The position numbers and the translations under genes were made by a program. Under the pieces are notes generated by a model that was not told the DNA's origin, made no database searches, and saw only the letters and a program-made list of their open reading frames with translations. From Promethearchaeia archaeon (GTDB lineage Archaea > Asgardarchaeota > Lokiarchaeia > Sigyniarchaeales > SOKP01), in NCBI GenBank assembly GCA_029856145.1, contig JAHQWK010000006.1, forward strand, positions 1 to 56,235: a stretch of DNA of 56,235 bases, read 5' to 3'. Position 1 is the first letter of the stretch, and each line of letters starts with the position of its first letter. Positions 1-56,235 of the stretch are shown here, in pieces.

Positions 1-69
1 ATAAATCCCTTCTTATAAATTTTAAATATTTAAAATCTAGCGACAATGTTTCATCCTGAAATTTTACAT

Positions 70-792
70 TTATTTCTTTTCTTTCCAGAGAGGATTTGGG
101 AATCCTTTATGATGAATTTTTCCATGACATGAACGACAAATCCTAATAATTTTTTCCGGTTTATATTTTATATGATGGTTAACTTGTACGTCTTTAATTC
201 CACATAGTTCACATAACTTAAAATCTTGAAAATGCTGCGATTTGTATTCTTTCATCTCGTACTCAATTGTTCTACAAACTTCACAATAATTAACTTCAAG
301 GCTTTGATCTATTCCTTCATCGTATAGTTCAATCCAATCTTTTTCCAGAATTCCCCAGTTAACCTCTTGTAATATATCTTCACCACACCGATTACAGTAA
401 CCACTTGGAATTTTATCTAATCCGAACATCCATCCATCTGGTTCACATTCCTCATAAAACGAGACTCTTGGAGAGCATCCAGATCGCTCTAAAAGGATAA
501 ACTCAGGTAAAAATATTTTGAATGGTAAATCAATGAAATAGACCAGTGGACTTGGATCTGACCAAATGGGTACAAGCTCAGTCCCCCTCATATCCGCAAA
601 AACAGCACCTTTAACCTTGAAAATTTGATCATCTCTTGACTTGAATTCAGTCTCAATGGGTTTATAAAACAAGTTAGGCTTTTTACTGCTATCTTTATAT
701 CCAAGTTTTCTTAATTTCTGCCCAGTTTCGATCATCTGATACCAAACTGATTCTTTATATATAGGTCTCCCATCTTTATTTTGTCTAATCAT
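70..792 (-). CDS. HNH-type zinc protein
   Basis: A 240-residue protein whose last 47 residues form a treble-clef HNH-like module: CELCG (about 194-198), then VNHHIKY, then CRSCHGKIHH. This is the zinc-stabilised HNH nuclease layout, so DNA or RNA cleavage is possible. Two more zinc knuckles occur in the middle (CNRCGED and CEVCR). The first 130 residues resemble nothing I recognise. It starts one base after the stop of the upstream gene at 794-1537, so the two are almost certainly co-transcribed. Both read away from the HEPN-TPR gene at 1707. The module is visible; nuclease activity is inferred, and a purely structural zinc finger is the alternative. Confidence 0.7.
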   Translation of the reverse strand: MIRQNKDGRPIYKESVWYQMIETGQKLRKLGYKDSSKKPNLFYKPIETEFKSRDDQIFKVKGAVFADMRGTELVPIWSDPSPLVYFIDLPFKIFLPEFILLERSGCSPRVSFYEECEPDGWMFGLDKIPSGYCNRCGEDILQEVNWGILEKDWIELYDEGIDQSLEVNYCEVCRTIEYEMKEYKSQHFQDFKLCELCGIKDVQVNHHIKYKPEKIIRICRSCHGKIHHKGFPNPLWKEKK

Positions 793-793
793 T

Positions 794-1537
794 CTAAATT
801 TCCCCTAATTCTTTTTTTCTCTTAAAAATATAATGATCCATTCCCCATCCCATATCTGAAATTTCAGGCGGATCTTGTTTTATTGTCATCAATTCCCATC
901 CTTGACTTCCAAAATAATTTAGGATATCAGAAAGATATTTACATATTTCATTGTTATCGTCTATGATGTGATACCATCCTTGACCATTTAATTCATTGAA
1001 TTCATAATAATGCACATATTCTGATTCTGATTCTTTGAAATCGGGAAAGTAAAGTTCCATATAAGGGTTCTTCTCTTTGTAAATCTCCCTGATTTCGATT
1101 TCCTTATATTCCCAGATGTAATTTCCAGTTCCAATCTTTTCAATTTTTTTTTTATAAGACAATTTTTTAATAATGTTAATATCTTTGCAGTCCTGACAAC
1201 ACGTTATTACATTATCCCAATTATGATCATCTTTCAAATATGGATCTTTGAGTCGAATTAATAATTTATTTGGTTCTTTTTTCTTTTGGCAAATCTGACA
1301 TGTATTTTTATCTCTATAAAAGTAATTTTCCTCAAGATCTTTCCTTAATTTAATGATCTTAGGCTTATCTCCTACAATCTCAAAGTAATCTGGATTTCTA
1401 TTAATTCTTTGGACGACTGTATTAGGATCAAGATTCAGACGATCAGCTAATTTTTTATACGTATATGGTCTGAAATTTGTCTTTATATACACATCTATTA
1501 TTTGTCGAATAGACTTAGGTATTTTAGTTTCTAACAT
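794..1537 (-). CDS. winged-helix plus zinc (degenerate HNH-like) protein
   Basis: A 247-residue protein. Residues about 9-62 look like a winged helix: YTYKKLADRLNLDPNTVVQRI is a helix-turn-helix, followed by a wing-like strand. Then comes a zinc module with CQIC at 80-83 and CCQDC at 113-117, separated by a DHNWDN stretch that recalls a worn HNH fold. The C-terminal 100 residues are acidic and aromatic, with GQGWYHIIDDN and GSQGWELMTIKQ repeating a G-Q-G-W idea. It is the first gene of a two-gene operon with the HNH protein at 70-792. DNA binding is a reasonable inference; the rest is unknown. Confidence 0.65.
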   Translation of the reverse strand: MLETKIPKSIRQIIDVYIKTNFRPYTYKKLADRLNLDPNTVVQRINRNPDYFEIVGDKPKIIKLRKDLEENYFYRDKNTCQICQKKKEPNKLLIRLKDPYLKDDHNWDNVITCCQDCKDINIIKKLSYKKKIEKIGTGNYIWEYKEIEIREIYKEKNPYMELYFPDFKESESEYVHYYEFNELNGQGWYHIIDDNNEICKYLSDILNYFGSQGWELMTIKQDPPEISDMGWGMDHYIFKRKKELGEI

Positions 1538-1706
1538 CTTATTATGACTAATTCCTCTATTTTTAAGTATAATAATGAATATCCAATATTTAAATGTAAT
1601 GTAACAATGACATCTATTTAAATCAAGTATGACATTCTACTAATTTAGTTATGATAACTTGTTTTAATAGTATAAGAGGTTTAGTATATTATAGGTGCAA
1701 TATTAA

Positions 1707-3800
1707 ATGAAAGCAGAATTAAAAATAGAAGTAGATGCTAAATTAGAATATTTTGTTGAATTACCTTTTAGCCTTTCATTGCCTACAGGATTATATTCAT
1801 TAAACATTCCAAATCAAATCAAAATTAGAAGAGACATGTATTATTTACAAAAAGGCAATGAACTTGAAAATATTTCAACTTTAGAAAAAATATATCTAAC
1901 TCAAGACCAGCTATTTAATGAAGATGGATTAGTTGATGAATCCTATTCAATTTATCCATACAAAAGAAAAATGAAAACTGTTTTATTCATAAGTTACAAG
2001 GTTCCATTTTTCTTAACGATTGAAAAAGAAGAATTCAGGACCAAATTAGTGAACAGAGAATTAAAAAATAGAGATATTTCATTTCCTCAAGGTCTATTGC
2101 GTTCATTCTATGATAGATTCAAAAATCAATTGAATATTTTTTTAAAATACTATTCCAATTTTTTTCCAATTAATAGTTCAAAGCATATAACTCAACATGA
2201 AATTCGCCCTCTTTCCAACTATGAATTGAGTAAATGTGAATCTGGAATTAACTTAATAATAGAAGATTTCGGGGTTCAATTGCCGCCAATTATTGAAGAT
2301 TCAGGAAATTATTTTGGGATTCCAGAATCTACATTTCTTAATCCTCAAAAGACAAAAGAATTTGAAAACTATATTCTAAATCGGAAAAAAATTCCAATAT
2401 TACCACATCAAGAATTTTTTAGTTTAGCTCGAGTACTCTTTAGAACAAATAAGAGTGATTTGTTATCAAATATTATTCTGAATACTATGACGTCTTTCGA
2501 AGCTATTCTTCATACGCTTGAATCTGAGGATCCGAATTTCATTAAGTTCAAAACGAAAAAGAAAAGGATTTTAAGCTTTTATTTTGATTCTTATAGAAAA
2601 AAGGCTAATCAACGCAAGATGACTCAAAAAGCACAACGAAAATTAGCAATTATTTTGAGAAATTTTATCCCTGAAATTAAACAGTTTCGAAGATCTAGAA
2701 TAGTGATTCAATACTTGAATTTTGGTAGATTAATTAGAAATGAAATCATACATGATGGTATTTTAAGTTTTAATGAAAAAAAAAATCGAATAAGGTTCAA
2801 TTTCGTAATGCTGAATAAGAATATAAAAAGAAGATTAGGGATTAATATTAAAGTTTGGTGGAATTACGTATTAAATGCCTATGATGCTTTTAACCAACAC
2901 ATATTACAGTTGAAATATCCCTCAATAAACTGGGATCTTTCAAGTAGTTATAAAAAAACTCATATTGCTACATCAACTCAAAAATCTGAAGGAAAATCAG
3001 TTCTAGTGATCCCAAATTATGATTGGAGAGAAGTTGATTCACATAATATTGAATTGCCTAAATTTGCAGTTCCACCTGAAAAATTCCCAGTTGGTATCCT
3101 TACCATCGATAATAAACTAATTAATCTAAATATTGATTATTCAAGGGGTAAATATGAACTAGTATCCCAAAAATATGTAAATGGTGAAAAATTTTTTGCT
3201 GAATGGATAATTTTCAAATTTGATTTTACCTATGATGAATTTAAGCATCATTTCAAAGAGAAATCATTGAATATAGTAATTGATCGAGAAAATCAATTTT
3301 ATATTTTTAGAAGTTGTTTGAACTGTGATTTTATTATTCCAGTTCATAGGAATATTCAGTATAAAAATAATTCCTGTCCTAAATGCAAATCTAAAATTAA
3401 CCTTGAAACATATCAAAAGGAAGCTTTAACTGCTCTTTTTGTTAATGCGTTTAATAAAAAAAAATACAGGTATGCATTAAAGTACGGTAAAAATGCACTA
3501 AATATTGACCAAAACGATCCAAATTTATGGAATGATATTGGTATTACTTATCTAAAACTTAAAAATTTTGATCAAGCAATTTTAAGTTTTGAACAATCAA
3601 GGAAAATTGATAAATCTTTACCAGATCCTTATTACAATCTAAGTTGCTCGTATTCATTAAAAAAGGATACAGATTCCGCTTTAAAATATCTTCAGAAGGC
3701 CATAAAGCTCAATCCAGAATTTAAAAATAAGGCTCTAAAAGATCCTGATTTCGATAACATTAGGGATACAGCTAAATTTATAATTTTATTAAAGAAATAA
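1707..3800 (+). CDS. HEPN-like, zinc ribbon and TPR protein
   Basis: A 697-residue soluble protein with three recognisable parts. A helical centre (about 245-395) carries RNEIIHDG at 344-351, matching the R-x4-H signature of HEPN nucleases and preceded by SFEAIL as in Apea-type HEPN domains. A zinc ribbon follows, with CLNC at 537-540 and CPKC about 17 residues later. The last 115 residues are about three TPR repeats (YALKYGKNALNI, AILSFEQSRKI, ALKYLQKAIKL). The N-terminal 240 residues are unassigned. HEPN domains often act as RNases in defence systems, and the divergent HNH neighbours fit such a locus, but this is inference. The HEPN call rests on a short motif. Confidence 0.6.
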   Translation: MKAELKIEVDAKLEYFVELPFSLSLPTGLYSLNIPNQIKIRRDMYYLQKGNELENISTLEKIYLTQDQLFNEDGLVDESYSIYPYKRKMKTVLFISYKVPFFLTIEKEEFRTKLVNRELKNRDISFPQGLLRSFYDRFKNQLNIFLKYYSNFFPINSSKHITQHEIRPLSNYELSKCESGINLIIEDFGVQLPPIIEDSGNYFGIPESTFLNPQKTKEFENYILNRKKIPILPHQEFFSLARVLFRTNKSDLLSNIILNTMTSFEAILHTLESEDPNFIKFKTKKKRILSFYFDSYRKKANQRKMTQKAQRKLAIILRNFIPEIKQFRRSRIVIQYLNFGRLIRNEIIHDGILSFNEKKNRIRFNFVMLNKNIKRRLGINIKVWWNYVLNAYDAFNQHILQLKYPSINWDLSSSYKKTHIATSTQKSEGKSVLVIPNYDWREVDSHNIELPKFAVPPEKFPVGILTIDNKLINLNIDYSRGKYELVSQKYVNGEKFFAEWIIFKFDFTYDEFKHHFKEKSLNIVIDRENQFYIFRSCLNCDFIIPVHRNIQYKNNSCPKCKSKINLETYQKEALTALFVNAFNKKKYRYALKYGKNALNIDQNDPNLWNDIGITYLKLKNFDQAILSFEQSRKIDKSLPDPYYNLSCSYSLKKDTDSALKYLQKAIKLNPEFKNKALKDPDFDNIRDTAKFIILLKK

Positions 3801-3859
3801 GTCTTTTTTGCATTATCTTGAAGTTTACTAGGCTTCTAGAAAGAATTTCTTAATTTTTC

Positions 3860-3952
3860 GCTGAAATCCCGAGGGTAATGGAAGATAAAGGCTATTATGA
3901 CTGGGTTTCAGCAAATTTGAAACGTTAGATTATTTTTTTTTCTTTTTTTTTT
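3860..3952 (+). ncRNA. strong hairpin followed by a long T tract (small RNA or terminator)
   Basis: Bases 3860-3870 (GCTGAAATCCC) pair with 3903-3912 (GGGTTTCAGC) as a 10-bp stem with one bulged T. The 32-nt loop holds a second short pairing (TAAT with ATTA). The 3' arm is followed by AAATTT, then an almost pure T tract at about 3930-3952, typical of archaeal termination. The stem-internal loop-stem shape could suit a structured small RNA such as an H/ACA-type guide, but I see no clear ACA box. It could also simply end the gene that stops at 3800. Confidence 0.35.
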
Positions 3953-4095
3953 AGCTTTTTAAAGTCATAATTCAAAATTCAAAATATTTAGAATTTTATA
4001 AATATAAGATAATAATAATTTATTTTGAAGTACATTTAAATTCTCAATTGTGATAATAAAGTAAGAAAGGTCTTTATTTTTTTAAGGAGATATTT

Positions 4096-4797
4096 GTGGA
4101 GATACTAAGTGAAGACAGATTAGATAATTTGATATTGTACTCAGAACAACGATTACAATATTTAGCGCATGACCAAATTTGGAAGGGAAAAGGAACAGAA
4201 AGTGATCCTTTTGTTATTGAAAATGCTAATATTCTCGGTCAAGCCATTTTAATAAAGAAATCGTCTTTGTATATTTCTTTTATAAACTGTAACTTTGATC
4301 ATGCTCAATTTGAGGCATGTAAAAATATTTTGTTGAAGGATTGTACATTTGAAACATTATCTTTAAGTAAATCAATGAAATTTAAAATTTATAATTGCTA
4401 CATATCTGATTTAAAATTTTCAAGGACAAAAGAAATTGTTATTAAAAAAACTGTGATTTTTGATGTTCCTACTAAATTTAGAATTAAAAACATAATTTTT
4501 GAAGATTGTCAAATTAATAATGAATTTTTGGATTATGTATTAAGAAAGAAGCTTGGTGGGTTTTATTCAAAAATTAAAGAAATTATTGTATCTTTCATAA
4601 TAATAATAATCTTATTTATTTTTTATAGGCTCTTTTGGGCCACCTATGCTTTAAATTACTCAGATGTTAAAAGCCTATTTTTAATTGTTAGTGTAATTAT
4701 TGTATTACTAATAATTTTATGTTTTTCTTCATTTTATGAATACTTAGCTAAAAGGAAAGTTCCAAAAATAATTATCTCAGAGAGTAAAAAAATCTAA
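4096..4797 (+). CDS. beta-helix-like membrane-anchored protein
   Basis: It starts at GTG, with a good Shine-Dalgarno AAGGAGA at 4084-4090, 5 bases upstream. Residues 1-155 show regular short beta-strand repeats (YISFINCNFDHAQFEACKNILLKDCTF), the style of right-handed beta-helix or NosD/PbH1-like proteins, with Cys and Asn at turns. Two hydrophobic segments follow at about 162-183 and 195-215, with a lysine-rich end (KRKVPKIIISESKK). The beta-helix part probably sits on one side of the membrane with the two helices as anchor. There is no signal peptide, so the N-terminal part may be cytosolic. Function unknown. It runs tail-to-tail with the gene at 4802-5131, 4 bases apart. Confidence 0.6.
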   Translation: MEILSEDRLDNLILYSEQRLQYLAHDQIWKGKGTESDPFVIENANILGQAILIKKSSLYISFINCNFDHAQFEACKNILLKDCTFETLSLSKSMKFKIYNCYISDLKFSRTKEIVIKKTVIFDVPTKFRIKNIIFEDCQINNEFLDYVLRKKLGGFYSKIKEIIVSFIIIIILFIFYRLFWATYALNYSDVKSLFLIVSVIIVLLIILCFSSFYEYLAKRKVPKIIISESKKI

Positions 4798-4801
4798 TAC
4801 T

Positions 4802-5131
4802 CTACTCTTGGTAGCTTTCGAAGCATTTCCATGAGTCAACAAGTAATTGGTATTCGAAGTATTCATCATGTATTTTAGATCTTGGATTCTTACGCTTACT
4901 TTCTGTTTTTATCAATTTACCAATGATTTCAATTTTATCTGCGCAAGAAATTGAATCCTTAGTATATATTACAATTTGATAACCATCATGTAGATCGAAG
5001 TAATTCATATACGGATGGGAATCTATAAAAACAGTAAGATGTTGCCATATTTCTTTAGCTAATATTCCTATAATTTTAACAGTTTTTCCTACATTACCTT
5101 CAAAATTAGAATATTTGGTAATGGTAATCAT
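4802..5131 (-). CDS. small conserved-looking protein, possible OB fold
   Basis: A 109-residue protein. The pattern GKTVKIIGILAKEIWQHLT, HDGYQIVIYTKD, KIEIIGKLIKTE, YQLLVDSW resembles the five-strand alternation of OB-fold nucleic-acid-binding proteins, where a strand carrying V-x-G is followed by a second G-x-L strand. No zinc, membrane or catalytic motif is seen. It is a single gene with AT-rich upstream sequence. The OB-fold idea comes from hydrophobic patterning only, so I call it hypothetical. Confidence 0.5.
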   Translation of the reverse strand: MITITKYSNFEGNVGKTVKIIGILAKEIWQHLTVFIDSHPYMNYFDLHDGYQIVIYTKDSISCADKIEIIGKLIKTESKRKNPRSKIHDEYFEYQLLVDSWKCFESYQE

Positions 5132-5270
5132 AGTTGTGATTATTTTAAGAAATTCTAATTTATAACATCTATTTTCTTAAATAATTAATCTTGATTTTAG
5201 ATTTTTAAGAATCTGCTATTATGAAAACACTTAAAAGAATAAGATAAAAAAGAACTTGTTAAAATTTGAT

Positions 5271-5498
5271 TTATGCTTTCTCGATTTTCAAATAATAATT
5301 TTCTGCTTCTTTTTTATATTCCAAAATCTTATCTTCACGCTTATCTAAATATCGCTTAATATTTTCTCCTGCTTCTCCATAATCACCTGTTACTTCAAGA
5401 ATTTCTCCACTTTGCATCTCAAGTAGCTGTCTCTTAGTTTTAGCCACAGGCATTGGACAAACAAGTCCAGAACAATCTAATTTATATAAATCTGGCAT
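5271..5498 (-). CDS. tusA: TusA/SirA-family sulfur carrier
   Basis: A 75-residue protein with the family hallmark CPMPVAK at Cys14 (the CPxP motif), where the active Cys carries a persulfide. The remaining fold, LEMQSGEILEVTGDYGEAGENIKRYL, is standard for TusA/YedF/SirA, and the length is normal. TusA-like proteins accept sulfane sulfur and pass it on for tRNA thiolation or cofactor synthesis. It lies 23 bases behind the DsrE-family gene on the same strand, the usual partnership, so the two probably form a sulfur relay. The regulator read from the other side of the promoter is LysR-type. Confidence 0.9.
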   Translation of the reverse strand: MPDLYKLDCSGLVCPMPVAKTKRQLLEMQSGEILEVTGDYGEAGENIKRYLDKREDKILEYKKEAENYYLKIEKA

Positions 5499-5521
5499 TT
5501 TTTAATCACTCTCTTTCATAA

Positions 5522-5881
5522 TTAGGTAAATAGAACGTTATCCGCTTCTTCACACATTTCAACAAATCCATGCATCGTTGTTTTTTCAATTCCATCCATT
5601 AACTCATCTTCAACCATTCCACGTGCTTTCATACACACGCCACATGCTTTCACATTTGCTCCTTCAGAAATTACATCTTTCATCCAATTTGCTATATTAT
5701 CATAAGTAGACGGATTTTGATTCTTTTTCCCTACAAAAATTCCATCTTCTACTAAAAATATATTAACTTTATGTTCTTCTAATAATGCTGTATAGGCAAA
5801 TCTTAACATAGTGTAAGGGCGTTCCTTAGTGTATGCACCATCTCCGATAACAATGGTAAAAACCTTCCTTTTTTCAGTCAT
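5522..5881 (-). CDS. DsrE/DsrF-family sulfur-relay protein
   Basis: A 119-residue protein with a flavodoxin-like alpha/beta fold: VFTIVIGDGAYTKERPYTMLRFAYTAL, then VNIFLVEDGIFVGKK, then NVKACGVCMKARGM. Cys80 and Cys83 lie where DsrE-fold proteins carry reactive cysteines, and the length is typical. It is the first gene of a two-gene unit with TusA at 5271-5498, and probably exchanges persulfide with it. The promoter region 5882-6057 is shared with the divergent LysR-type gene. No DsrH or dissimilatory sulfite reductase genes are nearby, so a biosynthetic or detoxifying sulfur relay is likelier than respiration. Confidence 0.85.
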   Translation of the reverse strand: MTEKRKVFTIVIGDGAYTKERPYTMLRFAYTALLEEHKVNIFLVEDGIFVGKKNQNPSTYDNIANWMKDVISEGANVKACGVCMKARGMVEDELMDGIEKTTMHGFVEMCEEADNVLFT

Positions 5882-6018
5882 AGTTAATTATCTCTATTAA
5901 ATTTAAGTTTAAAATAGGTCCTCGATTTGTAATTACACAAAAATTAGATTATTTAATAATTTTTTCGTAATTATCTATTAAAAAAATTGATAAATAAGAA
6001 AAGAGTTATTATCTTATA

Positions 6019-6026
6019 TTTAAATA
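6019..6026 (+). promoter_or_regulatory. TATA box of the LysR-type gene
   Basis: TTTAAATA lies 32 bases ahead of the ATG at 6058. That predicts a transcript start near 6050 and a nearly leaderless mRNA, as is common in archaea. It lies in the shared intergenic region with the DsrE/TusA unit. Confidence 0.5.
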
Positions 6027-6057
6027 GAATATGATATCTTTCAAGCGGATTTAATGT

Positions 6058-6957
6058 ATGAATCTTGAATACTTAAGAAACTTTGTTAAATTGACACAAT
6101 ATAAGAGTTTTTCAAAATTAGCAAAAGAGCTTCCTATCTCACAAAGCACATTATCACATCAAATATCTCAATTAGAAAAAGCTTTTGGAGGAGTTGTGCT
6201 AATTAATAGAACTACAAAGAAATTTGAGTTAACAAAAGCTGGTAACCTTTTACTTAAACATGCTCAACAGATAATAGAGATATACGATAGTTGTAGATTA
6301 GAAATCTCCAAATTTATTGATCAACTAGAAGAAGATATTATTATATCCGCCTCAACAATTCCCGGTTCTCATATTTTGCCGCGATATATAGCAGATTTTA
6401 GAAATAAAAACCCAATCATAAATTTCAAAATACTGATTAATAACTCTCAAAAATCTTTAGAGAATTTGGAAAAGGGAACCGCAGATTTCGCAGGCATTGG
6501 CAGTTTTATGAGTTATAATGAGAGAGATTTTGATTACATTAAAATAGGAGAAGATGAATTTAAATTTATATGTTCACCTAACCATGAATTATTAAAAAAT
6601 GAAAAAGATGCTGCAAATTTTGATGATCTTCTTAAATTTCCTTTTGTATGGAGAGAAAAAGGCTCTGGAATGAGATATACATTTAAACAACAATTTCCAG
6701 ATTATAAAAAGTTGGATATTGAATTAGAGATAAATGATAATGATTCAATCATTTCTACTGTTAGTGAATCTAACTACATTGGTATTATGAGCGATATAAT
6801 GGCTGATAAAGCAGAATCAGCCGGATTAATTAAATCTTTGAAAATTAGAAATTATCCTGTTATCGATAAAAGACCATTATACTTTGTTAAACTAAAACAA
6901 AAACAATTAAGTCAGTTAAAAAAGAAATTTTGGGATGAGATAGGATCAAATTTCTAA
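6058..6957 (+). CDS. LysR-family transcriptional regulator
   Basis: A 299-residue protein with the full LysR layout: an N-terminal winged HTH (1-60; FSKLAKELPISQSTLSHQISQLEKAFG), a linker helix, and a periplasmic-binding-like effector domain (about 90-295; IIISASTIPGSHILPRYIADF, later GIMSDIMA). It is divergent from the DsrE/TusA operon across 176 bases, the classic LysR arrangement, so it likely senses a sulfur-related ligand and controls that pair as well as itself. This target is inferred from position only. LysR proteins are of bacterial type and have to work here with an archaeal TBP/TFB promoter. Confidence 0.92.
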   Translation: MNLEYLRNFVKLTQYKSFSKLAKELPISQSTLSHQISQLEKAFGGVVLINRTTKKFELTKAGNLLLKHAQQIIEIYDSCRLEISKFIDQLEEDIIISASTIPGSHILPRYIADFRNKNPIINFKILINNSQKSLENLEKGTADFAGIGSFMSYNERDFDYIKIGEDEFKFICSPNHELLKNEKDAANFDDLLKFPFVWREKGSGMRYTFKQQFPDYKKLDIELEINDNDSIISTVSESNYIGIMSDIMADKAESAGLIKSLKIRNYPVIDKRPLYFVKLKQKQLSQLKKKFWDEIGSNF

Positions 6958-6992
6958 AAAATGAAAAAATTAAGAATAGATAATAAAACAAT

Positions 6993-8444
6993 TTACTTTA
7001 TCAAAACACCAGCTTGATCAAAGTTGAGAAACGCACTTATTTTTTCTTTTAGAGGGTATATCCCTTCTTTTAGAAGAATCACTAGAAAGAACGCGATAAA
7101 TACAATCGAGCCTAAACCAGGAGCAAATCCACTTAAAATATCTATGAAACTAGATGTAGGGTCCCAAGAGAAAAAAGTATAAACTAAAGAAAACCCAGCT
7201 ATTAAAATTGAGATAAAAGATATTATTGCTGCTGTTCTTTTACTGAGATTTAAATGTATTGGTCCAAGTTCAAGTCGGAAATATTTCGGTTGTACGATTA
7301 TTGATAAGATTGTGTGGCTGATCACTTTATCCTCAAATTCTATGTATACATTTAAGAATCTTCTCTCACTTTCTTTCTTCTTCTTTTTCTTATCTTTGGA
7401 TTTCAAGGGCATAATTGAAAAAATCATGACTGGAGGATTTACCGCATCCTTTTTTACTTCCACTTTTCCATATATTGGATGTACCTCAAAACCCTCACCT
7501 TCAATTTTAAGGTCAAGAACAGGAGGTTCTTTCTTAGTTGTTACTATCGTAAATGTAGTTTCATAAACAGTTTTGCCCTCTTCGTCAACAATCTTCAATT
7601 CTTTATGTGAGAAATACACATAAAACAGATAGCTTCTCTGTTGCATCATAACAGAATAGTATTGAAGCCCCATATTAATCTCATATACGATTGGTTGAGG
7701 TTCTTCAGGAACAACTATAGAAGGTGCAAGCGTGGGTTTTGGTGGTGGAGCACCAAAACTAGCTAACTCATCTGAAGGAGGACCGCTAGAAGGTGGAGAT
7801 GGAGGTGGAGGAGCTGTTGTAGATTCAGGAGATCTAGCGGGAGCACCACCACCAGGAGGAGTTGGTTTCTTAGTACTAGGATCAGGTGAAGGTAATGCTC
7901 GGGACTTTTTTTTAGCTTTTGGAGCTTCCTGCAATCTCCTAGAATCTTCCCTTTCCCTAATATCTCTTTTTAATACTTTCTCTTCCTCAAATGCTTCTTC
8001 TTTATATTTTACATCATCATCCATTGATGACAATATTTCATAATCTTCATCATACATTTCTTCCTCTTCAGGCTCAAAAATTTCATCTATCTGTTTTTCT
8101 GCAATTTTGTCTTTTGTTTCAAGCTTCCCCTTTTTTTTTTCCAGTGTTTCCTCTTTTTTTTCTGGTTTCTTTTTCTTCAATAATTTAAGATGTTTAAGTT
8201 TCATTGTTTCAGGGATTTTGGTATTACTAACAAAATCTATGATATATAGATCATTGCGTTCTATTTGAATTTCTTTTAAAGATGCAAAGATATCATCTAA
8301 AATCTTGCTAATCCTTGTCGATTTCTTATAAATCCCAACAAACATGAAATCTAAAATCTCTGCAGAGAAAATATTAGTTTTTTTATCATAGAATATCCTA
8401 TTAGTTGGAATTTCAAGGCTAGAAATACTTTTTAAAGATTCCAT
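6993..8444 (-). CDS. proline-rich membrane protein of unknown function
   Basis: A 483-residue modular protein. A 90-residue alpha/beta N-terminal domain is followed by a Lys/Glu-rich stretch (about 90-175) and a Pro/Ser/Gly linker (about 180-245; TKKPTPPGGGAPARSP and PPPPSPPSSGPP). A beta-rich domain comes next (about 255-400), then two transmembrane helices (about 405-427 and 445-462) and a short tail. The N-terminal and low-complexity parts are probably cytosolic. The low-complexity DNA produces long spurious open frames on the other strand (7312-8188). A cytoskeleton- or scaffold-like membrane role is conceivable for such Asgard proteins, but nothing identifies it. Confidence 0.6.
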   Translation of the reverse strand: MESLKSISSLEIPTNRIFYDKKTNIFSAEILDFMFVGIYKKSTRISKILDDIFASLKEIQIERNDLYIIDFVSNTKIPETMKLKHLKLLKKKKPEKKEETLEKKKGKLETKDKIAEKQIDEIFEPEEEEMYDEDYEILSSMDDDVKYKEEAFEEEKVLKRDIREREDSRRLQEAPKAKKKSRALPSPDPSTKKPTPPGGGAPARSPESTTAPPPPSPPSSGPPSDELASFGAPPPKPTLAPSIVVPEEPQPIVYEINMGLQYYSVMMQQRSYLFYVYFSHKELKIVDEEGKTVYETTFTIVTTKKEPPVLDLKIEGEGFEVHPIYGKVEVKKDAVNPPVMIFSIMPLKSKDKKKKKKESERRFLNVYIEFEDKVISHTILSIIVQPKYFRLELGPIHLNLSKRTAAIISFISILIAGFSLVYTFFSWDPTSSFIDILSGFAPGLGSIVFIAFFLVILLKEGIYPLKEKISAFLNFDQAGVLIK

Positions 8445-8637
8445 TTTCGATATAACCTTTTTTTTACTTAAATGAAGTTTAATTAAGTTTTAATAATTAA
8501 GAATTGACTTTTTATAAGTTTTTATAATGATATAATACCTAATATAGTTATCAACTTATTTATATTGAAGAGTCTTTAAGATTAATTAAGATTCCAATCT
8601 AAATACAAATAAGTAATAAAAAGAATATGGGATAAAT

Positions 8638-10200
8638 TTGGAAAGAAAATATATTTTAACTCATGACTTAGGAACTTCTGGTAATAAAGCTGTACTATTT
8701 GATTTAAATTTAAATGTCATATCTCAAATTAAAATAGACTATCCTTTATACTATCCAAAATCGGGCTGGGCAGAACAAAATGCAGACGATTATTGGGAAG
8801 CTGTGAAGAAAGCAACTAATATTTTAATTACCAAGAGTAATATAAACCAAAATGAAATTATAGCATTAGCATTCGATTGTCAAATGAATTGCACTATTCC
8901 GATAGATAATAACGGTAATCCTTTAATGAATAGTATTAGCTGGTTAGATACACGAGCAGCTCCATTAACTCGTATGTTTTCAAAAGGAATCATAAAAATA
9001 TCTGGTTATGGATTAAAAAATATACTAATGTTTCTCAAAATCACAGGAGGAGCTCCGGGATTTAATGGGAAAGATCCGATTTCTCATCTTTTATGGATTA
9101 AGGAAAATCGACCAGAAATTTATGAAAAAACTTACAAATTTTTAAGCGTAAAGGATTTTATTATATATAAATGTACCAAAAATGCTGTAACTTCAAGAGA
9201 TTTAGGTAATACTGCTTGGATGATGGATAATAATCCTGGTAAATTTGTATGGTCTGATAAAATTTTAAATAAATTTAAAATTGATAAAGAAAAACTACCA
9301 GAAATAAAAAAATCTATCGACATCGCAGGTGAATTATCAAGTGAAGCGTCTAAAGAACTAAATTTGAGATCTGAAATCCCTATTTTTGTAAGTTCTGGTG
9401 ATTTATCCTCAGCTGCATTAGGTTCGGGTGGAATTTTAGAAAATAAATTTATAATATGTTTAGGAACAGCAGATTGGGTTGCAACCCACACCTCTAAAAG
9501 ACTAAAAGATATCGCCCATTATACTGGTTGTATATGTTCTTCTCAAGAAAAATATTTATGCATTTCAAAACAAGAAACTGGTGCTAGCTGTCTAGATTGG
9601 ATTGTACAACAAATGTTTATAACCGAGATGGAAAGATATAAAGAGAGTCCTAATGAATTATACTTACATTTAGATTCACTTATTAAGAGAGTTGAAGCTG
9701 GCTCCAAAAACCTTATTTTCACACCCTGGATGTTTGGGGAAAGAAGCCCAATTAATAATCCAAATGTTCGAGGAGGTTTCTATAATCTAAGTCTTGAGCA
9801 TACAAGGGATGATATTTTGAGATCGGTGTATGAGGGAGTTGCTTATAATATAAAATGGTCCTTATTTTATTTAGAAAAGTTAGTGGGCAAATCTGATGAG
9901 ATTAATTGCATTGGAGGAGGAGCAAAATCAGATGCATGGTGTCAAATTCTAGCAGATATACTTGAACGAAAGATTGTTCAGGTGGAATTGCCTGATTTAG
10001 CTGCTGCTAAAGGTTCAGCGATTATTTCAATGGTAGGTTTAGGAATATTAAAAGATTTTTCGGAGGCAATTCCATTGATTAAAATCAATAAAGTTTTTAT
10101 CCCAAATATTGACAACAAAAAGATTTACGATAAATTATTCAATGAATATAAAAATATTTACAAAAGAAATAAAAACATGTTTAAGAAGTTAAATCTCTGA
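8638..10200 (+). CDS. FGGY-family carbohydrate kinase, xylulokinase-like
   Basis: A 520-residue FGGY kinase, the normal family length. The N-terminal ATPase half begins THDLGTSGNKAVLFDL (phosphate-binding motif), followed by ISWLDTRAAP. The C-terminal half has GGGAKSDAWCQILADI and LAAAKGSAIISMVGLG, the second FGGY signature. Overall it resembles xylulokinases, but the sugar cannot be read from sequence. It would phosphorylate a pentulose or polyol in the cytosol. The start is TTG at 8638; the ATG at 8627 is out of frame. It ends 20 bases inside the convergent gene at 10181-11188. Confidence 0.85.
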   Translation: MERKYILTHDLGTSGNKAVLFDLNLNVISQIKIDYPLYYPKSGWAEQNADDYWEAVKKATNILITKSNINQNEIIALAFDCQMNCTIPIDNNGNPLMNSISWLDTRAAPLTRMFSKGIIKISGYGLKNILMFLKITGGAPGFNGKDPISHLLWIKENRPEIYEKTYKFLSVKDFIIYKCTKNAVTSRDLGNTAWMMDNNPGKFVWSDKILNKFKIDKEKLPEIKKSIDIAGELSSEASKELNLRSEIPIFVSSGDLSSAALGSGGILENKFIICLGTADWVATHTSKRLKDIAHYTGCICSSQEKYLCISKQETGASCLDWIVQQMFITEMERYKESPNELYLHLDSLIKRVEAGSKNLIFTPWMFGERSPINNPNVRGGFYNLSLEHTRDDILRSVYEGVAYNIKWSLFYLEKLVGKSDEINCIGGGAKSDAWCQILADILERKIVQVELPDLAAAKGSAIISMVGLGILKDFSEAIPLIKINKVFIPNIDNKKIYDKLFNEYKNIYKRNKNMFKKLNL

Positions 10201-11188
10201 AATAGGCTTTAAAAATACCAAGTTCATCTTTAATAGCCTTCGTTTTTTTAACTTCCTTATCAGGTCCTATAATTTTTGCAAAAGCTTCATTTACAATTTC
10301 AATATCTTTATTTGCCATAGGATTTATATAGGATTGATTTTCTAAATTTCCTTCCCAAGGTTTTAATTTTGGCGTAGATTCGATATATCTTAAATTCCAA
10401 TTAATTTTCTTTTTGTATTCTCCAGTTAATGGTTTTAAATTAACTTCATTCCATCTTTGAATAACCCATGGAGCATATTCATGAAGTTTGTCGAAATCAA
10501 ATTCCAGGTCATTTCTCCATTCATATTGATGATCCCAATTTCCAACTGCTAAATAATTCTCAATACCAGATTGTTCATAAGGAAAATATTTCCAAGAATC
10601 TCGATTTACATTTTCATCTTTAAAAGGTCTCCCTTCAGCATATTGAAAGAAAAACCCTAATCTTTCCTTAATTTGAAGATCTTCTTGGCTTAACTTTAAA
10701 TAAACTTCAATTTGAGTAATATCTATTTTACTTTTTATAACTTGATCTTGATATAATTTTAAAATTACATTCAACACTTCATTTGGATGACACTTTCCTG
10801 AAAAGATTGGATAATACGTAAAGCAATATAAGTCAGAATTACTTTCTGATCTACCTTGATAGATTTCAACCCAACACTCTAATGGCTTGATATAAACATT
10901 GGATTTGATAACGTTAATAATCAAAAATACATCAGAAATAAATAAAACAATTATAATAACGATAAATAGGATTAAATTAAAAAACATAGAGGCCAAAAAG
11001 TATGAGAGAGCAATATATATTAGCAAAAATCCCGCAATAAAAAAGAACGCTACTAGAGAAGAATAAGCTTCATGTTCCTTATCTCTTTTCGAATATAAAA
11101 TAACGGGGGCGTTCTCAGTTACGATATCTTTCCTATACTCATTTATAAACTCTTGAAACTCAACTTTAATCCATTCAGAATCAGACAT
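10181..11188 (-). CDS. two-helix membrane protein of unknown function
   Basis: A 335-residue protein. After a 45-residue soluble start it has two adjacent hydrophobic helices (about 47-70 and 73-95; LVAFFFIAGFLLIYIALSYFL, then LILFIVIIIVLFISDVFLII). A 240-residue cytosolic domain rich in Trp, Tyr and charged residues follows (ENYLAVGNWDHQYEWRNDLEF, YAPWVIQRWNEVNLKPLTGEY). No known domain is recognised. Its 3' end overlaps the 3' end of the FGGY kinase gene by 20 bases, a real tail-to-tail overlap since both frames look coding. Confidence 0.6.
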   Translation of the reverse strand: MSDSEWIKVEFQEFINEYRKDIVTENAPVILYSKRDKEHEAYSSLVAFFFIAGFLLIYIALSYFLASMFFNLILFIVIIIVLFISDVFLIINVIKSNVYIKPLECWVEIYQGRSESNSDLYCFTYYPIFSGKCHPNEVLNVILKLYQDQVIKSKIDITQIEVYLKLSQEDLQIKERLGFFFQYAEGRPFKDENVNRDSWKYFPYEQSGIENYLAVGNWDHQYEWRNDLEFDFDKLHEYAPWVIQRWNEVNLKPLTGEYKKKINWNLRYIESTPKLKPWEGNLENQSYINPMANKDIEIVNEAFAKIIGPDKEVKKTKAIKDELGIFKAYFRDLTS

Positions 11189-11343
11189 ACTTAAGTGGAA
11201 AATGAATTTGTTTATTATAATTTGATTTTATTTCATAAAAAAATTGCTATATTAAAAATATAATAGAGTTTATCTTTAAATTTTAAGAAATAATTAATTC
11301 TTTTCTCTTTGTAATTTTTAATTGAGAGATTTCATTTCAGATA

Positions 11344-13671
11344 TTGAAGCTATTTATGGTAGATTTCGAAGAATTTTTGCACTTTATAAAGTCACAAGAT
11401 TATTATAACGATCAAATACACCATATTGAACATATTTCAGCTAAGGATGCCCAATTTGGTGAAATAGAAAGCCCACTCAGAAAACGTTTACAACGTTGGT
11501 TAGATATAAACAATATTAGACTATGGAACCATCAAGCAGAAGCAATCAATAAAATTCGTGAAGGAAAAAATACTATAATTGTAACTTCCACAGCATCTGG
11601 AAAATCTCTCTGTTATAATTTACCTGTTTTACAATCGATACTAGAAGATCCTAAAACTACAGCACTTTATATCTTTCCTACAAAGGCATTAGCAAGAGAT
11701 CAATTTACTATGCTATCAAAAATGCTTGAAGATACAAATATAAAACAAAATAGAATTGGTGTATATGATGGAGATGTGGGCCCTAATGAAAAAAAGCTAA
11801 TTTTGAATAATGCTAATATTATTTTAACCAATCCATACGGATTACATTTTTATCTCCCTTGGTTCAAACAAAAGTGGAGGAGGATTTGCCAGAATTTAAG
11901 ATATATTATATTGGATGAAATACATATTTATAGAGGTATTTTTGGATCTAATTTTGCTCTTCTACTCAGACGATTAAAAAGAATACTTGAAACATACAAT
12001 ATAAAACCTATATGGATATTATCAAGTGCTACTATTTATAATCCTAAAGAATTTGCCGAAAAATTAGTAGGTGAAGATTTTGTTATAGTAGATAAGGATT
12101 ATTCTCCCGCGGGTGCTAAAAAAGTGATTTTATGGGATTTACCATTTGATACCATATCTAAAAAATATCGTTCAGCTCATCAGGAGACGAAAAATTTATT
12201 TATTAGCCATTTAAGAAAAGAAATCCAAACATTAACTTTCACACTCTCTAGAAAAATGGCAGAACTCCAAGCAATATGGATAAGAAATGCATTACCGTCT
12301 CTAAAAAATAAAATTTTCAGCTATCGTGCAGGAATCAGTAAAAATAAAAGAAGAGAAATTGAACAAAACTTCAAGCAGAAGAATATTTGGGGAATTAGCT
12401 CTACTAATGCACTAGAGTTAGGAATTGATATTGGTTCTTTAGATGCGATTATATGTTCTGGATTCCCGGGTACCATCTCAAGTTTTAGACAACAAATTGG
12501 CCGTTCTGGAAGAGGTACTGATCTCTCAATATCGACTTTAATTCCAATGCAAAATCCTTTAGATCTCTTCTATATTCACAATCCTGATAAATTATTTGGA
12601 CCAATTCAAGAGGAAGTTCTAATTACATTAGATAATAAATATATTTTAAAGAATCATATATGTTGTGCGAGTAAAGAAAAACCGATAAGAATTGAAGATT
12701 ACAGTAAGTTCGGTGTTCAGAATAAAGATTTATTTGTCGAATGTTTGGAAGAATTAGTTTCAGAATCTTTGCTCATGAAAAGAGGAGATCGTTATTTTTG
12801 GAATAGTGATTTTTTTCCTAATGAAAAGTTTGGATTAAATAATCTTTCAAATCGTAGTTATAAGGTTTTGCTAAAAACGGGTTCAAGTGAAGAACTTTTA
12901 ACTGTTGAAGATGAAAGTTTCGTTTTTCGTGATTTGCACGAAGGTGCTGTTTATCTTTATGAAACAGAAACTTATCTAGTACACGAACTTGATTTAGAAG
13001 AACGATTAGTCTATTTAAGAAGAGCAAATGTTGATTTTTATACACAATCCTTAAAACATACAGATATCACTCCTCTTAATGTAATCTCAGAAAAAAAAGT
13101 AGGTTCAAACAAGAATATTGATGTATTTTTTGGAAACGTGAAAGTAGAGCATGAATATTACTCTTATAAAGTGCTTGATACTCTAACTCAAGAGATTCGC
13201 TCACGGCATCCTTTAGAAGATATTCCTCTTATTGAGTTTGAGAGTCAAGCTTTATGGCTTCTAATTCCTTTCGAGTATCAAAAAGACTTAGAATTAGCCG
13301 GATATGATCTCGGAGGAACTATTCACGCTATAGAACATGCCATGATTGCTATGGCACCGGGACTAGCTCAAATTTCTCGGTGGGATTTAGGTGGAGTTTC
13401 AATCGATTTTGATCCTGTTAAACAACAACCCATTATTTACATATATGATGCATATAGAGGAGGTATAGGGATATCTGAAGCACTTTATCACACTTTAAAT
13501 GAATTGTTAGAATTAACTTATAAATTAATTAATTCATGTAGTTGTAAAAGCTCTGATGGCTGCCCAGTTTGTATAATGAGCCCAAAATGTGGAAATAATA
13601 ATGATCCTTTAGATAAAGAAGGAGCATTATATCTATTAAAGAAGCTTACTAATTCTATATCTAATGAATAG
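11344..13671 (+). CDS. Hrq1/YprA-type superfamily 2 DNA helicase with DUF1998-like C-terminus
   Basis: A 775-residue SF2 helicase: Walker A TSTASGKSLCYN (about 80), motif Ia FPTKALARDQ, DEIH box (about 197), motif III SSAT, motif IV-V GISSTNALELGIDIG, and motif VI RQQIGRSGRG. The C-terminus carries the DUF1998-type cysteine cluster CSCKSSDGCPVC followed by PKCGNNNDPLDKEGA. This matches the YprA/Hrq1 (RecQ4-like) group of 3'-5' helicases linked to repair, including crosslink repair. The start could be TTG at 11344 or ATG at 11356; there is no strong Shine-Dalgarno to decide. It stands alone, ahead of a Ras-like GTPase gene. Confidence 0.9.
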   Translation: MKLFMVDFEEFLHFIKSQDYYNDQIHHIEHISAKDAQFGEIESPLRKRLQRWLDINNIRLWNHQAEAINKIREGKNTIIVTSTASGKSLCYNLPVLQSILEDPKTTALYIFPTKALARDQFTMLSKMLEDTNIKQNRIGVYDGDVGPNEKKLILNNANIILTNPYGLHFYLPWFKQKWRRICQNLRYIILDEIHIYRGIFGSNFALLLRRLKRILETYNIKPIWILSSATIYNPKEFAEKLVGEDFVIVDKDYSPAGAKKVILWDLPFDTISKKYRSAHQETKNLFISHLRKEIQTLTFTLSRKMAELQAIWIRNALPSLKNKIFSYRAGISKNKRREIEQNFKQKNIWGISSTNALELGIDIGSLDAIICSGFPGTISSFRQQIGRSGRGTDLSISTLIPMQNPLDLFYIHNPDKLFGPIQEEVLITLDNKYILKNHICCASKEKPIRIEDYSKFGVQNKDLFVECLEELVSESLLMKRGDRYFWNSDFFPNEKFGLNNLSNRSYKVLLKTGSSEELLTVEDESFVFRDLHEGAVYLYETETYLVHELDLEERLVYLRRANVDFYTQSLKHTDITPLNVISEKKVGSNKNIDVFFGNVKVEHEYYSYKVLDTLTQEIRSRHPLEDIPLIEFESQALWLLIPFEYQKDLELAGYDLGGTIHAIEHAMIAMAPGLAQISRWDLGGVSIDFDPVKQQPIIYIYDAYRGGIGISEALYHTLNELLELTYKLINSCSCKSSDGCPVCIMSPKCGNNNDPLDKEGALYLLKKLTNSISNE

Positions 13672-13833
13672 AACCGTTCTTAATTTTTTTCATTGGAAGA
13701 TGAGTATTTCAAATAAATCTAAGGAATTTGAATTTAATGTAAAATATTTAAAGACTAAAATTATATTTATACATAACACCAGATAAAAACCTATAGAATT
13801 AAGTAAAATATTCATAATTATCGGGTATTTGGG

Positions 13834-14355
13834 TTGGCATATACTTCCACATTCAAGATAGTAATTTTTGGAGATTCACAAACTGGCAAAACCACATTAA
13901 CTCATAGATTTCTAACGAATTTATTTAAGCAAGATATAACTATGACCCTCGGTGTAGATTTTCACCTGAAGGCTCTTGAAGTCGATGGTGAAATGGTAAA
14001 ACTTCAGATATGGGATTTTGCTGGAGAAGAACGATTTAGGTTTCTCTTTCCATCGTATATTAGAGGTGCTAGTGGTGCTATTTTTATGTATGATATTACT
14101 AATTATGGTTCACTGGCTCATGCCGATGATTGGTTTGAAATTGTTGAGAATGAAATTGACTCTAAATTACCAATTGTTTTTGTTGGTGGGAAAACTGATT
14201 TAACTCATTTAAAGGAAATATCTACTAAAAAAGCGATGGATTTAGCGATAACAAAAGGTGCTGATGGATTTATTGAATGCAGCTCCAAAACTGGAGAAAA
14301 TATTCATAAAATTTTTAGCCTTCTAACAAAACTAATCCTTAAAGATAGGGATTAG
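13834..14355 (+). CDS. Ras-superfamily small GTPase
   Basis: A 173-residue single-domain GTPase: G1 GDSQTGKT (13-20), switch I Thr in MTLGVDFHL, G3 WDFAGEERF, G4 GGKTDL and G5 CSSKTGEN. Spacing is that of Rab/Ras proteins. The G4 Asn of NKxD is replaced by Gly (G-K-T-D), and the catalytic Gln of G3 is Glu. There is no C-terminal prenylation cysteine. The start is TTG at 13834. Asgard genomes carry many such proteins, thought to act in membrane or cytoskeletal control; the specific role here is unknown. Confidence 0.92.
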   Translation: MAYTSTFKIVIFGDSQTGKTTLTHRFLTNLFKQDITMTLGVDFHLKALEVDGEMVKLQIWDFAGEERFRFLFPSYIRGASGAIFMYDITNYGSLAHADDWFEIVENEIDSKLPIVFVGGKTDLTHLKEISTKKAMDLAITKGADGFIECSSKTGENIHKIFSLLTKLILKDRD

Positions 14356-14507
14356 CATTAATTATAACCTTTTTATAGCTTTAAATTTAAGGACTCATTT
14401 TTTATTTATTTTTTTTATTATTTGCTTTTCTATAATAAATTTTAATTGCCTAAATTTTATGGTTTATTAAAAAATTTTTTTTAAAACAAGCTGTTCCAAT
14501 AATAATT

Positions 14508-15014
14508 ATGACATCGCAAAAAAATCTCAAATGGGATGATCTTGTATCTCCAACAATGAACCCAGATGAATATTTAGAAACTTGCGGAAATAAAGTTAGA
14601 AAAGTCTATGAAAAATATCAACCAAAATCAGATATCCTTGATAAGATTAAAGAATTACTCAAGGATAAGAAAGAAAAATTGAGAATAGTTGCTTTAGGTG
14701 CCGATTGGTGTCCTGATTGTTCAAGAAATGTACCCAGTATGATAAAAATAACAAAAGCAATCAAAACAGAAGATTTTGATTTACAAGTTTTATATGGGAT
14801 AATGGTAAATGCATTACACAAGCCAGAAGAAGCAATTTGGCATAAAAAACGTTCTCCACCAGAGGCAAATGATCCAAAATTTGAATTAAGAGCTATACCA
14901 ACTTTCTATTTCTTTAACAAATCTGGTGAATATTTAGGTATGATCGTGGAAAATCCAGAATATCAATCGACTTTAGAAGAGGACATCTTGAAAATTTTAG
15001 GAATAAATTTATAA
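14508..15014 (+). CDS. thioredoxin-fold protein
   Basis: A 168-residue protein with a thioredoxin fold: ALGADWCPDCSRNVPSM gives a CPDC redox pair near residue 67, and RAIPTFYFFNKSGEYLGMI supplies the conserved cis-Pro strand. The N-terminal 45 residues form an extra helical region (DEYLETCGNKVRKVYEKY). CPDC differs from the CGPC of classical thioredoxin and is usual in a family of small cytosolic thioredoxin-like proteins, so it is probably a disulfide reductase or thiol-exchange protein. It is monocistronic. Confidence 0.85.
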   Translation: MTSQKNLKWDDLVSPTMNPDEYLETCGNKVRKVYEKYQPKSDILDKIKELLKDKKEKLRIVALGADWCPDCSRNVPSMIKITKAIKTEDFDLQVLYGIMVNALHKPEEAIWHKKRSPPEANDPKFELRAIPTFYFFNKSGEYLGMIVENPEYQSTLEEDILKILGINL

Positions 15015-15080
15015 TTAAAAGCAATCTTGTTTTTATGGCTTTTTTTCATATAATTTTTTGAAAATCATCAAAATTTAAAT

Positions 15081-15088
15081 TATAAATA
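15081..15088 (+). promoter_or_regulatory. TATA box of the DUF4139 gene
   Basis: TATAAATA lies 23 bases ahead of the ATG at 15104. This spacing predicts a leaderless transcript beginning at or next to the start codon. Confidence 0.55.
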
Positions 15089-15103
15089 AGCCATAATAAT
15101 TTT

Positions 15104-17146
15104 ATGTCGAAATTAAAAGTTAAAAAAGTAATAATTTTCAAACACGGCGTATCTTATTATATTCTTGAGGGTATTCTAAAAGGTACAGGTAATTTTGAAC
15201 TTGAATTTAAAATTGATGAAATGAATGATATCTTAAAATCACTTTTTGTTTTAGATACAAGCGAAAAAGGATATATATCATCGATATCTTATGACGCTGC
15301 CTTAGAGACTCACCAATTACTAAAATCCATAATGTTGAACATTCCTGATCAAGATTCTTTTTCTTCTCTTGTAACCCAGATTAAAGGTGCTGGTGTAAAT
15401 ATAACAATTGGGGGCGCTAAAAAGGTTACTGGAAAAATAATGGGGATTGAATTTGTTGAAAAACTAAGTAAAGTAGATAAAATCATAGAGAAACTATTGA
15501 TCTTATTACAAGAAGATGGAACGATTACCAAATATAACTTCTCAGAAATTAAATCTCTTGAAATATTAAATGAAGAAATTAAAAAGGATTTGAAATTTTT
15601 CTTAGATACAGTAATCGCTGGAAAGAAAAAGGATGCTAAGAAAATTTTAATAAACTGTGAATCTGGTGGAGATGATACTAGTGAGAGAAACCTTTTGGTA
15701 TCTTATATTCGTGAAAGTCCAATCTGGAAAACTTCATATCGATTAATAATGAGTAAGCAACAAGCTCTAGATCAAAAATGCTTACTATCTGGTTGGAGTT
15801 TAATTGAAAACACCACCAATCAAGATTGGGAAGATATCAACCTCTCATTAGTTGCGGGTATGCCAGTCTCCTTTGTTTATGAATTCTACAGACCCATTTT
15901 CATCCAAAGACCTGTTATTCAACCACCTAAAATTTTAAGTGCGAGGCCCACGGAGATAGAAGAAGGATTAGAAATGGATAAATATAAGGATTATGCAATG
16001 GCAGAAATGGAAGCAAGGCCTATAGCAATGAAAAAAGCTAAAGCTGCTAGAACTGGAGCACGACCTCCTCCAGCACCTGCTGGTGGAATGGGTTATATGC
16101 AAAGTGTTATGTCAGATACAGAGATATATGATAAAGTGAAATCTCAAGTTAAAATGCAAACAAAAGATTTGGGAGAATTGTTTGAATATAATATTTCAAA
16201 TCCTGTAACAATTAAGCGAAAACAATCCGCTCTGGTGCCAATTCTCACAGAATCAATAAAAGCAAGGAAAATTTTACTCTATAATAAAAACGATCAGGAT
16301 AAAAATCCTAATGCATGTTTAGAAATCACTAATAATACAAATTTAATGCTCGAAAGAGGGCCTGCTACAATCATTTATGATGATAATCTTGCTGGTGAAG
16401 CTATTATTCCTTTCTTAAATAAAGGAGATACGAGATTGTTAAACTATGCTATAGAGCAAGCTGTAATTATTACCCATGAACAAAAATCTGAGAATTTAAA
16501 CGTGCATAGAGTTACATTTGGAAGTGGTTATTCTTATGAATATTACTATACTAACTTGATGACTACTTATAAAATTAAAAATAAGACAGATGAAGAAAAG
16601 GAATTATATCTCGATCATCCTAAAACTCATGATTACAAATTTGTAGAAAAGCCTGTTGAACCCGAAGAGACTGCTAATTATTGGCGATTCAAATTAACAT
16701 TAAAACCTAAAGATGCTGTCGTGTTTAAATTAAAAGAACAAAAAGAAAATTACTCAAGTAATTATCTATGGAATTATAGCAAAGAAGATCTTTTAAAAAG
16801 AGTTGGTTTCTATGTAAAAAAGAAATTTATTGACTCTGATCTGGAGACAAAATTAAAAGAAATTGCTCGATTAATTCAAACTTTAAACGATTTGAGATCT
16901 AAAGAAGATAAACTAAATGAAGAAAGAGATTTAATGACTGATGAACAAGTAAGGCTTAGAGAAAATATCTCGGTTTTAGGAGAAGATAGTCAATCTGTTT
17001 CATTAAAAGAACGATATATCAAGAAATTGAACAATCAAGAGAGCAGATTTGAAGAAATCAATAAAGAACTTAAAAATTTAAGCAAAGAAATCAAGGAGTT
17101 AAACTCTGATATCGAAAATGAAATGAATTTGCTCTCACTACCCTAA
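15104..17146 (+). CDS. DUF4139-type protein with C-terminal coiled coil
   Basis: A 680-residue protein. The N-terminal 190 residues (VKKVIIFKHGVSYYILEGIL, DEMNDILKSLFVLD) and the beta-rich middle (SYRLIMSKQQALDQKCLLSGWSLIENTTNQDWEDINLSLVAG) fit DUF4139 proteins. A short Pro/Ala/Met linker lies near 313-335. The last 90 residues (about 590-680) form a charged coiled coil (LIQTLNDLRSKEDKLNEERD). There is no signal peptide or transmembrane helix, so it is cytosolic. The biochemical role of DUF4139 is not established; the coiled coil suggests assembly. Confidence 0.7.
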   Translation: MSKLKVKKVIIFKHGVSYYILEGILKGTGNFELEFKIDEMNDILKSLFVLDTSEKGYISSISYDAALETHQLLKSIMLNIPDQDSFSSLVTQIKGAGVNITIGGAKKVTGKIMGIEFVEKLSKVDKIIEKLLILLQEDGTITKYNFSEIKSLEILNEEIKKDLKFFLDTVIAGKKKDAKKILINCESGGDDTSERNLLVSYIRESPIWKTSYRLIMSKQQALDQKCLLSGWSLIENTTNQDWEDINLSLVAGMPVSFVYEFYRPIFIQRPVIQPPKILSARPTEIEEGLEMDKYKDYAMAEMEARPIAMKKAKAARTGARPPPAPAGGMGYMQSVMSDTEIYDKVKSQVKMQTKDLGELFEYNISNPVTIKRKQSALVPILTESIKARKILLYNKNDQDKNPNACLEITNNTNLMLERGPATIIYDDNLAGEAIIPFLNKGDTRLLNYAIEQAVIITHEQKSENLNVHRVTFGSGYSYEYYYTNLMTTYKIKNKTDEEKELYLDHPKTHDYKFVEKPVEPEETANYWRFKLTLKPKDAVVFKLKEQKENYSSNYLWNYSKEDLLKRVGFYVKKKFIDSDLETKLKEIARLIQTLNDLRSKEDKLNEERDLMTDEQVRLRENISVLGEDSQSVSLKERYIKKLNNQESRFEEINKELKNLSKEIKELNSDIENEMNLLSLP

Positions 17147-17211
17147 GTTTAAAAATCTTCTTTTTTTTTTGTTATAAATTTAAATCTTAAATTAATTTAC
17201 TTTCATTAAGA

Positions 17212-17916
17212 ATGGTAGGAAAAACAGAATTTGCTGGTTTTAGAAGTTTAATATACCGCAGTGGATGGCTTTACAATGCGGTGACTCGCAGATTATATGA
17301 CCAAGATACAAAATTTTACACAATTGCAACTATTATAGGTAAAGGACCAAAAAGAATTTTAGATTTACCATGTGGTACTGGATACCTAATGCGTTTTTTG
17401 CATCCAGCAATTGAATATGAAGGTGTAGATCTTAACCATCGATTTCTAAAGCGAATAAGAACAAAAGAATTGAAAAAAAGAAATATAAAATTGAAAAAAA
17501 TCATCATACAAAGAAAAAATATCTTCGATTTTCACGATTATCAAGGTGAAAAAAAGGATGTAATTGTACTATGTGATATCTTACATCATATTTACCCTAA
17601 ACATGTCGAATTAATTAATATCGCTAAAAAAATTGCTCAAAAAATTATTATTTGTGAACCATATGTCATTAAACCCAGAGAAATTTCCGCTCGTGATAAA
17701 TTATTTAAAATAGTGATATTTTTTGGTAAATACTTGCCAAAATCTTTAATCAAAATTGTTGATTTCTTATTTTTAGATAATGATGGCATTAATACTTATC
17801 ATAAGAGATCACAATGGAATCTTGATAAGAAAAGTCTTAGAGAATTTTATAAATCTATGGGATTTAATAATATACAAAAAATTTTAGATGAATATATTGC
17901 CATTTGGGAATCATAA
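17212..17916 (+). CDS. class I SAM-dependent methyltransferase
   Basis: A 234-residue protein with methyltransferase motif I RILDLPCGTGYLMRF (about 44-58), motif II Asp in YEGVDLNHRF, and motif IV DVIVLCDILHHIYPKH. The HH-containing post-IV segment is like ubiquinone/menaquinone-type and lipid methyltransferases. The C-terminal part is basic and aromatic. Substrate unknown. It is followed 26 bases later by the permuted GTPase at 17943, with which it is probably co-transcribed. Confidence 0.85.
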   Translation: MVGKTEFAGFRSLIYRSGWLYNAVTRRLYDQDTKFYTIATIIGKGPKRILDLPCGTGYLMRFLHPAIEYEGVDLNHRFLKRIRTKELKKRNIKLKKIIIQRKNIFDFHDYQGEKKDVIVLCDILHHIYPKHVELINIAKKIAQKIIICEPYVIKPREISARDKLFKIVIFFGKYLPKSLIKIVDFLFLDNDGINTYHKRSQWNLDKKSLREFYKSMGFNNIQKILDEYIAIWES

Positions 17917-17942
17917 AGTTAAAGAGAGGATTGTTTCTTAAT

Positions 17943-18623
17943 ATGTTAAACATCACATTATCACTATGGGATACTGGAGGACAAGAACGATTTGATTTTT
18001 TTAAAACCGATTTCTTCAGAGGTGTTGCAGCTGTTGGTTTAGTTTTTGATTTAAGCCGTCCTGATACTTTTGATAAGATAGATGAATATTTCAATGAAAT
18101 TAGAGAACGTTCTGGGAATATCCCTATTTTTTTAGTTGGAAATAAGAATGATCTTATAAAAGATATTGGAGAAACAATCCCTAGAGAAAAAATAATTCAA
18201 AAAGTAAATCAATACTATTTATTTGATTATATAGAAACCTCTGCATTAGAAAATAAAAACGTACAAAACTTATTTTACCGATTAACAATTACAGCATTAT
18301 TAGATTTCAAAGCAAGACTAGGAGAAATAGAAGACACTAATCATTTTAGATTTAAAATTTTACTTACTGGTGCTGCAGCTGTCGGGAAATCATCCTTGAT
18401 TAGAACTTTTAATAAAAAAAGCTTTATAGAAGATTACAAATTAACCGTTGGTTTGGACTTTATGATACAGAATCTTGAAATTCTTGAGAAGAACCTTCCA
18501 AAAGAAACTCTTGAGCTAATTAAAAGATCGGTTAAAAGTTATAAAAAGCTTGTTAAAAAATCTCGCAAAAAAGAAGAAATAGATGAGATTTCAGAACCAA
18601 TAGAAGAGATTCAAAAGCATTAA
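17943..18623 (+). CDS. circularly permuted Ras-like GTPase
   Basis: A 226-residue protein in which all Ras G motifs are present but rotated: G3 WDTGGQERF (9-17), G4 GNKNDL (66-71), G5 ETSALEN (98-104), then G1 GAAAVGKSS (143-151), and switch I/G2 Thr168 in LTVGLDF. Spacings equal those of Ras (G3 to G4 about 59, G4 to G5 about 30, G1 to Thr about 25). This is one complete fold opened in the beta2-beta3 turn, with the old C-terminal helix linked to beta1 by ALLDFKARLGEIEDTNHF. A basic C-terminal tail (KSYKKLVKKSRKKEE) follows. The ATG at 17943 is chosen because GAGAGGA at 17924-17930 sits 12 bases upstream; an earlier in-frame ATG at 17904 overlaps the methyltransferase gene. Two broken GTPases in tandem is the alternative, but the perfect spacing argues against it. 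Permuted Ras domains (cpRAS) have been described, as I recall. Confidence 0.85.
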   Translation: MLNITLSLWDTGGQERFDFFKTDFFRGVAAVGLVFDLSRPDTFDKIDEYFNEIRERSGNIPIFLVGNKNDLIKDIGETIPREKIIQKVNQYYLFDYIETSALENKNVQNLFYRLTITALLDFKARLGEIEDTNHFRFKILLTGAAAVGKSSLIRTFNKKSFIEDYKLTVGLDFMIQNLEILEKNLPKETLELIKRSVKSYKKLVKKSRKKEEIDEISEPIEEIQKH

Positions 18624-18665
18624 CCGCTTTTTCATCATTTTTAATTCTAATTTTCTTACTCCAGA

Positions 18666-19661
18666 TTATACATAATGAGTCTGACTTGCTATCATGTCCG
18701 CAGTATGTATTAGAGTAGCCAGTTCATTCATTTCTATGGGATAATACTTACTCCATTGACCATGATGGAAAATTATTGCTTTATACATTTCATCATCAAA
18801 AAATAATACAAGACTATGCTTCTTAAGCACTGCTATTGCCTCTTCTACATGATAATCCCTTCCTTCGTAGTTAAACCTGCTTATAATATCTTCATGTACT
18901 ACATTTAATTCTGCACGATCTACTGCAATTTTGGATATTATGTCTTTTTTTTTAAAAGAATAATATGAGATTTTTCCAAAATCGTGATAGATAGCAGTTA
19001 AAATTGCTTTTTTAATATCGACATTGTAATCTTTAGATTTACCTAGTAAATAGGTATAATTTGTTACCAATAAAATATGATCAAATAAACCTCCTTCATA
19101 ACCTCCATGAAATCCTCTCAATGCAGCAGGTAATCTTTTAGCCTCCATTAAAATTTCTTTTAAAAATTCTCTCGTAGCATCTTCAAGTCCAGAAAGATCA
19201 AAAAAATAATCAAATCCTTTATATTCAAAATCTAATTGATTTTTAAGATCTTTATTTACAAAATGGTTCATATCATGTAAATCAATTTTTGTACCTTGAG
19301 CCTGCTTATATATTTTCGAATTAAATTCAGTTAATAGCCTAATAGCAAACTCATGATCCTGATGATTCAAAATGAGAAAAAATTTCGCAATATGCTTACA
19401 AAATTTATTATTAGGTTTTTTTCTTGACAAAAAGTCAGGGCAATTATGAGTAATAACATCAAAAGAATTTTTTTTTGAAATATCTATTGTTAATTTATAA
19501 GGAACTATTTTATTTCCTTGAATTTCAGCTTCAATTAAACCAATTTCTTTATTGGTTTTTAAAATTCTTATACAATTATTTGAAACTGACTCTGCTCGAG
19601 TTAATGTATTCCTATCTGTAAAATTTTTGATTAAATCTTCAAAATCCTTTTCTTCTAGCAT
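18666..19661 (-). CDS. HD-domain phosphohydrolase with SWIM-like zinc motif
   Basis: A 331-residue protein. Residues about 70-95 read HNCPDFLSRKKPNNKFCKHI, a SWIM-type zinc finger (CxC-xn-CxH, here with His in the first position) that would bind nucleic acid. The C-terminal half is an HD domain: FDHILLVTNYTYLL gives the first His, TAIYHDFGKISYYS the HD pair, and later ILHHGQ-like IIFHHGQWS and HTADMIASQ the remaining metal ligands. The layout recalls the HD exonuclease YhaM family, so a nuclease or phosphodiesterase acting on RNA or DNA is likely. It runs tail-to-tail with the permuted GTPase gene. Confidence 0.8.
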   Translation of the reverse strand: MLEEKDFEDLIKNFTDRNTLTRAESVSNNCIRILKTNKEIGLIEAEIQGNKIVPYKLTIDISKKNSFDVITHNCPDFLSRKKPNNKFCKHIAKFFLILNHQDHEFAIRLLTEFNSKIYKQAQGTKIDLHDMNHFVNKDLKNQLDFEYKGFDYFFDLSGLEDATREFLKEILMEAKRLPAALRGFHGGYEGGLFDHILLVTNYTYLLGKSKDYNVDIKKAILTAIYHDFGKISYYSFKKKDIISKIAVDRAELNVVHEDIISRFNYEGRDYHVEEAIAVLKKHSLVLFFDDEMYKAIIFHHGQWSKYYPIEMNELATLIHTADMIASQTHYV

Positions 19662-19782
19662 TATTTATCATATTAGGTATAAAAATTATTTAAAATAGTA
19701 GTCCCTAATTAATTTAAGTTTTTAAACCAAAAAAAATTAAATAATCATATCCTTATTATCTTAAAAAATAAAGGTGTGAAAT

Positions 19783-19989
19783 TTGAGTATTGATGAGTTA
19801 CAAGAACAAGTTGATAAGTTACTTGAGGAAATGGATGAACTTCAGGAAGTTTGTGATACTTTAGAGAAATGTGAAGACCCAGATAGTTGTTCAACATGCG
19901 AAACTAATACAAAAATTGAAGAACTTGAGAAAAAAGTTGAAGAACTTGAAAACAAAGTTGAGAAATTAATGAGAGAAGAAGAAGAATAA
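19783..19989 (+). CDS. small acidic coiled-coil protein with four cysteines
   Basis: A 68-residue protein that is nearly all heptad repeat (ELQEQVDKLLEEMDELQEV, and EELEKKVEELENKVEKLM). In the middle is CDTLEKCEDPDSCSTC, a C-x6-C-x5-C-x2-C cluster likely to bind zinc or form disulfides at a hairpin between the two helices. Start TTG at 19783 with AAGGTGTG at 19771-19778 as Shine-Dalgarno. Possibly an antiparallel coiled coil or a dimerisation adaptor. Function unknown. Confidence 0.65.
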   Translation: MSIDELQEQVDKLLEEMDELQEVCDTLEKCEDPDSCSTCETNTKIEELEKKVEELENKVEKLMREEEE

Positions 19990-20222
19990 AATTCTCTCAT
20001 ATCCAAATTATAACTACTACATTTTGTTTTATTCTATTTATTTCTTATCATTTTTTCTACTTAATCATTTTATTTGAAACCTTTTCAGCTTTTTGAAAAT
20101 AAAAGTAATATAAAAAATTTGAACAAACTTTATTATGGAATAGTAAGTTATATTTAAAGTGTATATTTATCTTAGAAATTAAATTAGACCAAAAAAAAAT
20201 AATAAAAAAAGTTATAGGGTAG

Positions 20223-21527
20223 ATGGTTATGTCTGAAAAAAGAAGATTTAAGGTACAGGCAATAAAGGACGAAATTCTCGAAAAATTCAATCTTAAAAAT
20301 CGATATGCGTTTCTGAATAATAATCTGACCGCAATTTTATCACAAAAAGAATTTAATTTTCTACGTGAAGTTCAGCGTTTTTGTTTGCGTTATGAGAAGA
20401 AACATAACATAATTCACGGTCCTGACGAAGATATTTATGATTGGATACCAGATTTTGGCGAAAAAGGGTATATTACACGTCAACACTCATTTGACATAGT
20501 TGATGTGGTTTATGAAGATTGGGGCTTAGCAGCAGATTTCATGAGACAGTTAGCAATCGATATGTTTGATCCACAATTTGGTATGGGTGGCGGAGCAACT
20601 GTTCTCGCGATTAACCCTGTTTATGAACATCACGATAATGTTCCTGAACGATTAGAAGCGTTAAAAGATTTGGTGACTGGAAAATCTCCTGGTGCAATCC
20701 TCATTACTGAACCAGAAAGAGGATCGGATGCGGTTCACCAATTATCAACATGCGATGAGCAGGAAGATGGTTCTTTTATTTTGAATGGTACCAAAATCTA
20801 TAACACAAATGCTCCCAAATCTAAATGGGTAGTTGCCTATGCTACTGCGGAAAAAAACAACGGAAATTTAATGGCTCAATTTTTAATTAATACCAACTGG
20901 GATGGATTTGAAGTTGAACGAGTAAATATACCATGGGTTCCTAAATTGTTCCTCGGAAAGGAATATTTCAAAAATCTCAGAGTTCCAAAAGAATATGTAT
21001 TAGCGCCGGTAGGTAAAGGAAGGGAGCATATGTTTGAAGGTTTGGTTCCAGAGAGAATTGCCATTGCTATGATGAGTATAGCAGAGTGTTGGGGTGCTTT
21101 AACATATGCCGTGATCTATGCCAATAATAGAAAGCAATTCGATCAGGAAATCTTAAAATTTCAAGGAGTTGGTTTCTTACTTGCAGATTTATGGGCAAAG
21201 ACAACTAATTTGACAATCGGGCTTTTAAAGTTCTGTGAAAGCTTCGATGAGAAATATATTAAGTTTGAAGGAAATATTCCTAAAAATATATCTCAAGCAA
21301 TGGTTGCAAGTGCTTCTCAATTCAAATACCAATCTACAGCATTGTCAAAAGAAGTTTGTTATGAAACTGCGAATGTGATGGGGGGTGCAGGGTTATGTGA
21401 TAATACCATGATGCACGATTACCTAAATATTTCACGGATTCAGGAAATCGTAGGTGGCTCAAGACAAATTCAGCAATATATAATGTCGATGGCGTTGAGA
21501 CAACTATACAAGATGTCAGTTTCATAA
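20223..21527 (+). CDS. acyl-CoA dehydrogenase-family flavoprotein, copy 1
   Basis: A 434-residue acyl-CoA dehydrogenase-fold protein: the FAD-binding middle beta domain has ITEPERGSDAVHQLSTC, and the C-terminal helices have NRKQFDQEILKFQGVGFLLADLW and MGGAGLCDNTMMHDYLNISRIQEIVGGSRQIQQY. The MCAD-type catalytic Glu position (YEGTxQIQ) is Gly411 here. Glu277 in LVPERIAIAMM aligns with the base of isovaleryl-CoA and long-chain dehydrogenases, so that type of active site is likely. Start ATG 20223 or 20229. It is a close paralogue of the gene at 21957-23240 on the other strand. No electron-transfer flavoprotein gene is nearby. Confidence 0.88.
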   Translation: MVMSEKRRFKVQAIKDEILEKFNLKNRYAFLNNNLTAILSQKEFNFLREVQRFCLRYEKKHNIIHGPDEDIYDWIPDFGEKGYITRQHSFDIVDVVYEDWGLAADFMRQLAIDMFDPQFGMGGGATVLAINPVYEHHDNVPERLEALKDLVTGKSPGAILITEPERGSDAVHQLSTCDEQEDGSFILNGTKIYNTNAPKSKWVVAYATAEKNNGNLMAQFLINTNWDGFEVERVNIPWVPKLFLGKEYFKNLRVPKEYVLAPVGKGREHMFEGLVPERIAIAMMSIAECWGALTYAVIYANNRKQFDQEILKFQGVGFLLADLWAKTTNLTIGLLKFCESFDEKYIKFEGNIPKNISQAMVASASQFKYQSTALSKEVCYETANVMGGAGLCDNTMMHDYLNISRIQEIVGGSRQIQQYIMSMALRQLYKMSVS

Positions 21528-21653
21528 CTTAAATTAATACCTTTTTATTTTCTTCTATTTTATCATTTTAATAAAAAAATAGTTGACTTGTCAAAGCATT
21601 CACAAAAACCATTGTCAAATCTATTAATGAAACTTAAATCGAATTATTACGAG

Positions 21654-21863
21654 TTATTCTGCACTAAATATTTGATTAAGAAACGTAAAGAAAAAAAATA
21701 CCGCAAAAAATAGTAAAATAACTAGAGTAATACTAAAAATCTGAGGTACAATCAAACTTCTAACTTCTGGAATTGAGAAAACATAATAAGCAGAAATAAA
21801 CGCTAGTACGAAAAAAATTGTGAATGTTAAGTCTATATAAATGTGCTTTTTTCGCTCGTTCAC
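21654..21863 (-). CDS. small two-helix membrane protein
   Basis: A 69-residue protein with a charged N-terminus (MNERKKHIYI) and two hydrophobic helices (about 11-29 and 38-62; LTFTIFFVLAFISAYYVF, then QIFSITLVILLFFAVFFFF) separated by SIPEVRSLIVP. It sits between the two acyl-CoA dehydrogenase genes and upstream of none on its strand. It has no recognisable family. Coding is supported only by the membrane pattern and start context. Confidence 0.45.
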   Translation of the reverse strand: MNERKKHIYIDLTFTIFFVLAFISAYYVFSIPEVRSLIVPQIFSITLVILLFFAVFFFFTFLNQIFSAE

Positions 21864-21956
21864 GATAACTATTAATCTAATTTAACTATAAAAATGTTTT
21901 GAAATTAAGGATACCTGCTTATCTTATATCCTGAGACAAAATTAAAAAAAAGAGAG

Positions 21957-23240
21957 TTAGAGCATTTTAAACAGTTGTCTCAACGCCATCGACATTATAT
22001 ATTGCTGAATTTGTCTTGAGCCACCTACGATTTCTTGAATTCTCGAGATGTTTACATAATCGTGCATTAATGTATTATCTGATAATCCAGCTCCTCCCAT
22101 TAAATTCGCAGCTTCATAGCAAACCTCTTTTGAGAGGTTGGTACAATGATACTTAAATTGACTTGCTGACGCGACCATTGCTCTTGAAATGTTAGCTGGG
22201 ATGTGACCTTCGAATTTTTCCATCTTTTTGTCATACTCCTCGCAGAACTTCAGCAATCCGAGTGTTAAATTGGTTGTTTTAGCCCAGAGGTCAGTAAGTA
22301 AAAATCCTACACCTTGGAATTTTAAGATTTCCTGATCGAATTGCTTTCTCATGTTAGCATAAATCGCTGCGTGAGATACTGCCCCCCAACATTGGGAAAT
22401 AGCACCATAAGCAATACCAATCCGTTCAGGTACTAATCCTTCAAACATATGCTCCCTTCCTTTACCAACAGGTCCCAAGATATATTCCTTTGGTACTCTA
22501 AGATTTTCGAACCACTCATGACCCAAATATAGTTTTGGGACATAAGGAATATTTACTCGATCACACTTCCACCCATCCCAGTTGGTATTAATTAAAAATT
22601 GAGCCATTAAATTTCCGTTGTTTTTTTCTGCAGTAGCATAGGCAACAGCCCATTTTGCTTTAGGAGCATTCGTATTGTAAACTTTTTCGCCATTTAGGAG
22701 ATAACTGCCATCTTCCTGCTCATCGCATGTTGTTAATTGGTGAACTGCATCGGAACCTCTTTCTGGTTCAGTTATACAAATACATCCTGATTCTCGGCCT
22801 GTAACGAGATCTTTCAATGACTTTAATCGCCCAGTAATATTTTCATGGTGATCGTGAATGGGATTAATTGCTAATACTGTAGCACCAATAGCCATACCAA
22901 ATTGTGTATCAAAACTATCTAGAGCAAGAGTTCTAAGGAAATCTGCTACAGCACCATAATAATTATAATTGACATCAACCATTTCAAAATTATATGCTCT
23001 TGTAACATATCCTTCTGCTCCAAATGTGGGAATCCAGTCATATACATCTTCTTCAGGGCCATGTGTAATCCCATTTTTCTTTTCGAATCTCACGCAAAAT
23101 TTTTGAACACTTTTGAAGAAATTAAACTGCTCTGGCGCCAAAATTGCCATTAAATTATTGTTTATGAAATTATATCGATTTTTAAGACTTAATTTATCTA
23201 AAATCTCGTCATTTATTACTTGGTCTATAAACCTTGGCAT
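21957..23240 (-). CDS. acyl-CoA dehydrogenase-family flavoprotein, copy 2
   Basis: A 427-residue paralogue of the gene at 20223-21527; long stretches are identical (EPERGSDAVHQL, NNGNLMAQFLINTNWDG, PVGKGREHMFEGLVPERI). It has the same catalytic pattern: Gly in IVGGSRQIQ where MCAD has Glu, and Glu in VPERIGIAYG as the likely base. The two copies point at each other's 3' ends with the small membrane gene between. Divergence is mainly at the N-terminus and the active-site helix (AYGAISQCWGAVSHAA against AMMSIAECWGALTYAV), so different acyl chains are plausible. It would oxidise an acyl-CoA to the enoyl-CoA. Confidence 0.88.
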   Translation of the reverse strand: MPRFIDQVINDEILDKLSLKNRYNFINNNLMAILAPEQFNFFKSVQKFCVRFEKKNGITHGPEEDVYDWIPTFGAEGYVTRAYNFEMVDVNYNYYGAVADFLRTLALDSFDTQFGMAIGATVLAINPIHDHHENITGRLKSLKDLVTGRESGCICITEPERGSDAVHQLTTCDEQEDGSYLLNGEKVYNTNAPKAKWAVAYATAEKNNGNLMAQFLINTNWDGWKCDRVNIPYVPKLYLGHEWFENLRVPKEYILGPVGKGREHMFEGLVPERIGIAYGAISQCWGAVSHAAIYANMRKQFDQEILKFQGVGFLLTDLWAKTTNLTLGLLKFCEEYDKKMEKFEGHIPANISRAMVASASQFKYHCTNLSKEVCYEAANLMGGAGLSDNTLMHDYVNISRIQEIVGGSRQIQQYIMSMALRQLFKML

Positions 23241-23426
23241 TGTTTTTACCCCACTTTTTAATCCTTTAAATTTTTAAGATAATTAATTATACTAGGGAAA
23301 AAGTGCATTAACTTTTTAATTTATGGAAAACGATACTACGATATTCAAAATATCACATATCTTTTTAAAAAATCTTTATATGAAATGGATAATAATGATC
23401 GATTTCTAGATAAAAGCACATTAAAT

Positions 23427-24179
23427 TCAACAAATTAGTTTCTGTATTCTATTTGAAAACCGTTTTGAAATGATTAACCCTGTCTCGAATGGGCAATTAC
23501 TTTTGAATTGGATCACTGAAATAAAATGTTGATCAATTCCTGTTAAAGAAAGTACGCCAAAATTTTCCAAAGAGATAAGTTCATTTACTCTATAATTTCC
23601 AGAAATAAATCGTCCTTCTAATAGTCTAATTATTTCAGAAAGAATATTTGGTTCTAGTGAAGAAACAATTATCCTTCCGGTTTGGGTTAAAAGAGCGGAA
23701 GATACAACAGAAGAAGAAAATGTATGTAATTCATTAAAAATATTTAATAGTTCTTTCTTAATTTCATCTGACACTAGTTGACCATGATTTTCCATTATTT
23801 CATTTATGTTTTTCTCAAACTCAAAAAACTTTGATATTTCACCATCGAAATTGTTGGTAAGTAAGGTAAGATCATACTTATTTATAAACTGTTTCTTAAT
23901 TTCTCTCAGTTGATTTCTAAGCTCGACAAGGTTGTCGGTTCGATCGCTAAAGAGAGCAAATAATAATTCATCATTTCCTATTTTTTCTATTTCAAATATG
24001 AACCTAAAAAGACCAACTTCAATTTCAGATAATTCTTCAGTTTTTAATGTCTGTTTTACAAACGAGAAAATCGCGCTTAAGAAACTGCTTGTTAGCTTTA
24101 TATTAAAAATATCCTCATAAGTTTTATAGAAGATTAATTCACCAGTGTTTCCTTTCATTATGAAGATATTTTTTATCAT
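23427..24179 (-). CDS. longin-like plus roadblock-like two-domain protein
   Basis: A 250-residue protein. The start MIKNIFIMKGNTGELIFYKTY, then SFLSAIFSFVKQTL, GLFRFIFEIEKIGNDELLFALFSDR and an ending helix match the beta-beta-alpha-beta-beta-beta-alpha-alpha longin fold (about 1-110). After a helical linker, SSVVSSALLTQTGRIIVSSLEP, LLEGRFISGNYRVNEL, FGVLSLTGIDQHFISVIQF resembles a roadblock/LC7 domain (about 155-250). Both folds partner small GTPases in eukaryotic trafficking and in MglA/MglB. Four GTPase genes in this window are candidate partners. Domain calls are from pattern, not search. Confidence 0.6.
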   Translation of the reverse strand: MIKNIFIMKGNTGELIFYKTYEDIFNIKLTSSFLSAIFSFVKQTLKTEELSEIEVGLFRFIFEIEKIGNDELLFALFSDRTDNLVELRNQLREIKKQFINKYDLTLLTNNFDGEISKFFEFEKNINEIMENHGQLVSDEIKKELLNIFNELHTFSSSVVSSALLTQTGRIIVSSLEPNILSEIIRLLEGRFISGNYRVNELISLENFGVLSLTGIDQHFISVIQFKSNCPFETGLIISKRFSNRIQKLIC

Positions 24180-24392
24180 TTAACTCAGAGATATTTTTTC
24201 AGTGAAAAATATATTCTTTAATTTCTTTAATAATAGTCCATCTATAAAAATTCTTTTATTAATATATTTCTTAGGTAAACGCAACAAACATGCAACAAAA
24301 TCTCTCTAAATTTCTTCAAAAACTTATTCTAAAAATAAAAGTTAGGGTTAATATATCTATAAAGATTTCATTTAGAGAAGTAAAGATTTAAT

Positions 24393-25148
24393 TTAAAACC
24401 CGTCAAATTTTGCCCATTCATCTTCTTCCTCTTCTTCTTCATCGTCAACATATTCTTCAATCTTCTCACTTTTAATACCTTCTGAAATCTCTTCTTCGAA
24501 TTCTTCAAGTTCATCTTCAAAGGATATTGATTTTTCCATATCTGTGGTAGTGTCAGCGGAAACCTTTATTTCTGGAATAGGTCCTTCTACTGGTTTCTTC
24601 TTTTCAACTAACTTCAGGTAATCTCCATGAATCTTAATAGTTATTGGAGTTTCTTCCTGTAAGAGCCTTACGACGACCTCCTCACTTGCACTCGAGTCGT
24701 GAGGCATACGCATAACAACTGCTCTCGAACCTTCGAATACTCCACTTATTATTTCAACGGTATCACCTTCTTCTAAATATTCCGTAACACTTCTTGGCAA
24801 TAATACATGTTTCAATTCAATCAATTTAATATTTTGCACTATTCTTCCTTTAATATGAGGTATTCCTTGCACAGCTATTTGAACATCACGTTTCTGAGGT
24901 GCTTCAAAGAATATATAGCCTGGCAATAAGGGAGAAACAAGCATAGCTCTTATATCTGGAATTACATCTAAGATCTTAAACCTATAAAAAATCTGTTTTA
25001 AAATATTACTTTCTTGATTTATTGTTGTTCTCACTGCAAATAGAGTAGTTAGATCTTCTTTTTCTTCAAGTTCCTCTCTACTAATTACTGTTTCCAAATC
25101 TAACTTTTTATTATCAACTCTCTTTACATCTTCTTCTTGATCGGCCAT
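24393..25148 (-). CDS. spt5: transcription elongation factor Spt5 (NusG-like)
   Basis: An NGN domain (about 33-120; TTLFAVRTTINQESNILKQI, LVSPLLPGYIFFEA) is followed by a KOW domain (about 125-185; YLEEGDTVEIISGVFEGSRAVV). Spt5 binds RNA polymerase at the clamp and closes it during elongation. At 251 residues it is about 100 longer than typical archaeal Spt5, with a 30-residue charged N-terminus and a 65-residue acidic tail ending DDEEEEEEDEWAKFDGF. The tail recalls the acidic region of eukaryotic Spt5, here at the other end. No Spt4 gene is adjacent. The aIF1A gene lies upstream on the same strand, 177 bases away. Confidence 0.92.
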   Translation of the reverse strand: MADQEEDVKRVDNKKLDLETVISREELEEKEDLTTLFAVRTTINQESNILKQIFYRFKILDVIPDIRAMLVSPLLPGYIFFEAPQKRDVQIAVQGIPHIKGRIVQNIKLIELKHVLLPRSVTEYLEEGDTVEIISGVFEGSRAVVMRMPHDSSASEEVVVRLLQEETPITIKIHGDYLKLVEKKKPVEGPIPEIKVSADTTTDMEKSISFEDELEEFEEEISEGIKSEKIEEYVDDEEEEEEDEWAKFDGF

Positions 25149-25325
25149 TTTTTCTCACGATTCCTATTTGAATTTGGGTTTTTATAAATTTTTTTTTAGA
25201 AAATAAGTATATAATTGTAAAAGATTACAAAATTAAAAATTTTTGCTTTTTATTAAGCTATCAAGGTGTTTTCTTAATTAGAATTTTTTTTATAATGTAA
25301 ATTGTAGCTTGATGAATTTTAACAA

Positions 25326-25715
25326 CTAGAATGGTATATTATTAATATTTAAAATTTCTGGAATCCTTCTGTTCCTTTCAAGCCAAGAAATCTCATGTTT
25401 CAGATATCTCCATGATATCTCGCATTTACCCATCTTGTCATCAGTTTGCGTCTCCCACTCCCACGGATTCACAATCACAAGATCACCAATCCTTATCCAA
25501 ACCCTCTTTTTGATTTTTCCCCGTATTCTACCAATCCTATGTTTACCATCCTCACAGAAAACTTCCATTCGATCATTTCCAAAAACCCCTACCACGCGAG
25601 CAAACATTTCTCCTAATTTTTTACTAGGGAATTTAACACGGGTAACTACAGGCGGTACATAAGGACCACCTCTCCTTTTACTTTTTGATTTTGATTTTCC
25701 TTTTTTTTTTGCCAT
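25326..25715 (-). CDS. eif1A: translation initiation factor aIF1A
   Basis: A 129-residue protein with a basic N-terminal tail (MAKKKGKSKSKSKRRGG) and the OB-fold core of IF1/eIF1A: GEMFARVVGVFGNDRMEVFCEDGKHRIGRIRGKIKKRVWIRIGDLVIVNPWEWE. The core binds the ribosomal A site during start selection. The C-terminal helix CEISWRYLKHEISWLERNRRIPEI matches archaeal/eukaryal 1A. Length is slightly above the archaeal norm because of the tail. The cupin gene at 25745 ends 29 bases upstream on the same strand, so co-transcription is possible. Confidence 0.95.
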   Translation of the reverse strand: MAKKKGKSKSKSKRRGGPYVPPVVTRVKFPSKKLGEMFARVVGVFGNDRMEVFCEDGKHRIGRIRGKIKKRVWIRIGDLVIVNPWEWETQTDDKMGKCEISWRYLKHEISWLERNRRIPEILNINNIPF

Positions 25716-25744
25716 ACTTAGATACTCTTTTTCAATTTTGTAAT

Positions 25745-26080
25745 TTAGATTTTATCTTCAGGTTTATAATCTCCTTTAATAAATACAACTTTAATTGGTC
25801 TATCAGAATCATTTCTGATATTGTGCATTTCTTTTGGTTCACATAAAAATACACTCCCTTGTGGAGCTTTATACTCTTTATCATCAATTATCATCACGCC
25901 ATTGCCTTCTGCGAAATAAAATGTTTCATCAAGTATATTATGTCCATGAGCTTTATCACCCATCATTTCACCAGGTTTAAGTAAAATAACTCCCCAATCT
26001 ATCGAAGGCCCCCTCATAAGATATTTCACACCAGATTCTCCACCTCTATATTCAAAATCCGTTTCATGAACTTTTTTAAT
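25745..26080 (-). CDS. small cupin protein, probably starting at AUU
   Basis: A single-domain cupin: PGEMMGDKAHGHNILDETFYFAEGNG is the metal-binding motif 1 (two His and Glu), and PKEMHNIRNDSDRPIKVVFIKG is motif 2. The first standard start (GTG at 26029) would remove YRGGESG, which precedes VKYLMRGP and looks like part of the fold. In the same frame coding runs back to a TGA at 26087-26089 with no ATG, GTG or TTG. An ATT at 26078-26080 lies 6 bases after a clean GGTGA. I therefore place the start at AUU, giving 111 residues. If wrong, the protein begins at 26029 (94 residues). Ligand unknown. Confidence 0.65.
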   Translation of the reverse strand: MKKVHETDFEYRGGESGVKYLMRGPSIDWGVILLKPGEMMGDKAHGHNILDETFYFAEGNGVMIIDDKEYKAPQGSVFLCEPKEMHNIRNDSDRPIKVVFIKGDYKPEDKI

Positions 26081-26086
26081 TGTAAA

Positions 26087-26091
26087 TCACC
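26087..26091 (-). promoter_or_regulatory. Shine-Dalgarno pointing to an AUU start
   Basis: GGTGA on the minus strand, 6 bases before ATT at 26080-26078. The same motif at the same spacing precedes the TTG start of RuBisCO (41332-41336), which supports its reading as a genuine ribosome site. Confidence 0.55.
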
Positions 26092-26216
26092 AATGGTGTA
26101 ATTATGGTATAAAACAAATTATCTAGAGTAAATTATAAATCTTACCTATTATAAAGAGATTCATAGTTTAATATAATAATTCTCGCGACTTCATAAAAAT
26201 ATAAAAGATAAATTTT

Positions 26217-27404
26217 ATGATTCCTCCTTTCAGTTTTGCCAGAATCCCACATATCCTTTTTGGTGCTGGTAAGTTAATTGAACTTTATGATTTTATTCCA
26301 AAATTTGGAAATAATGTCTTATTTGTTATTGGAGGGAGTTCACTAAAACAATCAGGTAACTGGAACAAGATTACTTCTAACCTTGAGAATAAATCAATCA
26401 ATTTTTCATTAGTTTCTATTTCAGGGGAACCATCTCCAACTGTTATTGATGAAATTGTAGCAAAATTTAGAAATAAAAATCTCAAACTAATTGTTGGCAT
26501 TGGTGGAGGGAGTGTTACTGACGCAGGAAAAGCAATTTCTGCTATGCTAACAAAAGATGATTCAATTAAAAATTATCTTGAAGGTATTGGCACTAAAATT
26601 CACGATGGTAAGAAAATACATTATATTGCAATCCCTACAACATCAGGAACTGGGAGTGAAGCAACAAAAAATGCAGTTATTAGTGAAATTGGTCCAGATG
26701 GTTTTAAAAAATCACTTCGTCATGATAATTTAATACCAAACATGGCAATTATTGACCCTGAACTTATGATTTCTTGTCCACCATCGGTTTCAGCGGCTTG
26801 TGGAATGGATGCTTTCACACAACTACTTGAAGCATATGTATCTTCAAAAGCGAGTCCTATTACAGATGCTCTAGCTTATAGTGGAATGAAATTCATGAGT
26901 GAAAATATCCTATTAGCATGCTCTACCGGTGCGTCTGATGTGAATGCCCGAGGGGCAATGGCATATGGTTCATTATTGTCCGGAATTGTTCTTGCTAATG
27001 CGGGTTTAGGAATTATTCATGGATTAGCATCCCCGATTGGAGGTTTCTTCAAAATACCTCATGGAGTAGTATGTGGTACTCTTCTAGCTGAAGCAACTAA
27101 AGTGAATATTGAAATTTTGCAAAAACAAGGACTAGAAGGAAAACTTGGGTTAAAAAAACATGCACAAATAGGAGCATTATTAACAGGTGAACATCATGTG
27201 GAAGCAAATAAGATCCTTGACTATTGTTATACATTAATAGAAGTGCTTGAAAATTGGACCGAAAATTTAAAGATTGATCGATTAGGAAAATATGGTATTG
27301 AAGAAAAAGATATTGATAAAATAGTAGAAAGTGCAGGATTAAAGAACAATCCAGTTAAGTTAAACAAAGAAAGCATTAAGAATATATTACTTAAGAGATT
27401 ATAA
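26217..27404 (+). CDS. iron-containing alcohol dehydrogenase
   Basis: A 395-residue group III (Fe-type) alcohol dehydrogenase. GIGGGSVTDAGKAI binds the dinucleotide, PTTSGTGSEATKNAVI is the family signature, MDAFTQLLEAYVS holds the metal Asp, and HGLASPIGGFFKIPHGVVCGTL supplies metal His residues. These enzymes interconvert short-chain alcohols and aldehydes with NAD(P)H, often in fermentation. It is a single gene; the cupin and aIF1A genes read away from it. Substrate cannot be told. Confidence 0.92.
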   Translation: MIPPFSFARIPHILFGAGKLIELYDFIPKFGNNVLFVIGGSSLKQSGNWNKITSNLENKSINFSLVSISGEPSPTVIDEIVAKFRNKNLKLIVGIGGGSVTDAGKAISAMLTKDDSIKNYLEGIGTKIHDGKKIHYIAIPTTSGTGSEATKNAVISEIGPDGFKKSLRHDNLIPNMAIIDPELMISCPPSVSAACGMDAFTQLLEAYVSSKASPITDALAYSGMKFMSENILLACSTGASDVNARGAMAYGSLLSGIVLANAGLGIIHGLASPIGGFFKIPHGVVCGTLLAEATKVNIEILQKQGLEGKLGLKKHAQIGALLTGEHHVEANKILDYCYTLIEVLENWTENLKIDRLGKYGIEEKDIDKIVESAGLKNNPVKLNKESIKNILLKRL

Positions 27405-27431
27405 GTATGAAATCATTACGGTTATGAGTCT

Positions 27432-27947
27432 CTATAACTTTTTTATAAGTTCTTTTGCTAGCAACTCAAAAGCTAATTGAACGTTTTCTCCTGTTTTTGA
27501 AGAAATTTTTAAATAATTAAAAAAACCATAATTCTCCTTAAGTTTTAATGCAAAATCGTCATCAATAGTAATTTGATCTTTCAAGTCTAATTTTGTTCCT
27601 AAGAATATGATAGGGTTATCAGGATTCTCCTGTCTACAAATGTCAACCCATTGTCCAATTTGTTCTAAACTTGATGGTCTGGTGAGATCAAAGAGTATTA
27701 AGGCACCTCTGGCACCTTTTGCATAATTTTTTAATAGAGGTCTAAAATGCTCCTGACCACCAAAATCCCATACTTGGAGTAAAATTTTATTCCCTTCTAT
27801 GTTAAGTTCTTTTAAAAAAAATTCAACTCCGATTGTCATACGTGTGTCAGCGAGAAATCTGCCTTCAATATACCGATAAAGGAGTGTTGTTTTCCCAACA
27901 CCGCCCTCTCCCGCTGTAACGACCTTTAAAAGTATAGATTTTGGCAC
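27432..27947 (-). CDS. Ras-superfamily small GTPase
   Basis: A 171-residue protein: G1 GEGGVGKTT (about 13-21), switch I TRMTIGVEFFLKEL, G3 WDFGGQEHF, G4 GTKLDL (Thr in place of the usual Asn) and G5 ISSKTGENV. The DFGGQE form is shared with the gene at 28507-29028, a clear paralogue, and resembles Arf/G-alpha-like G3 boxes, though the rest is Rab/Ras-like. There is no lipid-modification cysteine at the C-terminus. The two paralogues flank a PIN-nuclease gene on the same strand, so the three may be one transcription unit or a duplication. Confidence 0.93.
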   Translation of the reverse strand: MPKSILLKVVTAGEGGVGKTTLLYRYIEGRFLADTRMTIGVEFFLKELNIEGNKILLQVWDFGGQEHFRPLLKNYAKGARGALILFDLTRPSSLEQIGQWVDICRQENPDNPIIFLGTKLDLKDQITIDDDFALKLKENYGFFNYLKISSKTGENVQLAFELLAKELIKKL

Positions 27948-28066
27948 AGTGTTTCCTCAATTTCATAAATAAATAAAATTTTAGATTATATATTAATCTA
28001 AGAATTACAAGAGTATAAACATTTTTTATTGAAATTTTAAAATGTATTAATTATTTTATATTTTTT

Positions 28067-28510
28067 TTAAGCTCTGTCAATGGATAAATATTTCTTTTGT
28101 CTCAAAAATATTGTATTAATCTTAATTATTTTTGCTTTTTTACGCAATTCTGAATCATTTGTCGCCAGATATATGTTTTGATTTTCCAATTTTAAGTTTT
28201 TTAACATTCTTAGTATAAAATCATCAGTAGTTTCATTTTCTTTTTTGATATACTCCAAGATTCCAATATTATACTTTTGCTTATTTTTTTCTAGGTATAA
28301 TAACCCTGATTCAAGGAACCTTTTAAAATTAGTAGCTCTCGGGTCCCTCTTTCTTTTCGATTCTAATTCATTAAGAATTTGTTGATATATTATAAATCTT
28401 AAGTTTCCTTCAATTTTTAATCGAATTTCATCAAAATAATCTATTTTAAATTGAAAAGGAAGTAAAATGAAATTAGAATCGATTACAACTAAATTCTTAT
28501 TGGATTTCAA
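28067..28510 (-). CDS. PIN-domain nuclease, Fcf1/VapC9-like
   Basis: A 147-residue protein with the acidic residues of a PIN nuclease: LVVIDSNFILLP (first Asp), QQILNELESKRKR (Glu), ENETTDDFILRML (Asp) and IYLATNDSELRKKAKII (TND-S-E-L). The last is typical of the Fcf1/Utp23 and VapC9-like rRNA-processing group. It should be a metal-dependent RNase. The start is TTG at 28510, overlapping the stop of the upstream GTPase (TTGA overlap), so translation is coupled. No antitoxin gene is adjacent, which favours a housekeeping RNA-processing role. Confidence 0.82.
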   Translation of the reverse strand: MKSNKNLVVIDSNFILLPFQFKIDYFDEIRLKIEGNLRFIIYQQILNELESKRKRDPRATNFKRFLESGLLYLEKNKQKYNIGILEYIKKENETTDDFILRMLKNLKLENQNIYLATNDSELRKKAKIIKINTIFLRQKKYLSIDRA

Positions 28511-29028
28511 TAGGCTTGGCGCTCTAATATTTTTCTTGTTAAAACATCGAAAGCTTTTTGAACATTTTCGCCCGTTTTGGAAGAAATTTTGAGATAATCA
28601 ATCAAATTAAATTCACTAAGAAAAGATTTTGCATAATCGTCTTCGACCATGATCTCATCATCTAAATCTAATTTTGTACCTAAAAAGAGAACAGGAAGAT
28701 CTGGGGCACCTTTCCGCACAATATTAAGCCATTGTTGCAAATTTTCTAAAGTGGTTATTCGAGTAAGATCAAACATTAACAATGCCCCCTTAGCTCCTAA
28801 GACGTAACTTTCAAGTAAAAAACGAAATCTTTCTTGTCCACCGAAATCCCAGAGCTGCAATGTACAATGTTTGGAATCAATCTCGGTCTCTTTTAAAAAA
28901 AACTCCACCCCGATAGTCATTTTTGTCTCGGCCGAGAATTTTCCCTCGACATACCTGTGAAGCAGTGTTGTTTTCCCTACTCCTCCTTCCCCTGCAGTCA
29001 TTATTTTGAGTATATACTTGGCCGGCAT
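28507..29028 (-). CDS. Ras-superfamily small GTPase coupled to a PIN gene
   Basis: A 173-residue protein: G1 GEGGVGKTT (about 13-21), switch I TKMTIGVEFFLKET, G3 WDFGGQERF, G4 GTKLDL and G5 ISSKTGENV. It is highly similar to the GTPase at 27432-27947 over its full length. It has Thr in place of Asn in G4, as in its sister. Its stop codon overlaps the TTG start of the PIN gene by 4 bases, so a GTPase and an RNase are made from one message. No lipid-anchor cysteine. Confidence 0.93.
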   Translation of the reverse strand: MPAKYILKIMTAGEGGVGKTTLLHRYVEGKFSAETKMTIGVEFFLKETEIDSKHCTLQLWDFGGQERFRFLLESYVLGAKGALLMFDLTRITTLENLQQWLNIVRKGAPDLPVLFLGTKLDLDDEIMVEDDYAKSFLSEFNLIDYLKISSKTGENVQKAFDVLTRKILERQAY

Positions 29029-29335
29029 TGTTGTTATTCTCTTCTTGATTTTTGGGCGATTAGTCTTAAATATTACTCTTCTGGAGCTTTTTATTAAGAT
29101 TATTAAATATTTATGTTATAATGATAATCAAAAAACGTATTAATATTCTTTTTTGAAACGATATTTTGAAATTAATTAAATTGAATAATAATTTTTTGTT
29201 TTTGTTTTTTATGGTTTCTTTGAATTTAAATCAATAAAAAAGAATTTAAAAATAAATTTTATTAATTTCGGTATAATAATTACTATTAGTCTTTTTTTGG
29301 AAATATTAATAGATATACATATAAGGTGATTAAAT
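29029..29335. other. divergent intergenic region
   Basis: 307 bases between a minus-strand GTPase gene and a plus-strand cupin gene, hence a double promoter region. Very AT-rich, with several TATA-like stretches and long T and A runs. I see no open frame, RNA gene or repeat worth naming. Confidence 0.6.
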
Positions 29336-29629
29336 ATGAAAATGAAAAAGAAAGTTCCAACTGAAGAAGAATTAAACAAACTAAAAGTAAATTCATGGGG
29401 TACGTGGAGTAAAGAAGTCAGTGAATTTGATTGGTCATATGGTGATACAGAAACTTGTTATATTTTGGATGGAGAGGTAGAAGTGACAGATTCAGATACA
29501 GGAGAGAAAATCGAATTTAAGAAGGGTGAGCTTGTTCAATTTGAAAAAGGCTTAAAATGTGTTTGGAATGTGAAAAGACCAATAAGAAAGCATTTTAGTT
29601 TTGATCTAAATTTTGGAGATATTGATTAA
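29336..29629 (+). CDS. cupin (DUF861/cupin_3-like) protein
   Basis: A 97-residue single cupin barrel: NSWGTWSKEVSEFDWSYGDTETCYILDGEVEVTD, then KGELVQFEKGLKCVWNVKRPIRKHF. The W-G-T-W and E-T-CYILDGEVEVT pattern is that of the DUF861/cupin_3 family. Motif 1 lacks the usual pair of His residues, so metal binding is doubtful. Start ATG at 29336; GGTGA at 29324-29328 provides the Shine-Dalgarno. Such proteins are often linked to small-molecule catabolism, but no pathway partner is adjacent. Confidence 0.8.
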   Translation: MKMKKKVPTEEELNKLKVNSWGTWSKEVSEFDWSYGDTETCYILDGEVEVTDSDTGEKIEFKKGELVQFEKGLKCVWNVKRPIRKHFSFDLNFGDID

Positions 29630-29735
29630 TCCTCCTTTTTTTTCTTTTTATTTTTTTATCGCTTCAAAAAATAAAATTATAAATACCATTAATAAACAGT
29701 TAGATTAATAAAACTAAGATTTAAACCGATTTAAA

Positions 29736-30218
29736 ATGGATAATGAATCACAAATAGATATTAAAACCTTAAGACCAAATCAATTAGGATATGTCTATAA
29801 GGATATTGAGAAACACGCTAAAATTATGGAATCTTTCTTAGGTGCTTCAAAATTCGTTATTTTTGACCCCCTTGAATTAGATGTTACTGTTCGGGGAGTT
29901 AAAAAGAAATTTACAATAAAGTCAGGTTTTGGCAGGATTTTTGATACTGAAATTGAATTACTTCAACCAGTAGAGGGAGAATCAATCTATACAGAGTTTT
30001 TAGAAGAAGGAAGAGAAGGACTACATCATGTAAGTTATAAAGTTGATAATATCTCCGCTTATATTGATGAATTTAAGAAAACCGGAATAAAAGTTTTACA
30101 ATGGGGCTTGCTTGTAAAATTAGTTTATGTTTATTTAGATACTGAGAAAATTTTTAACACAATAATTGAGTTTACTGAGGAACTCAAAAGGGGAATGAGG
30201 AATACATTGAGTTTTTAG
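29736..30218 (+). CDS. glyoxalase/VOC-superfamily protein
   Basis: A 160-residue VOC-fold protein with two beta-alpha-beta-beta-beta modules: NQLGYVYKDIEKHAKIMESFLGASKF ... TEIELLQPVEGESIYTEF, and GLHHVSYKVDNISAYIDEFKKTGIKVL ... IIEFTEEL. The GLHHVSYKV and final IEFTE supply the His and Glu metal ligands of methylmalonyl-CoA epimerase/glyoxalase-type members, and ELLQPVEGES is also epimerase-like. Reaction uncertain. It lies 106 bases after the cupin gene. Confidence 0.8.
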   Translation: MDNESQIDIKTLRPNQLGYVYKDIEKHAKIMESFLGASKFVIFDPLELDVTVRGVKKKFTIKSGFGRIFDTEIELLQPVEGESIYTEFLEEGREGLHHVSYKVDNISAYIDEFKKTGIKVLQWGLLVKLVYVYLDTEKIFNTIIEFTEELKRGMRNTLSF

Positions 30219-30219
30219 T

Positions 30220-30765
30220 TTATATTTCAAATCGCTGCTTGTCTTTGTGTTCTTTTACTGAAATTTCTCTCTCACTGAGTCTATTAAGTTTTACTAAACT
30301 ATCTTTCATTGCTTTAATCTCTGCGCGAGTAGTAACCTTATAATCTTTTAAATTATCAAGGATTTCTTTCTCACTAAAACCTTTATTATAGACTTCTTCG
30401 AATTTTGCGATTGTTTTCTCATGATAGAAAATATATTGTTTATTTAAGAAAGCAATTAACCAGTCTTTTTTTTCTTGTTTTTGAGATAATTCAAACATCT
30501 CATCCTGTATTTTTAGTAAAGATTTCTTAAACTTTCGTGCAATTAACTCATCTTCAATTTTATAGTATTTTCTTAGGAATTTATGAAGTTTTCTTTTAAA
30601 AAGCAATCTTGGAACATATGATAACAAGAACAACACTAATGTGATACCGGACATCCAAATAGCAGCTATGGGATTATAAATGGCTACAATTAGGATAATA
30701 GCCACAAGAAAAAGAAACCATCTTCTTCCAATTGTTTTTATTATAACAATATACTTTTTTGGCAA
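30220..30765 (-). CDS. membrane protein with two N-terminal helices
   Basis: A 181-residue protein with two close hydrophobic segments (about 14-30 and 33-50; WFLFLVAIILIVAIYNPIAAIWMSGITLVLFLLSYV), then a 125-residue Lys/Glu-rich helical cytosolic domain (KSLLKIQDEMFELSQKQEKKDWLIAFLNKQ) ending in KDKQRFEI. No family recognised. It ends one base from the end of the VOC gene on the other strand. Confidence 0.55.
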   Translation of the reverse strand: MPKKYIVIIKTIGRRWFLFLVAIILIVAIYNPIAAIWMSGITLVLFLLSYVPRLLFKRKLHKFLRKYYKIEDELIARKFKKSLLKIQDEMFELSQKQEKKDWLIAFLNKQYIFYHEKTIAKFEEVYNKGFSEKEILDNLKDYKVTTRAEIKAMKDSLVKLNRLSEREISVKEHKDKQRFEI

Positions 30766-30841
30766 GGTTTCAGACTAAGAATTATTCCGTATTAATTAAA
30801 GATATAATTTATTGCTTAAAAACTTAATTTTAGATGAAAAT

Positions 30842-30849
30842 AAAAAGGT
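30842..30849 (-). terminator. T-rich terminator of the 5S RNA
   Basis: On the minus strand the sequence just past the 5S processing stem reads CCTTTTTATTTTC, a T run of the kind that stops archaeal RNA polymerase. Confidence 0.5.
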
Positions 30850-30854
30850 AAACC

Positions 30855-31046
30855 ACGTATAACCACATAAAAAAGCGTGACCGGGTATTTTCCTTGTATG
30901 CCATGACCGTAAGCTAACTTACAGTTTGTAGTTTCCCATAGATCGCAACTACAGTACTATCTACAACGCGAAACAAGTTTAACTTCCGGGTTCGGATGGT
31001 TCCAGCGCAGTAGCGAATTGCTACTAATTTATGTGGTTATGAACGT
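30855..31046 (-). repeat. processing stem around the permuted 5S, with bulge-helix motif
   Basis: Bases 30859-30871 and 31028-31040 are perfect 13-bp inverted repeats. After a 2-base bulge, ACGT at 30855-30858 and 31043-31046 extends the stem. Inside, GCG (31008-31006) pairs with CGC (30877-30875). CUGG (31005-31002) pairs with CCGG (30884-30881). These are set apart by the 3-nt bulge UCA (30880-30878), with AAC (31001-30999) on the other strand after CUGG. This is the strand arrangement of an archaeal bulge-helix-bulge site, though the inner helix is open (bulge-helix-loop). A small hairpin (AGUAGC with GCUACU) sits at 31024-31008. It parallels the processing stems of archaeal 16S and 23S rRNA. 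Confidence 0.65.
30879..30999 (-). rRNA. rrf: 5S ribosomal RNA, circularly permuted gene
   Basis: On the minus strand, CCGAACCCGGAAGUUAAAC (loop C/helix III) is followed by helix V (UUGUAG with CUACAA), AGUACU, the GCGA loop and GGGAA: the 3' half of an archaeal 5S. Instead of ending, the RNA turns in a UUAG loop (30917-30914) that caps an 8-bp helix I (30925-30918 with 30913-30906). It then continues as the normal 5' half: GGUCAU, helix II strand ACAAG (pairs with CUUGU), GGAAAAUACCCGGUC. The order is 3' half then 5' half. Joining 30879 to 30999 recreates CCCGGUC-CCAUCCGAAC and a 121-nt 5S, the standard length. It stands apart from 16S/23S genes. Ends are predicted from a bulge-helix model. 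Confidence 0.85.
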
Positions 31047-31094
31047 AATTTTGAACCATTTTATAAGGTCGGTTATTTTATAAGAAAATACTTA

Positions 31095-31102
31095 CTTATA
31101 TA
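31095..31102 (-). promoter_or_regulatory. candidate TATA box of the 5S gene
   Basis: TATATAAG on the minus strand would start RNA near 31070. A second candidate, TTATAAAA at 31076-31083, would start it near 31050, just outside the processing stem. The sequence alone does not decide between them. Confidence 0.4.
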
Positions 31103-31222
31103 TGGTTACAAGTAAATAGGAAAAATTAAAGCTAATAAAAAAACTTTACTGTAATATATTTAATAGATTTGGAGAAAGATAAGTTTAAAAAGGAATAATG
31201 TAATAAATTTACATTAGATTTA

Positions 31223-33379
31223 TCAAATCTCTCTTTCAATACGAGTGGCTTTTTTTAATCCATAAAATGTAATATAACCAGAAATTCCAATAACTCCAAT
31301 GATGGTAATCATAGAGATCACTGATATGTAATTCATTAATGGAGTTGGGATTAATAGAGTAAATGAAGAATCTTGGAAAATAATTGTATTATTGGCATAA
31401 TCTCTTGTAATAATAAAATAAGAGTATTTACCTGGTATTAACTTCTCGGTGTTAATAGGGAATAGTTCTTTATTTTCTTTAATGCTATTTGATAATCCAT
31501 AGTAAGTATAATCAGTAAAATTATTTTTAGATAAATATACATATACACATTCTATCCCTGATTTATTGTCATGAGTTTCAATATTGAAAGTAGTTATAAC
31601 TGAAGTTTTAGGATTCTTAGGGCTACATTCTACTCCCATTAACAGAGGTTTATTGTCATCTGGAAGTGCCGTAAAATTGAAATAAGATGGGATTAAATTG
31701 TGCCCTGTAATTGTCACATTATATAACTCATTTGCTTGAGCGGGGACGCGAAAATTCGCTAAACCAGTGTCATCCGCGTATGCAGTATGATATTTTCCAT
31801 CAGAAGTTCTTAAATGAACTTTTGCATAAGGCACATCTTTACCATCAATATCTTTAATAGATATCGACACTAATTGACCCTCATAAACACTTTCAGAAAA
31901 AGGATTTAATGCTGCTTTAGGTCTGTCTGTATAAATATCAAGCTCCGGATCGCCCAAAAGGCAATAAGTCAAAATATTTTTGCGTTCAAAATCTAATTCT
32001 GTTGAACCAAAATCCTTGGTATAATAATCGCTATTCATATATGCAATTTTTGAATCATAAAGAGCCCTACCTTGTTGAAACTTTTTGTTAACAAAAAATT
32101 CTTTCCAGAATAATTTTGCATTTCCACGATTTAACATTTCGAGATCATAATCATCTGTAAAATACCATGTGACTCTTAACCCTCCAATTGCTCCAATCGC
32201 ACCACCATCTTCTTTTTTTATTAATGTTTCACCAATACTATCATCACTAAAATCATAACTCGATGTTGAGCAAGCATCTAAGTACACTAAAGAAGGCATA
32301 TGATCATTCGAGCTAGTACTAGCATCTGATGAACGATACCCCACTGTAGTGGGATTTCTGTAGTATGCTGTTGGAAGACCATGGCCCACCATCAATACTG
32401 TAGAAAATCCATCATTAAAATAATTATCAAGATCTGTTCGGGTAAGATTGTTTCCTTCTTCTACTAAATGAGTGTAATTCACTTCGTTTTTAGCAAAATT
32501 TTCTATAATATAACTTGTTAAGCGGCTTTCATATTCTCCATCAGGATCAGAGCCACTAGGATAATCAGATATTCCTCCTGCTAACAACATACTATTCATC
32601 CAATCACCAATATTAGGATTAGTCTCATATTTCAATGTTTTATTTACCATAATTTCAAGTTCGTTAGCATTATTTGCGGGAAACCTCCCTACATAAACTT
32701 CTGGATCCCAAGAGATTTCATCTAATCCATAAGCATTATCCGGATTATCCGGATTATCTGGATTAGTCGGACTTTCTCCCCAATTTCCATCTCCATCACT
32801 ATTCCAAGTCCCATTAAGATCTGCATAATAGAAATCTGTAGGTTTATATTCTTCTCCTCCAACTGTTTCTGTTCTCCCACCACCCCATCTTGATACATCC
32901 GGGTTATACACTTTCCTAATCGGAATTAAATCCCCTTGAGCATTTTCAGTATCTCCTGCTAAGAGAACCCATCTTATATTTTCTCTATTATAATACCATT
33001 TAATCATGTTCCGAATTCGTTCTGCATCATCCACCCCCTCATATAAAGAGAAATTACTTAAAATGATTGTTTTGACACCTTTTTCATTTTTCCAGTCCAT
33101 TAAAGGTTTCACAGCATTGATAAAATCTGTGTTATTTGGAGTTATAATTAACATTTCGATTTTTGGATTATACCAGCTATCGTTTAATTTGGTATAATCG
33201 ATATCTGGTAAAATAGATATATCGATATCTAAATATCCATTAGAAATTCTTGGATTTTCTGACCGGTAATATTCTGTTGTATTTATTAAATTATTGGATA
33301 AAAATATATTGATTAGGGGAGAAAAAGCTAATAAAAAGATAGACAAGTAGATAAATTTTTTAGGAAAAAGTCTAACCAT
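31223..33379 (-). CDS. membrane-anchored gingipain-like (C25) cysteine protease
   Basis: A 718-residue exported protein with an N-terminal signal/anchor (about 8-29; FIYLSIFLLAFSPLINIFL). The C25-type catalytic domain (about 70-510) has LIITPNNTDFINAVKPLMDWKNEKG, IRWVLLAGD, catalytic His333 in VGHGLP and catalytic Cys370 in LDACST. An Ig-like/CarboxypepD-type beta domain follows (about 520-590), then another beta domain and a C-terminal transmembrane helix (about 685-707) before a basic tail. This topology puts the protease outside the cell, tethered at its C-terminus. It probably digests peptides or processes surface proteins. A tandem NPD repeat lies near residue 210. No classical propeptide is evident. 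Confidence 0.88.
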   Translation of the reverse strand: MVRLFPKKFIYLSIFLLAFSPLINIFLSNNLINTTEYYRSENPRISNGYLDIDISILPDIDYTKLNDSWYNPKIEMLIITPNNTDFINAVKPLMDWKNEKGVKTIILSNFSLYEGVDDAERIRNMIKWYYNRENIRWVLLAGDTENAQGDLIPIRKVYNPDVSRWGGGRTETVGGEEYKPTDFYYADLNGTWNSDGDGNWGESPTNPDNPDNPDNAYGLDEISWDPEVYVGRFPANNANELEIMVNKTLKYETNPNIGDWMNSMLLAGGISDYPSGSDPDGEYESRLTSYIIENFAKNEVNYTHLVEEGNNLTRTDLDNYFNDGFSTVLMVGHGLPTAYYRNPTTVGYRSSDASTSSNDHMPSLVYLDACSTSSYDFSDDSIGETLIKKEDGGAIGAIGGLRVTWYFTDDYDLEMLNRGNAKLFWKEFFVNKKFQQGRALYDSKIAYMNSDYYTKDFGSTELDFERKNILTYCLLGDPELDIYTDRPKAALNPFSESVYEGQLVSISIKDIDGKDVPYAKVHLRTSDGKYHTAYADDTGLANFRVPAQANELYNVTITGHNLIPSYFNFTALPDDNKPLLMGVECSPKNPKTSVITTFNIETHDNKSGIECVYVYLSKNNFTDYTYYGLSNSIKENKELFPINTEKLIPGKYSYFIITRDYANNTIIFQDSSFTLLIPTPLMNYISVISMITIIGVIGISGYITFYGLKKATRIEREI
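32736..32771 (+). repeat. 9-bp tandem repeat within the C25 protease gene
   Basis: Four units of a TTATCCGGA-like 9-mer (two exact, then TTATCTGGA and TTAGTCGGA). In the protease frame they encode NPD-NPD-NPD, an Asp/Asn/Pro-rich loop that may bind calcium or simply vary in length by slippage. Confidence 0.8.
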
Positions 33380-33471
33380 TAATTATCAAGATAACAATTT
33401 ATTAACAATATATATATTATAGGATATAAAGATTTAAAAATAAGAATTTAATTGTTATAAAAAAAATTTTT

Positions 33472-33699
33472 ATGGTTATTATGCCACTTCGATTTAATTT
33501 TTGCCCACATTGTGAAGAAAAAATAATATTTGAAATTGAGATGAAAGACATTAATTCTAGCCATTATCCTGCTCCAGTTTATATCGTATGCAAACTGTGC
33601 CATAAATTATCAACATTTTATGTGGACAGTTTCTTACGAGTATCTTATAAAGAGCTTGATAAAAAAACAGGTGGTATCACGACGATTAATACACAATGA
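33472..33699 (+). CDS. small zinc-ribbon protein
   Basis: A 75-residue protein with two zinc knuckles: FNFCPHCEEKIIFE near the N-terminus and VYIVCKLCHKLSTFYV about 35 residues later, the pattern of a rubredoxin-like zinc ribbon. Start ATG at 33472 or, in the same frame, 33481. No catalytic features. It may bind nucleic acid or support a larger complex. Single gene upstream of aIF2-gamma. Confidence 0.65.
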   Translation: MVIMPLRFNFCPHCEEKIIFEIEMKDINSSHYPAPVYIVCKLCHKLSTFYVDSFLRVSYKELDKKTGGITTINTQ

Positions 33700-33823
33700 T
33701 AGATTTTATAGCTATTTTTTTTTAACAAACCCTATATATTGATTAATTTAATAAAAAATACTACCTTAATTGTTCTTAGGAAACTAAATATATAGGAGTT
33801 AAAAACACTAAAATTAAATTAAT

Positions 33824-35425
33824 ATGTCTTATAAATTGGAAGATGTAAGTGGAATTGGAAAAGCAACGGCAGAAAGATTAAAAACAGCCAAAATTGATTC
33901 TGTTGAAAAGCTTGCTAACGCTAAACCAGAAGATTTATTAAAGCTAAAAATAAAGGGTGTTGGAAAAGCAACGGCCGAGAAATATATTGCAAATGCAAAA
34001 AAAATGCTAAAAGAAACAGAGATTCCAGAACAATCATCTGGTGAAGTAAAAGAAAAACCTGAAGAAAAATCTGATTCAAAACCTAAAGCAAAACCTAGAC
34101 CAAAGCCAGTTTCAAAAGCGGAGGTTAGTAAGCTAAAAGAATTGATAAAACAACAAGCGGAATGTAATATAGGGCTCGTAGGGCATGTAGATCATGGAAT
34201 TTATTGAAGGGCTCCTTCATAGAACATAAAGACAACCCTAGTAAAAACCCTAACAGGAGATTGGACAGATAGGCATTCGGAAGAGCAAGAAAGAGGAATT
34301 TCAATAAAATTAGGGTATTCTAATGCTACTATTTTATGTTGTCCAAATTGCGACGAGTATATAACATATTACCTAGCTGAACAAGCAAGGAAAAAAGGAG
34401 AAACTCGATTTTTATGCCCTCAATGTAAAGAACAGTTAGAATTTAGAAGAAATATTTCATTCGTCGATGCTCCTGGCCATGAAATCTTAATGGCAACAAT
34501 GTTAAGTGGAGCTTCATTGATGGATGGGGCATGTTTATTAATCGCTGCTGATGAGAAATGTCCTCAACCACAAACAAGAGAACATTTAGAAGCATTACAT
34601 ATTGCAGATATAGAAAACATAATTATACTACAAAATAAAATAGACGCAGTTTCACGAGAGCAGGTAAAGGAGAATTATCAACAAATTAAAGAATTTGTTA
34701 AAGGTACCATTGCTGAAAAAGCCCCCATTATACCAATTTCAGCAGTATTTGGCGCTAATATAGGTTTAGTTTTAAGAGCATTCGAAGAAATTATTCCTTC
34801 CCCTGTACTTAGTGAGGGAGATTTCCAATTTTTAATAGCTAGATCTTTTGATATTAATCGTCCAGGGAAAGAAATCAATAGCTTAAAAGGGGGCGTAATA
34901 GGTGGTTCAGTTTTAAAAGGGAACATCAATATTGGCGATCAAATTGAAATTCGACCGGGTTTAAGAGTTAAAGATAACTATATTCCTCTAAAATCCACTA
35001 TTGTAAGTATTAGTCAAGGAAACAATCTATTGGATAATGCTAAGCCGGGAGGGCTTATAGGTTTAGGAACAAAATTAGATCCCGCTTTAACCAAGGGTGA
35101 TCACTTGATAGGTCATTTGGTTGGAAAACCGGATACTTTACCCGATGTTTTGGATGAAGTAGAATTAAAAGTAAATCTTTTAGATAGAGTAATTGGCGTT
35201 GAACAAATGCTCCGAGTACATTCACTTAAGCATAATGAAAAATTATTATTAGTTGTAGGAACAGAAAAGACGGGAGGTACAGTAACAAAAATCTTAAAAA
35301 ATACTGTTATTCTAAAATTAAATCCTCCAATATGTCCTCCAGAAAAGTTTATCTACGCAATTTCGAGAATTATAAACAGACGTTATCGATTAATTGGATA
35401 TGGAGAGACAGTAAATCATAATTAA
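33824..35425 (+). CDS. eif2g: translation initiation factor aIF2 gamma, interrupted by a 30-nt insert and with an N-terminal HhH domain
   Basis: Two in-frame parts make one aIF2-gamma: 33824-34198 ends at GHVDHG, and 34229-35425 resumes with KTTLVKTL, completing the GTP-binding P-loop. Then come TDRHSEEQERGISIKLGY (switch I), a CPNC...CPQC zinc knuckle, DAPGHE, NKID, and domains II-III ending INRRYRLIGYG. Between them 30 bases hold in-frame TGA (34205) and TAG (34220). Without the insert the protein is about 523 residues, against about 410 usual. The extra N-terminus (1-68) is a double helix-hairpin-helix (SGIGKATAERL, KGVGKATAEKY) joined by a Lys/Pro linker. The factor delivers initiator tRNA and is essential, so an expressed gene with an intron is likelier than a pseudogene. 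Confidence 0.88.
34200..34229 (+). other. putative bulge-helix-bulge intron in aIF2 gamma
   Basis: Proposed fold: central helix A94-U27, U95-A26, G96-C25 with a G97/A24 mismatch (last two digits of 341xx and 342xx). Bulges are A98-A99/U00 and A28-A29/A30. The inner stem is U01-A23, U02-G22, then UGAAGG (05-10) with CCUUCA (14-19) around loop GCU. Only two outer pairs (U92-A32, C93-G31) are adjacent, which is weak. Cutting after 34199 and 34229 joins GGAA to AGACA, giving Gly-Lys-Thr. The boundary can slide by up to two bases with the same protein result. Translational bypass is the alternative. Confidence 0.5.
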
Positions 35426-35457
35426 AATCCTATTTCAATAACTTCTACTTTTAACCA

Positions 35458-35787
35458 TTATGAGGAATAAGAAATAAAGACTTCGCGTATTTTTCCCCTT
35501 ATTAGCGATAAGGATGGATCTACACCATGAAAAACTTTTTTTAAAGTTTGAATTACTTCTTTTTCATTATTGGGGTTGTTTGATTTTGTTAAACTTTGTT
35601 TAGTTTCATATAATATCAGAGTATCAGAAACTTTAGCAAGAAAATGAAGTATTATCTCAGCAATTACATTACTCGATAAATTGATATGATTTTTAACTTC
35701 TTTAATTTCATAAAAAATCTCATTCATTATTCTTTTTTCTAAAAAAGTAATAAAATCATCTATATTATCACAAAAGATAACAATCAA
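35458..35787 (-). CDS. hypothetical small helical protein
   Basis: A 109-residue protein, mostly helical and charged (DNIDDFITFLEKRIMNEIFYEIKEVKNHI, VIQTLKKVFHGVDPSLSLIRGKIREVF). No membrane segment, zinc site or known motif. It lies 5 bases downstream of the exported protein gene at 35793-37493 on the same strand, so the two are co-transcribed. Function unknown. Confidence 0.5.
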   Translation of the reverse strand: MIVIFCDNIDDFITFLEKRIMNEIFYEIKEVKNHINLSSNVIAEIILHFLAKVSDTLILYETKQSLTKSNNPNNEKEVIQTLKKVFHGVDPSLSLIRGKIREVFISYSS

Positions 35788-35792
35788 AGTAT

Positions 35793-37493
35793 TTATCGTA
35801 ATTTCTTATTTTTTAAATAAAATATTACTCCAAAGAATATAATAACTCCATTTATAAGACTAAATACAAATATCCAAAGGGGAAAATGAGGATAATTTGT
35901 ATAAATATAATTAATATTATTTACAGTACTAGCAGTTGACTCCTTTAAGAAAATTCTATTATAATAAACTCTAATTGTATAATTTCCATGAGGAACATTA
36001 TACAATATGATCTCTCCATGTTCATTAGTATTTCCCGGTGGGATCGGTTGAATACTATCATTAGATATATAAGTTCCATATTCAACACCATAATAAAATA
36101 CCTCTACTCTAGCACCAACTAAAGGCATTTTAATATTATCTGTAATAACAACTCTTAAAGTTTGATCCGAAATATATTTAATTATACAAGGACAAGTTTC
36201 TCCTGCAATTAAATAAGGTAGTTTTATTTTTATTCCCTCTCTTCCCGTTATTGAACTATTCAAATGAAAAGATTGAACATCTCTTTCAAATTGCGAAGAA
36301 CTTTTTAAAACTTGTTCAATAAAAAGAGTATCTTCATATATTGTTAAATTCATGAGGTAGATATGCCTTGGTCCAGCAATTAATGAGGGTAAATAGATTC
36401 TCTCACGAATATCTCCCATAGAGACAAGCCTATCTATAGCCCAAGTCTTTTCTACTGAATTAATGAATTTAAAAGTGAATAGAGATGTGAAATTTAATAA
36501 AACAACACTATTATTGGCTAAAAAATGATCTGATAATAAAATATCAATCGATTTATCTACATTTAAACGAACGCCAATATCAACAGAGATATCGTTTAAT
36601 AAAAGACTGTGTCCATACAGTCTATTTTTATCAGGTAAATTCATCGTTAATGCAACATCTATATTATCAACATCTACATTATTCTCTAGTATCGTTTCAC
36701 CGTATTTTTTTCCTAGCAAGTTAAACCCATAATTAAATTTTACAGTAAAGTTTTGTTTTATATTATTTATTAATAAGCCCTGGTTAGGGTATTGAGTTAT
36801 GCTCCAAGATTGAACACTTAAATCATATTCCCATATGAGATGCATTGTAAAATTAAAGACAGGACCTTTATGAAAATAGCTTTTATAATTGAATAATATA
36901 AATTTATTACTATCAAAAGTATAATCTGTTTCATCATTTAATTCAATAGTGTCAGTTCCATTATTAACATAAAATTCTAGTAATCTACTTGGTCTTAAAC
37001 GGGAAAGATAAATTAAATATCCTGCTTGTGGATTATTATACTCCACTTCTAAAGTTTCATTCAATTTTACAGTTATTATATTACTATCTGTTATGTTTTC
37101 ATTTAAGTTATCCTGGATTGCGGGGTCTATGGTTTCAACAAAATTGAAGTCTGTTCGAGAAATACTATATGCTCCTGAGTTAATATCTTCCCCAATTAGT
37201 GGATAAATAACATTGTGATTAAAAAAACCCATCTCTAATTTACTGAAATCTATATCGTTTACTGTTATATTTCCAAGAGAATATTTCTCCTCAGAAAGTA
37301 TGGGTGTAAAATCTTCTTGAGATATATCATTTAATGTTGGAGAGGGCTCATGATTTGATAAGCTAGAATTAAATGCTTCATTCCCAAATATTATCGGAAT
37401 TAAGAATAAAGATATAACCAAAATAATTAGATAACTCTTTATATAATAACTTTTACAATTCCGATTTTTATTAGGCATTTTAAATGTTTTCAT
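35793..37493 (-). CDS. exported beta-rich protein with C-terminal anchor
   Basis: A 566-residue protein with a basic start and signal helix (about 18-37; YLIILVISLFLIPIIFG). It has a long extracellular beta-rich region with many Asn/Thr and potential N-glycosylation sites. Near the C-terminus lies a CarboxypepD-regulatory/transthyretin-like domain (about 445-525; VVITDNIKMPLVGARVEVFYY, GEIILYNVPHGNYTIRVYY). A final transmembrane helix (about 538-559) is followed by KNKKLR. It is a type I surface protein, perhaps an adhesin or S-layer-associated component. The same signal-beta-anchor plan as the C25 protease at 31223 suggests shared processing. Confidence 0.65.
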   Translation of the reverse strand: MKTFKMPNKNRNCKSYYIKSYLIILVISLFLIPIIFGNEAFNSSLSNHEPSPTLNDISQEDFTPILSEEKYSLGNITVNDIDFSKLEMGFFNHNVIYPLIGEDINSGAYSISRTDFNFVETIDPAIQDNLNENITDSNIITVKLNETLEVEYNNPQAGYLIYLSRLRPSRLLEFYVNNGTDTIELNDETDYTFDSNKFILFNYKSYFHKGPVFNFTMHLIWEYDLSVQSWSITQYPNQGLLINNIKQNFTVKFNYGFNLLGKKYGETILENNVDVDNIDVALTMNLPDKNRLYGHSLLLNDISVDIGVRLNVDKSIDILLSDHFLANNSVVLLNFTSLFTFKFINSVEKTWAIDRLVSMGDIRERIYLPSLIAGPRHIYLMNLTIYEDTLFIEQVLKSSSQFERDVQSFHLNSSITGREGIKIKLPYLIAGETCPCIIKYISDQTLRVVITDNIKMPLVGARVEVFYYGVEYGTYISNDSIQPIPPGNTNEHGEIILYNVPHGNYTIRVYYNRIFLKESTASTVNNINYIYTNYPHFPLWIFVFSLINGVIIFFGVIFYLKNKKLR

Positions 37494-37709
37494 AGTAAAG
37501 TATTTAGAACAGAAAATTAAAATAAATTAAATAATTTTTCTATAGAATTTATAGCTTAACTATTTTGTGTCATAAACCAATATTAAATCGGAATATTTAT
37601 AATTCTAGAATTTATTTGGAATTTATTAGGTTTCAAAATAAGATAAGAATATTAAAATAATTCATTTTGAAAAATCGCTTTCTTTGGATTTTTATGTTAA
37701 ATCTCTAAG

Positions 37710-37717
37710 TATTTAAA
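37710..37717 (+). promoter_or_regulatory. TATA box of the DHH gene
   Basis: TATTTAAA begins 22 bases ahead of the ATG at 37732, a spacing that implies a leaderless transcript. Confidence 0.5.
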
Positions 37718-37731
37718 AAATAATGATTTAA

Positions 37732-39111
37732 ATGACCCATACGCCAGACAAAACTAAATTTCTAGAAGATTTCAATAGGGCTGTAGATGAGTTTATTGAT
37801 CGTTCCTTTGCTCATATCATAATCATTTCACATAACGATGCTGATGGAATAAGTTGCCTTCATATAATCCAGAACTTATTATATAAAATGAATATAAATT
37901 ATGATTATTTTATCTATAATAGATCGATTTCTTGGGAGAATTATCTACAAGGCATTCTCTCAAGTAGGCAAACCGACAAAAATGCTTTCATTTTTACGGA
38001 TGTGGGCTCTAATTTAAAAGAATTAATACCAATTATAAAGAATAGAAAAGAATTTTTTTTTATTCTTGATCACCATGAAGTAGAAGATGATATACAATTT
38101 GATGAGTTACCTGAAAATCTATTTTTCATTAATCCAACTATTTATGGGTTTGACGGTCTTGAACATATTGCGGGAGCCACTTTAACATACATGTTTGCAA
38201 AACAAGTAAAACCATCTATAATGAAACAAGGATGGTTAACGGTTATCGGTATTGCTGGAGATTCATTAAGACCGATGGATAGATTACAATCATTTAACCG
38301 AGAGGTGTATGAAGAACTGGTACATGAAGAACTCATTGAAGACAAAGAAGGCTTGATTTTATTTGGGAGTATGCATGAATCTGTAAAGAATGGTTTAAAA
38401 TACAGTATATTACCCTTTCTTAGTCGCTTTGGAGGAGAATCAGATCAGAAAATCAATTCGTTCTTAAATACACTACAAATTGATCCAAGAACAAAATTAG
38501 TTGATTTAAGTGAATCTGAAATCCAATTAATTCAAAATGAAGCCGATATTAACAGTTTTGGGCATTATTCATTATTACCTCATAAATTGGGATTATTAAA
38601 GTTTGCTTTTGAACACGCTCTTTTATTGAATATTTTATGTTTTAAGAATATTAGCGCGGCAATTTCAATAATTCAGTTAAAATCAATTACTCGTTATGCC
38701 AAAAATTTGTATTCTGAGTATATTGATAATCTTTCTCGGAATTTAAGAACTCTTTCAAATGAAATACCTCATTTTGAAACCAAAAAGGCAATATTTATAG
38801 AAGTAAAGGGAAAAATACCACCAAGCAACTGGTCAGATACAGCAAGTTTTAGTACTGTTAATGAACTATTTGACCCAAGTAAAATCCTGTTTTTAGGGGG
38901 CCTTGAGATAAAATCAGGCACAATCAAATTAAGTGTTCGATGCTCAAGAAAATATCTAGAAAAAAATAAGACAAATGGAATAAATAAAATTATATCAAAT
39001 ATAAAAAGAGAATTTGGAGGCGTAGGTGGAGGTCATAAATTAGCTGGAGGTATTAGATTGTCAAAACCCTCTTATAATCTCTTGAAAAACAGAATAGATG
39101 AATTTATTTAA
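37732..39111 (+). CDS. DHH/DHHA1 phosphoesterase (RecJ-like)
   Basis: A 459-residue protein with DHH-family motifs in order: IISHNDADGISC (motif I, about 31-42), TDVGS (motif II), LDHHEVED (motif III, the DHH), and the C-terminal DHHA1 glycine motif GGVGGGHKLAGG. All metal-binding Asp and His residues are present, so it should be an active manganese-dependent phosphoesterase. It is related to archaeal RecJ-like nucleases (GAN type) or oligonucleotide phosphodiesterases. Archaeal RecJ proteins take part in replication and repair, but this neighbourhood does not say which group it belongs to. DUF167 follows 25 bases later. Confidence 0.87.
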   Translation: MTHTPDKTKFLEDFNRAVDEFIDRSFAHIIIISHNDADGISCLHIIQNLLYKMNINYDYFIYNRSISWENYLQGILSSRQTDKNAFIFTDVGSNLKELIPIIKNRKEFFFILDHHEVEDDIQFDELPENLFFINPTIYGFDGLEHIAGATLTYMFAKQVKPSIMKQGWLTVIGIAGDSLRPMDRLQSFNREVYEELVHEELIEDKEGLILFGSMHESVKNGLKYSILPFLSRFGGESDQKINSFLNTLQIDPRTKLVDLSESEIQLIQNEADINSFGHYSLLPHKLGLLKFAFEHALLLNILCFKNISAAISIIQLKSITRYAKNLYSEYIDNLSRNLRTLSNEIPHFETKKAIFIEVKGKIPPSNWSDTASFSTVNELFDPSKILFLGGLEIKSGTIKLSVRCSRKYLEKNKTNGINKIISNIKREFGGVGGGHKLAGGIRLSKPSYNLLKNRIDEFI

Positions 39112-39136
39112 TTTATCAATGTAGTTTGTTATATAA

Positions 39137-39433
39137 ATGAAATTTCTAGAAAAACATTCAGATACGAATTTTATTATAAAATTGAATGTGAGAACTAACT
39201 GTAAAAGCCAAAAAGTTGTTAATAATGGCGATTTTTTAACGATTTTTCTAAAATCAAAGCCGATACAAAATAAGGCAAATAAAGAATTGATAAATTTAAT
39301 AAAAAAGAGATTGAATATTTCATCCAATCAAATTCAAATAATTTCTGGTTCAAAGAGACAGGATAAATTGATCAAACTTTACTTTTTAGAAAATATTAAA
39401 GAACAAGAAATAATAAGAAAACTAATCCTTTGA
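39137..39433 (+). CDS. DUF167 (YggU-family) protein
   Basis: A 98-residue protein with the DUF167 pattern: FIIKLNVRTNCKSQKVV, FLTIFLKSKPIQNKANKELINLIKKRLN, IQIISGSKRQDKLIKLYF. The N-K-A-N-K-x-L core and the final I-x-S-G strand are the signature of the family. Role unknown across all kingdoms. It lies 25 bases after the DHH gene, likely the same transcript. Confidence 0.85.
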   Translation: MKFLEKHSDTNFIIKLNVRTNCKSQKVVNNGDFLTIFLKSKPIQNKANKELINLIKKRLNISSNQIQIISGSKRQDKLIKLYFLENIKEQEIIRKLIL

Positions 39434-39434
39434 A

Positions 39435-39788
39435 TTAACTACCAATTTTTTTCATCTTCCCACACTTTAAACATATTATAAAATGGGTCATTCCTTCATC
39501 AGCACTACGTGTCTGTCTTGTTTCCAAATGTGCTTTATCGTATCCACATCGAGGACATTTAAAGTTTTTAATTGTACTTCTCAAATATTCTTCTTTCCAT
39601 TCCATAACATCAGTTAAATTCGTGACTTCATTCCTAATAGAATGCTCTATTTTAGTGGTAAGTTTATACGCCTCAGATTTTTCTTCTTTGAATGGTTTTG
39701 TTGCTCCACATTTACACTTGAATACCTTTTTCCCATCCAAGTTTGAGGGTAACATCATTCTTCCACCACATTCATCGCAGAATTCCAT
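39435..39788 (-). CDS. tfs: transcription cleavage factor TFS (TFIIS/RPC11-like)
   Basis: A 117-residue protein. The N-terminal ribbon MEFCDECGGRMMLPSNLDGKKVFKCKCG is RPB9-like. The C-terminal ribbon CPRCGYDKAHLETRQTRSADEGMTHFIICLKCGK has the acidic hairpin RSADEG, whose Asp-Glu reach into the polymerase active site to cut backtracked RNA. Length and order match archaeal TFS. The DE pair is intact, so it should be the active form rather than an inhibitory paralogue. It runs tail-to-tail with DUF167. Confidence 0.93.
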   Translation of the reverse strand: MEFCDECGGRMMLPSNLDGKKVFKCKCGATKPFKEEKSEAYKLTTKIEHSIRNEVTNLTDVMEWKEEYLRSTIKNFKCPRCGYDKAHLETRQTRSADEGMTHFIICLKCGKMKKIGS

Positions 39789-39870
39789 AAACTATTAACC
39801 TCAAATTGATATTAATAATATAGCTTTCTTAAAAATAGTAAATTATTCCTATCAAATAATTTTTTTGAAT

Positions 39871-40845
39871 TCAAAATCTTAAACCAAATAGCAAAGCACA
39901 AAAAATTACTCCAGAAATAAGATCAGCTGTGGTACCAGGATTTAATTTGCCCTTCTTTGCTTGGAGTTCATTATCTAATTCTATTGTTAATCTTAAACCT
40001 TTTTCAGAGGAAATACCTTCATATTCTAAAATATTTGATGCCATGTTTGAGATATATAAAGCCAAATCCAGTCCAGATTTTCTAATAACTAACGTATCTG
40101 GATTTAAAGATAAAAGTTTAAGGTAAGTATTGACTGTTGCTATATTTATATCCTTAAATTGATTAAAGGTCTTAACGAAATATGGTAATCCTTCATTTAA
40201 AATTAAATTAAATCCAGTAGAATATTCCAAACTTATCAAATCATATTCTTTTGAAAGGTCAAATATTTTTTTTAAATTTATTTTATCCTTATTTAATTCA
40301 TTAAAAGAATTTTCATCATTGATATCATATTTTTTAATCCTTCCTAAACCTCCCGGATTACATAATCTAATCGCTTGATATAGATTTATTGTATCATTAA
40401 CAGATGAGTTCTCAATTACTTTGTTTAGGAAAGTTTTTAAATCACTAATATTAGTTTGATGTTTTTTCATACAAATTATCGCTGCTACTGCGAGAGGTGC
40501 TAATATTAATATATGTCCTAACAAAACATTACCTCCATCTTGCCATCTTATCATTTCTTCAGCCGCCTTCTTAAAAAATTGTCCTAATTCAATTTTTTTG
40601 TAATCATCTTCATTCTCAAAAGATTTTTGGAGATTTGTTTCGCAAAAAACTCTAAAATTTGGCTGAATAGCAACAATTCCTGCCATAAAGTGTTCAAATC
40701 TAGTTTTTTTAAAATTTTGTGTACGGTGAACATTTCCAGGTTTAGGCCAACCTGCTACTTCTAAAAGGCTAGCTAAACTCAAGCATCTTAATAAATCATC
40801 TAAAGATTTAACAGAAATATTAAAATTAGTTTCTTCTAAAGACAC
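39871..40845 (-). CDS. CitG/MdcB-family triphosphoribosyl-dephospho-CoA synthase-like protein
   Basis: A 324-residue protein with CitG-family motifs: LLEVAGWPKPGNVHRTQNF near the start, QDGGNVLLGHILILAPLA in the middle, PGGLGRI, and LNPGTTADLISGVIF at the end. CitG makes triphosphoribosyl-dephospho-CoA, the precursor of the citrate- or malonate-lyase prosthetic group. No lyase gene is near. Archaea keep family members with no known lyase, so the true product here is open. Single gene ahead of eL22-like. Confidence 0.85.
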   Translation of the reverse strand: MSLEETNFNISVKSLDDLLRCLSLASLLEVAGWPKPGNVHRTQNFKKTRFEHFMAGIVAIQPNFRVFCETNLQKSFENEDDYKKIELGQFFKKAAEEMIRWQDGGNVLLGHILILAPLAVAAIICMKKHQTNISDLKTFLNKVIENSSVNDTINLYQAIRLCNPGGLGRIKKYDINDENSFNELNKDKINLKKIFDLSKEYDLISLEYSTGFNLILNEGLPYFVKTFNQFKDINIATVNTYLKLLSLNPDTLVIRKSGLDLALYISNMASNILEYEGISSEKGLRLTIELDNELQAKKGKLNPGTTADLISGVIFCALLFGLRF

Positions 40846-40893
40846 ATCTGAATATATTTTCTAAATTATATAACTATATTGTAAGGATAAGAT

Positions 40894-41199
40894 TTAATAA
40901 TAGCTTAATTCAACAATTTTCTTTTCTTTCACAGTATATCCTTCAGATTCAGAAGTTTTATATGAAATTGGTCTGAAATCATTGTGTAATCCGTTTTTAT
41001 AAAGAAATTTTTTAATCCTAAGTTTTAATGCTCTTTTAGATAATTTAATTGGCATTTCTACGTTTATATTATTTCCATTTCGGTCAAGGTTTATCTGGGG
41101 TAAGGCTTCAGATAAGAATCTAATTAAATCAAGAACATGTTGCTCACTTTTAAAGCTTAACTCCTTAACGTTGATTGTGAAAGATTTTATTTCACTCAT
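40894..41199 (-). CDS. rpl22e: ribosomal protein eL22-like
   Basis: A 101-residue protein. FTINVKELSFKSEQHVLDLIRFLSEAL, IEMPIKLSKRALKLRIKKFLYKNGLHNDFRPISYKTSESEGYTVKE matches eL22, whose core reads SKRYLKYLTKKYLKKNxLRDWLRVV ahead of a final beta strand. eL22 is found in eukaryotes and was reported for Lokiarchaeota, so it supports the Asgard assignment. Binding to 23S/28S rRNA near the exit tunnel is known for the eukaryotic protein. The match is by pattern; divergence is high. Confidence 0.72.
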   Translation of the reverse strand: MSEIKSFTINVKELSFKSEQHVLDLIRFLSEALPQINLDRNGNNINVEMPIKLSKRALKLRIKKFLYKNGLHNDFRPISYKTSESEGYTVKEKKIVELSYY

Positions 41200-41342
41200 A
41201 GTATCATCACTCTGTAATATAATTAAAAATATTATTAATTTTTTATGATTTTAATATCATAATTCATTATTTAAATTTCTTTTAAGGAAATTCTCATATA
41301 ACTAAATAAAATTAAAATTTATTAGATAATTGGTGAATTAAT

Positions 41343-42617
41343 TTGGTTGATTACATAAATTTGGACTACAAGCCAAGTGAAAATGATTTAATCGCAATGT
41401 ATTATGTACAGATTTCACCAGAATGTAGGAATTTGCAACATGCCTCTGAAGAAATCGCAAAAGAAAGTTCGATTGGTACATGGACTGAAATTTCAACATT
41501 ATCACCTGAAATAGCTGAAAGACTTAAACCTTCGACATTTTATATTGACCCAGAAAAAAATATAATAAAGATTGCCTATCCGAAGGAACTTTTTGAAGCA
41601 AATAATTTACCTCAAATTTTAAGTGCTATTGCGGGTAATATTTTTGGTATGAAAGTCTTAAAGAATTTAAGATTAATAGATATTAGTTTTCCAAAAGATA
41701 TTGTCAATGCCTATAAAGGTCCTAAATATGGAATTGAAGGCATTAGAGCATTAACAAAAGTGAAAGATAGGCCTCTTCTTGGTACTATTGTAAAACCGAA
41801 AGTAGGACTAACTGAAGTTGAGCATTCAAAAGTGTGCGGAGAAGCGTGGAGTGGCGGATTAGACATTGTTAAAGATGATGAAAATTTAACAAGTATGACC
41901 TTTAACAAGTTTGAGAAAAGGATAATAGAAACATTAAAAATTCGGGATAAAATTGAAAAGGAAACTGGAGAAAAGAAGTTCTATATGCCAAATATAACAG
42001 CACCTCTCAGTGTTATGAAAAAACGAGCTGATTTTGTATTAGAAAATGGTGGGGAATATGTAATGGTGGATATCGTAACAATTGGATTCTCAGCTTTACA
42101 GGAAATTCGAGATTATCTTGATGATAAAAATACTGTAATTCATGCTCATAGAGCTATGCACGCAGCTTTTACCAGAAGTAAAAAGCATGGTATGACAATG
42201 TTAGCACTAGCTAAATTAATGAGACTTCTTGGTATGGATCAACTTCATACTGGAACTGTTATAGGGAAAATGGAAGGTGGAAAACAAGAAGTTGTAGAAA
42301 TCAATAAGACTATCACAGAACAAAAAATTGAAGGAAATAATTTAACTACACTTGATCAAGATTGGTATGATATTAAACCAGTATTACCCGTTGCTTCTGG
42401 GGGTTTAAGTCCACTGCATATTCCCGAATTAATGGAAATATTGGGAAAAGATATGGTCTATCAATTTGGCGGAGGTTGTCATGGTCATCCTGATGGAACT
42501 GAAGCTGGGGCTCGTGCTATAAGACAATCAATTTCCTCTGTTTTAGAAGGTTATGACTTAAAAGAATATGCTAAAGACCATAAAGAATTAGCTAGAGCTC
42601 TTGAAAAATGGGGTTAA
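41343..42617 (+). CDS. rbcL: form III ribulose-1,5-bisphosphate carboxylase (RuBisCO)
   Basis: A 424-residue large-subunit-type RuBisCO. Catalytic residues are intact: SSIGTWTE, GNIFG (Asn), TIVKPKVGL (Lys), IVKDDEN (the carbamylated Lys with Asp and Glu), HAHRAMHAAF, LHTGTVIGKMEG (loop 6 Lys), VASGGL and FGGGCHGHP. So it is a true carboxylase rather than a RuBisCO-like protein. Form III enzymes work in AMP salvage, making 3-phosphoglycerate from ribulose-1,5-bisphosphate. Start TTG at 41343 with GGTGA at 41332-41336. The gene for the preceding step, R15P isomerase, converges on it 17 bases away. Confidence 0.93.
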   Translation: MVDYINLDYKPSENDLIAMYYVQISPECRNLQHASEEIAKESSIGTWTEISTLSPEIAERLKPSTFYIDPEKNIIKIAYPKELFEANNLPQILSAIAGNIFGMKVLKNLRLIDISFPKDIVNAYKGPKYGIEGIRALTKVKDRPLLGTIVKPKVGLTEVEHSKVCGEAWSGGLDIVKDDENLTSMTFNKFEKRIIETLKIRDKIEKETGEKKFYMPNITAPLSVMKKRADFVLENGGEYVMVDIVTIGFSALQEIRDYLDDKNTVIHAHRAMHAAFTRSKKHGMTMLALAKLMRLLGMDQLHTGTVIGKMEGGKQEVVEINKTITEQKIEGNNLTTLDQDWYDIKPVLPVASGGLSPLHIPELMEILGKDMVYQFGGGCHGHPDGTEAGARAIRQSISSVLEGYDLKEYAKDHKELARALEKWG

Positions 42618-42634
42618 ATGTACGTAATAAAATT

Positions 42635-43567
42635 TTATATCATTTCTGGATACAATTTTTCAAAATAATTTGATACATGACTTGAGGCAAAAATTCCTGC
42701 TTCTGTGATTAATCCGTCTATATATCTTCGAGACACAGTTTCGAAAGCAGGATTTAAAACTTCAATTCCCTTAGGAGGTTTTTCCCATACTTCTTTTGGA
42801 TCTCTCATTTCAATAGTTTCTAAAATTCCAAGATTTGTTTCTGGATTGTATTTTAATAGTGGAGATGCGACATAAAAAGGAACATGCTCCTCATGAGCCA
42901 CTAATGCTAATAACCTTGAACCTATTTTATTGATTATAGTTCCCTCACTTGTTATACTATCTGCCCCAATTATAATTAGATTAACTTCAAAATGTCTTAC
43001 AGCCCACCTCATGGCACTATCAACTACGTGAGTGACCTCTATACCTGCATCCACTAATTTTTTCGCTGTTTTCCTGCCCTGTAATCTAGGTTGGGTTTCA
43101 GTATTAATTACTTTAAAATTCTTATTTTGACTTTTAGCTTCTAAGAGAATAGCAGTCACCAAACTTGAGTGGCAATGAGTCATTACATTAAATTTCTTAT
43201 CTACATCAGGAATTCGTCGAGCACCAATTATCGCAATTCTTTTCTTTGCAGTTTGAACCATATCATAATATTGACTTTTATATTTTTCAATTACATCTGA
43301 TATAAACTCTGCATAACAACTTTCTCTCTCTTTTTCTAATTTATTCATGATAAATTTCAAACCATTTTTCATAGCAGGTTCAGTTGACCTTGTATCAATT
43401 AAGATGTCAACTGCGTTGTATAGATTTTTGAAGCATGTCTCAAGATTGTCAGATTTCAATCTTTTAGCAAAATCACTTAAAAATTGAATTGCATTAATTG
43501 CGATATTCGTCGCACCTTGGATTTCTAAAGCTTTAATTTTTTGAGCATCTTTTAATAATTGTTCCAT
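42635..43567 (-). CDS. ribose-1,5-bisphosphate isomerase (eIF2B-like)
   Basis: A 310-residue eIF2B-alpha/MtnA-like protein. VMTHCHSSLVTAIL, TETQPRLQGRKTAKKL, VVDSAMRWAVRHFEVNLIIIGADSITSEGTIINKIGS are the features of archaeal R15P isomerase: catalytic Cys in THCHSS, Asp in GADSI, and phosphate contacts in the ETxPRLQGR stretch. It turns ribose-1,5-bisphosphate into the RuBisCO substrate. Position next to form III RuBisCO strengthens this over an eIF2B-alpha or MtnA reading. The AMP phosphorylase gene of the pathway is not in the window. Confidence 0.88.
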   Translation of the reverse strand: MEQLLKDAQKIKALEIQGATNIAINAIQFLSDFAKRLKSDNLETCFKNLYNAVDILIDTRSTEPAMKNGLKFIMNKLEKERESCYAEFISDVIEKYKSQYYDMVQTAKKRIAIIGARRIPDVDKKFNVMTHCHSSLVTAILLEAKSQNKNFKVINTETQPRLQGRKTAKKLVDAGIEVTHVVDSAMRWAVRHFEVNLIIIGADSITSEGTIINKIGSRLLALVAHEEHVPFYVASPLLKYNPETNLGILETIEMRDPKEVWEKPPKGIEVLNPAFETVSRRYIDGLITEAGIFASSHVSNYFEKLYPEMI

Positions 43568-43641
43568 GTTAAATTACCACCATTTTTATTATAGATGATT
43601 TAATTATAGATTTGTAGAATTTAATATTATAGTCAATTGTA

Positions 43642-43821
43642 TTATTTCTCTGAGAGTTCTTCTTGATCTAATTTATAATCCTCAGTATCGACTTCTACAT
43701 AAAAACGACCAATATAACCACAAGAGCATTCATACATATCAGGTGCAAGCCAACCTGAAACATTAACAGCGTTTTTTAAGTTCGGTTCTTTGCATCTAGG
43801 GCAAATCCTAATTTTTACCAT
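43642..43821 (-). CDS. 59-residue zinc-ribbon protein
   Basis: A short open frame with ATG at 43821. It reads MVKIRICPRCKEPNLKN, then VSGWLAPDMYECSCGYIGRFYVEVD, and ends in an acidic tail. CPRC and CSCG form a zinc ribbon typical of small archaeal proteins. It follows the R15P isomerase promoter region on the same strand. It probably binds nucleic acid or a protein complex; function unknown. Coding is supported by the paired cysteines, clean ATG start and stop spacing. Confidence 0.75.
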   Translation of the reverse strand: MVKIRICPRCKEPNLKNAVNVSGWLAPDMYECSCGYIGRFYVEVDTEDYKLDQEELSEK

Positions 43822-44131
43822 AATTACTATTCAACACAATTTATTCAATATTTTTTTGTCTCAATTTTTTTTTAAATTTACATTCTAAGTATAATTATAA
43901 TTTATTACATTTTTAATTAGAGGATATTAAATTTTAAAATTGTGATAATATGGCAAATACAGTAGTCACAAGAAGTATAGGAATGGATTTCATATATTTT
44001 GATTTAATTTTTTAATTCCTCTTTATAATTATACGATTATTAGTATAACAATAAAATATTAATCTCTGTTAATATAAAAGTATTATAGGCTTAACTTCTC
44101 AATTTACAAGGTCTAAATAATCCTATAGAAT
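43822..44131. other. divergent intergenic region before uvrC
   Basis: 310 bases, very AT-rich, carrying the promoters for the zinc-ribbon gene (minus) and uvrC (plus). A 21-codon frame at about 43950-44015 is too short to support. I see no RNA gene. Confidence 0.55.
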
Positions 44132-45958
44132 ATGTCCAACTTACAATTACAAAGAAAAAGTTTACCAAATGAAACTGGGGTTTATTTATTTCTCGATAAT
44201 AAGAAAACTGTTATTTACATTGGAAAAGCTTTAAATCTCAGAAAAAGAGTTAATCAATATTTCTCAAAAACTCATTATAATGATCCATTTTATGAAGAAA
44301 AAATTAAAGAATTAGCTAAAAACATTCACTCTATTGAATATATTGTAACTGAAAATGAGAAGGAAGCTTTGATTCTAGAAAATATCCAAATCAAAAAATA
44401 ACTCCCTCGTTTCAATGTAATAATGAGAGATTCCAAAACATATCCTTGGGTGGGAATCTTTTACTCTGAAGCTTTTCCAAGAATTCGTATACTTAGAAAC
44501 CCTGAAAAATATTCACAAGATAACTTATTTTTAGGACCATACACAGATAAAAAAGAAATTATACGCATATTAAGAGATTTAAGGAAAATTTTTCCTTATT
44601 GTTCATGTAAGAAACCTATTAAGAAAAAAAAAAGACCATGTTTGTACTTCCAATTAAAACTCTGCCCAGGTCCTTGTTTCACTCCTATCACTAAAGAAGA
44701 ATACCTTGAAAATATTAAAAAAATTGAGTTATTTTTAAAAGGAGAAAATATTGAATTAAAAAAACAGATTGAAGAAAAGATGCAAATAGCATCTAAAGAT
44801 CAAAATTTTGAGTTGGCAGCACTTTGGAGAGATAAATTGGATGATATTGATCATGCCACTGACACACAACATGTTTTAATGAATCATGAAGAAAATAAGG
44901 ATATTATAGGATTTTATAGTGATGGCAAATATGTAGCAATGATTATTATCCATATCAGAGAAAGTAGAATTTTAAACAAAAGTTCGTTTACTTTTGACTT
45001 ACGGGAGAAATTAATTAAGAAAAATGAGATTTTAAGTTCGATTTTAGAACAATATTATCAGGACTTTAAATCACACTTACCAGGTATTATTATCATCCCT
45101 AAAATAAATGAGAAACTTAAAATTCTTTTAGCGTTTCTAAAAGATCTCAAAGAAGACATAAAAATAAGAACTCCAGTTAATGAAAATGAAATAAGTCTTT
45201 TAAGAATAGCAAATAAAAACGCAAAAGTAATGGTTTTCCAGCAAGTACAAATGGAAGAAATCCAGATGAATGATCAAGAATTTAGAAAAAAAATTCTTGA
45301 GGAAGCAAAAAATATTTTGAACTTATCAAGACTACCTAAGATTATTGAAGGATTTGATATTTCTAATATCGAAGGAGTTGATGCAACAGGTTCTATGGTT
45401 TACTTTCTTGACGGAAAACCATATAATAAATATTACAGGCATTATAAAATTCGTTCCAAATCTACACCAGATGATGTTGCAATGATGAAAGAACTATTAA
45501 GAAGACGATACAACATGCTCCTTGAAAGAAATATGGAATTACCAGATTTAATCTTGGTTGATGGTGGAAAAGGACAATTAAATGCTGGGATTTCAATTTT
45601 AAAAGAATTAAACCTTAGTATCCCCATCATTGGATTAGCTAAAAAATATGAAGAAATATATCTACCTTCCAAAAAAGAACCGATTGTACTTCCTAAAAGT
45701 TCCTCTGTTTTAAAATTATTTCAAAGAGTCCGAGATGAAGCACATCGTTTTGCTATCAAACTTCAGAAAAAACAAAGAAAAAAGCGGATTACAGGGTCAA
45801 TCTTGGATGATATCGAAGGAGTTGGCCCAGTTACCAGAAATAAGTTATTGAATCACTTTGGAAGTGTAGATAATATAAAAAATGCTTCTTTAAATGAATT
45901 ATCAGAGATAGTAGGAAAAAAGTTAGCAAACACAATTATAAAAAAAATAAAAAGATAA
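44132..45958 (+). CDS. uvrC: excinuclease subunit UvrC with an in-frame TAA at codon 90
   Basis: A full UvrC in one frame apart from a TAA at 44399-44401. Order: GIY-YIG nuclease (GVYLFLDNKKTVIYIGKALNLRKRV), the RD-K-YP strand, a four-Cys cluster (CSC...PCLYF...CPGPC), a UVR helix pair (about 210-245), an RNase H-like second nuclease (EGFDISNIEGVDATGSM, ILVDGGKGQLNAG) and a C-terminal HhH pair (DIEGVGPVTRNKLL). The stop replaces the residue that is normally Tyr or His in IKK-Y-x-PRFN; no base is gained or lost. The rest shows no decay. It may be a base-level error, a fresh nonsense mutation, or suppressed. The downstream part could also start at ATG 44423 without the GIY-YIG domain. Confidence 0.85.
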
Positions 45959-46058
45959 TTTACTTAGGCTCAAGAACGTGAAAATTCCATCCATTCAAAT
46001 TTTAAAAGTCTAAAAATGTAGCTTTAAAATAAAATATACTTAAAAAAAATTGAGTTGA

Positions 46059-47324
46059 TTATAAATATTCATTCTTTATTCTCGAAAGTAAAGCAAAGAT
46101 GATTATTATTGCTCCCAATAGTATAAATGTAATGCTTAAATTCCACATTACTAAGTATCCAACAAGGGGGTAAAGAATAGCTCTTATGAAGCTTGCGAAC
46201 ATATTTACTGTACTTATAACGGTCGCTCTGTTCTCTGATTCAATTTGTAAATTTATTCCCTTAACAAATATCAAACTCCTTGAAAACCCGAATCCAATTA
46301 CAATGAGAATTAAAGGAATACTGACTGGAATGAAGTGTATTAGCGCCATTAGAATAAATCCGATTCCTGGAATTATCGTATAACATTTAAGAAACTTTCT
46401 CTTGTTATGAATTTTGTTTTCTAGAGTTGGAACGATATTGTTAAAGAAAATTTGTACAAGTGTCATTAATGTACTTACGAATCCAAAGAAGATTAATTGA
46501 AAACTTAATGCTTCAAGATACACTTGATAAGTCCATATTAAGAAAAACACTAAAGACTCTGTTATCACCATTTCAACAGCTAAAATTCTTAAAATCTTAT
46601 TATTTGTGAGCTCAGTAAATCCAGATTTTACTACTGTAAAGTATTTATCAGCCTTCTTCCTTTCTAGGTCATGATTAGGTTCCTTTAACGTTAATGATAT
46701 CAATGTTGCTATAATAAAAGGAACAAATATAAGGCTCATTACAAGATTCAATGAAAAATATGCACCTATAATTGAACCAATTGGTGCTGAAATTGCAATT
46801 CCAAGCAAACTGAAACTTCTATTCCTAGCTATTACTTTTGAAACGTCATCTTCTCTTCCAAGTTTTCTCAATGTATCATATGTAAATGCTGTATCGGTAC
46901 CTGATGTTAAAGCTGCTCCAAAAGCCCACAAAGTTTCACCAATAGTAAAAATAAATATGTTTGGATAACTTCCATAAACTAATGCAGCAAATGCAGTTGC
47001 CAATGTACCTAATATCAAAGAGAACTTCCTGCTTATGTAATCCGCTATTGCTCCACAAGGAATTTCGAATACTAATATCATTACTGTAAAGTAGCTTTGT
47101 AAGAACATAATCTCAACAAATGTTAATCTCCCCCATGTTAAGAAAAATGGTAATAGAATTCCTGAAATTAAATGAAATCCTTCTATAAAATGAATTAAAT
47201 ATGATTTCCATATATTAGCTCTCCACTTATTTAAATTTATATAATTATCTTTCCGTTCTAACTCTAAAGAAGATTCAACTAACTCTTCTCGAGTAAATTC
47301 CTTTAATTCTGACATTTTTTCCAC
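46059..47324 (-). CDS. major facilitator superfamily transporter
   Basis: A 421-residue protein with about 12 hydrophobic helices. The MFS loop 2-3 signature appears as GAIADYISRKFSLILGTL after helix 2, and a weaker repeat occurs at the second half. The cytosolic N-terminus is 35 residues long and charged. Substrate cannot be read. It is related in style to drug or sugar exporters of the MFS_1 group. Single gene; no regulator beside it. Confidence 0.85.
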   Translation of the reverse strand: MEKMSELKEFTREELVESSLELERKDNYINLNKWRANIWKSYLIHFIEGFHLISGILLPFFLTWGRLTFVEIMFLQSYFTVMILVFEIPCGAIADYISRKFSLILGTLATAFAALVYGSYPNIFIFTIGETLWAFGAALTSGTDTAFTYDTLRKLGREDDVSKVIARNRSFSLLGIAISAPIGSIIGAYFSLNLVMSLIFVPFIIATLISLTLKEPNHDLERKKADKYFTVVKSGFTELTNNKILRILAVEMVITESLVFFLIWTYQVYLEALSFQLIFFGFVSTLMTLVQIFFNNIVPTLENKIHNKRKFLKCYTIIPGIGFILMALIHFIPVSIPLILIVIGFGFSRSLIFVKGINLQIESENRATVISTVNMFASFIRAILYPLVGYLVMWNLSITFILLGAIIIIFALLSRIKNEYL

Positions 47325-47803
47325 CTTTTTTTAAATTCTTTAAATTTTTTATGATTTTATTATAAAAACATATTTGGTATTTCAATTGAGATATTATCAT
47401 AGCTTGAATGTGATTTCCTAACCCTGAATTCTTAGAATACTATCTAAAAGATAAAAATGATAAAGAAGAAGCTTTGTATCAAACGAGAAAACAAAAGAAA
47501 AGAATCAGCGTGGTGTTGATTTCAATGTTTTTATGAGGATAATGGTGTATGGATATATGGTACGAACACTAAAAACATCATTACCATGATAATTTTATCA
47601 CAAGACGGATCTTGAACTACCATATCTTTTTGGTTAATTCCAATCCAACTATTTTCTTTAATTACCATGATACAATCAACAAATATGTTTAATAAAACTA
47701 TATTATTACCAAACTTATAAATTTAATGGTAAGTTTCTTATCTTTTTGAGACAAAAAAGAGGAAAATGGGAAAAAAGTGGGATCATCATTTCAAAATTGA
47801 CTT
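47325..47803. other. 479-base gap, with a possible gene remnant on the minus strand
   Basis: No full gene. On the minus strand a frame open from about 47730 to 47530 reads IYKFGNNIVLLNIF and MVIKENSWIGIN (ATG at 47668). This recalls the hexapeptide-repeat strands of left-handed beta-helix acyltransferases (VIKENSWIG), but it then loses the pattern (MVMMFLVFVPYIHT). It may be the scar of an acetyltransferase gene next to the sugar phosphomutase. The rest is AT-rich with no RNA signal. Confidence 0.25.
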
Positions 47804-49228
47804 TTAGGAAATACTTAAATTCACAAGCTCAGCTGTTGCTTCGCAATAAACTCTAGCTAACGATTCCCTTTTAGCTTCACTAATAACTCTAATTACTGGC
47901 TCTGTATTTGAAGGATGAATGAGAACAAACCAATCCATTCCATGACCAAATCTAAGATCATTTTCAATTTGTTCTACTTTTTCTCCTTCATTTATCAATT
48001 CAGTTTTTACTTTTATAATAAGTGATTTGGTATCTACATTTTTAATATTGATTTTTACTCTATGAGAATAATATTTAGGTAATTTTGCTACAAGTTGAGA
48101 GATATTTTTTCCTGTTTTTACTAAAATTTCAACAATTTTTGCTGCTGCGAAAATACCATCTCTAGTATTATTAAAATAGGGAAACATAAAACCTCCACAT
48201 GAACCTTCACCACCAAAAACTAATCGATTCTCTGATGAATTCGATATCAAATTCTCCATTTCTTCTGTTAAAAATCGTTCTCCTACAGGAGTTCTAATTA
48301 CATTGGCATTATATTTTTCTGCTATAGCTTCAAACCTCAAAGAAGATGCTAAATTTGTTACAAAATATATCTCTTTATCCTTATATTGCTGATTTTTTAA
48401 ATAGTATTGTGTAATTAGTGCTAATCCAATATCTTCGGGATAACACACTCCATTTTCTCCGATAATTGCCAATCTATCAGCATCTGTGTCATGAGCGAAT
48501 CCAATGTCATATTTCCCATGCCACACCTCCATTATTAAATCTTTAAGATTTTCTTTAATGGGTTCAATTTCTCTTGGAAAATCGTTATTTGCAAGCAAGT
48601 CATTATTAATTAATTTTATATCACATCCCAGTTCACTTAATACTTTAGGTGTGACAAGTTTTCCTGCTCCCGCTCCCGAATCAATAACTACTCTAAGATT
48701 ATTTTTTTTTTTTATTGTTATAAGATCAACATAACTCAATAAATCTTGAATATAATCTGTAATTGGGTTCAAATTTGTAATAATCTGTTCTGAACTTGAT
48801 TGATTTTTTTTATAAGAATTCAAATCAATGTTTTCTAAATAAATTGAAATTATTTCTAAATCATCACTATTTAGAAATGTTTTTGTAGATAATAGTTTTA
48901 AACCATTCCATTGTTGAGGGTTATGAGAACCTGTAATGATTACACCAACAGGGATATTTAATTTATTTTTTGTATGGATTATTACAGGTGTAGGGCATAT
49001 TCCAAGATTTATTATTTCAAAACCTGATAAAATTAATCCTTCTATTATTGCTTGTTCAATGAGAGTTCCACTTGGCCTAGTATCTCTACCTATTACCACT
49101 TTCTTATCTGTGCCATCAATCAATAATCCAAAAGCAACCGCTATTTTTTTAACAGTGTTAAATTTAAAATCTTTCTCAGCACGGCCTCTAATGCCACTTA
49201 GGGTGAAGATTAAACCATTTTCGTCCAT
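47804..49228 (-). CDS. phosphoglucomutase/phosphomannomutase (GlmM-like)
   Basis: A 474-residue alpha-D-phosphohexomutase with all four motifs: active serine GVIITGSHNPQQWNG (about 95-109), metal loop AHDTDADRLAI, sugar-specificity loop GGEGSCGG, and phosphate-binding HPSNTEPVIRV. It moves phosphate between C6 and C1 of glucose, mannose or glucosamine. Archaeal members cannot be split further by sequence. It follows the ROK sugar kinase gene by 17 bases, so sugar to sugar-6-phosphate to sugar-1-phosphate is the likely unit, feeding nucleotide-sugar or glycan synthesis. Confidence 0.92.
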   Translation of the reverse strand: MDENGLIFTLSGIRGRAEKDFKFNTVKKIAVAFGLLIDGTDKKVVIGRDTRPSGTLIEQAIIEGLILSGFEIINLGICPTPVIIHTKNKLNIPVGVIITGSHNPQQWNGLKLLSTKTFLNSDDLEIISIYLENIDLNSYKKNQSSSEQIITNLNPITDYIQDLLSYVDLITIKKKNNLRVVIDSGAGAGKLVTPKVLSELGCDIKLINNDLLANNDFPREIEPIKENLKDLIMEVWHGKYDIGFAHDTDADRLAIIGENGVCYPEDIGLALITQYYLKNQQYKDKEIYFVTNLASSLRFEAIAEKYNANVIRTPVGERFLTEEMENLISNSSENRLVFGGEGSCGGFMFPYFNNTRDGIFAAAKIVEILVKTGKNISQLVAKLPKYYSHRVKINIKNVDTKSLIIKVKTELINEGEKVEQIENDLRFGHGMDWFVLIHPSNTEPVIRVISEAKRESLARVYCEATAELVNLSIS

Positions 49229-49245
49229 TTTTCTCTCTTATTTTT

Positions 49246-50250
49246 TTAGGAGATTATTTTATTTTTTTCTAATTTATATTTAACAAGAGCTAATGCTCCT
49301 CTTAATCCAATTTCATCTTTATATTTTGTTAATTTTATCTTTGGAGGGTGATTAATAGTAAATTTAATAGGATCTTTTTTAAATTGTTCAATTATCAGAG
49401 GAATTATCTGGTCTTTGTCTTTCATCATTGCTCCCCCAAAATATATTGAAGTAGAATCATAGTAATTATTAACTAAGCCAACGCCTACTTTTGTATAATA
49501 AACACAATCTTCAACGATTTTTTCAGATAACTCATCTCCCTTCTTGGCTGCTTGAAAAATTTCTTTTGCAGTTATTTTGGAAATCTCATTATCAACAATT
49601 TGCAATAATAGATCTGCATTTAACTTCCCTTCATTTAAAGCATCTAAAGCTCTATTTTGCACTCCTGTTCCAGAACTATAAGCTTCCCAACAACCATATG
49701 CTCCACAATTGCATCTAAATTTACTTTTTGGCTCAACTAACGCATGCCCAATTTCTGCCGCATTACCCTCTTTTCCAAGTAAAAGATGTCCGCTGCAAAT
49801 CACTCCTCCACCTATACCAGTAGACATTGAGATATAAACTAGATTGTCTCTTTCATCATCTTCGGCCTCAAAGAAGTGTATACCCAAAACACTACCATTA
49901 CAATCATTAATAAAATATATTGGAATTTTAGGAAATTTTTTTTTAATTGGTTCTTTTAGAGGAACTACTCTAAAACCAAGATTAGCATTATTGAATACCT
50001 CTCCTTTTTCCATATCCAAAGGACCTGCTGTAGCTATCCCTATACCTAAAATTTGATCGTTTTCAATATTATTTTCAGTCAATATTTCTGATAACATCTG
50101 ACACACAGAATTACTAATTGAATATTTATTTTTTTTTAATGTTCTTGAATTATTTTTTATAATATTATTTTCATTTAAATCTGCTGTACAGATAGCAACT
50201 CTTACCCACGTACCTCCAATATCAACTCCCGCAATAAATTTTTCATCCAC
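49246..50250 (-). CDS. ROK-family sugar kinase
   Basis: A 334-residue ROK kinase: ATP-binding GVDIGGTWVRVAI at the start, YFINDCNGSVLG, SMSTGIGGGVICSGHLLLG, EIGHALVEP, and the zinc-binding CNCGAYGCWEAYSSGTG typical of ROK kinases. No HTH at the N-terminus, so it is an enzyme and not a ROK repressor. It phosphorylates glucose, glucosamine or a related hexose in the cytosol. It is the first gene of a pair with the phosphohexomutase. Confidence 0.92.
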   Translation of the reverse strand: MDEKFIAGVDIGGTWVRVAICTADLNENNIIKNNSRTLKKNKYSISNSVCQMLSEILTENNIENDQILGIGIATAGPLDMEKGEVFNNANLGFRVVPLKEPIKKKFPKIPIYFINDCNGSVLGIHFFEAEDDERDNLVYISMSTGIGGGVICSGHLLLGKEGNAAEIGHALVEPKSKFRCNCGAYGCWEAYSSGTGVQNRALDALNEGKLNADLLLQIVDNEISKITAKEIFQAAKKGDELSEKIVEDCVYYTKVGVGLVNNYYDSTSIYFGGAMMKDKDQIIPLIIEQFKKDPIKFTINHPPKIKLTKYKDEIGLRGALALVKYKLEKNKIIS

Positions 50251-50355
50251 TATTATCTCACATTCAAATTTTCTGTGTTTTCCTTAACGTCTGGATAATA
50301 TAAAGATTTCAAATACTTCAAATTATTATTATAGAAATAAAAGTTTTTCTGTGAT

Positions 50356-51153
50356 TCAGTATACATTTATTTCTATTTTATTATCATCGATTATCTCCTT
50401 AAAAATGGTGGCAATCTCTCTTTTCCTATCATCATCTATTGAGAAAACAAAATATTCTGCGGGAATTCTCGCAGTTGAATAAATTTGTACAATGTTTGGT
50501 TTTATCCTTTTTAGTGCGCGAGCTAAATCATAAATGTTTGTAGAATTATTGTTTGGAATAAAATCTTCTTTGTAAGAATTAAAAATTAAACATTGAATTG
50601 CTAATTTATTTTTTTTAGGCAATTCTCGTTTCAGTTTAATTAATGACTCAATTATCATTTTAATATTAGGAGTATCATGATGAGGACGGTTAGTTCTCTT
50701 GAAATCAACATTATTAGCTGTGTCTAATTTTGCTAAAACTAATTCGAATTGCTTGACTCTTTCTCTTATTTTATCGATATATAAAGTACTAGAATTTGTA
50801 AATAAGGTAATTAATGGTTTTTCACTAGTCCAATTTAATTCATTCCTTACATCTAATGCGATTTTAAGGAAATCTAATAGTTTCTCGTTCAGAGTCGGTT
50901 CACCATTGTAACCAAACGTAATTGAATTTAAATGTGGAACATATTTTAAAATCGAGAATAATTCCTTCCGAAAATTACGTGATGGAGGTAAATTTATTCT
51001 ATAATTAGGAGAAACTAAATTATCTTTCTCTGTTAATCCAATTTCACAATATACACAATTGTTTGTACATAATTTATAATCAGCTAAAACATCGACACCT
51101 AGAGAAAGTCCTAATCGCCTTGATTGAAACGGTCCATATGTGTACTTACGCAT
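50356..51153 (-). CDS. radical SAM protein (COG0731-like)
   Basis: A 265-residue protein. The start YGPFQSRRLGLSLGVDVLADYKLCTNNCVYCEIGLT holds the CxxxCxxC motif for the 4Fe-4S cluster, and the Y-G-P-x-x-S-R-R-L-G-x-S-L-G lead is typical of the COG0731 group, which includes wyosine-synthetase-like proteins. ITFGYNGEPTLNEK is the GE-type SAM ribose motif. No second cluster or SPASM domain is present. Product unknown. It starts 9 bases after the alpha/beta hydrolase gene, so the two are one transcript. Confidence 0.85.
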   Translation of the reverse strand: MRKYTYGPFQSRRLGLSLGVDVLADYKLCTNNCVYCEIGLTEKDNLVSPNYRINLPPSRNFRKELFSILKYVPHLNSITFGYNGEPTLNEKLLDFLKIALDVRNELNWTSEKPLITLFTNSSTLYIDKIRERVKQFELVLAKLDTANNVDFKRTNRPHHDTPNIKMIIESLIKLKRELPKKNKLAIQCLIFNSYKEDFIPNNNSTNIYDLARALKRIKPNIVQIYSTARIPAEYFVFSIDDDRKREIATIFKEIIDDNKIEINVY

Positions 51154-51162
51154 TTTATTTAC

Positions 51163-51924
51163 TTATAAATGATTATCAATAAATCTTTCTATAGCCTTAT
51201 TTACTAGGTTAGGTTTTTCTAACATAACACCATGACCAGCTTTATCTATTATGTAAAGTTCTGAATTTTTAATTTTATCATGAAAAAACTGCGAATATTT
51301 TACGGGGGTAAGTTGATCATCCTTCCCACATATAATTAAGCATGGAACATCAATAGAACTAGTCTTATCTAAAGTATCAAATGCATTACATATTTGAAAA
51401 TCATTATAAGTTACATCTGGATCTATTTGTGCAGTCTCCAAAATGTGGCCCTCTATTATTTTTTTTGATGTTTTTCTATAAAATGAACCAACTCGTAAAT
51501 CATCTAAGTATTTTTGGTAATTAGGTTTTATAGAATTAAAGATAACTGAGCTAACTCTCATCCTTCCTCCTGTAGAACATAAAATTAGAGCAGAGACATC
51601 ATTTGGATATCTAAAATAAAATTCCTGTATAATAACTCCTCCCATGGAATGTCCACCTAAAATCAATTTTTCTGGTTTCAATGAATCATTGAGCTTCTTA
51701 ACAACATCAACATATAAATCTAAAGATAATTCTGGAAATGTATTAGATTTATTATGGGAAGGTAAATCAATAGCAATTATATTATAATCAATTTTTAAAT
51801 AGAATTGATTCTCCCAAATATTTGAGTTACCTCCTGCCCCATGTATAAAAATAAGCGTATTTTGAGAATCATTATCCTTAATCTGGTAAAATATTTGTTT
51901 TCCTGAAAAGGTGAAATATGGTAT
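51163..51924 (-). CDS. alpha/beta hydrolase, probably starting at AUA
   Basis: A full hydrolase fold is visible only if translation starts near 51924: YFTFSGKQIFYQIKD, LIFIHGAGGNSNIWENQ (oxyanion HG), AIDLPSHNKS, then nucleophile Ser in LGGHSMGG, Asp in CGKDDQL and His in KAGHGVML. The first standard start is TTG at 51681, which would delete the oxyanion hole and first three strands. Upstream of that there is no ATG, GTG or TTG back to a TAA at about 51943, but ATA at 51924-51922 follows GGTG by 7 bases. Full length 253 residues is normal for the family. It is an esterase or peptidase of unknown substrate. Confidence 0.75.
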   Translation of the reverse strand: MPYFTFSGKQIFYQIKDNDSQNTLIFIHGAGGNSNIWENQFYLKIDYNIIAIDLPSHNKSNTFPELSLDLYVDVVKKLNDSLKPEKLILGGHSMGGVIIQEFYFRYPNDVSALILCSTGGRMRVSSVIFNSIKPNYQKYLDDLRVGSFYRKTSKKIIEGHILETAQIDPDVTYNDFQICNAFDTLDKTSSIDVPCLIICGKDDQLTPVKYSQFFHDKIKNSELYIIDKAGHGVMLEKPNLVNKAIERFIDNHL

Positions 51925-51931
51925 TATTATG

Positions 51932-51935
51932 CACC
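51932..51935 (-). promoter_or_regulatory. Shine-Dalgarno before a putative AUA start
   Basis: GGTG on the minus strand, 7 bases ahead of ATA at 51924 (two more ATA codons lie between). It mirrors the GGTGA before the AUU-start cupin gene. Confidence 0.4.
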
Positions 51936-52045
51936 AATATAATTAGTAGATTATATTGTGTAAAAAACGATTATAATTTAGGTTTATCAAAAATCGAGAT
52001 TTAAAATTCTATACTATTACCCAATAGATAATATTCAAATAGCCA

Positions 52046-54262
52046 CTATTGTCCAATATTAAATTCACGATGCTGCATTTCAAGAAGACGTTTATATTTT
52101 CCATTCAAAGCGATTAAACTTTCGTGGTCTCCTTGTTCTATTATTCCTTTTTTATCTGCATTTATTATAATTATGAGATCAGCATTTTTTATTGTAGAAA
52201 GTCGATGTGCTATGATTATTGTTGTCCTTCCCTTACGAGCTTTATTCAATGCATCTTGTATTAACGTTTCCGTATAAGGATCTACCGAAGAAGTTGCTTC
52301 ATCTAAAATTAATATTTTAGGATCAGTTATTAAAGCGCGAGCAAAAGCAATCAATTGTCTTTGTCCTATTGAAATATTACTACCATTTTCTTTTAATTTA
52401 GTATCATAATTTTTATGTAAAGCGTCAATAAAATTATGAAGTCCTAAAAATTTTGATACTTCTATCATTTTTTCTTCAAGTTCTGGTGTAAAGGTATCAT
52501 ATCCATATAATATGTTTTCTCGAATAGTTCCTGTAAATAAAAATGCTTCTTGTGGGACAATTCCGATTAAACCTCTTAATTCTTTTTTCTTAACCTTTAA
52601 TATATCAACACCGTCTATAAGAATCTTTCCATTATTTACATCATAGAAACGAGCAATCAATTTAATTAACGTTGTTTTACCTGCTCCAGTTTCCCCTACA
52701 ATTGCTAGTGTTATTCCCTCTGGAATTTTTAAACTAAGGTCTTTTAAAACGAAACCCTTAGATTCTATATGTTGAAGGAGTACTTTTTGCTCATCAATTA
52801 GATCTTTTACTATTTTTGGGATTCTTTCATTTATCTCGGGAGGTATAGATAATTTGGCAAGTGTTCTCAAAATATTTTGAGGAGATTTTTGTCCCCTTTC
52901 ATTACTAATCATTCCCCCTCCCTCTCCACTAAAACCGCTACTCTGCTGAAGATTTGTTTTAGTTCTTAATATCTGTTCTAAAGACTTAACCATATTTAGA
53001 ATGGTTTCGGAAGTTATAGTATTGTCAAATTTATTATGCTCATCTAATCTTTGTTTCTTGGACTTAATTTTCACTCCTTCATTATTAAGTATATAACCAA
53101 AACTCACATTGTCAAATTCAATAGTACCATTTATTTGTTCAAGTAATATTGGATTCTTTATATCGGGGATCTCAACTTGTTCTTCTAATAACGAATAAAT
53201 TCGATCACTAGCTGCAAGAGCAGATTCGATAACATTTTGAATTTGCATTAGTGTCATAAATGGTCTAAAAAATTGTCCTAAAATCGTGATAAATGCACTT
53301 AGGACCCCTAATGAAACGGTAATCCCGAAAAGCGAAATATTGCCGGATGCTACAAAACCTCCCACTAATAAAATGGTTGCTGTAATAATTGTTGTTATAA
53401 GATTAATTAAAGGAAAAATGGTTGCCATATATTTTCGAATCTTAACCATAATAGTGTAATTTGCAGTATTTGCTTGATCAAATTCAATAGCAGCTCGTTT
53501 TTCTTGCCCATACGCTTTCACTACTTTTGCACCCTCAATATTCTCCTGTATTGAAGAAGTAACCTTCCCTATTGTTCTTCTTTCCTCTTTAAATAATAAA
53601 GTAGCAACTTTTTTGAAAAAGCGAGTTATTATAAAAAATAAAGGAAAAATTATCAAACTAATTAAAGCTAAAGCTAGATTGAGGAAGAACATAAAAATCA
53701 CAGTTAATCCAATCGAAACCATGCTCGTTATAATTTGAACGAATTGACCTCCGACTAATTGATTAAGTATTGTAACATCATTTGTCAAAATAGATATTAT
53801 CTGTCCTGAAGATCTTTTATCAAAATAATTTAAAGACATATCTTGCAGTTTAAAAAAAAGATCATTTCTAATTTGATAAGTCACTTTTTGAGATATTTTA
53901 CCCATCCCATACAATGCAAAATAATTAGTAATCGCCATAATTAAAACTAATATTAGAAAAATTCCACTCATTATAACAATATGATAGGCATTTTTCGTGA
54001 CAATACCTCTATCAATTATATTTGCAGAAAAAATCGGAGTTAACGCGGAAATTACAGTTGCTACTAAAAGAAAGATAAAGAATAGGAAAAATTCCAATTT
54101 TTGTGGCTTTAAATATGAAATTAACCATCTCCATAATTCTCTTCTTGGATTATCTAGCTTTGATTTATCCCCTTCTAACATAAAACGTTGACGAGTACTT
54201 GCGCTTGGTTTAATTATTTCTTCTCTTTCCTCATCATCATTTTTATACTTATTATTACTCAT
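52046..54262 (-). CDS. heterodimeric ABC exporter, catalytic-site half with an NBD insertion
   Basis: A 738-residue fused TMD-NBD half transporter. It has six transmembrane helices (about 55-345), then the NBD: FDNVSFGYI, Walker A GETGAGKTTLIK, Walker B ILILDEATSSVD with the catalytic Glu, and H-loop IIAHRLSTI. The signature is degenerate, NISIGQRQ in place of LSGGQ. About 100 residues are inserted between the FGY strand and VLKDLSLKIPEG; the insert is helical and charged with a Gly/Ser-rich piece. The N-terminus is a 40-residue charged tail. It pairs with the gene at 54279-56042, 16 bases upstream. Function: export of a lipid, peptide or drug. Confidence 0.88.
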   Translation of the reverse strand: MSNNKYKNDDEEREEIIKPSASTRQRFMLEGDKSKLDNPRRELWRWLISYLKPQKLEFFLFFIFLLVATVISALTPIFSANIIDRGIVTKNAYHIVIMSGIFLILVLIMAITNYFALYGMGKISQKVTYQIRNDLFFKLQDMSLNYFDKRSSGQIISILTNDVTILNQLVGGQFVQIITSMVSIGLTVIFMFFLNLALALISLIIFPLFFIITRFFKKVATLLFKEERRTIGKVTSSIQENIEGAKVVKAYGQEKRAAIEFDQANTANYTIMVKIRKYMATIFPLINLITTIITATILLVGGFVASGNISLFGITVSLGVLSAFITILGQFFRPFMTLMQIQNVIESALAASDRIYSLLEEQVEIPDIKNPILLEQINGTIEFDNVSFGYILNNEGVKIKSKKQRLDEHNKFDNTITSETILNMVKSLEQILRTKTNLQQSSGFSGEGGGMISNERGQKSPQNILRTLAKLSIPPEINERIPKIVKDLIDEQKVLLQHIESKGFVLKDLSLKIPEGITLAIVGETGAGKTTLIKLIARFYDVNNGKILIDGVDILKVKKKELRGLIGIVPQEAFLFTGTIRENILYGYDTFTPELEEKMIEVSKFLGLHNFIDALHKNYDTKLKENGSNISIGQRQLIAFARALITDPKILILDEATSSVDPYTETLIQDALNKARKGRTTIIIAHRLSTIKNADLIIIINADKKGIIEQGDHESLIALNGKYKRLLEMQHREFNIGQ

Positions 54263-54278
54263 TCTTATAAGTTCCTAA

Positions 54279-56042
54279 TTATGTTTCTTCTCCAATTCGA
54301 CTTTTTGACTTTTGTTTTTGATATAAAGTTTCATAGATTTGTTTATATAAGATATTTGATCTAATTAATTCATTATGAGTCCCATAACCTACGACACGAC
54401 CCCTTTCTAAAATTAAAATATAATCTACTCCTCTAATGGTTGAGATTCTCTGTGTGATAATAATAGAAGTTATATCCTTCATTATTCTTGTTAAAGCTTG
54501 TTGTATTTTATATTCAGTTTCTACATCAACGGAACTAGTACTGTCATCAAGAATTAAAATTTTAGGTCGTGTTAAAAGAGCCCTTGCTATTGATAAACGT
54601 TGTTTTTGACCACCTGAAAGACGTGTTCCTCTTTCACCTACGATTGAATCATAACCTTTCGGTAATTTAACAATGAAGTCATGTAAATCCGCAATTTTAG
54701 CAGCTTCAATTATTTCTTCTATTGAAGCATCTTCTTTTCCATATGCTATATTTTGCGCTATTGTTTTATTAAATAGAAAGGTTTCTTGCGATACGATCCC
54801 AATGCTTTTCCGTAAATCATTTATTAGATATTTTTTTATATCTTTTTGATCAATCTTAATAAATCCCTCATTCAACTCATAGAAACGAGGGATTAAATTT
54901 ATTATAGTAGATTTACCCGAACCTGTTGTGCCTAAAATAGCAAGTTTTTTTCCAGCTGGAATTTTAAATGTAACATTTTTTAAAATTCGATGATCGATTG
55001 TATATCCAAAGGAAACATTTTCAAAATCAACTTCCCCTTTTAAATTAGATATCGGTGACGCATTGGGAAGGTCTTTTATTTCTGGACTGGAATCTAAAAT
55101 ATCTCTTACCCTAGTAAGTGCAGCATCAGCTTGAATATATACAAGCATGATTTGGCCTAACATCATTAAAGGAAAACCTAGTGCTGCAATATAAGAAAGA
55201 AGAGTTACAACTATGTCTAATTCCATTGTTCCATTTATAAACCTAATACCCCCTATGAATAATGAAAAAATTGTCAGTGCACCGATGATTATATAAATAG
55301 AGGGCATATAAAGTGAATTATATTTTATAGAATTGACACTAGCTTTATAGAACCTATTATTATTCTCTTTAAATTTTTGATATTCTTTAGTTTGAGTACT
55401 AAATATTCGTACTACTTGAGCACCAACAATGTTCTCCCTTATTGTTGAAGTTAAATCACCAAAACTATTTCTTGTTTCTAAGAAGATTGGTTTTAATTTC
55501 TTTGCAATATAATATGATAATATAAGAGAAATTAAAATTGCTGAAACCAAGATAATTGATAAATCAAGACTAAAAGCAAAAAAACCAATAATAATCCCAC
55601 TAATCTGAAGAATCGACTGAAAACCTAAAATTAAACCCATACCAAAAATTTGGCGCGTTTCTTCAATATCACTTGTAGCTCGAGAAATTAATTGACCTGT
55701 TTCAGTCTTATCGAAATATGAAAATGATTGACGATAAATAGCATTACTAATATCATCACGTAAATAATATAAAGCTCTTGATGAAACTTCAGCTCCTTGA
55801 AGCCGAGCAGTTCTATTGAAAATATAAGTAAATAATCCAAATACCAATATAATACAAAAATAAATTAAGAATACTATAATATTAAAGCTTGGAAGATTTG
55901 GATCTAATAATCCAACCATTCTCCCTATAAAAATGGGAATAAAAGTATTAAAAATTGTTGAAAGTGATAAAAATATGATTTGTAAGATAAATGCTCTTTT
56001 CGATTTTAACCAATACTTAAATATCATTCGAGCAGAATTCAT
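54279..56042 (-). CDS. heterodimeric ABC exporter, degenerate-site half
   Basis: A 587-residue TMD-NBD half transporter of normal length: six helices (about 15-320), Walker A GTTGSGKSTIIN, canonical signature TRLSGGQKQRLS, Walker B ILILDDSTSSVD with Asp where the catalytic Glu belongs, and Gln in place of the H-loop His (IIITQRISTI). These losses complement the partner at 52046-54262: its intact Walker B and H-loop pair with this LSGGQ, leaving one active and one dead ATP site. TM287/288-type exporters share this arrangement. It is the first gene of the pair. Confidence 0.92.
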   Translation of the reverse strand: MNSARMIFKYWLKSKRAFILQIIFLSLSTIFNTFIPIFIGRMVGLLDPNLPSFNIIVFLIYFCIILVFGLFTYIFNRTARLQGAEVSSRALYYLRDDISNAIYRQSFSYFDKTETGQLISRATSDIEETRQIFGMGLILGFQSILQISGIIIGFFAFSLDLSIILVSAILISLILSYYIAKKLKPIFLETRNSFGDLTSTIRENIVGAQVVRIFSTQTKEYQKFKENNNRFYKASVNSIKYNSLYMPSIYIIIGALTIFSLFIGGIRFINGTMELDIVVTLLSYIAALGFPLMMLGQIMLVYIQADAALTRVRDILDSSPEIKDLPNASPISNLKGEVDFENVSFGYTIDHRILKNVTFKIPAGKKLAILGTTGSGKSTIINLIPRFYELNEGFIKIDQKDIKKYLINDLRKSIGIVSQETFLFNKTIAQNIAYGKEDASIEEIIEAAKIADLHDFIVKLPKGYDSIVGERGTRLSGGQKQRLSIARALLTRPKILILDDSTSSVDVETEYKIQQALTRIMKDITSIIITQRISTIRGVDYILILERGRVVGYGTHNELIRSNILYKQIYETLYQKQKSKSRIGEET

Positions 56043-56109
56043 TAAACTACGAACCGTTGTTGCTTTTGACTCTAATTTCTATTTTTGATTTAAAAAAAAT
56101 TATTACTAA

Positions 56110-56235
56110 TTAGCTTATTTCCATTTTATTAAATGAACGGGCTCCAATTAATATTAATATTGCTCCAAAAATCGCTGCAACGAGAATATCAATCCAAAAA
56201 GGAAAATATGATACACCCAATAAAACAAATCGGAA
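56110..56235 (-). CDS. C-terminal end of a membrane permease (partial)
   Basis: The last 41 residues of a protein whose beginning lies beyond the window. It reads VLLGVSYFPFWIDILVAAIF, then GAILILIGARSF, then NKMEIS. A hydrophobic helix after a P-F-W turn and a final RSFNKxE is how ABC-2 type permeases end. It is read in the same direction as the ABC exporter genes, 67 bases upstream of them, so it may belong to the same operon. The family call is tentative. Confidence 0.55.
   Translation of the reverse strand, partial: FRFVLLGVSYFPFWIDILVAAIFGAILILIGARSFNKMEIS

What the first reader, a model, noticed from the sequence alone, without database searches (positions are those of the whole stretch)
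30879..30999. Naturally circularly permuted 5S rRNA gene
Seen: all landmarks of an archaeal 5S are present on the minus strand but in rotated order. Loop C/helix III 3' side comes first (31000-30980), then helix V, the GCGA and GGGAA signatures, helix I closed by a UUAG loop (30917-30914), the GGUCAU loop A region, helix II 5' strand, and GGAAAAUACCCGGUC (30893-30879). Joining the ends gives 121 nt and the consensus CCCGGUCCCAUCCGAACCCGG. So the old 5' and 3' ends are fused and the gene opens in loop C. I recall permuted 5S genes in some mitochondria (Rfam model mtPerm-5S), but I know of none in archaea. The mature ribosomal RNA may be circular or have ends in loop C.
Basis: partly seen in the sequence, partly recalled or inferred. 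Interest (0 to 1): 0.95.

Follow-up and report, generated by a model that had tools for sequence, protein, structure and literature searches.

The report
Scrambled ring-forming 5S ribosomal RNA gene
This archaeal genome, likely a Lokiarchaeon, shows a single 5S ribosomal RNA gene whose parts are written in rotated order; its transcript is predicted to be cut and sealed into a ring by the tRNA-splicing enzymes, and the same rotated gene shows up in most of the related Asgard genomes searched, which likely explains why their 5S gene has seemed to be missing.

Summary
On the minus strand, 30999-30879 holds a full 5S rRNA in circularly permuted order; rotated, it folds into the standard five-helix 5S. 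Unrotated it scores 28.9 bits against Rfam 5S (cut-off 38), and no other 5S was found in the 3.55 Mb genome.

Tools added three things. The genome encodes two EndA subunits and RtcB. (2) A model built from relatives finds the permuted gene in 139 of 227 Asgard genomes (22 families); 59 others have only a conventional 5S. Over 81 distinct loci the motif is far above a swap control. (3) The opening moves: loop C here, beside helix III in most relatives.

The circle itself is predicted; no RNA data were available, and in the window the motif is close to, but not, the lowest-energy fold. Nearest precedent: circular permuted SRP RNA of Thermoproteus. Ten full-text searches listed no report of permuted 5S genes in archaea.

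The parts
30879..30999 (-). Permuted 5S rRNA, predicted 121-nt circle; gene order: loop C 3' part, helix III 3', helix II 3', helix V, helix IV, helix V, helix I 3', cap, helix I 5', helix II 5', helix III 5'
30906..30925 (-). Helix I (30925-30918 with 30913-30906) closed by UUAG (30917-30914): the old 5' and 3' ends, fused
   Evidence: 73 of 90 distinct relatives have a 4-nt cap, 52 of them UNCG
30893..30977 (-). Helix II: 30901-30893 with 30977-30968
30879..30993 (-). Helix III with loop C pairs: 30889-30879 with 30993-30981; the gene is opened within this arm
30926..30966 (-). Helix V (30966-30961 with 30931-30926) and helix IV (30954-30949 with 30941-30936)
30998..31008 (-). Bulge-helix-bulge, 5' strand: GCG outer, CUGG central, bulge AA^C; predicted cut between 31000 and 30999
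   Evidence: cut rule partly recalled
30875..30884 (-). Bulge-helix-bulge, 3' strand: CCGG central, bulge UC^A, CGC outer; predicted cut between 30879 and 30878
31028..31040 (-). Terminal stem, 5' strand (AUAACCACAUAAA), 13 bp with 30871-30859
30859..30871 (-). Terminal stem, 3' strand (UUUAUGUGGUUAU)
31008..31026 (-). Leader hairpin between terminal stem and bulge-helix-bulge; role unknown
31059..31066 (-). TATA-like box TTATAAAA, about 20-26 nt upstream of the terminal stem; predicted promoter, untested
   Evidence: sequence

Best explanation
Window 30999-30879 (minus strand) carries a complete 5S rRNA sequence in circularly permuted order, and its precursor is predicted to fold into a bulge-helix-bulge that the tRNA-splicing endonuclease EndA would cut and the ligase RtcB would likely seal into a 121-nt circular 5S rRNA. 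Shown: the rotated order, the canonical predicted fold after rotation, a single 5S-like locus in the genome, flanks that can form the motif, and the recurrence of order and motif across Asgard archaea. Inferred: transcription from the TATA-like box, formation of the long terminal stem, cuts at 31000|30999 and 30879|30878, ligation, and use of the circle in the large ribosomal subunit with helix I closed by its tetraloop. The central helix of the motif (CUGG/CCGG) borrows the 5' strand of helix III; once the circle is closed this strand would pair with its normal partner, so the processing fold and the mature fold exclude each other.
For: Rotated fold canonical; HMM 26.4 to 42.2 bits on rotation. 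Of 961 junctions tried, 792 gave a score and the one set by the bulge-helix-bulge ranks first, 41.7 against 38.0 for the next. 139 of 227 genomes of the phylum in 22 families have the permuted order; the model R1 was built without the window and scores it at 96.1 bits. Of 81 distinct relatives, 58 have the motif with an outer stem of 4 bp or more and 54 of those 58 have cut sites that give the consensus length; with 5' flanks exchanged between families the means are 7.4 (max 15) and 2.1 (max 6) in 200 runs. Outer stems differ wholly between families yet pair. Helices covary. Own genome: two EndA paralogues and one RtcB. Circular 16S and 23S transcripts have been seen in Asgard archaea (PMC12918454, passages), and a permuted SRP RNA is circularised this way in Thermoproteus (PMC4731332, abstract and passages).
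Against: No RNA data here. In the window the outer helix next to the motif is 3 bp, and enforcing the motif costs 2.2 kcal/mol (-60.9 against -63.1; the mature helix III fold -62.7). 23 of 81 relatives miss the criterion, some by one mismatch, and family f21 is one nucleotide off. The window itself is not in the 81 because it opens elsewhere. PMC12918454 says that circularisation is known for archaeal 16S and 23S but not 5S.
Confidence: 0.82

Rival explanations
1. The mature 5S is permuted but linear: the precursor is trimmed at or near the motif or the terminal stem and never ligated, so that the ribosome would carry a 5S with its ends in or beside the helix III arm.
For: Ends are not known. 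Permuted 5S genes in mitochondria are precedents for rotated order (cited in PMC10085705; that paper itself not held; whether their RNA is linear is only recalled). 23 of 81 relatives lack a motif that meets the criterion.
Against: The cut sites give the consensus sequence and length only after ligation, in 54 of the 58 relatives that qualify and in the window. RtcB is present. For the loop C opening, linear ends would leave conserved loop C broken.
Confidence: 0.11
2. The circle is only an intermediate: it would be reopened at the helix I cap to give a conventional linear 5S, as permuted tRNAs are.
For: Permuted tRNA transcripts are circularised and then cleaved to the standard form (PMC10085705 passage).
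Against: The cap is a 4-nt loop in 73 of 90 distinct rows, 52 of them UNCG, with no room for a spacer, and helix I is 99.8% paired right under it. An engineered 5S with its ends joined by a 4-nt connector works in E. coli ribosomes (PMC7283268, abstract and passages).
Confidence: 0.05
3. The locus is a relic or chance arrangement and a normal 5S lies in an unassembled part of the genome.
For: The assembly is in 32 contigs and 97% complete, so a small gene could be absent; 29 of 227 genomes show neither form.
Against: 139 of 227 genomes share the order and helices covary. Only five of the 139 also have an RF00001 match over its cut-off: three beside a bacterial 23S, one on a contig that does not fit its bin, one overlapping the permuted copy itself.
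Confidence: 0.02

Closest known systems
Permuted, circular SRP RNA of Thermoproteus tenax (PMC4731332; abstract and passages seen)
   Same: Gene in rotated order; bulge-helix-bulge at the ends; EndA (cleavage shown there) and RtcB proposed; 'missing' standard gene; opening near a functional loop
   Different: Different RNA; reported for T. tenax and T. uzoniensis, against 139 of 227 Asgard genomes here; circularity shown there by RNA-Seq, only predicted here
mtPerm-5S, permuted mitochondrial 5S (RF02547)
   Same: 5S rRNA encoded in rotated order
   Different: RF02547 does not match the locus; organellar; no EndA/bulge-helix-bulge route known to me (recalled; the source paper was not held)
Permuted tRNA genes of archaea and algae (PMC3218864, abstract seen)
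   Same: Rotated gene, tRNA-splicing motif
   Different: tRNAs are reopened to the standard linear form; here helix I is sealed by a tetraloop
Circular pre-16S/pre-23S rRNA and the permuted 23S of Pyrococcus (PMC7714728, PMC12918454, PMC7758197; passages seen)
   Same: rRNA excised at a bulge-helix-bulge and circularised
   Different: Those genes are in normal order; here the gene itself is rotated and the RNA is 5S
Circular RNAs of conventional 5S in Halobacterium and Sulfolobus (PMC12558985, passages seen)
   Same: Circular molecules containing 5S, one of them the whole 5S
   Different: Gene in normal order; many variable ends, suggested there to be part of degradation
Engineered cp5S in E. 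coli (PMC7283268; abstract and passages seen)
   Same: Native 5S ends joined by a 4-nt connector and a new opening in loop C or D
   Different: Man-made, inserted into 23S rRNA, with assembly defects

Membership tests
5S rRNA (RF00001) | Three-way junction with helices I-V | tested here: met
   Predicted fold of the rotated window sequence; covariation over 90 distinct rows
5S rRNA (RF00001) | Score over Rfam's gathering cut-off in conventional order | tested here: not met
   28.9 bits against 38 for the DNA as it stands. This concerns gene order; the rotated sequence could not be given to the tool
5S rRNA (RF00001) | Homology to conventional 5S once rotated | tested here: met
   HMM of 34 conventional 5S genes: 42.2 bits over profile 5-116, 26.4 unrotated
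5S rRNA (RF00001) | Part of the large ribosomal subunit | not testable with these tools
   No RNA or structure data; only 5S found in its genome
mtPerm-5S (RF02547) | Match to the family's covariance model | tested here: not met
   Eight genomes searched: one match, 16.5 bits (cut-off 39), on another contig than the window
mtPerm-5S (RF02547) | 5S in circularly permuted order | tested here: met
mtPerm-5S (RF02547) | Encoded in a mitochondrial genome | tested here: not met
   Archaeal genome of 3.55 Mb; relatives named Lokiarchaeota/Lokiarchaeia
Permuted RNAs circularised by EndA/RtcB (Thermoproteus SRP RNA type) | Bulge-helix-bulge (4-bp helix, two 3-nt bulges) at the gene's ends | tested here: met
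   Window; relatives: 58 of 81 against 7.4 in the swap control
Permuted RNAs circularised by EndA/RtcB (Thermoproteus SRP RNA type) | EndA and RtcB encoded in the genome | tested here: met
Permuted RNAs circularised by EndA/RtcB (Thermoproteus SRP RNA type) | Circular RNA observed; cleavage by EndA in vitro | not testable with these tools
   No RNA reads or bench work available

The most novel reading that the evidence does not exclude
Most Asgard archaea, the closest known prokaryotic relatives of eukaryotes, build their ribosomes with a covalently closed circular 5S rRNA that has no ends at all, made from a permuted gene by the tRNA-splicing enzymes; the permutation is old in the phylum, and its opening has since moved between at least three places around helix III.
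Probability: 0.6. Interest if true: 0.96.

Novelty: new variant of a known kind. Interest (0 to 1): 0.93.

Why it matters
5S rRNA is a core part of cellular ribosomes and is generally taken to be a linear molecule whose ends meet in helix I. Here a large part of a phylum encodes it in rotated order and, by prediction, uses it as a circle. [quoted passage not shown] identity inferred from size) has two permuted copies. It is a natural counterpart of the engineered 5S with a 4-nt connector, extends bulge-helix-bulge processing to 5S rRNA, offers a rare structural marker for Asgard phylogeny, and can be tested at once on existing metatranscriptomes.

Tried and rejected
mtPerm-5S membership: no match at the locus. 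Relic or chance: rejected by 139 of 227 genomes and covariation. A first generic motif scan around 5S anchors printed many chance pairings, also at conventional loci, and for the window printed only a pairing unrelated to 5S (the true one fell under its print threshold); it is used here only for L021. The junction-aware scan listed 47 of 70 loci, of which I judged L003, L012 and L013 spurious, leaving 44; the same scan on 40 further loci listed 39, several of them plainly chance at its looser threshold, so no count is taken from it. Counts come from the anchor-based scan (perfect central helix, 82 distinct loci, 58 with an outer stem of 3 bp or more, 53 of them at the consensus length) and with its swap control. 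Minimum free energy alone does not favour the motif in the window. A TATA-like count upstream of relatives was only weakly peaked and is not used. A pattern for inserts at the usual opening site of conventional 5S genes hit 1 of 227 genomes, on a contig that does not fit its bin. Occurrence outside Asgard archaea was tested only with one exact pattern; a slightly looser form of it hit 58 of the 126 loci on which it was tried, which include duplicates and non-permuted ones, so absence elsewhere is not shown.

Literature: full-text searches listed no paper that I recognised from title, abstract or passages as reporting permuted 5S genes in archaea. The library holds open-licence papers only and no preprints.

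Full report
What is there. On the minus strand the 5S landmarks come in rotated order: CCAUCCGAACCCGGAAGUUAAAC, helices V and IV, GGGAA, the 3' strand of helix I, UUAG, the 5' strand of helix I, GGUCAUGG, helix II and ACCCGGUC. The circle 30999-30879 is 121 nt. Rotated to conventional order, its predicted fold is the canonical 5S (window coordinates). RF00001 scores the unrotated DNA at 28.9 bits, below the cut-off of 38, and this is the only match in the genome. A profile HMM of 34 conventional 5S genes of the same phylum (not each checked for contamination) gives 26.4 bits before and 42.2 after rotation.

The ends. The flanks can pair as a bulge-helix-bulge: 5' GCG-CUGG-AA^C, 3' CCGG-UC^A-CGC. 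The definition, a 4-bp helix and two 3-nt bulges, was read in PMC7714728 (passages); the exact cut within the bulge is recalled. Cutting and ligating gives CCCGGUC|CCAUCCGAACCCGG. Without using the motif I tried 961 junctions against the conventional HMM; 792 gave a score and this one ranks first, 41.7 bits, next best 38.0. A 13-bp terminal stem lies outside, with a hairpin between. Against: the motif is not the energy minimum (-60.9 against -63.1 kcal/mol), the adjoining outer helix is 3 bp, and the circle's folding energy is no lower than that of shuffles (-21.9 against -21.2, sd 3.6; all). The whole precursor stretch does fold better than shuffles (z -3.2).

How widespread. A covariance model R1 built from 21 permuted relatives, without the window, was run over 227 genomes of the phylum. 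By my count of its table 139 have a match at E 1.2e-9 or better (one, G002, cut off by a contig end), in 22 families. The other 47 genomes with matches (E from 1.8e-8 to 0.01) all have an RF00001 match over its cut-off. RF00001 exceeds its cut-off in 64 of 227. Five genomes are in both sets: G012, G051 and G133 have the conventional gene beside a bacterial 23S; G106 has it on a contig whose RpoB is split and only 44-47% identical to that of the six Asgard genomes compared; in G123 the two matches overlap. That leaves 59 genomes with only a conventional 5S (families f2, f8, f13, f15, f19) and 29 with neither. Apart from the five, no family mixes the two forms. f2 belongs to the window's own order, so conventional genes sit among permuted ones; reversion, transfer and repeated permutation are all open.

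Names. A pattern scan of the named genome collection (84,980 species by the tool's description) gave 48 hits. 38 are in records labelled Lokiarchaeota, Lokiarchaeia, Odinarchaeia, Jordarchaeum, Njordarchaeum or Asgard group, and R1 matches all 38; it matches none of the 10 bacterial hits, which are probably chance. Contigs of identical length tie four genomes of the window's genus (G005, G006, G007, G014) to Lokiarchaeota or Lokiarchaeia records. The window's own record is not named.

Structure is maintained. On 90 distinct rows 94.5% of cells pair, and 816 cells have changes on both sides against 220 in shuffles; sliding partners by 1-3 columns drops pairing to 35-46% (that alignment was fitted to the model). 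On the MAFFT alignment of 21 relatives, not fitted to a structure, RNAalifold finds helices I, III, IV and V, with 18 of 25 pairs changed on both sides at least once. Helix I ends in a 4-nt loop in 73 of 90 rows, 52 of them UNCG.

The motif across lineages. R1 gave 95 matches in 94 loci. I dropped the six loop C loci (L001, which is the window, L021, L024, L026, L031, L034), L016 and the second match in L137, leaving 87, of which 81 have distinct flanks. 58 of 81 have an outer stem of at least 4 bp with at least 3 of 4 central pairs, and in 54 of these 58 the cut sites give the consensus length. Exchanging 5' flanks between families (200 runs) gives 7.4 (sd 2.4, max 15) and 2.1 (sd 1.3, max 6). 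17 of 21 families have at least one locus of the second kind (all). Outer stems reach 16 bp and differ wholly between families; the central helix varies (CCGG/CCGG, CUGG/CCAG, CUGG/UCAG, CGUG/CACG, CCGA/UCGG, GCCG/CGGU); and three cut registers (CACGGA|AGUUAA, CCGGAA|GUUAA, CGGUAA|UUAA) lead to one product length. Against: 23 of 81 do not qualify, some by a mismatch or a short stem, and f21 is offset by one nucleotide.

The opening moves. Most relatives open just 3' of helix III. The window and four congeners (L024, L026, L031, L034), and L021 in another genus, open in loop C with the same kind of motif. The flanks of the window and its congener L022 are alike, and a short segment has changed sides. 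L016 appears to open between helix II and helix III (my reading). The locus is syntenic within the family: the downstream 181-aa gene was found in 48 of 96 loci searched, all 48 in family f1.

Enzymes. The genome has two EndA paralogues and one RtcB. The first aligns over residues 22-198 of 198 with a crystallised EndA. The second seems to lack the catalytic histidine (read from the sequence, motif recalled), which suggests a two-subunit enzyme. PMC4731332 describes the heterotetrameric family as having the most relaxed motif recognition (passage).

Comparison. The nearest precedent is the SRP RNA of Thermoproteus (PMC4731332), whose authors find it plausible that permuted genes derive from a variant with simple bulge-helix-bulge introns. 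L215, a conventional-order 5S with a 23-nt insert at the usual opening site and the same CACG/CGUG helix, looks like such a form, though its contig is of uncertain origin. Circular RNAs from conventional 5S genes are known in Halobacterium and Sulfolobus, with variable ends, suggested to be linked to degradation (PMC12558985); PMC12918454 states that circularisation is known for archaeal 16S and 23S but not 5S. The Heimdallarchaeum authors could not predict 5S genes (PMC8813620). I saw no report of permuted 5S genes in archaea in the searches named under Tried and rejected.

Verdict. The permuted gene is established by sequence and comparison; the circular product is a strong prediction (0.82) that existing metatranscriptomes could test.

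Noticed in passing
L215 / L235 (G106:C117:8277-8414): A 5S gene in conventional order with a 23-nt insert exactly at the usual opening site, CACG GA^A ... CGUG AA^A, that reads as a bulge-helix-bulge intron. The contig has a split rpoB and does not fit its Asgard bin, so its owner is unknown.
   Followed up: partly
L016 (G062:C63): A third opening site: the permuted 5S seems to open between helix II and helix III, with CCGA/UCGG as the central helix.
   Followed up: partly
L054, L055, L056, L058, L063, L068, L069, L125-L134: An insert of roughly 30 nt in loop C, framed by CCGA(AAA-like) and UCGG(GAA): a second bulge-helix-bulge-like element, intron or expansion.
   Followed up: no
L224 (G213:C15:39893-40044): A conventional-order 5S (39.7 bits) with an insert of about 30 nt just after GUUAA; possibly another intron.
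   Followed up: no
L022 and L129 (helix IV); L131 (helix I cap): Extra segments within permuted 5S: about 30 nt in helix IV, and a long extension of the helix I cap in L131.
   Followed up: no
L137 (G146:C510:3667-3963); G066:C1:1399892-1400758: Tandem copies: two permuted 5S genes in a row in G146, three conventional ones in a row in G066. Tandem duplication is one route to permutation.
   Followed up: no
window 31008-31026: A leader hairpin (UAGUAGC-AAUUC-GCUACUG) between terminal stem and bulge-helix-bulge, with similar hairpins in relatives; role unknown.
   Followed up: no
window 30220-30765 (minus strand): A gene for a 181-aa protein, hydrophobic near its start, kept next to the permuted 5S in family f1 (48 of 96 loci searched, all in f1); function not examined.
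   Followed up: partly
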